From contig NW_020194684.1 of NCBI RefSeq assembly GCF_002865645.1, positions 3,043,030-3,107,029 on the forward strand: 64,000 nucleotides of DNA. Reading direction: 5' to 3'. The notes beneath the pieces were generated by a model, which was not told where the DNA came from, did not search any database, and saw only the letters and a program-made list of their open reading frames with translations. The position numbers and the translations under genes are program-made. Origin of the DNA: Hyaloscypha bicolor E (lineage: Eukaryota > Ascomycota > Leotiomycetes > Helotiales > Hyaloscyphaceae). This document shows, piece by piece, positions 1 to 64,000 of this stretch. The stretch's first letter is position 1; each line of letters starts with the position of its first letter.

Positions 1-2335
1 CTCCAAGATGTGATTCTACCGTAGGCCACCAGCCTAGTATGCTACGTGCTCTAATATCTTTCAAGTTCACATCTGATAAGAGTGCTCTGAGCGGGCATCT
101 CTGCACAACATCTTTGTATGCGAGTGTTGTGCCGTCAGTGTTGCGAATACAATGCCATTGAACCACGTCGTTTTGTTTCTTCGTAGGAACAAATGCTGTT
201 GAATGGCCTTTCACAATAAGGCCACCTTCAAACTCAAAAGCATGCGTTGCACCTCCTAGCGCAGCCATCATCTCCAGAGAAATTTCGAGTCCGATTTCAT
301 CCCCGCGACTAGGAATTGGAAATCCTGTTGCGATGGTAGCGTTACAAAATAGCGAATGCCAGCATGCCACTTGCTCTTTTTCCAGTCGTTTATTCTCAAA
401 GGTAATAGTAAGGGCCCCTGGACTCAGAGTATCAGACTCTGACCTACAAACGATTGCCTCGCAGTATTCGATCTGGTCATCAGTGGAGGTCCTGAAAGAG
501 GCTCCAATCCAAGCGAGCTGTTGCACGACTTCGACAATTGCATCTTCAGAACCTTTTACAGACACTAGCGTTGGCTCGAAATGTTCAATGCAAATTTCGA
601 GGGTGGAATATTGTACTAGAAGATGTCAGATGTGGTGCTCCCATTGATTTCCAGAACATCTCAATTCAGTGCCTTCTCTTTGAGTATTTGGAATGTAATG
701 GGAACCCAACAAGGAAAGTAAACAAAACTGACCTTTTGCTGTGCGATCTTCTTTATTAAGAGCTGCTTGCAGGACCGAGAGCACATTCTCACATGTGAGG
801 GGCCAGTTTTGCTTCAAGTATGCAGCACATGTAGTTGCTTGGGCAAACAACGCCGAACCGGTCAATGTAATCGCTGATGCTAAGTCTCCGCCAGAGCCTT
901 CATCTATGTATAGGCGTGTGAATCCCAAAACATCCCAGGAAATGGTCAGTGACAGGGTTCTGTCATATTTTTGCCCGACACTAATTGTTTTTGAACTTTC
1001 ATCTGTGCTACCAGCAATTACTGCGTCTCTGATCCGAGCCAGCTGTTCCCCGCAATCAAAATCAAAGCTGGAAGAGATGTTGCTTTCCTGCTTGATTTTA
1101 CTGCTAGGTTGAGATTTGCTTTTAAATGTAGCGGAAATATGTTCGGCTGCGGTCGACAAGGAAGTAGATAACCTCGGGGTTGTATTCCTTTGAGTCGATT
1201 CCATAATGGTGTCCTTGCTCCCCTTTATGCCTGCAACGGGTTTCGATGATGTAGACCCCTCACTGCCATACTCGGGCTTGATTTTCGCCGTTGTGTATTT
1301 AGACACACTTGGCAGCTGATATCTCGCTTCATGCCCCTCATAAATCGATCCAGGGTGGAAGAGATAGTCAGGTGATTCCTGGATGGATTTCGCTTCTTCA
1401 GCGGAGAGAGTTGGTTCTGCAGGGATTTCTAAAGGTGCGATGTTAGAGCGGTAATAATGACCCCGCCCATCATAGCCACCGCTGTATCCAGGACCAAGTA
1501 ACATAGACGATGTCCCAGACATCGTGATATCGCCCGGTGTTCTGGGCGTTAAGCCAGGTGTATATGCGCCGCATCCACCACCTGCTCCTCCTGATCCACC
1601 AGGTCCTGTAGACGTATTGGAGCCGCGGCGTTCGCCTTGGTAATGCCCTGGTGAACGACCACGCACCACCATCGGCGCGGACATCCGTGATGCGATTTTC
1701 ACCCAACGGTCCGCGTGCTGGGGTCCCACGTCTGCGAAGAGCTCGACAAAGAGGTGGTAGTACTGTTGTGCTGCGCGCCGTTTTTCATTATTGTCTGTGG
1801 CGTTCTTGAATTGGATGCGTTCAAAGGTTGCTTCGATTTGAGGGGAGTTGGGGTTCTGGTTAAAGCCTTGCGCGTCGTAGATGCTGCCTCTAGAGCCGCT
1901 TAAGCCGCTGTCTCCTCCGTAGAGGCCGTGAGGCGCGGGGGGACGGGGCGCAAGGGTAATGCGTGCGGGGGCGTCTTGCGGCCCTTTATCGCGCTTGGGA
2001 GTGTGTTGGACGAGTTCGATGGATTTCCCGTCCTGGCCGTCGACACCGGCTGCTATTGACATGGCGAAGTTGTGTACTTGGGCACCGGAGCCGCCGTGTT
2101 TTCCTACGAGATATATAGCTCCTTTTGGGATCGTAGGTTGGAGGGTATAGGAGCAACTTAAGGAGAAGTAGTTTCTTCGGTAACAGGTCCAGTCATTGTC
2201 GGCCATAAAAAACCCTTTATCAATGATCCCAAAAATCTCGGGCTTTATAGGCTGTCCCTCCGAGGTTTGAAGTGAGAAGAGAACCTCAGTTGGGAAAAGA
2301 GGGGGACAAGGCGTCCCTCCAAGTGAGCTATCCAT
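1..2335 (-). CDS. NDT80/PhoG-type transcription regulator with fungus-specific C-terminal domain (partial)
   Basis: Two exons are visible: 2335-733 and 615-1, with a 117-bp intron at 732-616 (GTCAGT donor, TTCTAG acceptor) that keeps the frame. At least 738 residues are present and the gene leaves the window, so the end is missing. Residues about 40-236 match the NDT80/PhoG DNA-binding family: DNDWTCYRRNYFSLSCSYTL at 46-65, FERIQFKNATDNNEKRRAAQ at 171-190, then WVKIASR and the closing RGRSPGHYQ near 225-233. A Gly/Ser/Pro-rich linker (240-420) follows. Residues about 460 onward resemble a C-terminal region I recall from many unnamed fungal proteins (SLTISWDVLGF, QQLAWIGASFR, GLEISLEMMAALGG). 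The start is the first ATG ahead of the domain. Family members control meiosis, protease secretion or heterokaryon incompatibility (Ndt80, XprG, VIB-1); which role applies here cannot be told. The fusion is continuous inside exon 1, so it does not depend on the splice model. Confidence 0.82.
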
Positions 2336-3293
2336 GTTGGAGATAAAATTTGTGAAGCTGCGTAGTCGTTAAGGCTGGTGACAATGGTGCAGTATTTCAG
2401 TACGATATAATGGGAGGCAAAGAAGGGACCTCCCGAGAGTTCTGTTCGTTCCGCCCACCAGTGCGATCGAATTCGTCTTTAATATGGCGCAATTCTCCGT
2501 AACTTCGATGCACGAGAATGCGAAACAAGTTCGTACGCGGCCAGGCTTTCGCCAGATCTGCTGGAAGAGTATCCTCCTGGACGTGTGCAGAGAGTGTGTT
2601 CGGGAAGGAAGCTCATGCATGAGAGTATAATGAATAATAGTCTTCTCATGAGACGACAGACTTACAGATGTCGTGGTATGAAACCAGATTTGAGGTTGTC
2701 ATCTTAGGAGAGCCAACGCACACACGGACCAGGGGTGGAAAACCGAGTGGAGCGGAGCGCGCCAAGATTGCAGAAATGTGCGGTTTCCACTCCTTGCTCA
2801 CCCCCCAGCACGCGTCAGTCAGTCAGTCGCTCCCACGACAATAACCTTAGTCCTAACACATACGAACCGATCCTCGCAACTCCAAACGGGCGATTTCTTA
2901 CTCTCTAGTGTTGAGACCCATCTTTACGAGGGCTATACCTCCCTTTGATCTATATTTCTCTAATTATGGTTCTACATTCCGCGGAGTTCGGCTCCAGGGA
3001 TTAATTAACCTTACTCCGATCCACGTGCCCGAACCTTACGCCGTCGGCCAAGATTTACCTAGGCAGCAGCATTTGCAGGTCCACGTGCTCGATTCTACAT
3101 TCTCGATCGATTGCGCCTCTGGAAAAGCGGCATTCGCAAATCTCGGTTCTAAGGTCCAGAGACCCACTCACTCTATTGACGATCTAGTGCCGAGGTATCG
3201 TCGACTTTTCCGGAATTCTGCAATTTGATCTTCGAATTGTGTTAGAATTTGAGTTTTATATGGTTTATAGTGTCAGATATCTGAATCGCTGTC
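2336..3293. other. upstream region of the NDT80-type gene, no gene seen
   Basis: Normal-composition intergenic sequence that should hold the promoter and 5' leader of the minus-strand NDT80-type gene. A short GTCA tandem (about 2815-2826) is present. Open frames on both strands (for example 2908-3228 plus) show no motif and no family resemblance. I see no RNA gene. Confidence 0.5.
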
Positions 3294-3328
3294 ACATACG
3301 ACCATAGACTGAGGAGAATTGGGCTATC
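3294..3328 (+). pseudogene. 5S rRNA-like fragment, copy 1
   Basis: Thirty-five bases starting ACATACGACCATAG look like the 5' end of a fungal 5S rRNA gene and are identical base for base to 37,496-37,530. The following 40 or so bases only loosely resemble the rest of 5S (a CTAGCCTCAAGA stretch could match the helix II partner), and no intact internal control region or 3' half is visible. It is read as a truncated or strongly diverged 5S pseudogene, or as the head of a 5S-derived short element. Confidence 0.55.
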
Positions 3329-3737
3329 GCCTTACGCTTGATCTACTCTAGCCTCAAGAACAATCGCATTCTAGATACTCAAGCCCCAAGATCGCTCGCG
3401 TCGTAATCAGTTCTTAGCTCTCGATTTTCAGAAGCGATATTACTCGTTACTGCTTTTGAATGTAAGATTATCACCGCAAAAAAAACGCTGCCGCACCTGC
3501 GCCCCAGATGCGGCTAGTGCGCACATCCCTCACCGCCCGAGTGAAGCGTGCGCCCGATCGCAAGGCCCCTTTGATTAATTATTACGATAATAACGAGCAT
3601 TTTTCTTACAGAAAAAATTAGTAGAGTTATAGTATAATATACTAATAGTAGCTCCTCGTTCTCCGTTCAAGGAAACACCTCGTTGCGGGCGAGTTATCTC
3701 AAATAATAATAATAAACTACTACTTACCCCGCTATTG
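3329..3737. other. intergenic, no gene seen
   Basis: No coding sequence is recognised. One half of the hairpin motif described at 3738-3765 occurs alone at about 3478-3494 (A-run then CGCTGCCGC), facing its complement at 3753-3770, so 3478-3770 could be one short inverted-repeat element of about 290 bp. Confidence 0.35.
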
Positions 3738-3765
3738 AAAACGCTGCCGCTGGCGGCAGCGTTTT
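3738..3765. repeat. GC-rich hairpin, copy 1 (perfect)
   Basis: Perfect inverted repeat with 13-bp arms (AAAACGCTGCCGC) and a 2-base loop, followed by a T-run. Related hairpins lie at 3812-3837 and 4259-4282. It resembles the shape of an intrinsic terminator, but this is a fungal genome, so a terminal inverted repeat or foldback element end is more likely. Confidence 0.75.
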
Positions 3766-3811
3766 TTTTTGCCCTGTGAAGACCGAACTTTCAATATTCG
3801 CGAGATAAAAT

Positions 3812-3837
3812 AAACGCTACCGCGAGCGGCAGCGTTT
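3812..3837. repeat. GC-rich hairpin, copy 2
   Basis: Twelve-base arms (AAACGCTACCGC against GCGGCAGCGTTT) with one mismatch and a 2-base loop. Same core as the perfect hairpin 47 bases upstream. Confidence 0.7.
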
Positions 3838-3908
3838 TTAAGAAAATTGCCCCTTGTTCAGAAAATTTGGGTAGTAGGAAAGGGCTAACTAATAAGAATC
3901 CCGTATGC

Positions 3909-4062
3909 TTAATTAATTACTTACTAATTAATTACTTACTAATTAATTACTTACTAATTAATTACTTACTAATTAATTACTTACTAATTAATTACTTACT
4001 AATTAATTACTTACTAATTAATTACTTACTAATTAATTACTTACTAATTAATTACTTATTAA
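3909..4062 (+). repeat. 15-bp minisatellite, about 10 units
   Basis: Near-perfect tandem array of the unit TTACTAATTAATTAC, ending in a decayed unit near 4062. Because 15 is a multiple of three the array is open on the plus strand as repeated LLINY, but nothing suggests it is translated. Confidence 0.9.
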
Positions 4063-4129
4063 GTAGCTTCCTTACTTCCGTTACTAGTAATCTTTATATA
4101 GCCTTTCTAAATATATTCTTTTATCTAGT

Positions 4130-4250
4130 AAAGAATATGGCTATTCGTATATGGCACCTCCCAGTAAGGAATATATGGCCATTCCCAAATGGCCTATGCT
4201 AGTGAGGAATATAGCTATTCGCGTGTGGCACATGCTGGTCACGTGCACCG
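4130..4250 (+). repeat. three imperfect repeats of about 36 bp
   Basis: Three diverged units, each with a core like GGAATATGGCTATTCGTATATGGCAC followed by a TGCTGG/CCCAGT-like tail. They lie directly upstream of the third GC-rich hairpin. No gene is recognised in the overlapping short frames on either strand. Confidence 0.5.
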
Positions 4251-4258
4251 GCAGAAAA

Positions 4259-4282
4259 AAACGCTGCGTCCTGGCAGCGTTT
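4259..4282. repeat. GC-rich hairpin, copy 3
   Basis: Nine-base arms (AAACGCTGC against GCAGCGTTT) around a 6-base loop. Same core as the hairpins at 3738 and 3812. Confidence 0.65.
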
Positions 4283-5049
4283 ATTTTCGGAATGAATACT
4301 ATCCGGCTAATCGAGAACGCAGAATCACAGACTTGCAAAAGTTACCCCTTAAACCTTGGCCGAAAGCTCGCTATTTCACGCAAAGTTTCGAGCATGCGGA
4401 TTAGAGTAACTAAATCTTGGAGCTAAGATCCAGGAACAGGGAAATACAAGGTATCCCAGACAAAATCTTACCGATATGCAACAAAGTTATTAAGTAGCGT
4501 ATTCCGAATATCCAATCACTTGACGGTAGGTTACTTAACGTACTATGGCTAGCCTAGTAAAAGATTTTGAGGTACTCGTTATTACTACTATCCAGGAATT
4601 GCGGGATTTTGAGGTTAAATACTAAAAGACTATTTAAAATCAGGAATTCTCTATTCCTTGACCATAAATCTATACTATTTAATATTTTTAGTATATTATT
4701 TAGACGTCTTAGAGTATTAAGAAGTACTAAGTTAATAAATATATCTCTCAAAATATAGGAAGATTATAGTTCTTATTTGCCTATTATAGGAGAATTACCG
4801 AAACTTATAGAAGAGCTAGCTATACTATTTAAGATATTATTTCTTTTTATATAGACTATATAGAAATTCAAGAAGCTTATGAATTCATATTAATAAGATA
4901 AGATTTAAAGCGAAGACTACTTTATTTCTGGTTCTTTATAGCTCGGATTTAGGATAGGGGTAGGTAAAGAAGTATAGGAATAATTAAGTATACTTTTAGA
5001 GACGGTAATAGAGGTTATTAAGACAAAGTACTATTTATTAGATTTAATA

Positions 5050-5337
5050 TTATAAGAAGGAAACTATAATAAGACAAAAACCTATATAAAGTATACTAGA
5101 GTATAAAATATAACTTAATAGCAAAATAATAAATTAAAAGTATAAATAGTAAAGTATAAATAATATATAATATATAAAAGCTTAATTAATTAAATACTTA
5201 TAAGGGATTATTTTCTAGGACTATAAAAAAACCAGCTTTTTTATACAATTTCTATAAGTTATATATAAAAGGCTATAACCTTTACTATATAACTAAAATA
5301 ATATAATTTTTGGAAAATATAGCCTATTATACTATAT
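5050..5337 (-). repeat. LTR of element Y copy A (3' LTR in coding sense)
   Basis: Matches 25,502-25,804, 59,511-59,834 and the reverse complement of 47,559-47,873. It lacks about 15 bases (CCTTAAAACCGCC) present in the other LTRs. In copy C the inner flank carries a purine-rich stretch (AAGGGGTCGG on the minus strand) suited to a polypurine tract, which sets the coding sense. Confidence 0.75.
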
Positions 5338-5399
5338 CTGACTTCTTATTTACTTATACTTATTTCCTAAATACTAAAAATAACAGAAAAATCTTACTT

Positions 5400-7732
5400 A
5401 GAATCCGAAATAATAAAATAATTAGAATTTTCCTTTATTAGTTAATCTAATTTCTTCTTAATATACCTAAAATAAAACTTATTACTCTTAAATAGTCTTA
5501 TTTCATACTTCCGAACTTGTTTAAAAATAACCCGAACTCGCTTAGTTATATTTTTATACTAAATCTAATATAGTTCTCTATATTAATTAGTATTTGCCTT
5601 TAATTATTACTTAATTTCCGCCTTTATTACTAGGTATTAAAAAGGCTTATTATAGCGAATTATATTATAAATCATACTAATATACTCTAAATAAATAGCT
5701 TCTTCGAATTTCGTATTATTTATAGTATTCTTAAATTAATCTTTAATAAAAGGAGAAAGCTCTAAATAAGAGGCTTTAATAACCTTATAGGAAACTCTAT
5801 TTTCATATATTCTATTCTTAATAGTAATTAGACTTATTAGAATTATAATAAAAGGCCTATTAAATAGTAAATTATTATTAAGCTATTCTTTAGCTTATAT
5901 ATTATTCGAGAATTAATACTTGCCTATAATTCCAGATTTATAAATTATCTAGCTAAAAGCATTTATTTATCTAATTAAATAAACTATATTCGGAGTTTTT
6001 CCTTCTATTACTTTTAATAAATACTTGCCTATTTCCTTAGCTACTTCTGGCTTAAATTTATTAGAAATAGAAAAGTAATTAATATCTTTAAAAAATCTCT
6101 TACTAAAAATAATAGTCTTTTTATAATTTATAAGAAAAATATAGCTAATATTTTAATACTTTTTATTAAGATAAAATTTGCTATTTAAAGCTTTAATAAT
6201 AGCTAGATCTTTAATATTACCTTTATACTAATTATAATTAATACTTCTAGAAGTATAGTATTAGGCTAGCTAAAAGTAAATAACTAAATAAATAGGGTAC
6301 TTATTTAATACCTTATAAAATCCGAGCCATATTAATAGATCTATTATTAAAAGTTAAAAGACTAAGATAAAATAACTATTATTTAGATCTTTATACTTTA
6401 ATATATTATCTTTTTAGAAATAGAACTTTAATATCTTTATTTCCTCTATTAAAAGCTTTTAAATACTAAGCTTCTTAATTTACTTTAGATAATCTTTCTT
6501 ATAAATATAACTATTTATATCTAGATTAGTAATACTAGATTCAGGAATAGAAACTATAGTATTAAATTAGAGTTATAAATTTAAGCGGAATTAATTAGAA
6601 ATATAATACTTATATTTATATTTCTTAATTTCCTGGTTTTTATAAAAGAAATCCCGTATTTCTTTATTTACTCAAGTAACGGAAATATATTTCTTGCTTT
6701 TAGTAACTTTATAGATCTTAGTAACTAGCTTTAGAAAGTCCTTAATATTATTAATATCTCCTATATTAATAGAGAGAATATTAGTAAGCTACTAAATATA
6801 TATTATATAAAAAGCTTTAAGGAATTCATTAATAATCCTATAGTATTCTTATTTATAAATAGGTTCTAAAATATTACTATATATTTTCTTAAAAATATAT
6901 TTATCTTATTAAGTAAGTATTAACTTCTATTTAGCTAATATCTTATAAGTATACTAGATATCTTTAAGTTCCCCGAATTTAATATCTTTAGTTTTTTGCT
7001 TTTTAGTTCTAGATATAAATATAAGAGTTTTTCTAAATAGTATCTTTTCTTTTAGAATAAAAGATTTCTTCTTACTTTCCTCTTTATTTTTCTTTATTTT
7101 ACTAGCCTTATACTTGAACTAGTATTTAGATTTTTGCTATTTATTAGGAGTCTTAGGCTTAGCTTACTTTTCTTTCTTATTAGGTTTTTTTTATTTAGTT
7201 ATACTAGTTTTACTAATCTTACTAGCAGATTTATTATTAGGCTATATTAAATTAGCTCTATTTTTATTAGCTAGATCTAATTAAGTTAAAGCTAAAATTA
7301 TAATAAGGGCTTATTTTTTAGACTTATTTCAAAAAGCAGAAAAAGACTTATTATTATAAATTTCCTTAATTAGAATTCAGGAAGTATTAAAGATATATTA
7401 TCTAGCCTTGAGATTATTAGCTAATAGTAGCTTAAAAACTAATTCTCTAGGTTCCGAAATAGCTTTAGTATATTTAAGTACTTTAGTAATATCTAATTTA
7501 GTAAATATCCTAGTATTTTAATACTTTTTATTTTTAATATATTCTAAAATAGCTTTATTAATTAACTAAATAGCTTTATATATTAAAGCTTTTATTTTAA
7601 AAAGGAAATATAACTTTTTATAAATGTTTTTACTAAAATTATTATAGATATTATTAATATATTAGCCAAAAGCTTTATTATATATTACGATTTTATTCTA
7701 ACTTTTAGTATTAAGACTATTTATTATAGTTT
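5400..7732 (-). pseudogene. unrecognised accessory ORF of element Y (copy A, distal part)
   Basis: Degraded minus-strand frame downstream of integrase, continued on the other side of element Z at about 15,490-15,860. The better preserved copy at 59,850-62,580 shows about 900 codons broken only by RIP-type stops. I do not recognise the protein. It is described at copy C. Confidence 0.5.
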
Positions 7733-8030
7733 TTATAAAGTATTTATTAGTAGGCAATAAGATAATAGAATGAATTAGTAAGTTATAAAACCATAGTATT
7801 AAATTTAGTATAGAACTAATCTCTGTCTTTCCTATAAAGTCTAAAGAAGCTCCCTCTAAATAGAAGGCCTTAATAATATATATATAATTAGTAATTTATA
7901 AGCCTAATACTTATAATATAAATAGTAGTTAGTTATAAAGTTAAAGGGCCTCTAATTTCTCTAATTAATACTTGTAATATCCGAGGTTTATTATATGCCC
8001 TTAAGTTATATATAATCCTATATATATTAT
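7733..8030 (-). repeat. LTR of element Z (3' LTR in coding sense)
   Basis: Same 298-bp length as 15,191-15,488, differing mostly by C/T and G/A exchanges. Confidence 0.88.
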
Positions 8031-11000
8031 AATTATATCTTTCTTCTAGAATCTTATTCCCAAGATCTATTAATCTATTCTGGTAAATATTTAATTAATT
8101 AATTATTTAATTAAGATAAACTTCTAGTATCTTGGGAAATAGTTTTACTAATATAATCTGGATAATAAATATAAAAATTATCTAATTAGATTAGAGCTAA
8201 GTAAGTAAGAAGAAAGAGTAATTATATCCCAGATATAGGGGCTAGCTAGTAATTACGATTTCGTTTAGGATCTAAGTATTCTAATTAGCTTAATCTAAAA
8301 TACTAAGATACTATTTTATAAAATTAATATTATTTATTAGATCTCGTATTAGAATAATCTAAATAGTTATATAGAAAGAATTTAATAAATATTTATATAA
8401 AAAACCTATATAAATATTTCTAAGGTCCTAGAGATTATTTATAGGCTTCTAGAAATATATATTAATTAGTTATACTAATTTCTAATTAGGACTAGTATAA
8501 AAACTAGTAATTAGTTTAGGTAATTCTCTATTTCTATAAAAGAACCTCTTTATATTATTATATTTTCTTTTTCTTTCTAATAACTATATATATAATAACT
8601 TTTTCTATTATTATTTTCTAGTTTCTTTTTCTATTCTTTTTTAAGTTTTCTTTAATTATTTTTAATTATTTTTATAATATTTTCTTCTAGCTTTATTATT
8701 TACTTATATAATAATAAATATAAAGATAATCTTATAGTCTTTTTTCTTATTACTAGTAAATACTTGAAATATTTTAAGTATTTACTTATTAATTCTTTTA
8801 TCTTATATATTATAATATCTAGTAAGAAGAATTATAACTATTATAATAAGAGTTCTAAGTCTTATATATTAGTAAGTTCTTTAGCTTTAATATTTATTAA
8901 AGCTAATATAATTTTAGATTTCTTATTATTTATTAGAGATTTACTAGTTCTAGAAAAATACTATTATAACTTTTAAGAAATTTCTTAAAATATATCCTAA
9001 ATAATATTATACTAACGAGAATAATACTATTAATTAGGTTTTTAAAAACTAAAAAAATACTAATAAGTTTCGGAATTCTTCTTTCTGCCTTAATAAGGCA
9101 AATAATAATATTACTTGAATTAGTATTCCCAAAATAAGTTTTTTCTAATATATTTAGATATTTACTAATTCTTTAAAGAAATATTATAATATCTACTTTT
9201 AAGATATTAATCTTATTACTAAACTTATTACCGAAATTACGAAATAATCTATTACTAGTATTTTAAATACTAATAATATAATACTTATAGCTATTTAGGA
9301 CCTAATTTTAGAAGTTCAGACTTTTCATAAGATATATATAGCTATTATAAGTTCTTTATTTACTCTTTTTAATATTTTTAATACTAATATTATTATAGTA
9401 TAACTATATTTTATTAAGAAATAAGCAGATTCTAGAGAATATTAGCTAATTCTTTACTAAATTCTAAATAGAACTAGTATTTAGTATTCTTATTTTAGGA
9501 ATTAAAAATTTATAGAAATTAGAGTTTATTTATTTAAAATACTTATAACTAGTTTATTTATAATAAATCTTTCTTAATCCTAAATCTTTTTCTAATAATT
9601 TAAATATAATTTTTATAAGTTTTAATAAAATTCTAGAAAATCTTTATAAATAAAAAAACCCAGGAAAAGAGTATTTTTATTATTATTCCGGATCTTTTCT
9701 TAGCTATTTAGGTTCTTTCTTTCTTTTAAATAGTTTTTTTCTTAGTAATCCAGAATTCTTTTTAATCTTAAAAGATTATTAAAAAGTAATTTCGGATTTT
9801 AAGCTATAGTTTTAGTTATATAATTTTAGAAGTTTCTTAGAATTTTTAAGATTAGAAAAAGTAAGTAATTAGGTATTATAATTTTTAGGCCAGGCTTTTT
9901 ATTTAATTAAATACTATTACTTTTTATTTCTATTATCTTATTAGTAATTAATAATAGCTTTTATTTTCTATTTTTATTCTTTATTATTATTTACTAATTC
10001 CGGAAATTTTCCGAAGAAATATAAATATAGCTTCTAATTCTTTTTTATTATATATACTTAGTAATTCTAACTTATATACTAAATTACTAATATATTTAAA
10101 AATCCTAAATAGACTTATAAATTTTAGCTTAAGCTTCTTTATCTTAAGTTTAATATTTTTTATTAATAATATTATTTAGGCTTTTTTAGAATAGTATTTA
10201 ACTAACTAATACTTATTATAATAGGTTTCTCGGTTATTTTATATATAATACTATAAATTTTTAAGCTTTTTCTATTTTGCTTTAAAGGTTTCTAGCCTCT
10301 TATATATAACTAGTATCTTTTCTATAATCCTGTTTTTAGAATTCTATAAAAGTTAAAAGTAATATCTATAATATATATAGAAAAATATATTTTATAAAAC
10401 CTAATATTTTAAATTATTATATATAAATTCCATAAAAGATAATTTTTTAAACTAGTTATTTTTTTAGATATTATAATAATATTTTAGGTAATATTTCAGA
10501 GCCTAATTCTGTTTTTTTATTTAATTATTTATCTGAGAATAATAAACTATACTTAAATACTATTTATATATTAAGTAAAAATAGAAAGTAAACTAGAACT
10601 AGCTAGTAAATACTATTTCTTAATTAGAAATAATTTTATTAGAGAAGCTAAAAATTAAGAAAACATATTCTTATATAATCTTATAATATATAATATATTT
10701 TGCTATTTTAGAGTATTAGTTAATAACTATAAAAATTATATTAAAATCGGGATTTCCTATTAGGTTCTTATATAATAATAGACCTATAATAAAATCTATA
10801 GAAATCTTACTTTAGGATCTTTTAGGCTATAATAAACTACTAAGTAAATTATATAATAAATACCTCTTTACTTTAATTTTCTAGTAAATATTATATTCTT
10901 AATAATAATTATAAATATCTCTTTTTATATTCTTCTAATACTAGGACTTTCTAAGAAGCTCGAAAGTCTTTTCTATTTTATAGTATTTGGTTATTAGGTT

Positions 11001-11599
11001 ATTATAATAAAGCTTTATAATTTCTTAATATAAAATAGAATTATTAAATATAATAATTCTTAAATAATACCTAAATAAACCTGAATTATTTTTCCAGATT
11101 TCTTTTCTTTTAGTATCTTTCTTATTAAGCCTCTATTTTATAATATTCTAATATTAAGAATTATTTCTCTAAGCTATCTAGATAATATTTAGAAGAGATT
11201 TAGATAAAGGAGCTAGTATTATAGCTCTTTTAGTAGCTATATATATCTATATATAGGGAATTAGATATTTATAACTATCTAATTCAAAAACTCGAGAAAC
11301 TAAAAAGTCTTTAGTTCTATTAAGTAATATAGTTATAGATATTCTTATTATCTTAGCTATAGTAATAGAGCCTTTAAGATATTTTTCTATATCTTACTTC
11401 TTAACTAATTCTATAATTAAGAAATCTATAAGATAATCTATTTACTTATTTTATAATAAATATTTCTTTTTAGCTATTATAGATATAGTAAGTATTAAAT
11501 AATACCTATTCTAAAAAGGGAACTCTTTAGATATTTATAAGAATCTCTAAATTATAATTATAAAAGCTTTCTTTAGCTTATTCTAAAAGGTCGGAAGCC

Positions 11600-13000
11600 A
11601 AGTTATATTAATAGAACCTTTTTTATAATTAGGTCTTTTACTAGATCTATTTACTAAATTTAAGGTACTTCTATAGTAAATAATATTAAAACTATATATT
11701 ATAAGATATATTATCTAATATACTTAATAGCTCTTTAGATACTTTATTTCTATAAAGTATTAGAGGTTATTATAGTCTATAATAACCTTAATTATAAATC
11801 TGGATTCTTTAAGGTAATAATACTAATATTTAAAAGCTTTAATAATTATAAATAGCTTCTTATTATAGGTATTATAATTATATTTAGCTTTAGAAAGTTT
11901 CCGGAACTAGAATATTACTAGATACTAGTATTTTTTCGGGCTATTACTAGAATTAACTTATTATGAAATAGTATTAGTAATTACGAATTTTAATATATTA
12001 GTTTTAATATGAATTTTCTTAAAAGAATTAAAATAGACTAGAATAGGTATTATAATAAAAGCTTTTTTTAAAATCTTAAAGCTTTTAGCTATTTTATTTA
12101 TTTATATAAAGAGACCGGATTTCCGGCCCTTTTCTATTTCTTTTAAAAAATCTATTAAGCCTATAGTACCTGAGAGTAATAATAAATAAACCTATAATAA
12201 AAATTAGTAAATCTAAGAAATACTTAAATATTATAGAATAATTCTAGTTCTGGCTATTTAATAATACTACGAACCTATTTAGGATCTATATAAATATCTT
12301 CTATTCTAATAAAAAAGCCCAAGAATTCGATTTCCTTAATATTAAACTCGTATTTACTAAGTTTATAAAATAGGTTATTTTTATATAGCCTAATAAGTAT
12401 TTAGTAAATATAATTATAATATTTATCTTTATTTCGGGAATAAATAAGGATATTATCTAAATAAATAACTATAAAATAATTCAGGAGCCCTATAAATATA
12501 ATATTAATATATACTTAAAATATAACTAGTATATTAGCTAGTCTAAAAAGTATTATAAGATATTTAAAATAGCTATAATAAGTCCTAAAAGCCGTTTTTT
12601 ACTTATATTCTTTATGAATTCTTATTTAATAATATATATTCTTAAGATCTAGCTTTATAAAGATCTTAGTTCTTTGGAGCTAGTTAAGGGTCTTATTAAT
12701 AAAAGGAAGCAGATGCCGATTCTTAATTATAACTTAATTAAGTCTATAATAATTAATATAAAGATATAGTTCTCTATTTTTCTTGGGAATAAAAAGAATA
12801 AGTGCTTTTATTAGGCTTTTGCTAGGCCTTATATAATATTTATAAAGTATATCCTATAAATATAAATATAATACTTCTAGTTAGGTCTCTAATAGATTAT
12901 ATAAAGGCCTATATAGGACCGTACTATCTATATTAATAGAATATTTAATACTACTAAAATTAGAAAGTTCCGAAGCTTTATTAGAATTAAAAACCTTTAA
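11600..13000 (-). pseudogene. reverse transcriptase and RNase H of element Z
   Basis: Minus-strand frame with Ty3/gypsy landmarks: a YLDD-box relic (YLDN) in FIVIYLDNILIYSRNKDK at about 12,440-12,490, NKYEFNIKEIEFLGF shortly after, and the RNase H stretch LSKAKYNYNTYNKKLFIII followed by a TDHKNLQY-like relic near 11.75-11.87 kb. TAG codons replace expected Gln (for example DPK*VRSI). Not functional. Confidence 0.85.
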
Positions 13001-15190
13001 GAAATCTTTATATTTATTATTCCGGAAATAAATAGGTATTTCTAAAGCCTCTTTCTAAAAGGTATTAATTTAGTATATTAAAAATTCCTATTTAGTATTA
13101 CTAGAACTATATAATAAAGTAAAGACCTAGTTACTATTATAAATATATAAAGCCTATTATCTAGGATAGTTATATTTGCCTTTAATTAAAAATAAGACTT
13201 AAAGTATTAGCTTAGGGTACTAGTTAAGCTTCTTATCGAATTCTTTTAGTATTAAGATCTTAATATTATTAGGCTATATAAGTATATATATCTATTATTT
13301 CTTAATATAGTCTATATATTATATAAGAGTTACTTTATAAAATTCTATACTAAAAATAAGGCTATAAGAGCTAATATTCTTATACTTATAGAACCGGAGC
13401 TTAAAAAAATATATTTTACTATAATTATCTATAATAAATATTTTAAGATTATAGGCTTAATAGATCTTAAATCTATTTTTATAGAAAATTATAAATTCTT
13501 AGTTATATTTAGCTAAGATAATAAAGCTCTAGCTTTAAGTCTAATTATTATTAAGGAAGTTATAGTCTAATCCGATATTACTAAGTCTATTATATATCTC
13601 TAAAGTATCTATTTCTGGCTATATTAATCTTATTTAAATAGTTATATAAAGTAATATATCTTTTTATTATAGCCAAAATTATTAATATTTAAAATTTGGC
13701 CTTTCCTTTTCCCTATTTTTTAAGAGAGTTTTCTCTAGAGTACTTTTCTATAGTAATAATATTAACCTGCTTCTATAAATACCTTGACTTTTCTATAGTT
13801 TTGGCCTTATTAGGGTTCTATTAAGCCTATTTAGTATACTTGAAATATTTTATATTTTCTAAGAAGTATTCTTTCTGTCTATAAGTCTAATAAACTATAC
13901 CTAAAATAGAACTAGTATTCTATTAAGGCCTTAGAGAAGCCAAAGTATTACTTAAGAATTTCTTATATGATTTTTGGAACTTATTCTTTCTTTTTTAATA
14001 GCCTTATAAATTAGAATTTACTAAATTAGAATTCTTAGGAATAGAATTATTTTTACTAGATTTCTTTACCTTTATTTTCCTTAATTTGGAATAAGTAATA
14101 TATTTTACTTTCTGAGCTTTCTTAAGCTATTCGGAAATAGATATTATCTTATTTCCTAAGAAAATAGATATAAGTATCTAATAAGTCTTATAATTAGATA
14201 AAGTAGTATTAAGAGTCCGGACCTGGTCTCTTTTAGAATATGGGTTCTAGTTAATTTTAAGACTAATTATCCGAGTATATAATTCAATAACTATCTTACT
14301 ATTTTTCTAATAAAGATCTCGGAACTTCTTAAAGATATCTTATTAATAGATTTAAGGTATTTAAAGTATATTAGCTAAGTAGGCCTTAAATTACTTCTAA
14401 TAGACCTTATATAATAGTAGGTTTTACTTTATTATAGCTTCCTAAGTATTATAAGGTTCGTTTCTAAAAGCACTTATAATAAAGTTAATTCTAGAAGAAA
14501 ATTTATTATAAGTCTAAAGTTAGGTCCTAAAGACTACTTCCTAGAAAAATATAAATATTTTCTATTTCTTAAGAAACTTTCTATAATATAAGTCAGGTAT
14601 CCGGATCTTAAAAAGCTTCTCTTAATTTAAATATATCTTTAGGATATTATATAGTAGTTTCTAATAAATAATATTGAGATTACTTTTAAAGCTTATTATA
14701 TTAGGAAAGAAGATAGGTTCTAATTCTATTTCAGGAAGTTTCCTAGTAGGAATTACTAAAAAAAAAAAAAATAGACTTATAAATAGAATTTCTATAAGAT
14801 ATAGTAAATTATAAGATATTCCTAAAAATACTTTTATATTATTCTAATTATAGAATATATTAGTTAATTATATTTACTAATTCTTGCTTTTATTAGAGTA
14901 CTTTAACTTTAGTATATAAGTTCTATTTTATAGCTTAGGTAATAGTAACTTAGATATTAATCTCGGTATCTTAATTATTACCGGGATTATTTCTATTATT
15001 ATTACTAGTTTTTAGAAGCTCTTAAAGAGCCCTATTAAAAGTATTAGATAAGCCTTTGCTATTACCTGTATTAGGATTAATCTGGTTAATTTCCTCTATA
15101 AGAATAGCTCCGGTAAAAGATTATATATTTTATAGATTTCGAGATATAATTACTTATTAAACTACTTTCTCTAAAAATAGAGAGATTAGC

Positions 15191-15488
15191 TTATAAGGTA
15201 TTTATTAGTAGGTAATAAGATAATAAAATAAATTAGTAAGTTATAAAACCATAGTATTAAATTTAGTATAGAACTAATCTCTATTCTTCTTATAAGATCT
15301 AAGGAAGCCCCCTCTAAATAGGAGGCCCTAATAATATATATATAATTAGTAATTTATAAGCCTAATACTTATAATATAAATAGTAGTTAGTTATAAAATT
15401 AAAGGGCCTCTAATTTCCCTAATTAATACCCGTAATATTCGAGGTTTATTATATATTCTTAAGTTATATATAACTCTATATATATTAT
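15191..15488 (-). repeat. LTR of element Z (5' LTR in coding sense)
   Basis: Pairs with 7,733-8,030. Its outer edge abuts the AGTTT target-site duplication. Confidence 0.88.
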
Positions 15489-18479
15489 AGTTTTAATTTT
15501 ATTAAGCTTTTCTTATTTGTCTTTAGAAATGCCTTTAATAATATTCTTAAATTCCCTATTATTAGCTTAGTAGTTCTTTAATTCCTCCTTAGTTAATCCT
15601 AGTTTAATTCCGTCTCTAATAAAGGTTTTCTATTTTAAGAGCTTATTATATATATTACTTAACTTATCTAGAATATTCGTATTAAATTCGGTAATTATAG
15701 TTATTTTTTCTAATATTAGTAGGCCTTCTATAATTATTCAAGCTCCTTTAATATTCTAAACTTTAATACTATTAATTTATAAGCTTTTAATAATACTATA
15801 GCTTATAAGAACTAGCTATTATACTTTACTAGCTTAAGAAATCTATTCTTTGGCCATTTTATTATTTTTAAAGAAATTATAAAGAAATTATTAGTATAAT
15901 AGTTATTAGTTATAAAGTTAAAGATTCTCAAAATTATAAGAATTTCTTTTAAATATTTTCTAAAATAAAGAATAAATTAGAATAGTTTTGAATTATATAA
16001 AAGTATTATATATATTCGAGTTTTTCTTTCTTTTTAATAAGAAAATAAAGCTAAAATAATAATATATATAATAGGAAAAGTAGATATAATAATTAGATAT
16101 ATTTAAGATAATATAATTATAAATTAGGAATAATTATAAAAAGTAAAATATAGAATTAGGCTTCTATTATAAAAAGAAATATAAATATATATATCTAAAG
16201 AAATATAATCTAAGAAATAATTAAAGTAAATTAAACCAAACAGTAATAATAGGAAAATAAGAAAGCAATATAATAGAAATATAAATATAGTAATAATATT
16301 TAAAGTATTAGAATATAAAAGAAAATAACGAAAATTTTATAATATAGATATATCCTAATTCCCTATTTATTTAGAAATATTTCTATTAATTCAAAAAATA
16401 ATATAAAAGAAAGGAAATAGTATAAGAAATATATAAAAAATAAGATATATAAATATACTAAAGATATTTAGAAAATATAAAATAAATATTAATAGAATTA
16501 AGAAATAATTTAGAATAAGATATTATTTTTTTTAAAACTAATCTATATTCTTTCTAAAAGCTAATTATATTTATTTAATATTTATAAAATTAATCTTATA
16601 TAATATAAAACTATTTAGTTAGCTGGGATTTTAAAGTAATATTTATATTTATAAAAGTAATACTAAAGGTATTAGAGGTTATAGAAAGAAGAATTATAAG
16701 ATAATATAAATAGAATTTATAATACTATTATTAAGTTTAGAATAATTAATATTAAAATAGATATAAAATATAGAAAAATCAAGTATTCTAAATTAGTATT
16801 AAAAATATAGAATTAAAGGCATCTTTCTAATTATTTAGATAATATTTAATAGTAAGAAATAGATTAATAATAAGAATTAGTAAATTATACTAGCTTTTTA
16901 AAGAAATAATTAGTTCCCGATATTAAAATAGTATTTTAATTAGAGAATAGGTTCTATATAAGAGAAGTTTTCTTTATATAGAAATAGAAATATATAATAT
17001 ACTAACTAAGTCTTAATATAAGTTTTAAAAGTAGCTATAGTTATATTAAAGAAAAAGTGAGTTTTCTAATATAAATAGGCTTTAAATAAGCAGATCTAGT
17101 TTATCTAATATTTAAGAGATTTCCAGAATTATATATTATTAAATATTTTTGGAAATAACTATTAGATTTAATAAGGTTTTTCTTTTCTCTTATAAGACTT
17201 CTAGTTTGGCTATTCTATTTATATATAATTCCTGATTAGGAAATTTATTTAAATATTATAAATAAATTTATAATAGTAATTTAAGTTAAAGTTAAAATCT
17301 ATAAATATTATAATTAAGCTTTAGACTAATATAAGCTATAAGAATAGTTAATTAAAAAAGTAAATAGAGCTTCTGAAAGATTTCTAGTTTAATAAGAAAT
17401 ATATAAAAGATTCTTTTTCTTTTTCTTTTCTCTTCTCTTCTTTATATATAATTACTATTTATATTATAAGAACTTTCTAAGAAATATTATAATTCGGAAT
17501 TAAAAATCTATAAAATAACTTCTTAATTCCATATTTATTTTTATACTAAAAGAAATACTTTATATTTGATTTCTAAAATCTAGTAATAGAATCTTATATT
17601 AAAAATACTATCTAGTAATAATAATTAAATAATAGTAAGAAATAAATAATAGTAAAGCTCGTTTGATTTTCAGAATAGTAATTTAATAATAATTATTCTT
17701 TAAAGGCTATAAATAATAGTTAGAAAAAAAAATAAAAGATATATAAAGAATTAAAGATAATAAGCTTTATTTTAGATCAAAAAGAGCTTCTATTATTAAA
17801 TACTTCTTTCTAGTTCTTTATAAAAGAAACGTATTTTATTTTTTCTAATTCTAGTAATTCTAGAATATATATAATAATACTAATAGCTTTCTTGATTTCC
17901 TAAATACTATTTCGCTTATAATATTTTATAACTATTTCCTTTTCTAGTTCTATATCTATCTTAAAACATTTATTTATAGATATATATTTATTATTAACTT
18001 TATTTTTAGGGAAATACTAGAATCTATTTCTTTTAATAAACTATTTAAGTTAATTCCCAATATATATTCTTTGAAATATAGTATTATTAAGCTCTTCTAG
18101 TATTCTTTTAGTTAATCTATATATCTTATTCTATATAGGCCAAGCTAGTAATATAATAGCTTTATATTTCTTAACTTATTTTAATCTATTAGTTTAATAT
18201 TATATATAAGAACTAGATTCTTTTTAGAAATAGGCTTTAAATAAATCTAATAAGTAATATTAAATTACTTCTTTTTCTTTTAGTATTTTCTATTTTTCTT
18301 TATTCTAGCTTTTTTAATATTCTTATTTCTTATTTATATTTGCTTTATATATATTTCTAGAAGTATTTTTCTATTATAAACTTTATTTTATTCAAGTATT
18401 TTCCAGATTAAAAAGTATATTTCTATAGGTAATATAGCTTCTCTATTATAGATTATATAAAAAGAAGTAAATTTAGTTA

Positions 18480-19900
18480 GTTTATATATAGTAATTCAAT
18501 TAGTAAATAAAATATATAATAGTAAATTAACTTAAGGTTTCTTTTTACTTATTATAAATATAATAAGTACTTAAATAATTAGTTAATATCCTCTTTTAAT
18601 TATACTATTTCCTTTAGAATTATAAGCTAAAATAATAATTTTATTAATTCCTAGCTTATTAAGTTCCTGAATTATTACTTTTTTAAATTCTAATCTATTA
18701 TTTATTTTAAGCTATTTAAATAAACTTAGTAATCTTCTTATTAGTTAAGTTCTTTAAAGATTTAGCTTTAACCTATTTTAAGAAATTATTTCTAGTAATA
18801 ACTAATAAGTTATATCTTTTATAATCTAGTAATTTAATTATATTAATTTTAAGGTAATAGAAAAGAAATATAGCTTTTATAGAATATAGAGCTTCTTTTT
18901 ATTTTATTTTATTCTTATATTAATAGACTTAATAAATATTAATATATTTCTATATATAGTTATAGTAATCTTTCTAGTAATAATAGCTAGCTACTAAATA
19001 AAAAGTATTTTTCTTTCTAGTATATCTAATCTTATTATATAGCTTTTTAATAATAATTTCTCTTTATTCTTAATTATTAATAATAAATCGAGGCAGGTAT
19101 ACTTTAAATATAACTTTCTATAATACTTAATTTCTTATACTATAATTTAAAGCTTTTTTATTTAATTTTCGAAACTTAATTCTAGATATTTCTTCTAATC
19201 TAGAAAATATTATAAGGTATTATATAATATTCTAATATTATTCGAAATAGCTATTATCTAAGAAATCTAGTAAAATAGTCGGGTTATTAAATAAAATATA
19301 GGAATTAGTATTATTATTTACTATTTTATTAGAGATTATATATAAAAGGCTATAGTCTTTATTATATAACTTCCGGATATTATTATTTTTTAATACTATT
19401 AATTTGCTTTTAGATATAGTAAAGCTTTAATTATTAATTTCTAATAACTAGATATTATTATTTTAATATCTAGTAAAGATTTTAGAAATCTAATTTCTTA
19501 AAATAATATTATATAACTGAATTAGAACTGCTTTCTTTAACTAAACTTTCCGTTTAATAAGTATTATTCTAATAATATTAAGCTTTATTACTAATTATTT
19601 ATTAATATTACCTTCTTACTATAGGCATCTTAATAATCCGTTAGTAATAGTATATTTAGTTCCCTTAATATACTTGATTTTAAAGTTAAATAGTTAAATT
19701 TATACTAGCTAGTAAATAACTAGAGCTTTAGAAAGATTTATAGCTACTTTACTTAGCTATATAACAAGTATATTAGTATCTAGTTTAAAGATAAAATAAA
19801 CTTTATATAGCCAGAATTATACTTTTTATAAATACTTTACTAGCTCTTAGTATTTTTTTTAGTAATATTATATTTTTATTTAGTATTATTTTAGATTCTA
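18480..19900 (-). pseudogene. integrase and RNase H of element Y copy A
   Basis: The minus strand keeps an integrase-core-like stretch near 18.6-18.85 kb (WLVVARD-like start, then ELNKLGINKIIILAYN and a NSIIKRGY relic, the region of the Asp and Glu residues). An RNase H tail near 19.6-19.85 kb ends in IKYIKGTKYTITNGLLR, comparable to the VPGTKHTAADGLSR motif of this gypsy lineage. Many RIP stops. Confidence 0.7.
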
Positions 19901-20279
19901 GACTTGTATTATATAACTTTCTTTTTTCTTTTATTATTATATTAACTAAGAATTCCGTTCTATCTATTTAGACTAATATCTATTACTAATATAATTATTT
20001 CCTAATCTTCTAATAAATTATAATATAATTTATAAAATATTAGAATAGTAATAAGCTTTTTTTAAAGAATTTATATAACTTATATTTATTTATTACTTTA
20101 GTTCTATATTATACTTTTCTTTATTAAGTAATAAATAGATTTAGTAATAATTATAAAGTCTTTAATCTAAATATAATAATAAATAATAAATCTAATAAAT
20201 ATCTTATTTTTAGTTATATTATTATAATATTTCTATTTTAAAATTTTAGTAATTCCTAAGCTTAAAAGGCTTTTTCTAA

Positions 20280-20940
20280 GTATTTTATAAATAAAGCTAA
20301 TAATAACTATATTATTATAATAGAACTATAATTTTTATTTAATACTAGCTCTGGCTTATTTAATTCTATTTAAGATTATATCTAGGTTTTAAAGGTATTT
20401 AAATATAAAATACCAAATACTAGGTAAAATAAGCTACTTATTATAGTTTATATAAAGTTCCTTAATTCTAATATTATTAATAAATAGTATAGTAATTTTA
20501 GAAAATAGATTTTTTAAAATAGTTATAATAATTTATATAAACTAAATAACGGAATTAGTAGCTTCCTAAGATAATATAGTTATTCTTAATAGTTCTAGAG
20601 GTATTATAAATATAATTAAATCTTTACTATAAGTATCTAGTATAAGTTAATTATATCCGGAAAAGAAATTAATTAGAGAGATATAAATATATTTAGTAAA
20701 TTTCTTTAAGATCTTATTAGTAAACGGAAATAAGTTAGTATTTTATAAAATTACTAAATTTATCTTTATAGTAGTATTAATTAGTCTATAAATCCTAGTA
20801 ATCTTTTTTATAATTAAGAATTATAGATTTTGGTAAGATCTATTATATTTCTTAAAAATTTTATAATCTAGGTATTTTAATAATATTTTTACTATTACTA
20901 GTACTAGAACTTTAGAATATAGGAAATTTTTTTCTTACTA
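20280..20940 (-). pseudogene. reverse transcriptase of element Y copy A
   Basis: The minus-strand relic reads YRLINTTIKINLVILQNTNL, then SLINFFSGYNQLILD. This matches the YRLINAATKIN...DFFSGYDQL.LD order of a widespread fungal gypsy lineage. The same frame occurs on the plus strand at 52,430-53,060 in copy B. Confidence 0.78.
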
Positions 20941-23900
20941 GGCCTTATACTTAATAGTCTTAATTAGAATAAATAAATTAATAGTTTTATAAACTTTTCT
21001 TATTTCTTTCTAATTAAATATAATAATACTTTTTTAATTAATTATTAATTCTCGGAATATAACTAGTTTCTTTTCTTAAAACTAGTTACTAATATCTAAT
21101 TATTTAAGATATTCTAAAATAAGTTATAAACTTCTTAAAATAGCTAATATCCTTAGTAAAAAGTAGTTCTTATATTTCCTAGTATGTTTTTATAAGTATT
21201 CTCTAGTTTTGAATTTCTTAAACTAGTCTAGATATTTATTAGGGCCTTTCCTAGTTCTATTATTAGTATTTACTAATTAAATCTTCTTATTTTTTATTTT
21301 ATATATTCTTATAACTAGAAATAAACTATAATTATTATCTTTTTCTTTAAAAACTATAGTTATTTTCTCTAGTATTTTTTTTATTTAATTTCCGGAATTT
21401 ATAATCTTTCTATTTAGCTTCTTTCTAATTAGATATAAAAAGTATCTTTTTATCCGGTATTTTAATATATCTTTCTTAAGCTTCTATATATTCCAGAATT
21501 CTTTCTAGTTTTAAGTTCTATATTTCTTAGCTTTAGAAATATATTTCATTATTATTAGAAATTTTTTATTTTTTATTTTTTTAGAAATATTTTTATTTAA
21601 TACTCTTTTTACTTCTTTTTTTATTAAATCTAGAACTATTTTTAATAATATTCTAATTAGAGCCTTTTCTATTTTAGTTTCTCTAAAAATATTATTAATT
21701 TTCTAAACTCCTAAATCTAAAATAAAAGAATTTATAAGAAATCCTAATATCTTTCTATTTTCTTTAATATTATTACTAGTTATAATATTAGGCTTTATTT
21801 TTTATTTTTATTTTTAGTTTCCTATTCTATATTATTTAATTCCTTAACTCTAGAAGTTTAATACTCTTAAACTATTACTTTCTTCTATTTTCTAGTATTT
21901 TTTAAAAGTAAAATAATTATAATAGTATAAGTATTCTAATTATTTTTAGAGTTAGTAAATCTTTTATTTTATAAATTATTACTTCTATATATAATTTTTA
22001 TTTTTATTTTTACTAAAAATAATTAATTAAATAGGATTTTTGAAACTTCTTTAACTAAAAAGAATATTTTTTTTATATTTTTATTTATTTATAACCTTAG
22101 CTCTAAACTTTATTATTTCTATAAATTCAAATTTAGCCTTAATAATAATAGATATTTAATAATCTATAGTATTATATATTATTTTACTAATATTTCTAAA
22201 AATCTTTTTAGAAAGAATATTAATTTTAGCTCTAGTATTAATTATTTCTTTATATTTAATACTTCTTTAAAGTTCTCGAAATACGAATTAGACATATAGA
22301 AATTATATAATATATTTATAAGCTAGTAATATCCGGATATTAATATTATTACCTTTAAATTAAATAATTCTATTAGTATTAGATACCTAAGCTAGTATTT
22401 CTAATTTCTTAAATATTCTATTTATAAAATAATAAAATAAGAAATATTATTCTTAATTTATTAGTTCTAAAATATAATAGCTAGATCTGGCATTTTTGAG
22501 GTATTAATAAGTATTCTTATTTTCTTTTAAGTTTTTAAAAATAGAATAGTTACTTTTTTAGTAATTTTATTAGAATATTATTAATTTTAGGAATCCTATA
22601 CTTATTATAATTAAAAGTATATTAGGTTTCTAATTTGTTTTATTTATTTCCGGAAATATTAATATTTATATCCTTAGCTAGGCCATTTCCTTATTTATTA
22701 TTTCTTAAAATAATACTTTTCTAGTCTCTTATATAAAATAGCTTTTTTTCTATTTTGGCTTATTTTTAGAAAACCTCTTTAGTTATTTCTATTTCTTTTT
22801 CCTTTTTCCTTAATAAGAAACTTATTATAGTATTAATAGAAATACTATTTATAACTAAGTCTTATTACTATTTATTAATTTCAGAACCTGAAGTATTAGT
22901 AATTCTAATATAATTTCCTCTAAGGTAAAATAGCTATTTAGATTCTCTTAATATAACTTATTTATTTCTATATATAGATCTCAATTAGCTAGTTTCCTTT
23001 TCTCTTTCTTGCCTAGTAAACTAGATATCTCCTATTAATTTCCGAATATCTTTGGGTTAAATATTTAAATTATAGTCAAATTCTTCTTATTAGATTTAAG
23101 AAATAATTTAGTTAAATTACTAGTATTTACTAGTAAGGAAAAAGGAAATGCTTTCTTATCTAGGCTTAAATAGCCTTTTATATTATTTTTTATTATATTA
23201 GTAAATATATTTATAAGTTCTTTTATTAGTAAATAATAGAACTTAAAAATATAAATATATTCTGAATTAATATTATTATTCTTATTTCTATTATAATACC
23301 TATAGTAAATTTATTCTTTTAGTTCTAGGTCTATATTATAGGCTATATTAACTTAAGTAGTATTTTCTAATTATATTTGAGACTAACTTTTTCTAGAATA
23401 TAATTATTTAGATCCTTTATTTATTCTAGTTTAATTATTATAGCTATTATAATATTTTCTATATTTTTTACTATAACTTCTAATATATTTTTCCAAAAAC
23501 CCGAATTATATCTATTAGACTATTAATACTATTATATTTATTATAGTTAGCTAGATTATATAAATAGGCTATAGATATTCTCTCGAATTATAATAGTAGC
23601 TATATTAAGTTATTTCTATAAATTCTTTTGAGTTATAATAATAATAAATAGTTTTTCTAGACTTCTTACTAGCTAGTTAATATTATTTCCCTTGGGTTTA
23701 CTACTTTTAGTAAGTTTTATATAATTAGCTATAAGCTAGATTCTTTTCTTATTTATATTTATAATAGCTTTAGGAAATATAATAGAAGAAACTAGTAAAA
23801 AATAATTATTTTCTAGCTTAGGAACTATATTATAAACTATTATATTCAAGTATTTTTATCTAAATCTAGATATATCTGGGTTATTAGTAATATTAAAATA

Positions 23901-25501
23901 GTATTTCTTTTTTTTATATTAATAAGATATTACTATTTTCTTATATATCTTATTATATTTATAAATAGAAATATTTATAGGTTTAAAGTTTATATTTTTA
24001 AGAATATAATCTTTAGCTAGAATAAATAATCTTTTTATAAATTCTCGATATTAAGTAATTTTATTTATTTCTTTTTTCTTTAGTAATTCTTTTAATATTT
24101 TATTAAATATATTAATATAAGACTTAGAAGAAATTCCTTTATTCTAGGCCTATATAATAATCTAATTAAGAAAATTATAACTAATTTTAAGTATTTCCTA
24201 GTTATATTCTTAGAATTCCTTTAATAAAGCCTTAAAGAACTTGGTTTCCTAGTAATCTCCTGAGTTATTAGTATAGTATTCTAATATAGCCTTAATCTAA
24301 TTCTTATAAATAAGAGAAATATAATAGATAATTCTTTTTCTTTTAGTATTATTAGAAATATAATAGTTTTTATATATATTTATATATTATTCTAAGAATA
24401 TAAAGATATTACTTTCCTGAAATTATAGTACTTTAGGAGCTCTTATAAATAATAGATTTAAATCCGGTATTAATATATATTTACTCTTGGCTATATTAAT
24501 CTTAATAACTTCTTCTATAATTAATTATAGAGTTTTCGTATCTAAGACTTCTACTAATAATGTTTTTAAAAGACTAATTTCTCGTTTAAATATATCTTTT
24601 AATTTGAGAACCGGGATTAGAAAGAAACCAGTTAATAATAATAGATATAATCGAGATTCAAGTTTTAGTATTAATAGTAATAAGGTAATAGCTTTTCTAG
24701 TCTTATTTCTATTACTTATATTCTCTTTTCTATTCTATTAGCTTAATACCTATAATATTTTCCCTTAATTTTACTAAACTAGATATATTTAATAATATTA
24801 TTAAAAGTAATAATAAAAATAATAAAAATAATTTTACTAATTTTTCTGACTTTTCTAAATTCTCTTTCTTTTTTCTACTTAGTATTCTTTTCTTTCTCTA
24901 GAAGCTTTTCTAGATTATCTATATAATTTCTTATTTCCGATTTCTTTTTAATTTTTATTTCTGATTTCTATTTACTATTTTACTTAAAATTAAGAATATT
25001 TCCTCTTTTAAATATCTTTTCTAGACTTAGAAATAAGCTTTTCTATTAAAACTAATACTTTCTTTATTCCGGTCTTTATTATAATTAAAACTAATATATA
25101 AATTAATAATATAATTTTATTTCTGAATACTAAAGTCTATTTCTAACTAAAGTCTAATTTATACTATTTTAGTATAATATTTCTTATTTTATTTCTTTTA
25201 TTTCTTTTTCTTTTATAATTAGCCTCTATTTCTACTACTTCTATATACTATACTAGTAACTATATCTTGCAGCTAACCCGTATCCAAGTTACTAGGTATA
25301 TTAGAAATTATTATAAGATACTAAGATTAATATTTATATATCTTTAATATTTTGGCCTTAGGCTTAAAGTATTATAATAGCTCTTTTCTCTCCTAACTTA
25401 CTAAGCTAATAATCCGCCTTATAAATATCTCTCAGAATTTTATAAGAGTATTATCTTAACTGCGAAGTTTCGATCTTTCTTATATTACTTACTATAAAAT
25501 A

Positions 25502-25804
25502 TATAGGAGGGAAACTATAATAAGACAAAAACCTATATAAAGTATACCAGAGTATAAAACGTAACTTAATAGTAAAATAATAAATTAAAAGCATAAATAA
25601 GGGAGTATAAATAGTATATAGTATATAAAAGCTTAATTAATTAAATACTTATAAGGGATTATTCTCTAGAACTATAGAAAAACCAGCTTTCTTATATGAT
25701 TTCTGCAAGTTATATATAAAAGGCTATAGCCTTTGCCATATAACTAAAACCTTAAAACCGCCAAAATAACATGATTTTTAGAAAGTATAGCCTGCTATAC
25801 TATA
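25502..25804 (-). repeat. LTR of element Y copy A (5' LTR in coding sense)
   Basis: Least mutated LTR of the family: it keeps AAAACCGCCAAAATAACATG near 25,760 and the imperfect palindrome around AAGGCTATAGCCTT (25,709-25,744). Confidence 0.78.
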
Positions 25805-26184
25805 ATATCTAAAAGAGTTAGTTACTTTAGTAAAGGTAATAGAACTTATCTTATAATAACTTACCCGAAAATAATATATATTAAAATATAAAATTCAATC
25901 TATATATTATCTATTTAATTTACTTGGTTGCAAATATATAAGATTTCTTTAAACTCATTAGTTAATAATAAATCTTACTGGCCGTCTATTTTCAATCTCC
26001 TTTCATATATATTCCCAATAGTATTTTTATATAGAGTCTCTAAATACAAGTATATTTTCATCCCAGTTTCTTTATATTAGAAGAGATATTACTGCCAGGC
26101 AAGTAATCCAGTTTCTATATACCCTGAATATGCTAATCTCGTTCGGGAACTCTAATAACTTACCCCAAATGTCTAAAGACGTAA
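25805..26184. other. transition from RIP block to gene island, no gene seen
   Basis: Base composition returns gradually toward normal. No ORF, RNA gene or repeat is recognised. Confidence 0.4.
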
Positions 26185-26794
26185 AAGACTACTACTACTC
26201 TCTTAATAGATTATTATAGGTATAGTTCTTATTAACCCGCAAAATCAAACGGTAATTTCCAAGATATTCCAGACCGAGAATATCCAGATCAGTAACCTAG
26301 TCTTTGCCATCCCAAAGTTCAATTACAGATTCTATAAACTAGATCTCGTGGTCTATGGAACTTGTACCTATAACGTCGCCAATAGAGATTGGGAACTTCC
26401 ATTTCGTGAATAACAGATATAGAGACGATTTCTGGAAGTTATCTTCTTGCTTCAAGCCGTATTAATCGTACTGCGTAACGGTGTAGTCGTCGCTCAGTGG
26501 GCGGATGCGAGGGTTATTAGGTGCAACTAACATCACGAGGCCAGAATGTCCTGTGTTGCTGGTGATGTGTCGGACATTCTTACCGGAAGGCCACTCCACT
26601 GGATCGGAGAATATGTATGAAGCTAAGATTTGCATTCGACCCGATGTACCCCTTGGTATAAGGCTGGAAACCAAATTGGAGGTTGAGATTCCGAAAGTTA
26701 CTGTACTAATATGAATTCTTCTTAGATCTTCAAATCCAGCAATCATACTATTCACCCATCCGAATTCATTATAGCCTCCTGAGAGTGAACTCAT
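26185..26794 (-). pseudogene. C-terminal remnant of a conserved fungal protein of unknown function
   Basis: One minus-strand frame reads through about 200 codons interrupted by stops at 26,462-26,464, 26,339-26,341 and 26,297-26,299, each explained by a single C-to-T change from a Gln codon. Readable pieces include WVNSMIAGFEDLRR, GRMQILASYIFSDPVEWPSG, NTGHSGLVMLVAPNNPRIRP and KWKFPISIGDV. These resemble the C-terminal part of a large, unnamed protein family I recall from many ascomycetes. The reaction or role is unknown to me. The N-terminal part is missing; the adjoining ankyrin frame is probably a separate fragment. Confidence 0.6.
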
Positions 26795-26799
26795 TCGCT

Positions 26800-27600
26800 C
26801 TATATTAATGGCCTTGATCGTCCGCGTTTATCTAGTAGCTTAGCTAGCTTAAGATATCTGTTAATAGCTGCCAAGAATAATGCAGTCATTTTATATTCAT
26901 TAATAGTATCGACCTCCGTACCTTTTGCCAAAAGCATTCGTACCATCTTTTCTTGCCTATTTAATACTGCAAAGTATAGAGCTGACCCCCCATTATATAG
27001 TACTATAATATCGGCCCCGTTTTCAAGGAAAATCCCCAGTATTAGTTTGTTTATATTAGATACTACCCAGTATAATGCTATTTGGCCATATTTATTAGTG
27101 GTATTAATATTAGCCCCTTTATCCAATAGTAACCGAACCAATACCTTATGACCTTTAATTACTGCTACAAGTAATGCGGTTCTTCCTTCCACGTTTTTGG
27201 CGTCTATTTCGAGACCCTCCTGTAATAGTAACTCTATTATCTCCTTATATCCCCTATAATATATTCAAGCCCACTCTGTTCTACTATCTTCTAACGATAA
27301 CTCTATTCTCCTCGTAGGCTCTAAGGTGCAGCCGTAGCCGGGAAGTTTTTCATAGCGCCAAGTTACGTTTGGTTGAATTCCTCCTTCTTTCTGCCCCATG
27401 TGCTACCTTATCGACTTGTGGTTAGAATTGAAAACGATTCGATGCAATGCTATTCCTTCATCGCTTTCGACGTTCAATCGAGCCCCATTTTCAAGTAAGA
27501 ACTAGATCTCGATTCTCCTTCTACTAATTCGAAAACCTATTAATCCCTCGTTTCCTCCATCGAAGTCCTCTTCTCTCCCAGTATCACGAATCGATCCAGT
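26800..27600 (-). pseudogene. ankyrin-repeat protein remnant
   Basis: The minus-strand frame from about 27,600 to 26,800 encodes at least five ankyrin-like units, with cores such as GRTALLVAVIKGHKVLVRLL, LLDKGANINTTNKYGQIALY, VRMLLAKGTEVDT and, further upstream, FLLENGARLNVESDEG. Ankyrin arrays bind other proteins and are common in fungal NLR-type and HET-linked proteins. Three in-frame stops (27,502-27,504 TAG, 27,403-27,405 TAG, 27,265-27,267 TGA) break it. The longest uninterrupted piece is 27,192-26,800 (130 residues). No N-terminal effector or NACHT motif is visible. Confidence 0.75.
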
Positions 27601-27837
27601 CCCCAGCAGGGGAAATTGATAAACAAGCTCGAGGTTCGCTGGCTACCTCGTCGTGGATATGACTCTGAAGGGTACCCTCACACGCTCCTGCTCAACGAAA
27701 AGAATGCATATGCAATATTGAAGTTAATTCTTCTACGACAAGGAACTGATATTATTGAGGTGACAGTAGAGACGGATGAAGAGAAGAAGAATAGGCTTAG
27801 CGACAATCGGTATCGGTAATATCGAAACTTCCAGTTG

Positions 27838-28242
27838 CTAGTGCGATGGAGATATATTTAATGGAGCAGATGAGGGAGGTTTATCACAGTGAAGACAGTA
27901 GAAGATGAAGGACGCGTGGGCGTAAAACACGTTGGCCAACCATCTGATCTTGTTCAAATGCTTGGCTGGCGCGCAAGGAATAAACTCCATTCGTATCGGT
28001 TGTCTAAGGTCGGACATCTGTAGCAAATACATAACGACAACGTCTTCTTCATATGGTTTGAGATACTGCTGATCTCGCGCCTTGTCTTTCATCGAGGGTC
28101 GTCCGCGAGCACGATGATGGAGTGTAGAATGAGGGACGTTGCCATGATCTGCAAGAGCACGGTATGATCTAAGCACGCCAGGAGGTACGCCTTGCGCTAA
28201 CGTCCGTCCCTGTATCGAGAGACGCACCCTGTCGCGAGACAA
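27838..28242 (-). pseudogene. N-terminal fragment of a pogo/Fot-type DDE transposase
   Basis: Reads ALADHGNVPHSTLHHRARGR, then QQYLKPYEEDVVVMYLLQMS and PIRMEFIP. This is the helix-turn-helix start and CENP-B-like DNA-binding region of pogo-superfamily (Fot/Tan) transposases. The match fades after FIP, probably through a frameshift, and the DDE catalytic part is absent. No terminal inverted repeat was identified. A 43-bp piece of the same N-terminus lies at 36,498-36,540 on the plus strand. Confidence 0.78.
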
Positions 28243-28434
28243 ACCACAGGTACTTTAAAATAAGCCTGTACGATTTGAAGTCCTGGTATCCAAGGGGAAT
28301 CCGCTCCTTCTGCCAGTAACGGCAACAACTGTTTTGTCTTATAACTTATATAAATATACTACGTACTTTTTGCGCTAATGAGAAAGGGTATATATATCTT
28401 CTAAGCTTAGCTAAAATAAAAATGAAAGTATATA

Positions 28435-30441
28435 TTAAATAATCTTCACTGTCCTTTTCTGAGCACCCCGTATTACTTCTAAGACCCTCAAACCCCAAGT
28501 TGTAAAAGTCCCAATTCTTTCAAAGATATCTTTTCCCTTAAATTGCAAAACAAGTCCCCTCCCATGCTGTAGGGTCTCTCCAATTAGCAGCAGGTGAAAT
28601 ATTGTATCCCCAGGCAATCCTTCGTATGGAAGTGCCACTCCGAGACTGACTGAAGAGGCTGGACTGACGTATCCCAAGGAAGACGCAGTTTCTTGAAGAT
28701 AAAACTCCCAGGTTGTAGAAGCTACCTGTTTCAATTGACCAGTCTGAATGGTGAAAACTGGACCGTGCAGAATAATGTATCCACTTCTCACCCTCCCTGT
28801 TAAATCTTTGCCTTCCGGCTCACACCTGGCATCCACAAATTCAGAAGCCACCGTCACCAAAACTCCATCAGAACCTGTAATATAGGGCCGTAAGTTGTCA
28901 TGACTAATGATCTCGTCAGACGATGCCCAAGACCAGGATGGACCTCGGTATTTTGAGTCAGTTCGAAAGGCCATAGGGGGGGTTCCGTGCCAGAGGAGTT
29001 CATGAAATATATCATCTCGCCAGAGTCCTGCCAAGTACTGTCCTCCACCAGTCGACTGCATTCTCTTAGCTAATCCAGATAGCGCTGGCAAACGGTCAGT
29101 AGGATAAGTCAGTCGCCGCAGTAAATAGCTCCCGAGCATCCTACGCCAACCATCAAATCTTTCGACTAGGATTTCATTCTGGAGCGATTTGGTAAGATCC
29201 CAGCGATCGGAAGTAGCTCCTGCCTCGTCATCGAGTCTTAAACACTCACAGCGGATAGCTGAACCACATTCCCAAACAATCTCGGCCTTTGTGAAATGTG
29301 CTATGCGAGTCGACAGGAGTTGTTCCTGATGTGTCCATCCTCGCCTCTGGAGTGGCCAGGTCCCAGTTATCCAATGCAACTGATCCGATGCACAAGGATT
29401 GCGGTGCTGGAACCCGGATGGAGGAGTTCGGATCATCGGCGGACATCCGTGCATCTCTGTTTGGGTATGCATCTTCGTTTCTCTCCCCTCTTCATCGACT
29501 ATCAATGCCGCGACAGTGACTGGCTGGTAATCTATTACCCACCCGCCCCTCTTTGAATCTCCTTTTGGGTCTGGAAATAGTAGAGCCCCATCACAATCTA
29601 CAACTTCGGACGCAGCGAACGTCAAAACGGCATCTCTATATATATCGGCCATCCTTCCCGATTCAACTTCCCAATCAGAAGCATCATCCTGGATGATACA
29701 AAGAGAGTCAATCCAAAGGTATTGATATCCCAGAAGCCTGACCACAATGATTGCCTCTTTCAAAGTTCTGGGGAAATCTGACAGCGGAATATTTTGCATT
29801 CTCATAGAAATCGTCGACTTCGTGGTGCGAATAAAATACTTGCCACCCCAGCAATAGCTGAGTGCAACGTATCGTCCAGTCTCTTCAGTCCGCGAGAGAT
29901 AGAGTCTCGGCTCCTTATTCTCGGATCCCACATCAATAACACGAGTTGGTAACAATGTTGGTTTCCATTTCTCCGCACATCCAGGGTGACTGAGACAGTC
30001 ATTCAGCCAACCTTTCAAGATCTGCACTTGGGACATATCTGCTATCGTTCTGTAGCCACGGCTCGTGGGAAGATAAGTTAAGGCCGGATGACGACATTCG
30101 GGGGTGATAAAGAACCTGGTAAAAGTACAATTCCCTTCCCATTTCGCCTCTGCCGTAAATCCCCATCCAAAGAAGCATATTTCCTGCTCATGGATATCCT
30201 TTTCATCGCCTAGTAGAGAGGCAAGTTTCCGTGAAGATAACCAGGCGTTATAAATCAATCTGCAAGTAGGACATCCAGACGAGGAACTGTGTACTAGGTC
30301 CGAAATTTTGACCTTGCTTGAGTAGTCCCTGCATCTTATGTCAGTGAGCGTATGCTACAAGCAGAGAAGACCCAACTCGTTTGTCGGCATTCCGAATGTG
30401 AAACAAATCTCACAACGCTTCTTAAGTTCTAATGACTTCAT
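28435..30441 (-). CDS. HET-domain (heterokaryon incompatibility) protein
   Basis: The open frame runs from 30,258 to 28,435, but 30,258 is a TTG in mid-protein. The frame continues upstream through GCPTCRL, the Cys-pair stretch usual before HET domains, to a stop. I propose ATG at 30,441-30,439, exon 1 30,441-30,377, a 48-bp intron 30,376-30,329 (weak GTTGGG donor, CTGAC branch site, GCAG acceptor) and exon 2 30,328-28,435, giving 652 residues. The HET domain (PF06985 type) spans about 175-265: ALSYCWGG, LWIDSLCIIQDD, then MADIYRDAVLTFAAS. Downstream RRGWTHQEQLLSTR and EIVWECGS are typical of the family. HET proteins trigger growth arrest or death on non-self contact; the partner here is unknown. 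No broken residue is seen. The N-terminal splice is the least certain part. Confidence 0.85.
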
Positions 30442-30777
30442 CTGAATTGGCAAGATTCCGGGCCTTTACTAGAAAGTTAATCTCAGACTTGTGATAGCCA
30501 TTTGATATGAAGGCTTACTCATGGAATAATTCATTTGCCATCCTTTCGTTGATAGATTTATAGCCTCGTTATCTTTCATCAACACATGTTCGGTCGGATA
30601 TCTGAAGGCCAATATCCATATTAGCATGCCGTGGTGGTGGCGTTGTGAACGAGACGAGTGACAGGCAGCAGCAGGCAACAGCGTACTTCCAGGCACGTGC
30701 CTATGGAAGGTTCGAGAAACATGCTATTAAATACGCCACACGCTTGCGAGTCCAGGCTTTAATACAGTATAATATAA
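30442..30777. other. upstream region of the HET gene, no gene seen
   Basis: Short open frames occur on both strands but show no recognisable motif. It probably holds the HET promoter. Confidence 0.4.
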
Positions 30778-30864
30778 ACGAGTTTAGGGCCGCTTCGCTA
30801 AAATTATTAATTGGCGGCCCTATACAAGCTCCGGGGCCAATTAATAATTTTGCCCTAAACTCGT
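30778..30864. repeat. 87-bp interrupted palindrome
   Basis: Outer arms ACGAGTTTAGGGC (30,778-30,790) and GCCCTAAACTCGT (30,852-30,864) enclose inner arms AAAATTATTAATTGGC and GCCAATTAATAATTTT, with a small asymmetric bulge (CGCTTCGCT) on the left. It sits just outside the AT-rich block and may be an end structure of the element inside it. Confidence 0.8.
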
Positions 30865-30879
30865 CCCGAGTAGGATTAG

Positions 30880-33800
30880 AATTAAAGGGGGTATATTATA
30901 TAGCAAAGGCTTTTAGCTAAGTATAAATTAGATACGGACCCTTTACGGACTCTTTACGGATAATATAAGAAGAAAAATAGCCCGTAAGTATATAAAGTCA
31001 CTCGTAAGTAAGTCAAAAGCTAAGCAAGACCTTATAATATTTCTGGATATACTATATTACTTATACGGTCTATATTAGGGGATAAAAGAATACAAAGCCC
31101 TGCCTATAAGGTCACTTGTAAGGCTGCTATATAGAACTAGCTATAAGAAAAGACCGGTAACCGTAAATCTATTCCTATTACCTTAAATAACTGGCCCTGT
31201 AACTTATTAATAGTTATTATAAAGGACAAAGTAAGTAGAAACTGCTTATAGGAAAGTATAAAAGATAGTTACTAATCCGTTAATTAGAGCTTAATCCGTA
31301 GAATTATCCGTAATTAGCTATTAAAGTCGCTATCTAGTAGCTATATACGAATTAAGAACTTTCTAAAGCTATAAATCGATATCTGTAACCCGTTATAAAG
31401 CCCTTTCTATAAATAGAAATTCCGCAAGAGTATTACGAGTATACCGATCTTAAGTTATAGCTTAGAGAAAGGTAGACCTAGTAAATAGATACTCTATAAG
31501 ACCTCTAAAGGTAATTCTATAATCTCAGGATCTGTTTTATTTATATTAGCCAAATCTATTATAAAATATGTCCGTTTTTAGCTAGAAAGTATATCCAGGA
31601 TTATTTAGTTAAGTTTATAGACCGTATTATTTAGAGTTAATAGAATTGCCTATTTATAAAAGGCCCGGTAATTATATAGGGCCTGTAAAAGGTATTCTTA
31701 TAAGTAAATATAATTAATTAGGTCTATAACTAATCCGGTATATGAAATAAAAGACAAGAGTATAATTTGTCTATTTAGAGACAGGTTATATAAAAGACTA
31801 TTAATCTAGTCTATAAAATCCTGCTTAGATAGGTTATTATAAACTCGTATATTAATCTGTAATAATAACTAATAGAGCTATAGCCAGATCTATATTTATT
31901 ATAAGCAGGCCCGTATTATATTAGTTTGCAAATTATATAAAACTATTAATAAGATCTGGGCAAAATTCCCTTCGAGAATTATAAATACTTCTCTAAAGAG
32001 AATATTATTTGCTATTAATTATAAATCGATTATTAGCTAGTATATTACCTTAAAGTAGTACTTGTATTATATAAATATCTTATCTCAGATAATTAGATTT
32101 ATAGATTATAAGAAAGCCCTGAATTAACTTATTTTAGTAATTATATTTATAAATAACTTATTAAACTCAAGCGGAATCCGGAATTAGAAATAAGATATAT
32201 ATTTATTCGGAAAAAGAAAAGCTATAATACCTATTAATATTATATATAAAACTATTTTACCTTAACTATAATAATAGTAATAGAGGATTTTATAAAGAAA
32301 TATCTTATTAGTTCTATTCGGGCCTTATAAGTAAAAGTAAATAGTTTATAAATTATTTATAATTACTATTATAATTATCTAAAAGCAAGAATATTAGTTT
32401 ATATTTAGCTAGGCTTATATTATAATTACTAATAATATCTTATAAATATAATTAACTTATAAATTAGCTATATAATAACTTATAGTCTAGTTAAAAGTAT
32501 TTTTAAATAGAATAATATCTATAAATATTTACTAGAGATCTATAAAGCCAAGACTAAATAAAAAGAAGTTATAATTATAGTAAAAATTAACTAAGAATAT
32601 TAGGAAATTAATTAATAGGTTATAGACTAGCTTACGGGCCAGATTATTATAGAAATACTTCTTATATTAGTCCTAGATTACTTATATATCCGAGGTTAGC
32701 TACTAGTAAATACTCGTAAAAAAAGTATTTATAAATTATAACTAGTTATTAATAAAATAGCCTTATTAAAATACTAGAATTACTTTTAATTATTCTTTAT
32801 TAAATTATAGATAATACAGGTAATATAATATATAGAATAATAGATGCCCTTAATTAAATAAAACTTATTAAAGAATTATAAATTATATATAATTATTAAT
32901 AAAAGCTATAAATAAAACCGCTTGCTTGAAGCTAGACTATAATAATAAATATAGCTAATACTATATTCTTATTTATAGTATTTCTATATCCGGGTCTTAG
33001 TAACCTATATAAAATACTATAGAAACTCGTAATATAGGTATTAGTAACCGTTTTTATATATTATATTATATTTAAAGAAAACTATTAAGGTTAAATAAGT
33101 ATTTATAGCCCGGTTTATAACTTATTTAAATAAAAAATCAGTTATAAAATAAACTATATACTATTTAGAAAAGTAAATTATAAGATATTAAACCCAGAGA
33201 AACTTCTAATATATTAGATACTTAAATAGATACTAAAAAGCCTTTATAGGGCCTATATATTAAACCTGGAAATATTAGGTAATTTTATTATTTATTCCCG
33301 AAATAATAATAATTATATAGTTTATTTCCTTATAAATATACTTATAAATATATTTAATTATTTATATAAATATATAAACCTTAATATTAATATATAAGAA
33401 AAATTTCTGGAAAAGATATAGGTTATATAAAATAATCTAGTAATTATTACAGACAATTTTCTAATCTAAAAAGCTTAATTTATAAACTATAAATATACGA
33501 CTATTATTCTAGTATTAGTATTTGAAATACTTATTTTTATAAATAATTATTATAGCTATAAATCTTTTAGGAAATCTTTTCTAGTATATAAATAGAATTA
33601 TAGGTATTTTATGAATTATATATAGGGCTTTCGGATTATTATTAAGGCTATATAGCCCGTAAAATATCTAGCTAATTACTATAACTATAAATTTGCTAAT
33701 AGAATTCTATAATAGATCTAAAAGCTTAATATAAATAATCTTATTAACTAAATTAGAAGTTTAAAAAACGGTATTTCTCCTAAAAAATAAAAGCAAATAT

Positions 33801-35030
33801 ATATATAAAAAGCTATATTTCTAGTACTTAATTATATAAATATAATTTATATATTATCCGAAAAAGTAGTTCTTAAAATCTATAAAAAACTTCTATATTT
33901 TTAAAATAAAGATCTAATAAAAAAAATCCGAATAATTAATTATTTATTATTTATTTAAAAAGTAATCTATAATTTTAAGCTAATACGGGTTAGCTATAAA
34001 GATAATAAAAAAGCTTGGCTTATTAAAGTATTATATAATAGCTATTAAGTTTTAAAAAAGCTATTATATAAAATAATTACTATTTATAAAACTTAATAAA
34101 AGAAAAAATAGCTAATATTATTTATATAAATGTTTTTATAAATTAGAACATTTATAAGTCTCGTATAAATATTTATATAAATATTCTACTAATATAAATA
34201 AAGCTAGTTAAGCGAGATAATTTTATAGGTAATATATATATTAATAATATATTATTAAAAGAAATAGCTAATATAAAAAAACAAAGAGAAAACTAAATAA
34301 ATATAAAAATAATACTAATAAAAGACTTATTACTCGAGCTATATTTACTAATAGATTCTATTATAGTTCTATAACTATAAATTATAGTACTAGCCCGAAT
34401 TATTATATAGGAAAAATAAAATACAATAAAATAATATATATTTATAAATACTTATAGCCTGCCTTATAAACTATAAATACTAGATTATAATAACTTATAT
34501 TTATATATTTATTCGGAATAAGAACTATAATCTTATTATTTATTAGAAGGTTCTTATAATAATAATTAGTACCCGATTCGAGAATTAAATATATTTATAA
34601 ATTAAATAAGATCCGGAAATCGGTTTACTAACTTATAAGATACTTATAGGCTATTTTATAGACTATAATAAACGGATTATAATCTATAAGTATATTTATA
34701 AGCTATAAAAGAACTATATAATCTAAATAAGAGAAATTAATAGCTTATATATTAATTATAAAAAGCGGATTATAAAAGAAAAGCTATATAAAAAAGGGTT
34801 TAGTATATAAAGCAGACTATAATAGGCCTTGGAAATAGAAAAGCTTATTATAGATCTGAAAGTATTAGATCCTATAAAAGAAGTTAATTTTTTTATATTT
34901 TTATATTTAACTAATATAAAGGCAAAAGTATAATTATATATCCGGATATTTATCCGGAAAGCCTAATAAAGCGGATTATTATTTGTAAAAAAGTAAAAGA
35001 AATATTATAATAAGGTAATATTATAGTAGT
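30880..35030 (-). mobile_element. RIP-degraded element with PIF1/Helitron-type helicase relic
   Basis: An AT-rich block with no intact frame. Near its left end the minus strand (about 31,226-31,085) reads SFIITINKLQGQLFKVIGID followed by LRLPVFS and a YIAALQVTL stretch. This corresponds to the last helicase motifs of PIF1-like and Helitron helicases (TINKSQGQ, ...VGIDLR.PVFSHGQLYVALSR). I could not find the Rep endonuclease motifs or the Walker A box with confidence, and a plus-strand frame at 33,180-34,100 is also fairly open. The ends are undefined, though hairpins sit at both sides (30,778-30,864 and 35,104-35,127). Confidence 0.5.
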
Positions 35031-35035
35031 AGTAA

Positions 35036-35140
35036 AGAGCTTGAATTGAGCTAAAGGCTATATGCCCGGCTAAAAGCACTGGCTACACGCTAAGTCACGT
35101 GCAGTGGCACCACGTGACTGGTGCCACGTAACAAGAAATA
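35036..35140. repeat. un-degraded segment with inverted repeat
   Basis: About 100 bases of normal GC content inside the AT-rich block. They contain the perfect 9-bp inverted repeat GTGGCACCA/TGGTGCCAC (35,104-35,112 and 35,119-35,127, loop CGTGAC) and several CACGTG-like words. It may be the end of an inserted short element. Confidence 0.6.
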
Positions 35141-36497
35141 TAAAAAGATTTATAGATTAAAGGAAATATTATATTACCCTTTTTATAATAGGCCCTAAAA
35201 CAATTATTTATATAACTAAAATAGAAGGCTTTATAAGCTATATAGTAACCTGTAAACAAATTAGTTATATATATAAGAGTTAGCCGGAAATATAAAAGAA
35301 AGCTAGAAGGCCATATAATAGATAAGTTAGTAAGAGAGTTCTCTATAATATGAACTAGGACTATAACGAACGGTTAATAGATCCGTTACTAGTATTATAG
35401 AGCTGGCTTATTTATAGAGATATCCGTAATTAACTATTATTATTATTACTAGAAGAGAAAAAGAATATTTGAATCAAGTTCTTATAAGACAGGGTATTAC
35501 TAGATATGATTAATAGTATTCCGGGCCTATTAATAAGTTAGTTAAGTCAGAAAAGAGAGGAAATACAAACTCGATAGTAATTACAGGTCTTATATTACTT
35601 GCCTTATTTTATAATAAAGTCAGAAGCAGGCTAGCTTTGTTTATAAGTAGTATAAAAGTGGGAAGGATCTATATATAAGTAAAAGGGAGAGTAATAAAAG
35701 TGGAAATAATAAAGAAAAAAAGAGAAGAATAAAGTAAGAGCCAGGATTTTTTTTTTTTAGTATTTCTTATATAACCTGTATTTTTTTAGGAAGCCCGAGA
35801 GCTAGCTAGAGGCTTAAGAATTCCTTTTATCCTATTTCTCCCGAGTATTAAAAAATCGTAATAAAAGCCCCTTATATTCCAGAACTACTAAAATATAGAG
35901 GAAGGTACTTGAGCTTCTCCTCTATAATTCTAAGCTTAGCCCTAAGGATTTGGATATAATTGCGTTCCGATATGCAATTCCCTAGAAAGGAGAGATTCTG
36001 GTATTCCTCACGTGACCAGCTTTTTTCAAGGTGTACTGAGAGCCAACCGCTTAGGGTAGTCCGAATATAGGACAATATAAAAGAGGATTTAATTAGGCTA
36101 TTATATACTAACTAATACTAAATCCTAAAGGTAAAATATGTGGCGTTTTGTGTCCCTCTTTTCATATAACATAACTCCCAGACTTCTTTATTTTCCTCTC
36201 TAAATGTCTTTAAAATTTAAAATCATATTCTTGCTTTATAAGACCTTTCCCTAAGTGCTCTGATATTCGAAAAAAAAGAAGAAGAAAAAACTCTAACGGT
36301 TACGATTAAGCAGGGGGGAATAGCTAGAGCGGCAATTGACGGTATTAATAAAACGATTAATAATATAATTAAGTACTATAATTTTCTCGTTATATATTGG
36401 TTTCTTAGGGCAGAAATAGCTAAAGAATAGCGACATACTAATAAAAACTTTATAGATTTATAAAGGAGAGACTTGATATGCCTAAATTATAGATTCA
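35141..36497. other. partly RIP-degraded region, no identified gene
   Basis: Composition recovers from left to right. A plus-strand frame around 35,280-35,740 reads fairly openly through a few TAG/TAA codons and is rich in Lys/Glu near 35,680-35,740, followed by a T-run. I do not recognise a protein. The 67-codon minus frame at 36,075-35,872 has no family features. Confidence 0.3.
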
Positions 36498-36540
36498 TCT
36501 CGCAATAGGGTGCGTCTCTCGATACAGGGACGGACATTAC
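36498..36540 (+). pseudogene. 43-bp fragment of the pogo-type transposase N-terminus
   Basis: Matches the start of the transposase stub at 28,239-28,198 with about three differences, all of C/T or G/A type. It encodes the relic NRVRLSIQGRTL. The following bases do not continue the match. Confidence 0.75.
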
Positions 36541-37495
36541 AATAATGATTACTATTATAATAATATTGCATACGAGAAAGGGGGCAGTACCAGATTCGAA
36601 CATTATTTAAGGAATAGAGATAACCTAACGAGGTAACTCGTAAGGCTCCGTGCCTGGAAGAAAACTACAGGCCTGCGAGGTCGCCTGGCTAGATTAGCCC
36701 GTATAATTGGATTACAGCTTTTCGTATATGTCTCCGGACTCATTTTCTAGCCAGACCAGCTATTATAAGGTTATAAGTATATCTTAAAGCTCCGAGGAGC
36801 CGTTAATATTTATTTATACCATATATATATTATTATGGACTAGTAACTAACTCGAATAGTATAAATCAGGTTCGAAAAAAGAAGTTCTGGTATATTTTTA
36901 CTATATAATATTTTTATACCTGTTTTAGGAAGAGACCTTGCTATCTAGCAAAAAGTGCGGTTTAGTACTCTATAGTACTTATAGCACTTATAACTCTCGC
37001 TCCGGTTATATACTCTATACCGAATTCAAGATTACTTGTTTTATAGTAGTCTGTAATAGCAAGAGATATTAAATATAATCATATGCCCAGATTATAAATG
37101 CAATAGAGAATATAAGCCTGAGAAGGCTAAAAGGCTACTTGTATATATATGATTAATTTACTAGCTCTATTACAAGCTAATTACTTTGCTATTATAATAC
37201 TATATCTAATAGTAGAAATCATTTCTAGGAAACCACAAAATATCCTTCCTTGTTATATATATATATTACTAAATATAATAATCTATTAGATTATGGCATT
37301 TATAATATTGAGATAATATAGGCGTATAGATAGCGTTCCGGGAACCTACTACAGGGAACTAACGTTTGCAGGTAAGAGGGTATTCAGATTCTGCAGTCCG
37401 AGACTTGAAGAACTAATTATAATTATATAGATCTGTATTCTAAGACCTCAATTTTGCCCTATAGGGATATAGGACTAAATAGTTCATGTCCTGTT
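36541..37495. other. intergenic, no gene seen
   Basis: Mixed composition with many in-frame stops on both strands. No RNA gene, repeat or domain is recognised. Confidence 0.35.
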
Positions 37496-37530
37496 ACATA
37501 CGACCATAGACTGAGGAGAATTGGGCTATC
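37496..37530 (+). pseudogene. 5S rRNA-like fragment, copy 2
   Basis: Identical over 35 bases to copy 1 at 3,294-3,328 (ACATACGACCATAG... to GGGCTATC). The sequence after it diverges from 5S and from copy 1 apart from a short CTCTAGC(A/C)TCA word. Confidence 0.55.
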
Positions 37531-37803
37531 TCCATGCTCCCAAGTCGCTCTAGCATCACGGATGCGATATATATTATATCTGAGAGACGAAATCCTGGTC
37601 CTTAAAATGGTATTTTATAAATAAATAAAAACAGTTCTCGGATCTGGGATTGTAAGCTCTAGCGGTTTCGGCCTTAAGGCAAGTTAAGATCCTCGATACA
37701 TGTTCTAAGATTTAAGTCGTGGATAGAAGATTAGCTTTGGCTGTGACTTCACGTATTACTACTAAATTCGTAGGTGATAAGTATTTATTTAAGTAAATAT
37801 TGC

Positions 37804-37836
37804 CACATACGACATAGCCTGAGGAAAATTGGACTC
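37804..37836 (+). pseudogene. 5S rRNA-like fragment, copy 3
   Basis: Diverged version (ACATACGACATAGCCTGAGG, then AAAATTGGACTC) with a one-base deletion, about 310 bases after copy 2 on the same strand. A GTTGAGCATCA stretch at about 37,855-37,866 could be the remains of the 5S box A region. Confidence 0.45.
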
Positions 37837-39139
37837 TCTTTGTAGTTTCAATTTAGTTGAGCATCAAATCATTGATTGTTCCTTAAGATCTAAGAATAAA
37901 ACGTCGATTTTCATTATATATCTTTCATGCAATCTAAGAAACAATATCCCAACTCCTGGCATTATACAACTCGTTCTGCACCGTTAATTAAATATGGTCT
38001 CGGTGAACTAACCTGAGCTCAAAACCGCGATCATAGATTGCATATTCTCCAGTCTCGAACTCTCCTAGAACCAAACACCAAGAGGGATTCCTCAACTCTA
38101 AAAAAAAAAAACCAAGATCCGACTCCATAGATTTGCAATTCCAAAAACCTTATGCAGTCGAGACGTCGAAGCTTGTAGCTTTCGCCAAGGGCAAATGGAA
38201 CGAACCTGTGTGTAATACCTGCTATGGTTATCTACTTTCTGTTTCGGAGAAACAAGGTACAACACTGTAGGAACCGAGAAGCGTTAAATCTTTCTATGGC
38301 TCCCGCAATAATATTGCTCCCAGAAAGACTTAGTATCTTGGGACTGGTAGCCCTACGGAGTGCTATATGACGGCTTGGCGAACGAAGAAGGCGCAATACA
38401 TTGTTGGGTGTAATTGCTTGGAGTAGGAATTGATAATACTATCCGTTTAATTTCACACTTTTGAAATCATATGCCAAATAAGTTTCAAAAGCTCTATTGA
38501 GATTCCATGAACTAAGGCTAGCCCAGTGTGTATACAAATATCCGTGACGTCTCAACATTTGACGCCGCACCGCCCAGGTTCCCATTGATAAATAAAATCG
38601 GGGTTAAGAAGAATTCTTAGAGTTCTTTGAAATGGAGAAGTTTGTGTTTTACTTAGACGGAAAACCTTTACACGAACTGGCGCTCAACTCTCCCTTAACC
38701 AAGATATGGACTGCCCTATTGTAACTTGCCATAGCCTTCTGAGAGTGCAGTTAGGACGAATCAAGAAGCCAAGGTGCTCGAGTTCAGTACGCGGCGAATT
38801 TATGCTGCCCCTAAGACAATGAACATTGATTATACCCTCAACTAGGAGTTAGACAGAGTAGTTCATGTGGTAGCGGTAGTGCTTATAGGATCCACTGCTA
38901 TAAATGGTGAAGCCACGGATGATAATAATAGAAGTGGATAGAGAATTGGCGGCCGGTTGGGTGTATTAGTAGCTACTCATGCCCTTTACTTAATAGGAAA
39001 TGCGATCCCATGCGATTCGTGCGATTCCGATCGCAAGCTTTACCCAAAATAGGAAACTAGATCCACGATATCTGACACCTGTCCATGCGCCGTCAAATTT
39101 CCCGAAACCGATGTTGTGAGGAGAGAAGCGACAATCACC
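37837..39139. other. intergenic region downstream of the caspase-like gene, no gene seen
   Basis: Normal-composition sequence with frequent stops on both strands. An A-run lies at 38,100-38,112. No domain, tRNA or repeat was recognised. The part nearest 39,139 should be the 3' untranslated region of the minus-strand gene. Confidence 0.4.
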
Positions 39140-41699
39140 TCAGTAATGCCGTCGGGCCGTTGAAAAACGACCATAATGACGGTGGCCGTAACTGTGTTGA
39201 CGGGCGTCGACAGGAGCTGGCGTTTGTAAGGTTGGCACCGAGGTATGTGTAACTGTGCTAGGAGGTGCGACGGTTCCGACAGATGTACGCGTCGACAGTA
39301 GAGTATCATTGAGGAGCGACGGATTCTGCCGGTCGTTTTCACCTTTGTTCTTGACTGGAATGTTAGAAGTCTTGGGGTCATTCGGACGACTGATTGGTTC
39401 TTCCTCCTTGAGATTTAGATGACTCTCTTTGAATACCTTGACCAAATTCCAATCACCACCAAAATGCTCTGTGAGTTGAGGATAGCATACAAGATTGTGC
39501 TTGACGCATCTATAGCATATGGTATATCCATACGCAATACATGGTGCCTATGTTTCAATCAGCGTGTTACCAAAATGGTAGAGACGGCTTCTCCCCTCTA
39601 CCCCACAGATAATGGTAGCAATAACGTACCTCTTCTTCACGACAACCATCACAGGAATCTGTAGATTCAAAAAGCTTTGATTCCTCCACTATCTCACTCT
39701 CCGGCCAAGGAGGTATCGAAAAATGCTCATACTTAGCAGATCCCACGTGGTGGGGTCGCCACACAGAGGTGGAGGTGAGTCCTGTCATGTCTGCCTGTGG
39801 GTACAACTTCTCATTAATCTGTTGCGGACTTCCGCCTGGCTCTTTTAGGGGAGTAAGATCGCGGTATTGGTGCAGTTTATCCAGCTCCTCAAGCCTCGAT
39901 TGGAGACATGAGTTCTCCCGTTCGGCCTGGTGGTACATATTTTCTAGCTCCCGTATCGTCAAAACTGCGACCTCCGGGAGGTTCCAATCCCCAGTAAAGC
40001 GACACTCTGCACCTGCCTTAGAACAGCGGGCGCAAACAGATTTTTCAGTGGCATTGCATTGAACGCGAAGTGTCCCACAACGATCACAACTTTTACCGAA
40101 GCCAGTAAGAGCCATTTCCTGCACCGCACCTGCATCTGCTGCGGCCATGGTCTGAAAATTCTCACTCTCCATCGTGAATAGATTGGCGGATCTAGAAACC
40201 CCAAGCAAAGTAATCGCAGGTTCTCTGGGCAGATATGCAAACAATTCAATCGGCATGGAGATTATAAGAAGAGTAGAATCGCTAGCAAAGCCAGCCTCTA
40301 TCGTAATACGATCCGCGGCGATCGGCACAGATCCTAACCAATCTGCAAACAAATCAGTAGATAACTGCCTAGGCTTGATATCTCCACTGATTCGAATGCT
40401 GAAGAGCAGTCTTGGGTATTCTGGGAGCTGAGAAGGAGAAGTCCTAGGTGATGTCTCGTTACTACTCGATGGGCTTATATCGCCTCCAGTTTCGAATGGC
40501 TTATCCGCGGGCGAGCTTGATTGTGTGACGGGAGTTCCATACGAGTTTAGACTTTCTGGTGTAGGTGCTGCGTTCAGTAATGAAAGCCCTGATGATGAGA
40601 TCGGAGGTTGTAGTTGAGGGCTTGATTGAGATCTCTTCGAGGAAATGGTAATGCTCCGGGGCAGTCGATAGTCTTGTGTGAGTACAAGGTGGACTGGTAC
40701 TTTCTTGTATTTTGGGTCTTCGACCTGCCATCCTTGGACTGCAGTAAAAATAAGATTATACAAGTATGCGACGTTGAACGAAGGCATCCGAAATGACTTC
40801 CGCAGTTGCGAAATCAGTGTATGGGTGAAAGAAAATGGGCCAACGCCATTCGCAGTGTTGTTGAATGCACAAGCGGCAGTCAATTCAGTCACTCCGTTTC
40901 CTTCATTTATGATTAGACAATTTCAAAACATGAATTATTCATCAACGAAAGCACCAAGTGGGGATGCATACCCTCGTCAGTATTGCTCATGCCTGAAGCA
41001 CAGCAGTCCAGAAGGATCAAGACATCAGACGGTGACTCCTCACAAGCGGTCTGAATTCCGGACCACTTTACAGTTGGACATCTGTCCTGGAGAATATTTC
41101 GGCGGCTTGGGGAGAAGTCAACAATTAAAGATAATAAGAGTTAAGAGACAAACTTACCTGGTCCACAATGCTTGACCATGCTTGCTTAACTTACCATGGC
41201 CTGCATAATACACGATTTTGAGATGTCTGGCATTACTGTCCTTTAAAAACGTGAGAATTCTCAGATTAACCTCTATATGGCTATTGATGGCTGGTATCTG
41301 GTATTCTTCGACATCGAAATCATACAGGCTAATAAACACATCCTTGAGAGCATTGATCTCTAAAGAGACAGGAAGCTGAGGGTCCTCGTCCTCCCAAGAG
41401 AGGAGAAGTGCAGAGACATGAGTGTACCTACACCGCCGATCGCCTGCGAAGACGGCATTGGCAGCATGCTGAAGACCTCTCGCAAAATCTTGAAGGTCAA
41501 TGTGATAGTTTAGTCGATCTAGCTCTTGGCCTGATGGCGGTGGACACAGCTTAGGAAGGTTTATTGGGTTTGGTTGAGGCTGAGCGGATTTGGACAGCAA
41601 CTTCTGCCGCTTCGCCTCCTCGCCGGCCGGATTTTCGCGAGGCCCGTTGCTTTTGTTTGATAGCCGCCTCCGACGCTTCCTTTTCGTGGTTGTTTCCAT
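39140..41699 (-). CDS. caspase-like protein with two C-terminal Zn2Cys6-type clusters
   Basis: Four exons: 41,699-41,158, 41,105-40,972, 40,900-39,630 and 39,547-39,140. The introns of 52, 71 and 82 bp (donors GTAAGT, GTATGC, GTACGT) keep the frame, giving 784 residues. The N-terminus has a Lys/Arg-rich run (6-12, likely nuclear signal). Residues about 90-300 form a caspase-like domain: IVYYAGHG with His168, VLILLDCCASG with Cys216 in the catalytic place, then ELTAACAFNNTANGVGPFSF. A region seen in related fungal caspase-like proteins follows (LLFSIRISGD, STLLIISMPIELF). Residues 497-525 and 642-670 each show C-x2-C-x6-C-x7-C-x2-C-x6-C, the spacing of fungal Zn2Cys6 clusters, with a coiled-coil-like stretch (about 540-570) between them. 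Neither cluster has the basic loop typical of DNA binders. Substrates are unknown; a role in regulated cell death is only inferred from the family. Confidence 0.85.
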
Positions 41700-42438
41700 A
41701 GCAAGCGCTTTGGATGTGTCGGTTTGAGTACGTCGGTGATTTTGACCACCAGGGAAGAATTAAATTGAGCTGCTAGTGACTGGGCAGTTTTTGTGTTGGT
41801 CAGCTTCACAAGCTCGGTGACCAAAGAGGACAAGTGCGTCGGGACGGGAGACACTCCCGCCTTACTACTGTTGGAAGGAAATTAACACGTGATACGTATC
41901 ACCCGAATTCCTCTCCTTAATTATTGCGAAAACAATCGCAAGTTAGAAAAACGAGAATTCTTTTTCAACTAATTGAATTTTAATTGATTTATATTATATT
42001 GCTTTAAGGAGTTTTTGACTAGTTATCTGAGTACGAAGTAGCAAAAATAATGCTATTCAAGGGTAAGGTAATACGCTGAGACTTGTTGTCACTTTTATTG
42101 ATAGTAATACGGGGATACGAAGATACGACGGAGAGTGGCTATTTAGAGAATATGCAAGTCGAGGTGGCAGAACAATCTCCGGGAGGACTCGTATTCGCAG
42201 ATCCGATATCGTGAATATAGGAGAGTCTAGGCAGCAACTTCGCAGATGCCTGTACTCAATTTTAACTAGTGGATTCATATCGAAAAGCGGCTATAATAAA
42301 GTTTCAGCTTTCGAGATCCAAGAAACCAATCAATAGGTATAAAATAATTCACACCCGTATCCTGGCTAATCACAAACGGACAAGTTAGACTTTTTTTTTT
42401 AAAATGCTTTATAAAATTTGATAGGTACGTAATTTATT
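41700..42438. other. 5' region of the caspase-like gene and AT-leaning intergenic sequence
   Basis: The first 180 bases upstream of the start codon are GC-balanced and probably hold the promoter. Beyond 41,880 the sequence becomes AT-leaning. No convincing gene on either strand. Confidence 0.4.
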
Positions 42439-42472
42439 ACACACGACCACAGACTGAGGAGAATTGAGTTAT
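42439..42472 (+). pseudogene. 5S rRNA-like fragment, copy 4
   Basis: Reads ACACACGACCACAGACTGAG then GAGAATTGAG. It differs from copies 1 and 2 by a few T/C and G/A exchanges. Same strand as the other three; no 5S body follows. Confidence 0.5.
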
Positions 42473-42758
42473 TTCTATCGAATATTTAGAGAACTCACAC
42501 GTGAAAACTGGGTTGGCCGACCGAGTTTTAATACTAAGTTTCAGGAAAATAAGAAGTATATATAAGGGCGAGAACGAAGTTTATATTTCGGATTCTAGAT
42601 CTTAGTTCCTGACTTATAGACCTTTCGCATCTCGAAACTGAGTTCTAAACTTTTAATAAAGAAAACCTGGATTTATACGAGCTAAGTATTTAATATATTT
42701 GATTTATATCTTTTTAAGGCTATAGCTATTACCCTATAGCCTTCTTAATTACAAGTTC

Positions 42759-42812
42759 TTCTTTAATTATAATAACTTCTTTAATTATAATAGCTTCTTT
42801 AATTATAATAGC
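42759..42812 (+). repeat. 18-bp tandem repeat, three units
   Basis: Three units of TTCTTTAATTATAATAGC (the first with AAC in place of AGC) at the edge of the AT-rich block. Confidence 0.85.
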
Positions 42813-44339
42813 TTTTTTCTCTTTCCTTTACTAGGCAAGAATATATATTAGTTCTTAGAGAATATTAGAGATAAAGTAATCGAGATTCTTATTTTCTTTA
42901 TTATTTTTACTCTTTTCCTATCTCGAATTTTTTTTATTACTATTATTTATATTACTCTTATTTTCTCGCATATATTTATTCTTTTATAAAATAATAAGTA
43001 TATTTCGAAATATATCTTTGGCTTTAGGCTACCTTTTTTACTTATATAATAAAATACTAATATTAAAAGTAAAATAACTTTACTAATAATTATTATAAGT
43101 AATAATACCTTAATTAATATTTAATAGCTATAATAAGAACTTCTTAGTTTCTAAATCTTTTCTATTTTCAAATAATATATTTACTAGTCTTAAAATAGCC
43201 TATAATATTTTCTTATAACTAATAAAATATAATATTCGAAATAATTTAAATATTTAATAGTATTATATTTTTCTTATTTTTTAAAGTATTATTTAAAATA
43301 AATAATAGTTTCTAAGGTATTTTTATATTAATTACCTAAAATCTTTTATTAAAGTTTAAGAAAATATAAATAAACTATTTTTATTATTTTTTTCAAGTAA
43401 TTTATTAGATATTATATTATATTTCTTATATTTTTATAATTATTATTTAATTAAAATCTATAAAAGGCAAGAATTTTCTAATAAAGCTTTTTAGTCTCGT
43501 TTTTATTCTTTTTTTAAATATAATATTATAAAAGATTCTTATAGCTTTTAAGAATATTTCTATTATTATAACTAAAATAGATTTTATAATAATTTATTAT
43601 TTAATAATAAAGTACCTCTAATTTTTTATTATTTTCTAGAAAATAGAAATAACTTATAGGTATTTTCTAGTATATTTTTTAGTAAACTCTAATATTACCT
43701 TATTATAATAAATATATATAATAATATATAAATAGGTATTAGATATTATAGATCTAGTTTCTTATTTTAAATAAAGCTTATAATCGGAATTATATAAATT
43801 ATATAAAATTATATTTCCTAGTTAAATAAAGGGTTTTATATATTTGGCTAAATACTAGGGAATATATAAAGAGATATTTCTAGCTTTAGAAAGGGGTATT
43901 AATTAGTCTTTTATTAAAATTAATTCTTAGAATTAATTATATTTATAAATATTATTTTATAGCTTATTTATCTTAGCTATTTATATATTATTCTATTATT
44001 ATATATTTTATATTCTAATTAATCCAACTTTCGAGAAATAGTTTATTATAAAATAATTAAGCTATTAATAAATAAAATTATTAATAGCTAGAGTATTAAT
44101 TAGAAGAAATACTTTTATTACTATTAGAATAATCTAGCTAGATATTTAGGGAAATATTTAATTGGGTACTTTTTATATTATTTAATTAGAAAAAGGAAAT
44201 AAAACTCAAATATTTCCATAATTAGCTAGTAGAATAATAAGAATAATAAAGAAATTAGTAATAGTTTACTATTATATTATTAAGTTAGAAGTAAAGATAT
44301 AATAGAAAAAGAATCTAGAGAAGCTAAAAGCTTAAATTT

Positions 44340-45150
44340 ATTATTTTAAAGATATTTAGATATCTAATATAGAACCCGTTATATTTCCGGTAATACTCTT
44401 AATTTAAAGAACTCTAAAAACTCGAGAACTACTAATTTATAAGAGAAAAAGTATTAAAGAAGTCCAGGATTTCTTTTATTAGGTAAAGTTAAAGTAATAT
44501 AAAAATAACAGAATTATCTAGGCTATAAATATATTAAAAGTTATCTATTATATTTCTTATTTTAAGAATATAGCTAGAGATATCTAGAAATATAGGAAGT
44601 AATTAATAAATATAAATATTATAAATTAGGAGACCTTTATTAAATTTATAAAGAATTCTATCTTAGATCTAAAGAACTATAATAATAATACTTTTATTAA
44701 GTTTAAGAATATTAAATAATAGCTAGACTAAAATATTTAAAGCTTTATATCTTATTTAGATAATTTATTAAATAACTTAAAATATACGAATTTACTATAA
44801 GAATAGAATAACTTATTTAGTAGTTTAAAATAGGAAATTCGGAACGAGATTAATTATTAAGGAAATATTTTATAAAAAGAAAAAACTTATTTCTATAATT
44901 ATAAAAAATAAAAATAATTTAAATTTATTTATTTAATAGAAATATAATAATAAGCTAATAGAATAATAAAAGAAAAAAAATAAGAGAAAAGAGAAAAAAA
45001 AATATAAAATAAAATAAAAAGAAAATAAATTTTTATTATAAGATTTATAAAACCGGAATAATAAAGATATAATAATAAAATCTAATATAATTTGCTTTAT
45101 TTACTAAAAAAAGAATTACTATATTATTACTTATCTAAATTAAAAGAAAC
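44340..45150 (+). pseudogene. gag remnant of retrotransposon family W
   Basis: A plus-strand frame with RIP stops carries a gag-like helical region (YQETFIKFIKNSILDLKNYN at about 44,620-44,680, then SYLDNLLNNLKYTNL). Near 45,085 comes a degraded CCHC zinc-knuckle relic (ICFIYQKKNYYIITYL, with two Cys codons now Tyr). This layout is usual for Ty3/gypsy gag. Protease and pol of this copy are not seen; family X sequence begins at about 45,440. Confidence 0.55.
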
Positions 45151-45439
45151 CGATTTATTATAACTATAATAAGTCTAGCTATAAAATATATAAGTATCTA
45201 GAACTAAAAAAGCCAGGAAATAAATATATCCTATAATAATTATATTTATTTATATTATAGAAAGTAAAGCCTCTAAAATAAGAATAATAATTAAAATTAC
45301 TATTAAAATAAGGAAAGATAAATAAAAGATTAGAATATTAGTTAATTCGAATATAGAAGCTAATTATATAAAAAGGAAATTAGCTTTAAATATAAGTATT
45401 TTATTAATATTAAAAGTAATTTCCTTGATTTTACTAGAG

Positions 45440-47558
45440 AAAAAGAAGATTTATTATAGTTATTATAATATATAATACTAGTAGGGGTTAGACTAGAACT
45501 AGTAAGGCATCTGGTATTTATAGTTACCTAATAGTTATATATAATTCCGAGCTTAAGCTAGTATATAAGCTTATATATAGCTTGTAATTATTTAGATCCG
45601 AGGCTTCTTTAAGATTCTCTTCTTTTTTTAGCTTTAAATTATTAAAATAGAGATAGTCTAACTATATTTTCCAGGCCCTAGATCTTATACTTATAGTATA
45701 ATTTAAAGCTCTCTTATTTCTTAATCCTATAAAGGATTTAAATAATATCTATCTAATTAGTTTTTAATAAGTATAAATATAATATACTATAGCTATTCTC
45801 GTATTAGTTAACTAATATTAGAATAAAAGAAAGCCCTAGAATAACTAGATAAGAAAGTTCTAGACTAGCTAGGCAAGTAAATAGGCTAGTAACTTTACTA
45901 CTAAAGAAAATATAAAGAAGCAAGTCCCGGAATAACTAGGCTAGTTAGAAGAAGCTATAGTACGAAATATTACTAGTATATTACTAAAAGATAAATCAGA
46001 GTCTCTTATTAAGTTTCCTAAGAAATCCGAATATTCTATTAATATTTATAGTAAAAGAAATACTATTTATTAAAGAATAGAGAAAAAAGAAAGACCTGTT
46101 TTATTAAAGGCAAAGTTCTAAGAGTTATTTCGAAATCTAGAAAATTTATATAAAGAGATTATTAAGCTAATTCTAAAAATACGGGATATTCTTACCTATA
46201 GCAAGAATTATTATAATTAGCTAAGAGAAACCAAGCAAGCCCTATAAAAAAAATAAAGCCATTATTAAAAAGCTTATTATATAGCCTACTATAATAACCG
46301 GTTTCTTTATTCTAGAAAGTAAATATTTAATTAAATTTCCTAATTCTTTTATTTTTGAAAGTATAATTAAGGATAGTATTACCTTTAATAATTAGTTAGT
46401 TTAGATTAAGGATAAGCTTTATAGTAACTCTAATATTTATTAGATAAAGAACCTTAAGATTATTTATATATCCGGCTATATAAATAGCTATACTTTTATA
46501 CTAATCTTTTTTTATTTAAACTAAAATAATTAATATATATATAAAACTATTAGGGAACTATATACCTATTTAGAGAAGTTATATAATAACCCGAATAAGA
46601 AGTATAATATTTAATAAATATTTAAGGAACTATTTATAAAAAAGAGCTAGATCTTTTAGGAGTTTTATATTCTATTTCTGAAATATATAATAAATAGAAA
46701 TATTAGCTTATAGGACCTTAAGAATAACTTAAATAATAAGCTTACCTAAAAGCTCTAAAAGGCTATAGCTATATATTATAATAATTTGGCTATTTATATT
46801 ATAAAGTTTATATAATATTATACTATAAATAACTAGTAGATTTAAGCTTATTATAAAAAGAAAAATCAGGTATCTAAGAAAGCTAATAAAGATATAAATA
46901 AGCCAAGCTTAGAAGGTATCTCTTATATAAAGCCTGCTCTTAAGACTCTAATAATAAATAAGCTAAGCTTAGAAAGTATTTTTTATATAAAATCCGGATT
47001 TTCAGATCTTAAATACTATAACTATAATAGATTTAGTTATATATCTAGGAATTATCTAGAGCTTAAGACTAAATATATAAAATAAGTCTTAGTAGCTAAG
47101 CTAGTAGTATTTATTATAAATAAGCTATTTAAGAATATAAAGCAGGAAAACGAGAACTTCTAAAGGAAGTCTCTTTTTTAGGGCTATATTATATTAATAT
47201 AATAGAAATTAATTTAAGCTAGCTATTAAGAGATAAAGTATTTATATTTCTTTATATAATTAGTAATAATAAATTAGATATTAAGACCTTTTCTTTTATT
47301 AATACTAGAATAAATAAATATATTTTTATTAATTTCAAGTTTATAAAAATAATTAAATAATTTCTAGATATTAAGCCTATTTAATTAATATTACCTTATA
47401 ATATAAAAGAATTTAATAATAAATAGGCTATATCTATTACTTATTATATTAAGCTTATATTTTTAATTAATAAATAGAAAGTTCTAATACCTATATTAGT
47501 TATAAAACTAGGCAAATATAATATAATTTTGGAATAATAATAGTTTATAAATACTAGT
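45440..47558 (+). mobile_element. Ty3/gypsy family X, copy 1 (5' region, gag, protease; RIP-degraded)
   Basis: Matches 57,630-59,510 along its first 1.7 kb. A long non-coding leader, probably LTR plus 5' untranslated region, is followed by a plus-strand gag relic (KDKLYSNSNIY, KIIYISGYINSYTF, FKELFIKKS*IFQEFY at about 46,400-46,660). A retropepsin relic (FINTRINKYIFINFKF, ending LGKYNIIL at about 47,290-47,530) comes next. It is cut off at 47,559 by the LTR of element Y copy B. Downstream pol was not located. Confidence 0.72.
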
Positions 47559-47873
47559 ATTATAATATAGCAGGCTATACTCATTAAAAATTATATTATT
47601 TTAGTGGTTTTAAGGTTTAGGTTATATAATAAAGGCTGCGGCCTTTTATATATAACTTATAGAAATTATATAAAAAAGCTAGTTTTTCTATAATTCTAGA
47701 AAATAATTTCTTATAAGTATTTAATTAATTAAGCTTTTATATACTATATACTATTTATACTTTATTATTTATATTTTTAATTTATTATTTTATTATTAAG
47801 TTACGTTTTGTATTCTAGTATACTTTATATAGGTTTTTGTTTTATTATAGTTTCTCTCTTATATATTTTATAG
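47559..47873 (+). repeat. LTR of element Y copy B (5' LTR)
   Basis: Reverse complement of the LTRs at 5,050, 25,502 and 59,511. It keeps TAGTGGTTTTAAGGTTTAGG and a GGCTGCGGCC core where the other copies have GGCTATAGCC. Confidence 0.78.
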
Positions 47874-50800
47874 TAAGTAATATAGGAAAAATAGAAACTT
47901 TATAGTTAAGGTAATATTCTTATAAAGTTCTAAGAAATATCTATAAGGCGAATTATTAGCTTAGTAAGTTAGAGGAAAAAAGAGCTATTATAATACCTTA
48001 AGTCTAAGGCCAAAATATTAAGGATATATAAGTATTAATTTTAGTATCTTATATTAATTTCCGATATACCTAGTAACTTAGATACGAGTTAGCTATAAGA
48101 TATAATTACTAGTATAGTATATAGGAATAATAGAAATAAAGACTAATTATAAAAGAAAAAAAAGTAAAGGAAATAAAATAAGAAATATTATACTAAGATA
48201 ATATAAGTCAGACCTTAGTTAGAAATAGACTTTAGTACTTAGAAATAAAGTTATACTATTAATTTATATATTATTTTTAGTTATAGTAAAAACTAGAATA
48301 AAAGTAGTACTAGTTTTAGTAAAAAAGCTTATTACTAAATTCAGAAAAGATATCTAAAAAAAGAATACTCTTAAATTTAAGTAAAATAATAAACTAAAAT
48401 TAGAAATAAAAATTAAAAAGAAATCGGAAATAAGAAATCATATAAATAAACTAGAGAAGCTTCTAGAGAAAGAAATAAATACTAAATAGAAAAAAGGAAA
48501 AAAATTTAGAAAAGTCAGAAAAATTAGTAAAATTAAAGAAAAATACTATAAATATTAAGCTAAGAAATAGGAAAAAGAATATAAATAATAGAAGTAAGAC
48601 TAGAAAAGCTATTATCTTATTATTACTAATATTAAAACTCGAACCTTAATTATATTTATTATTATTAACTAGTTTCTTTCTAATTCTGGTTCCTAAACTA
48701 AAAGATATATTTAAACGGGAAGTTAGTTCTTTAGAAACCTTATTAGTAGAAGTCTTAGATATAAAAACTCTATAATTAACTATAGAAAAAGTTATTAAGA
48801 TTAATATAGCCGAGAATAAGTATATACTAGTACCGGATTTAAACTTATTATTTATAAGAACTTCTAAAATACTATAGTTTTAGGAAAGTAATATTTTTAT
48901 ATTTTTAGAATAATATATAAATATATATAAGAATTATTATATTTCTAATAATACTAAAAAAGAAAGAATTATTTATTATATTTCTTCTATTTATAAGAAT
49001 TAGATTAAAGCTATACCGGAATACTATATTAATAATTCAGGAAATTACTAGGAAACTAAGTTCTTTAAAGCCTTACTAAAGAAATTCCGAGAATATAACT
49101 AGGAAATACTTAAAATTAGCTATAACTTTCTTAATTAGATTATTATATAAGCCCAGAATAGAGGAATTTCTTTTAAGTCTTATATTAATATATTTAATAG
49201 AATATTAAAGAAGTTATTAAAAAGAAAAGAGATAAATAAAATTACTTAGTACTAAGAATTTATAAGAGAATTATCTATTCTAATAAGAGATTATATTTTT
49301 AAGAATATAAACTTTGAGTCTATAAATATTTCTATTTATAAATATAGTAAGATATATAAGAAAATAGTAATATCCTATTAGTATAAAAAGAAGAAATACT
49401 GTTTTAATATTACTAATAACCTAAATATATCTAGACTTAGATAAGAATACTTAAATATAATAGTTTATAATATAGTTCCTAAACTAAAAAATAATTATTC
49501 TTTAATAGTTTCTTCTATTATATTTCCTAAAGCTATTATAAATATAAGTAAAAAGAGAATCTAGCCTATATCTAATTATATAAAACCTACTAAAAGTAAT
49601 AAATTTAAAAGAAATAATATTAATTAATTAGTAAGAAATCTGGAAAAACTATCTATTACTACTATAACCCAAGAAAACCTATAAAGATACTTTAATATAG
49701 CTACTATTATAATTCGGGAGGATATCTATAGCCTATTTATATAACCTAGTTAACTATAATAGGTATAGCTAGTATAATAGTATTAATAACCTAATAGGTA
49801 TAATTCGGGTTTTTAGAGAAAATATATTAGAAATTATAATAAAGAATATAGAAAATACTATAGTAGCTATAGTAATTAAGCTAAATTAGATAGAAGATCT
49901 AAATAACTATATTCTAGAGGAAGTTAGTTTTAAATATAATTAGAAAATACTACTTAAGTTAATATAACTTATAGTATAAATATAGAACTAAAAGAACGAA
50001 TTTACTATAAGTATTATAATAGAAATAAGAATAATAATATTAATCCAGAATATATTTATATTTCTTAGTTCTATTACTTACTAATAAAAGAACTTATAAA
50101 TTATAGATATATTTACTAATTCAATAGAAAATAATATAAAGAACTATTTAAGTCTAAATAAGAAAGTATTTCCTTTTTTCTTACTAATAAGTACTAGTAG
50201 TTTAACTAAATTATTTCCTAAATCTAAAAAGGAAAATTTAATTATAACTTAAATATTTAATTCAAAAATATCTAAAGATTAATAGAAAATATTTAGTTTA
50301 TTAGACAAGAAAGAGAAAAGGGAACTAGCTAACCGGAATCTATATATAAAAATAAGTAAGTTATATCTAAGGAATCTAAATAGCTATTTTGCCTTAAAGG
50401 AAATTATATTAAAATTACTAATATTTCGGGTTCTGGAATTAATAAATAGTATTAAAATTTGGCTATAAATAGTATTTCTATTAATACTATAATAGATTTC
50501 TTATTAAAAAGAAAGAAAAAAGAAATAGAAATAGCTAAAGAGGTTTTTTAAAAACAAGCTAGAATAGAAGAAAAGCTATCTTATATAAAAGGCTAGAAAA
50601 ATACTATTTTAAAAATTAATAAATAAGGAAATAGCCTAATTAAGAATATAGATATTAATACTTCCGGAAATAAATAAAACGAATTAGGAACCTAATATAC
50701 TTTTAATTATAATAAGTATAGAACTTCTAAAGTTAATAATATTCTAATAAGATTATTAAAGAAAGTAATTATTCTATTTCTAAAGATTTAAAAAGAAATA

Positions 50801-53350
50801 AAAATATTTATTAATATCTTAAAAATACCGGATCTAGCTATTATACTTTAGAACTAATAAATTAAGAATAATATTTCCTATTTTATTATCTTATAAATAG
50901 AAAATACTATTATATTAAGTATAATTAGATATACTAGAAGATTTATAAAACTAGTAACTGCGGTTTAGGTAATAAATAGAATATTTAAGGAATTAGAAAT
51001 ATTAGTTTAGGTATCTAATATTAATAGAATTATTTAATTTAAAGATAATAGTATTAATATTCGAATATTACTAGCTTATAAATATATTATATAATTTCTA
51101 TATTTCTAATTTATATTTTAAGAACCTTAAAGAAATATTAAATATAAAGAAATAATTAATACTAGAGCTAAAATTAATATTTTTTCTAAAAAGATTTCTA
51201 GAAATATTAGTAAAATAGTATATAATATTATAGATTATTAAATATCTACTATTACTAGAATAGAATTTGAATTTATAAGAATAGTAAAGCTTAGAGCTAA
51301 GATTATAAATAAAATAAGATATAAAAATATATTCTTTTTAGTTAAAGAAGCTCTAAAGATCCTGTTTAGTTAATTATTTTTAGTAAAAATAAAAATAAAA
51401 ATTATATATAGGAATAATAGTTTATAAAATAAAAGATTTACTAATTCTAAAAATAACTAAAATACTTATATTATTATAATTATTTTACTTTTAAAGAATA
51501 TTAGGAAATAAAAGAAAGTAATAGTTTAAGAATACTAAGCTTCTAGAATTAAGGAATTAAGTAATATAAAATAGGAAACTAAAAATAAAAAATAAAAATA
51601 AAGCCTAGTATTATAACTAGTAATAATATTAGAAAAAATAAAAAGATATTAGGATTTCTTATAAATTCTTTTATTTTAGGTTTAAGAATTTAGGAAATTA
51701 ATAATATTTTTAAAGAAACTAAAATAAAAAAGACTCTAATTAGAATATTATTAAAAATAGTTCTGGATTTAATAGAAAAAGAAATAAAAAGAATATTAAG
51801 TAAAAATATTTCTAAAAAAGAAATAAAATAATATCTTCTAATAATAAAAAAATATATTTCCGAAGCTAAGAAATATAGAATCTAAAACTAGAAAAAATTC
51901 TGAAATATATAAAAACTTAAGGAAAATATATTAAAATACTAGATAAAAAAGTATTTTCTATACCTAACTAGAAAAGAGCTAAATAGGAAAGTTATAAATT
52001 CCAGAAATTAGATAAAAAGAATACTAGAGAAAATAATTATAGCTTTTAAAGAAAAAAATAATAATTATAATTTATTTCTAGTTATAGAAATATATAAAAT
52101 AAAGAATAAGAAAGTTTAATTAGTAAATACTAATAATAGAACTAGAAAAGGCCCTAATAAATATCCGAACTAGTTTAAAAGATCTAAAGCTAGAAAATAC
52201 TTATAGAAATATATTAGAAAATATAAGAACTATTTTTTACTAAGAATATTAGCTATTTTAAGAAATTTATAACTTATTTCGGAATACTTTAAATAATTAA
52301 ATATTAGTAATTAGCTCTAGAAAAAGAAACTAGTTATATTTCAAGAATTAATAATTAATTAAAAAGATATAATTATATTTAATTAGAAAAAAGTAGAAAA
52401 AGTTTATAAAAATATTAGCTTATTTATTCTAATTAAGACTATTAAATATAAGGCCTAGTAAAAGAAGAATTTCCTATATCCTAAAGCTCTAGTATTAATA
52501 GTAATAAAAATATTATTAAAATATCTAGATTATAAAATCTTTAAGAAATATAATAGACCTTATTAAAATCTATAGTTTTTAGTTATAAAGAAGGTTACTG
52601 GAATTTATAGACTAATTAATACTATTATAAAAATGAATTTAGTAATCTTATAAGATACTAACCTATTCTTATTTACTAATAAGATTTTAAAGAAATTTAT
52701 TAGATATATTTATATTTTTCTAATTAATTTCTTTTCTAAATATAATTAACTTATATTAAATACTTATAATAGAGATTTAACTATATTTATAATACTTTTA
52801 GGGCTATTAAAAATAACTATATTACTTTAAAGAGCTACTAATTCCGTTATATAAATTATTATAATTATTTTAAAGAGTCTATTTCCTAAAATTACTATAG
52901 TATTTATTAATAATATTAGAATTAAGGAACCTTATATAGACTATAATAAATAGCTTATTTTATATTTAAATATCTTTAAAACCTAAATATAACCTTAAAT
53001 AGAATTAAATAAGCCAGAACTAGTATTAAAGAAAAATTATAGTTCTATTATAATAGTATAGTTATTATTAGCTTTATTTATAATATACTTAAAAGAAGCC
53101 CTTTAAGTTTAGGAATTACTAAGATCTTAAAATAAGAATATTATAATAATATAACTAAAAGTAAAATATTTATTAGAATTATTATTTATTACTATATTTG
53201 AATTAAAGGTTTTATAATTATTACTAAATCCATTTATTACTTAATAAGAAAAGTATTAGTTTATTAGTAATATATAATACTATTATATAATTATAAAATA
53301 CTATTTATATAAGGTTAATAAAGTTATTATTATTTAGAAATAAGAATTAT
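47559..53350 (+). mobile_element. Ty3/gypsy family Y, copy B (5' LTR to RNase H start, truncated)
   Basis: Begins with the Y-family LTR in opposite orientation to copies A and C. On the plus strand it then carries a gag-like region (48.3-49.8 kb), a retropepsin-like relic (INTRAKINIFSKKISRN near 51,150-51,210) and a reverse transcriptase (52.43-53.06 kb, with YRLINTIIKMN and INFFSKYNQLILN). Collinearity with copy A is lost near 53.3 kb, so most of RNase H, integrase, the accessory ORF and the 3' LTR are missing. It interrupts family X copy 1. Confidence 0.72.
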
Positions 53351-53654
53351 AATATTATAATATTAATATATAATTCCTAAATCTACTAAGCCTAAAGAAA
53401 TCTAGTCTATTAATTAAGTTACTAATAAAATACGAGGTTATATAACTATATTCCATATTTTATATTCTATTACTTATATTCTATTACTTATATCTAGTAT
53501 CTCGTATCCTATAACTATATATATAACTTCTAAAGAAATAGTTATACTAATACTAGAAACTTTCTAAAAAATACAAAAATAGTATTTCTTTCTAATTATA
53601 TATAAATTTCCTAATCCGGCCTAGTACTAGATTCTTTAAATGCTTTATATATTT

Positions 53655-53715
53655 ATATTACTTCTGAGGTTTTAGTTATATACTAAAGGCTATAGCCTTT
53701 TATATATAACTTCTT
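53655..53715 (+). repeat. LTR-like fragment with 36-bp palindrome
   Basis: An imperfect palindrome at 53,675-53,710 is centred on AAAGGCTATAGCCTTTT. It shares this core and flanking words (GAGGTTTTAGTTATA, TATATATAACTT) with the Y-family LTRs but differs outside. It may be a scrap of a Y or related LTR near the truncated end of copy B. Confidence 0.45.
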
Positions 53716-53829
53716 CTCTTATAATATTTTCCTATTTTATATATCTATTTTCTATCTTATTTATACTTGATTTATTTCTTTATATCTAATTATATAATAC
53801 TTGTATTAATTAGGTATTTAAGAGTATTT

Positions 53830-56800
53830 ATTAGCTTTAATTTTATTATAGAATTAGTAGAATTTAATTCTTCTTTAATTTATTTAACTTCTATAATCTC
53901 TTATTATTCGTATATTTAGTAGAAATATATTATATTAATTATTAGATACTTTTCTCGAGTAGTTTCTAATTTAATAAGGCATTTATATAATAACTTTAAA
54001 TTTATATAAATTACTAGTAATAGTTTTATTTCTAGTATTCTATTAATTATAGATTTAATTAAAGTACCTATATTAAAGCTATAAGCTATATTATAGAGTT
54101 CCGAAGCTAGAATACTTCTAGTAACTCTCTTATATTTAATAGAGAACTAGTAAATAATATTAGTATATCTAGTTCCGTTTACTAAAACTAGAATATATCC
54201 GATTTAGGAGAAAAGATCTCTATTATTTATAAATAAAATATTTATAAAAATAATTAAATATAAGAACTTCTTTATTAGCTTTATAAATCTCAGTTTTCTA
54301 GTAATATTCTTAATTTGCTATTAAATGTACTTATTAAGTGTCTTTATATTAGTTTCCGAGGATTTAATAGCTTAAGTAGTAATTAATAGGTTATATAAAG
54401 CTTCTGGTTAATAGACTAATATAATATATACTTCTCTAGTATATTAGGTAATATATTAGTCCTTAATAAAGAAATCTTAACAAATAGTACTTTTACTACT
54501 TATAATAATAGTATTTTTTATAGAAATAATTTAGAGGTTTTTATACTAGTATTTCTATAGAAGAGTAATTCTAGTAATATTTATATAAATAATACCTTTA
54601 TTAAACTTGAGATTATAATTAATAATAAGGCATTTATATTTCTTAGCCAAGAATTTAGTCTCTTAGAGCTTTAATTACTTCGTTTTTACAAAATTATTAG
54701 TTCTAATAAATAGAATATTATTAGTTTAAAGGCTAATAATTCTAAAGAGTTATTTACTATAAAGAAGGCAAGAATTATAAGTTAATTATTTTATAGAAAG
54801 CTTATTAATATAGTAGGAATAATAAATCTTAAACTAGTAGTTCCTAGCTTCTAGTATATTATATAGTAATTTTATAACTTTTAGAACTAAATTATTATTT
54901 AGATTTAGTTCTCTAGTAAGCTTATAAGATAAATTAATATAAAAATTATAATTAAGTAAGATTATTAATTAGATATAAGCTTATAAGATATTATATAAAT
55001 ATAATTTTATAATATCTATTATTATAATAGTAATACTAAGAATAATTCTCTGGCTAATATATTAAATAATAAGTAATTATATTAATACTATATATTTCTT
55101 ACTATTATTATAAGCTTAAATAACTAGTCTCGATTTTTTAAATTTTCTTTCTATATTCTTATTCTTAATCTTATTAATAAACCGGGAATTAAAGATATAT
55201 ATTTTCTTTAGTACCTGAGATCTAGTAGTAACCTTAAATATATCTTTTTCTAGAAGGCTAGTAACTTTAATTTAATGGGAGTTCTTATATAGATTATTAT
55301 TTTATAGAAATACTATAATATTCGGGTTTTTATAAGAGTATTTTCTATTATACTTTAGTAAAATATCAGGAATAATAGGAGGAATTATATCTATATTATT
55401 TTTAGCCTTACTATAGAGTTCGGAAATAAGTTCAGGTTTGGGGCTATTAGTAATAACCTTAATATCTCTTATATAAAAGGGCTTTATAGAAATTAAGTAA
55501 AAAGTAGTATTATTATATAATAAAACTAATATATAGTTCTTCTCATTAATAGCTACTAGCTTATATAGCCTATCCTAATTACTAAATTAACTAGTATTTC
55601 CTTTATATTATATAAGAATATCCAAATTTAAAAGAAGTTTATAAATATTAGTAATACTAGAACTATTTCGGATATTTAGGATATTTATAATCTAGTATCT
55701 AGCTTAAAGCTTCTGAATTTCTACTATTACTTTCTTAAATACTACTAATTACTATAATATAGTTAGTAATAGGATATTATATTCGGTTATTCGAGGTAAA
55801 ATACTATAAATTAAGAGAATTAGAATAATACTATTAGATCTAATAGAATTATTAATGGCTTTAAAGGCTATTTAAAGTATAATATCCTTATTAATTCTAT
55901 TAATTTCGGCTATAATAATAAAATAAGTATATTAAATCAGGCTATAGTAATATTCTATAATTCTAATAGAATTATAAACTTCTATAGAAATAATTTTAAT
56001 CTTAGTTCCTATAATATTTATAAGCTAAGCAAATTCCTTATTAGTAAACTACTTTCCGGTATTTATTATAATCTAATTAGGAAAGCCTAAATAGGTATTA
56101 ATCTAATACTATTTTAGAGTATTCCAAGTATATAATATACTAATATTTTAAAGCTATTAGCTAGCTTAATATTAAATACCTTTATTAATAATATAAAGTA
56201 TAAGCTTACTAGAAATATAGAAAATATTAATAATAATAGAATAATTAAAGCTAATATTATTTCTTAAATTAAACTTGAATTATTCCGGTAATTATTCGAA
56301 TTTCTAGTATTACTTATAATAATTTATAAGATATTTAAGGGCTTTTATATTAATATTATAGCCTGCTTATTCTAGTATATTTAGGAGCTTACTAATAAAT
56401 AAATAACTAAAATAGTAATATAGATATTATAATTTAATTTCTATAAAAAAACAGGAATTATAAATAAAGAATTCAGAAATAAAGCTTTATAAAATAGTAT
56501 TCTAAAGCAGGAAAAAATATCTAAAACATTATATTATAAATATAAAGTATTTATTAGAAGTAATAAGATAATTAATAAGATTATTAAAGTAAATTCCTAG
56601 CTTATTTATATTAGTTAAGCTAAATAAAAATAAAGTTTTTATGGGTATAATATAGAATTATATTTGCCTAATTAGTATTCTTATTATTATAGATCTAATA
56701 CTAAACTAGATATTAATTTAATCTTTAATAATTTTATTAAGTTTAATACTATTATTAGTTTATTATAAAGCTTGGAATTAGTTAGAACTAGTAATTAAGA

Positions 56801-57520
56801 ATCTAAAGACTCTAATATTAATTATAACTTTATAAAAGTAATAAGTATTATATTTTAATATATTATTAATTATAAATATCTAGGTATTTTCTATTTATTT
56901 AATAGGCTCTAAGATATGGTTTTCGCCTATTATCTAGTATATAAGAAAAAGGGAAATAAGGTTATTTATAAGAGTATTAGTTATAGAGATAATAGAAATA
57001 GGAGCTATAGGAGTAGCTAGGAAGCTTTTAATAAAAGTAAAATAGAAATTAGAGTAATATTTCTCTTCTTTATTCGTTTTTACTAGTAAGGCTTTAAAAG
57101 TATTATTTACTAATTTATTCTTATTACTTTTATTATTCTCTTTTTCTTTGAATTTAGTAATATACTATATATAAGTACTACTAAAGCATTTATTAAACTT
57201 ATAAATATTTCGAGATCTAAATTAGTAAATATTTCTATTCTTAAATTAAGTCTTTTTAGTCTCTTATTTCTCTAATATATATTTCTATAAATAGTATTTA
57301 GGTTTCTTATATATAAAATATAACTTCGGAATATAATTATTATAATTATAAAACTTAAAGTAATTATTATAGGTTCTAAAGTTATAGCTAGGTCTATATT
57401 AATAATTTCCGGATAAGTAATAATTTAAAAGATTTTAAAAATAGTATTATTAATTAATAAAGAGAATTTTGGTATTAATCTATTATTTCTTCTTATAGAT
57501 AATAATAGATAATTAGAGCT
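53830..57520 (-). mobile_element. Ty1/copia retrotransposon V (RIP-degraded)
   Basis: The minus-strand relics follow copia order. A gag zinc-knuckle relic lies near 57,260-57,340 (LYFIYKKPKYYLQKYILEK, comparable to C-F-V-C...G-C-W-S-x-x-H-T). A segment after the integrase core comes near 55,840-55,930 (AEINRINKDIIL*IAFKAIN, then LLIYSILPR). A copia-type RNase H tail lies near 54,150-54,330 (NNRDLFS*IGYILVLVNGT, preceded by RFIKLIKKFLYLIIFINILF). Stops replace Gln codons. I could not delimit the LTRs or target duplication. Confidence 0.72.
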
Positions 57521-57629
57521 TATTAATAAATTAGCCGAGATTAAAAAGAAAATCCGAGATTATATATTAATATACTAGTATATCTTAATAAGAGATAATA
57601 ATCTTATTATATAAGAATTTAGTATTTTA

Positions 57630-59510
57630 TAAAATAGATACTATTATAATTATTATAATATATAGTACTAGTAGGAGTTAGACTAGAACTAGAGAGGCAT
57701 CTAGTATCTAAAAAAGGTATCTAGTATCTAAATAAGGTATTTATAGTTATCTAATTATTATATATAACCCCGAGCTTAAGCTACTATATTGGCTCATATA
57801 TAGCTTATAATTATTTAGATCTAAGGCTTCTTTAAGATCCTCTTCTCTCTTTAGCTTTAAATTATTAAAATAGAGATAGTCTAACTATATTTTCTAGGCC
57901 CTAGATCTTATATTTATAATATAATTCAAAGCTTACCTATTTCTTAATTCTATAAAGAATTTAAATAATACTTACCTAATTAGTTTTTAATAAATATAAA
58001 TATAATATATTATAGCTATTCCTATACTAGTTAACTAATATTAGAATAAAAGAAAGCCTTAGAATAACTAAGTAAGAAAGCCCTAGACTAGCTAGGTAAA
58101 TAGATAGGCTAGTAATCTTATTACTAAATAAAGACCTATAAGAAAGTAAGTCCCAGAATAACTAGGCAAGTTAAAAGAAGCTATAATATAAGATACTACT
58201 AGTATATTACTAGAAAATAGACCAGAGCCTTTTATTAAGTTTCCTAAGAGGTCCAAATATTCTATTAATACTTATAATAAGAGAAATATTCTCTTTTAGA
58301 AAGCCAAGAAAGAAGAAGAACCTGCCTTATTAAAGGCAAACTTCTAAAAATTACTTTAAAGCCTAAAGGCTTTATATAAGAAAATTATTAAGCTAATTCT
58401 AAAAACATATAATATTTGTTATGGTCGTACGCTCTATAGCTGTCACGTGCTCCCTATACATAGTACGCTAGGCTATATTAGGCTAGGCTGGTTCGCATGC
58501 TTACCTGGTATTTGCACACTTGTATATACTTCTTTCCTTAGTTTAGTATTATCGGAATAAGAGCCACTTTACCCTGCTTTCCAAGCCCAGAGCCAGGCCT
58601 CGTAATAATATTCTTGTTTATAGTAAGAATTATTATAATTAGCTAAGAGAAACCAAATAAGCCTTATAAAAGAATAAAGCTATTATTAAAAAGTTTATTA
58701 TATAGCCTATAAGAATAACTAGTTCCCTTACTCTAGAAAATAGATATTTAATTAAACTCCCTAATTTTCTTATTTTTAAAGACATAACTAAAAATAGTAT
58801 TACCTTTAATAATTAGTTAGTTTAGATTAAGAATAAGCTCTATAATAACTCTAATATTTACTAGATAAAGAACCTTAAGATTATTTATATTTCCGGCTAT
58901 ATAAGTAGCTATATCCTTATACTAATCTTTCCTTACCTAAACCAGGATAGCTAATATATATATAAAACTATTAAAGAACTATATATTTACTTAAAAAAGC
59001 TATATAGTAACTTAAATAAGAAATATAATACTTAGTAAGCCTTTAAAGAACTATTTATAAAGAAAAGCCAGACTTTTCAGGAATTTTATATTTTATTTCT
59101 AAGATATATAATAAATAGAAATATTAACTTATAGGACCTTAAGAATAACCTAAATAATAAGCTTACCTAGAAGCTCTAAAAGGCTATAGCTATATACTAT
59201 AATAACCCGGCTATTTATATTATAAAGTTTATATAATATTATATTATAAATAACTAGTAAATTCGAGCTTATTATAAAAAGATATACTAGATATCTAAAA
59301 AAGCTAATAAAGATATAGATAAGCTAAGTTCAGGAATCGCCTCTTATATAAAGCCTGCTTCTAAGACTCTAGTAATAAATAAGCCTATTACCCCGAAACC
59401 CGGATTCTTAGATCTTAAGTACTATAACTATAATAGATTTAGTTATATATCTAGAAGCTATCTAGAGCCCAAGACTAAGTATATAAAGCAAGCCTTAGTA
59501 GCTAAGCTAG
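57630..59510 (+). mobile_element. Ty3/gypsy family X, copy 2 (5' region and gag; RIP-degraded)
   Basis: Second copy of the sequence at 45,440-47,150. It carries the same gag relic (LKIIYISGYISSYILILIF, then FKELFIKKSQTFQEFYILF at about 58,870-59,100). It differs by a small tandem duplication (TAGTATCTAAA units near 57,700-57,745) and by a 190-bp insertion at 58,417. It ends at 59,510, where element Y copy C begins. Confidence 0.72.
58417..58607. mobile_element. un-degraded insertion of about 190 bp (solo LTR or MITE candidate)
   Basis: Normal-composition segment inside RIP-ruined family X copy 2, absent from copy 1 (between 46,170 and 46,200). The flanks repeat ATATT (58,412-58,416 and 58,608-58,612), extendable to an 8-bp ATAATATT. 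It starts TGTTATGG and, with the 5-bp duplication, ends CGTAATA. A TGTTA start suits a Ty1/copia LTR; an 8-bp duplication would suit a hAT-type MITE, but no terminal inverted repeats are clear. It must have arrived after the RIP of its host copy, or been too short to be recognised. Confidence 0.68.
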
Positions 59511-59834
59511 TATAAGAGAGAAACTATAATAAGACAAAAACCTATATAAAGTATATTAGAATATAAAATATAACTTAATAGTAAAATAATAAATCAAAAG
59601 TATAAATAATAAATTAAAAGTATAAATAATAAAGTATAAATAATATATAGTATATAAAAGCTCAAATTAATTAAATACTTATAAAGAATTATTCTCTAAG
59701 TCTATAGAAAAACTAGCTTTCTTATATAATTTCCGCAAGTTATATATAAAAGGCTATAGCCTTTATTATATAACCTAAATCTTAAAACCGCCAAAATAAT
59801 ATAATTTTCGATAAGTATAGCCTACTATACTATA
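59511..59834 (-). repeat. LTR of element Y copy C (3' LTR in coding sense)
   Basis: Matches the other three Y LTRs. It is slightly longer because of a short duplicated AATAATAAATTAAAAGTATA-like unit near 59,590-59,630. The inner flank has a minus-strand purine run AAGGGGTCGG. Confidence 0.8.
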
Positions 59835-59849
59835 TCCGACCCCTTATTT

Positions 59850-62580
59850 ATTTATACTTATTCCCTAAATACTAAAAATAATAGAAAAATCCTATTTAGA
59901 GTCCGAAATAATGAAATATTTAGGATCCTCCTTTATTAGTTAATCTAATTTCTCCTTTATATACCTAAAATAAAACTTATTACCCTTAAATAGTCTTATT
60001 TTATATTTCCGAACTTATTTAAAGGTAATTTAAACCTGCTTAGCCATATTCTTATACCAAATCTAATATAGTTCTCTATATTAATTAGTATTTGCTTTTA
60101 ACTATTACTTAATTTCTGCCTTTACTATAGGGTATTAAGGAGGCTTATTATAGTAAATCATATTATAAATTATACTAATATACTCTAAATAAATAGCTTC
60201 TTTAAATTTCGTATTATCTATAATATCCTTAAATTAACTTTTAATAAAAGAGGAAAGCTCTAGATAAAAGGCTTTAATAACCTTATAAGAGACTCCATTT
60301 TCGTATATTTTATTCTTAATAGTAACTAGACTTATAGGAACTATAGTAAAAGGCCTATTAAGTAGTAAATTATTATTAAGCTATTCTTTAACTTATATAT
60401 TATTCGAGAATTAATACTTTTCTATAATTCCAGACTTATAAATTACCTAGCTAAAAGTATTTATTTATCTAGTTAAATAAATTATACTCGGAATCTTTCT
60501 TCTTACTATTTTTAGTAAATACTTACCTATTTCCTTAGCTATTTCCGGCTCAAATTTATTAGAAATAAAAAAGTAATTAATATCTTTAAAGAACTTCTTA
60601 CTAAAGATAATAGCCTTCTTATAATCTATAAGGAAAATATAGCTAATATTCTAATGCTTTTTACTAAAATAGAATTCGCTATTTAAAGCTTTAGTAATAG
60701 CCAGATTTTTAGTATTACCTTTATACTAATTATAATTAATATTTCCAGAAATAAAGTATTAGGCTAGCTAAGAATAAGTAACTAGATAGACAGGATACTT
60801 ACTTAATACCTTATAAAATCCGAGCTATATTAATAGATCTACTATTAAAAGTTAAGAGGCTAAGGTAAAGTAGCTATTACTAAGATCTTTATATATTAAT
60901 ATATTATTTTTTTAGAGGTAAAACTATAGTATCTCTATCTTTTTTATTAAAAGCTCTCGAATATTAAGCTTCTTAATCTATTTTAGGTAATTCTTCTTAT
61001 AAATATAGCTATTAGTATCTAGATTAGTAATACTAGACTCAGGAATAGGGACTATAGTATTAAATTAGAGCTATAGATTAAGGCGAAATTAATCGGAAAT
61101 ATAGTACTTATATCTATACTTTTTAATTTCCTGGTTCTTAAAGAAGAAATCTCGTATTTCCTTATCTACTCAAGTAACAGAAATATGCTTCTTGCCTTTA
61201 GTAACTTTATAGATCTTAGTAACTAGTTTTAGAGTATCCTTAATCTCTTATATATTAATAAAGAGAATATTAGTAAGTTACTAAATATATATTATATAGG
61301 GAGCTTTAAAGAATCCATTATTAATCCTATAATATTCTTACTTATAGATAAGTTCCATAATACTATTATATATCTTCTTAAAAATATACTTATCCTACTA
61401 AGCAAGTATTAACTTCTATTTAGCTAGTATCTTATAGGTATACTAGATATCTTTATTAAGTTCTCCGGACTTAATATCCTTAGTCTTCCGCTTCTTGGTT
61501 CTAGATATAATTATAGGAGTTTTCTTAAATAGTATCTTTCTCTTTAAAATAAAAGATTTTCTTTTATTTTTCTTTATTTTACTAATCTTATACTTGGTCT
61601 AATATTTAGATCTCTATTATCTATTAGAAGTCTTAGGCTTAGTTTATTTTCTATTCTTACCAGGTTCTTCTTATCTAGTTATACTAGTTCTACTAGCTTT
61701 ACTAGTAGTCTTTTTACTAGGCTCTACCGAATTAGCTCTATTTTTTTTAACTAGATCCGGTTAAATTAAAGCTAAAATTATAATAGGAGCCTATTCTTTA
61801 GGCTTATTTCGGAAAGCAGGAAAAGGCTTATTATTATAAACTCCCTTAATTAGAATTCCGGAAGTATTAAAGGTATATTATCTAGCCTTAAGATTATTAG
61901 CTAATAGTAGCTTAAACTCTAATTCTCTATATTCCAAAATAGCTTTAGTATATTTAAGTACTTTAGTAATATCTAATTTAGTAAATATACTAGTATTCTA
62001 ATACTTCTTATCCTTAATATACTCTAAAGTAGCTTTATTAATTAACTAAATAGCTTTATATACTAAAGCTTTTGTCTTAAAAAAAGAATATAATTTCTTA
62101 TAAATATTCTTACTAAAATTATTATAGATATTATTAATATATTAGCTAAAAGCTTTATTATATAGTATGATTTTATTCTAATCCTTAGTATTAAGACCGT
62201 TTATTATAGTCTTAATCTTATTAAGCTTCTCTTATCTACCTTTAGAAATGCCTTTAATAATATTCTCGAATTTCCTATTATTAGCTTAGTAGTTCTTTAG
62301 CTTCTCCTTAGTTAATCCTAGTCTAGTTCCGTTTCTAATAAAGGTTTTCTATTTTAAGAGCTTATTATATATATTACTTAGCTTATCTAGGATATTCGTA
62401 TTAAATTTAGTAATTATAGCTATCTTTTCTAGTATTAGTAGGCCTTCTATAACTACCCAAGCTCCTTTAATACTCTGAACTTTAATACTATTAATCTATA
62501 GGCTTTTAATAATATTATAGCTTATAAGAACTAGCTATTATACTTTACTAATTTAAGGAATTTATTCTTTAGTTATTTTA
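59850..62580 (-). pseudogene. accessory ORF of element Y, about 900 codons, function unknown
   Basis: A single minus-strand frame between integrase and the 3' LTR stays readable for about 2.7 kb if RIP-type stops are discounted. Examples are IKGAWVVIEGLLILEKIAII (near 62,400-62,470), DLLIQLGFYKVLSKYPVYLV with TAG for the Gln (near 60,780-60,840) and a Lys/Arg-rich middle (about 61,450-61,750). The composition (Trp, His and Cys retained, charged segments, no long low-complexity run apart from the basic middle) suggests a real protein rather than chance. It is present in copies A and C. I recognise no domain. It could be a captured host gene, an envelope-like or silencing-suppressor ORF, or a regulator. 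Confidence 0.5.
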
Positions 62581-64000
62581 TTATTCTTAATAGGTTATAA
62601 AAGTATTATTAGTATAATAGTTATAGGTTATAGAATTAAAAGTTCTCAAGATTATAAGGATTTCTTTTAAGTATATTTTAAAATAAAGAGTAAATTGAAA
62701 TAGTCTTAAATTATATAAATATATTATATATATTTGAGTTTTTCTTTCTTCCTAATAAGAAAATAAAGCTAAAATAATAATATATATAATAGGGAAAATA
62801 GGTATAATAATTAGATATATTTAAGATAATATAATTATAAATTAGAAATAATTATAGAAAATAAAATATAGAATTAGGCTTCTATTATAGAAAAGAATAT
62901 AAATATATATATTTAAGGAAATAATTAAGGCAGGTTAAACTAAATAGTAATAATAGGGAAATAAAAAGATAATATAATAGAAATATAAATATAATAATAG
63001 TATCTAAAGTATTAGAATATAGAAGGAAATAACGAAAATTTTATAATATAGATATGCCCTAACTCTCTATTTATTTAGAAATATTCTTATTAACTCAAAA
63101 AATAATATAAAAGAAAAGAAATAATATAGGAAATATATAAAAAATAAAATATATAAGTATACTAAAAATATTAGGGAAAATATAAAATAAGTATTAATAG
63201 AAAAGAAGTTAGAATAATAGAATTAAGAAATAATTTAGAATAAGATATTACTTTTTCTAAAACTAATCTATATCTCTTCTAAAAGCTAATTATATTTATT
63301 TAGTACTTATTAGAATCGACTTTAAATAATATAAAACTATTTAATTATTTAGGACTTTAAAGTAATATTTATATTAATAAAAGTAATACCGAAAATATTA
63401 GAATATATAGAAAAGAGAACTATAAGATAGTATAAATAGGGTTTATAGTATTATTATTAAGTTTGGAATAGTTAATATTAAAGTTAATATAGAATATAGA
63501 AAAATTAGGTATTCCGAATTAGTATTAAGGATATAGGAATTATTTAGATAATATTTAATAGTAAGAAATAGATTAATAGCAAGAATTAGTAAATTATACT
63601 AGCTTTTTAAAAAAAAATTTAGTTCCTAGTAATAAAATAGTATCTTAATTAGGAAATGGGTTCTATATAGAAGAAGTTCTCTTTATATAGAAATAGAAAT
63701 ATATAATATACTAACTAAGCCTTAGTATAAGTTTTGAGAGTAGTTATAGTTATATTAAAGAAGAAGTGGGTTTTCTAATATAAAATAGGCTTTAAATAGG
63801 CAGATCTAGTTTATCTAATATCTAATAGATTTCTAGAATTATATATTATTAAGTATTTTCGGAAATAACTATTAGATTTAATAAGGTTTCTCTTTCCTCT
63901 TATAGGGCTTCTAGTTTAGCTATTCCGTCTATATATAACTCCTAATTAGGAAGTTTATTTAGATATTATAAGGAAACTTATAATAGTAGTTTAAGTTAAA

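Follow-up and report, generated by a model that had tools for sequence, protein, structure and literature searches.

The window, by which we mean the whole 64,000-nucleotide stretch of Hyaloscypha bicolor DNA analysed here, has its genes in higher-GC islands between AT-rich stretches (GC 0.15-0.26; positions 4001-26000, 32001-36000 and 42001-64000) that look like RIP-altered repeats. The gene under study lies at 39140..41699 on the minus strand. About 9 kb from it, in an area that is otherwise largely AT-rich, is a HET-domain gene (28435-30354, minus strand; PF06985, 93 bits). An ankyrin-repeat piece at 26800-27264 (minus strand) is probably the remnant of a decayed gene. A further gene encodes a DNA-binding protein of the NDT80/PhoG type (626-2368, minus strand; PF05224, 146 bits), a family that includes an incompatibility regulator in Neurospora.

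Structure of the gene and reality of the fusion

The gene runs from an ATG at 41699 to a stop codon ending at 39140 and encodes 784 amino acids in four exons, all on the minus strand. Exon 1 (41158..41699) encodes residues 1-180 and part of residue 181, and exon 2 (40972..41105) bears the LLDCCASG motif. Exon 3 (39630..40900) encodes the C-terminal part of a caspase-like domain, a second conserved domain, a first zinc cluster, a predicted coiled coil and the start of a second cluster; exon 4 (39140..39547) encodes what remains of cluster 2, plus a tail of low confidence. The introns measure 52 nt (41106..41157), 71 nt (40901..40971) and 82 nt (39548..39629, splitting cluster 2 between CDGCREEE and APCIAYG). 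We re-derived this structure from the sequence, and the coordinates, the frame, the three GT-AG introns and the motifs given by an earlier sequence-only reading of the same DNA were recovered as claimed.

Could two adjacent genes have been joined by mistake? Such an error might enter at two places. The putative catalytic dyad (His168 in exon 1, Cys216 in exon 2) lies upstream of the main frame and reaches exon 3 through predicted introns 1 and 2, and half of cluster 2 is attached through predicted intron 3. However, a single stop-free frame (40922..39567, minus strand) encodes residues 227-649 and so takes in cluster 1 together with the second conserved domain and the C-terminal portion of the caspase domain. 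The fusion of the caspase part to cluster 1 is thus independent of intron 3 and is no artefact of splicing. P0001, a JGI protein that is 98% identical to the window protein, shares this exon 3 frame from residue 229 onward, and hence does not cover the dyad; it differs from the window protein at seven positions across residues 229-649, none of them a cysteine, and its frame continues past residue 649 into intron 3. Homologous proteins are also unbroken where introns 1 and 2 lie. A misjoining of two genes is therefore highly improbable, and the proposal that the caspase part and cluster 1 belong to one gene holds.

Codon scores, taken from a table built on six paralogous frames, point the same way for exons 1 to 3: the predicted frame scored 0.130 bits per codon in exon 1, 0.131 in exon 2, 0.122 in the core part of exon 3 and 0.129 in its zinc part, exceeding both other forward frames in each stretch. 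Antisense scores reached 0.124, 0.166, 0.098 and 0.043, respectively. Exon 4 scored 0.018 overall, with positive stretches in mid-exon and negative values at its start and over its last 54 codons, which makes the extreme C-terminus uncertain.

A caspase-like core with varied C-terminal modules

The caspase-like domain spans about residues 87-315 (40632..41441, minus strand, with introns 1 and 2 inside), a range transferred through the aligned dyad from a modelled homologue, P0003 (residues 43-271). By the model of P0003, a caspase fold is predicted to be present. His168 of YYAGHG (residues 164-169; codon at 41196..41198, minus strand) and Cys216 of LLDCC (residues 212-216; codon at 41000..41002, minus strand) are by position the catalytic His and Cys. 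By analogy with metacaspases, Asp214 would predict a preference for a basic P1. Among 40 aligned rows, the first column holds His in 37 of the 38 rows having a residue there, and the second holds Cys in 38 of 39. With the dyad intact and the fold predicted by homology, the caspase-like domain seen by the sequence-only reading is borne out. A search for the two Pfam families expected of the protein succeeded in part: Zn_clus was passed by cluster 1 (21.5 bits in the full protein, cut-off 21), whereas Peptidase_C14 reached 17.2 bits, below its cut-off of 21.4, and we therefore file the protein as C14-like rather than as a C14 member. Two relatives, P0002 (22.7 bits) and P0140 (22.4 bits), do pass the Peptidase_C14 cut-off. 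P0052, from Colletotrichum camelliae, has lost both dyad residues and is likely a pseudoprotease.

The caspase-like domain is followed by a second conserved domain, 'EAGF' (about residues 387-475; 40152..40418, minus strand), for which the Pfam scan of the window protein reported no family. In P0003 it is predicted to run strand-helix-strand-strand-helix-strand. Over the 784 residues, the Pfam scan at E up to 10 reported only Zn_clus and Peptidase_C14; no NACHT, NB-ARC or repeat domain, no CHAT and no Fungal_trans or other activation domain came up. CHAT in the relative P0002 scored 15.7 bits (cut-off 24).

Relatives of the core (window residues ~50 to 470) are numerous. A first protein search, which scored the best 7990 candidates by word sharing, found at least 86 at E up to 1e-3; another 65 came from a second search that started with P0080, for a total of at least 151. 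Many are nameless; the species of the named ones include Hyaloscypha, Cadophora, Botrytis and Lachnellula, plus five Colletotrichum entries, and apart from the latter we take the named relatives to be Leotiomycetes. A tree of 103 cores pairs the window gene with P0001 (SH-aLRT 100).

What follows the core differs between relatives. We scanned 60 of them, with families reported from the best 25 of 39, and the matches listed at E up to 1e-3 comprise two GATA, two HMG-box with SAM, and one each of bZIP, HLH, C2H2, ankyrin, NTF2, Spa2-type GIT_SHD, SUZ, GMC and methyltransferase. GATA and bZIP occur together in P0060, P0117 has a dsRNA-binding motif, and a Myb-like domain in P0124 scores just below the cut-off. 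The GATA and bZIP joinings come from spliced gene models of the annotation (P0016, P0060) and may reflect misjoining. P0044, P0051, P0064 and P0077 begin mid-core and appear to be open frames without splicing, which would favour genuine joining.

A similar variety was found within the genome itself. The own-genome search returned 66 matching stretches (four are the window gene itself and two are zinc-cluster genes), and the domain scan took frames from 17 of the 20 fetched loci. In L050 (1596-5168), the catalytic-Cys part, the second domain and then a HET domain (113 bits) share one open frame of 1191 aa. Single frames likewise join the catalytic-Cys part and second domain to GMC (L055) or to a methyltransferase (L045), and the profile-covered part of the core to a ubiquitin-like piece (L054). 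L057 carries the second domain, NPHP3_N, which we take to be a NACHT-type domain, and WD40 in an open frame of 1569 aa (1626-6332), together with a weak alpha/beta-hydrolase match below the cut-off. The second domain is all that this frame shares with the core, the caspase part lying upstream of it, and L057 is perhaps a caspase-headed NLR-like protein. At L052 the second domain, again the only core part, shares a frame with a further Zn2Cys6 match (20.9 bits against a cut-off of 21); the upstream part of this locus is interrupted by stops in six-frame view, and in the 103-core tree it stands far from the window gene, among long branches. The RasGEF at L043 is on a further frame and maybe a separate gene. 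Judged from these sequences, the caspase core is a large, mainly Leotiomycete family with varying C-terminal modules.

A zinc-cluster cassette behind the core

In the window protein the C-terminal module contains two cysteine arrays, both spaced C-x2-C-x6-C-x7-C-x2-C-x6-C. Cluster 1, of the Zn2Cys6 type (CDRCGTLRVQCNATEKSVCARCSKAGAEC), occupies residues 497-525 (40002..40088, minus strand), and a long helix or coiled coil is predicted behind it, at residues 541-574 (39855..39956, minus strand). Cluster 2 (CDGCREEEAPCIAYGYTICYRCVKHNLVC), a duplicate of cluster 1 that is cut by intron 3, occupies residues 642-670 (39485..39653, minus strand). The two arrays hold 12 of the 13 cysteines of residues 480-784. 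When the full sequence, residues 480-784 or residues 530-784 were shuffled 20,000 times each, no such array appeared.

The sequence-only reading had counted two Zn2Cys6 clusters, and this stands for the first. Besides passing Zn_clus, with 28.3 bits when taken as an 80-aa piece, cluster 1 is matched by GAL4 (E 5.3e-4, PDB sequences). Cluster 2, on the other hand, scored 11.9 bits against Zn_clus, below the cut-off of 21, although it has the spacing. Together with a GDWNL tail it is a copy of cluster 1 (alignment score 79 versus 39 +- 9), and the score was reached by 4 of 5000 Cys-fixed shuffles and, in a second run, by 0 of 2000. Cluster 2 is, by all appearances, a degenerate duplicate. A single-sequence AF2 model of residues 486-575 was weak, with a block-mean pLDDT of about 44-64 across cluster 1 and uninformative structural matches. 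Nothing in the analysis points to zinc sensing, which had also been suggested.

We found a likely type of donor in the same genome. L059, a zinc-cluster gene (C17:378716-378919; Zn_clus 33.4 bits), aligns gap-free to the cassette across 67 residues that cover the cluster, the linker and the coiled coil, with a score of 138; Cys-fixed shuffles gave 44 +- 9, and none of 1000 reached the real score. A second such gene, L060, scored 122 (0 of 1000 Cys-fixed shuffles). Given this gap-free similarity, the cassette looks as if it was acquired as one unit from a gene of this kind; the C-terminal module would then be a piece captured from a Zn2Cys6 transcription factor and afterwards duplicated.

Does the cassette still bind DNA? 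Between its second and third Cys, cluster 2 has REEEAP, which contains a single Arg and three Glu. L059 has four basic positions in its CRERKVKC, and cluster 1, with GTLRVQ, is basic at one of these. Because cluster 2 is degenerate and cluster 1 is basic at just one of the four L059 positions, DNA binding by the clusters is doubtful; the one basic residue in cluster 1 makes weak DNA binding possible.

These observations bear directly on the main rival of the explanation that we favour below. In this rival, the protein is a protease-gated transcription factor: the caspase would cut its own linker (~475-495), and the freed zinc-cluster dimer would bind DNA and alter transcription. The cassette does look like the entire unit with which a zinc-cluster factor binds DNA and dimerises, and a similar core is joined elsewhere to HMG-box, HLH, C2H2, GATA and bZIP domains. 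Moreover, excerpts from PMC7159879 propose effector deployment through auto-proteolysis for bacterial proteins with a constant caspase. The single donor-type basic position left in cluster 1, the REEEAP of cluster 2 and a Pfam scan that reported no Fungal_trans or activation domain in the 784 aa all speak against gating of this sort, and we consider it unlikely.

At the other extreme, the tail may do nothing. Among the 654 candidates of the protein search, P0001 alone was related to tail residues 485-715 at E up to 1, so the tail is without wider comparative support; own-genome matches below 1e-3 outside the gene were confined to the zinc-cluster genes L059 and L060. If the family swaps tails freely, this one could be a recent, drifting capture under no selection, and its restriction to the window gene and P0001 would fit, as would the degenerate or poorly coding look of cluster 2 and exon 4. 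But all 12 cluster cysteines are present in the window protein, the codon score of the exon 3 zinc part matches that of the core, and P0001 has lost no cysteine over the part that it spans. A mosaic without a working tail is thus improbable.

A candidate nuclear conflict protein

The N-terminal Lys/Arg run of the sequence-only reading is indeed there: KRKRRRR, at residues 6-12 (41664..41684, minus strand), resembles a nuclear localisation signal. We asked how common such a run is, counting K[KR]x[KR] or four basic residues as a basic motif and defining the clade of the window gene as a 37-row tree branch with support 91. Of 13 usable clade members, 9 have the motif ahead of the core, versus 0 of 21 rows outside (Fisher p 1.4e-5, a value that is too small, the rows being related). 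The sample was the 41 rows formed by the window gene and 40 homologues of alignment A2, less P0003, P0010, P0016, P0038, P0056, P0057 and P0058, which are cut or have fewer than 20 residues ahead of the core; P0063, absent from the tree, was counted outside the clade. The four clade members that lack the motif include the nearer relatives P0002, P0005 and P0006. Together these counts give a hint of nuclear location for the window protein.

A nuclear location would also suit a chromatin-targeted executioner, in which the clusters tether an active caspase to DNA or chromatin and a partner triggers the cutting of nuclear proteins. The basic run, the GAL4-like cluster and the intact dyad agree with this. 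With basic residues lost from both clusters, however, the tether itself is in question, and we hold the idea to be quite unlikely.

What is known of fungal allorecognition and cell death comes from NLRs, from HET proteins and from pairs of a protease and a gasdermin. Our best explanation, which we give a little less than an even chance, is that the window gene encodes a nuclear caspase-like conflict protein whose transcription-factor cassette serves as bait or adaptor. In its family, a constant N-terminal part, made of the caspase core and the second domain, bears a C-terminal module that varies between members. The N-terminal basic run would direct the window protein into the nucleus. The cassette, having lost most DNA-contacting basic residues and retained its presumed zinc ligands and coiled coil, would pair with transcription factors of the donor type or take hits meant for them; that it pairs with L059-type factors is a guess based on sequence similarity. 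Binding or disturbance of the cassette would then cause the caspase to dimerise and to cut nuclear targets, and this cutting would lead to cell death or incompatibility. We prefer a bait or adaptor to a functioning transcription factor because the basic residues are lost while zinc ligands and coiled coil are kept, and because no Fungal_trans was reported. Against this explanation we count the Peptidase_C14 score below cut-off, the dyad lost in P0052, the possible weak DNA binding of cluster 1, the lack of relatives of the tail beyond P0001 in the protein search and the 4 of 13 clade members without a basic motif. With neither NACHT nor a repeat domain among the Pfam matches at E up to 10, the protein, if a receptor, would be an unusual one. 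The bait, protease-gated and chromatin-tethered readings should be separable by simple protein tests, as the dyad, the clusters and the donor-like L059 are in hand.

A wider possibility concerns the whole family: one caspase core may have repeatedly captured unrelated DNA-binding domains, giving protease-gated regulators or protease-armed transcription-factor baits. The captured domains would be Zn2Cys6, HMG-box, HLH and C2H2, and also GATA and bZIP if the annotated models hold. We think this somewhat unlikely. If true, it would link a caspase directly to gene control in single proteins, in a family that also bears HET and NACHT-type modules. NLR-like variation of the tail together with a captured transcription-factor cassette suggests that fungal conflict might involve the guarding, mimicry or release of nuclear regulators.

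The sequence-only reading knew of no protein joining Zn2Cys6 clusters to a caspase fold, and we agree: in the open-access literature we found no fungal protein described as combining a caspase with Zn2Cys6 or with another DNA-binding domain of transcription factors. Conflict proteins in which a caspase-type part bears varied tails are already known as a kind, and the repeated joining of a caspase core to DNA-binding domains is the aspect most worth following. Plant type I metacaspases combine a caspase fold with an LSD1-type zinc finger and are linked to cell death; their finger is N-terminal and of a type other than Zn2Cys6. Cluster 1 shares with Zn2Cys6 (GAL4-type) factors the spacing, the Zn_clus and GAL4 matches and the predicted coiled coil behind. 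Unlike in those factors, the module of the window protein is C-terminal to a protease, is duplicated, has mostly lost its basic residues and comes with no reported Fungal_trans.

By analogy, the family resembles both fungal NLR repertoires and bacterial caspase conflict systems. Excerpts from PMC10197012 and PMC12881547 describe caspase-type CHAT proteases of filamentous fungi, in NLRs that control gasdermins and in gasdermin-linked proteins; there too, as in the family of the window protein, a caspase-type cysteine protease is combined with varied additional parts. L057, where the second domain shares its frame with WD40 and a NACHT-type part, extends this likeness, whereas the window protein itself has no nucleotide-binding, repeat or CHAT domain reported by Pfam. 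Zinc fingers at the C-termini of fungal NLRs are discussed as possible integrated decoys in the portion of PMC12258605 consulted, and the window protein is similar in having zinc-finger modules C-terminal on a putative conflict protein; the cases described in that portion differ in being NLRs with zinc fingers, not caspases with Zn2Cys6 clusters. The EACC1-caspase System 4 of bacteria, as excerpted from Kaur et al. 2020 (PMC7159879), has a constant N-terminal caspase and up to 50 alternative C-terminal domains, including a DNA-binding one. That system, in the same excerpts, is bacterial, two-gene and membrane-associated, unlike the family described here, and a constant caspase with a variable C-terminal domain is found at the level of the window-gene family.
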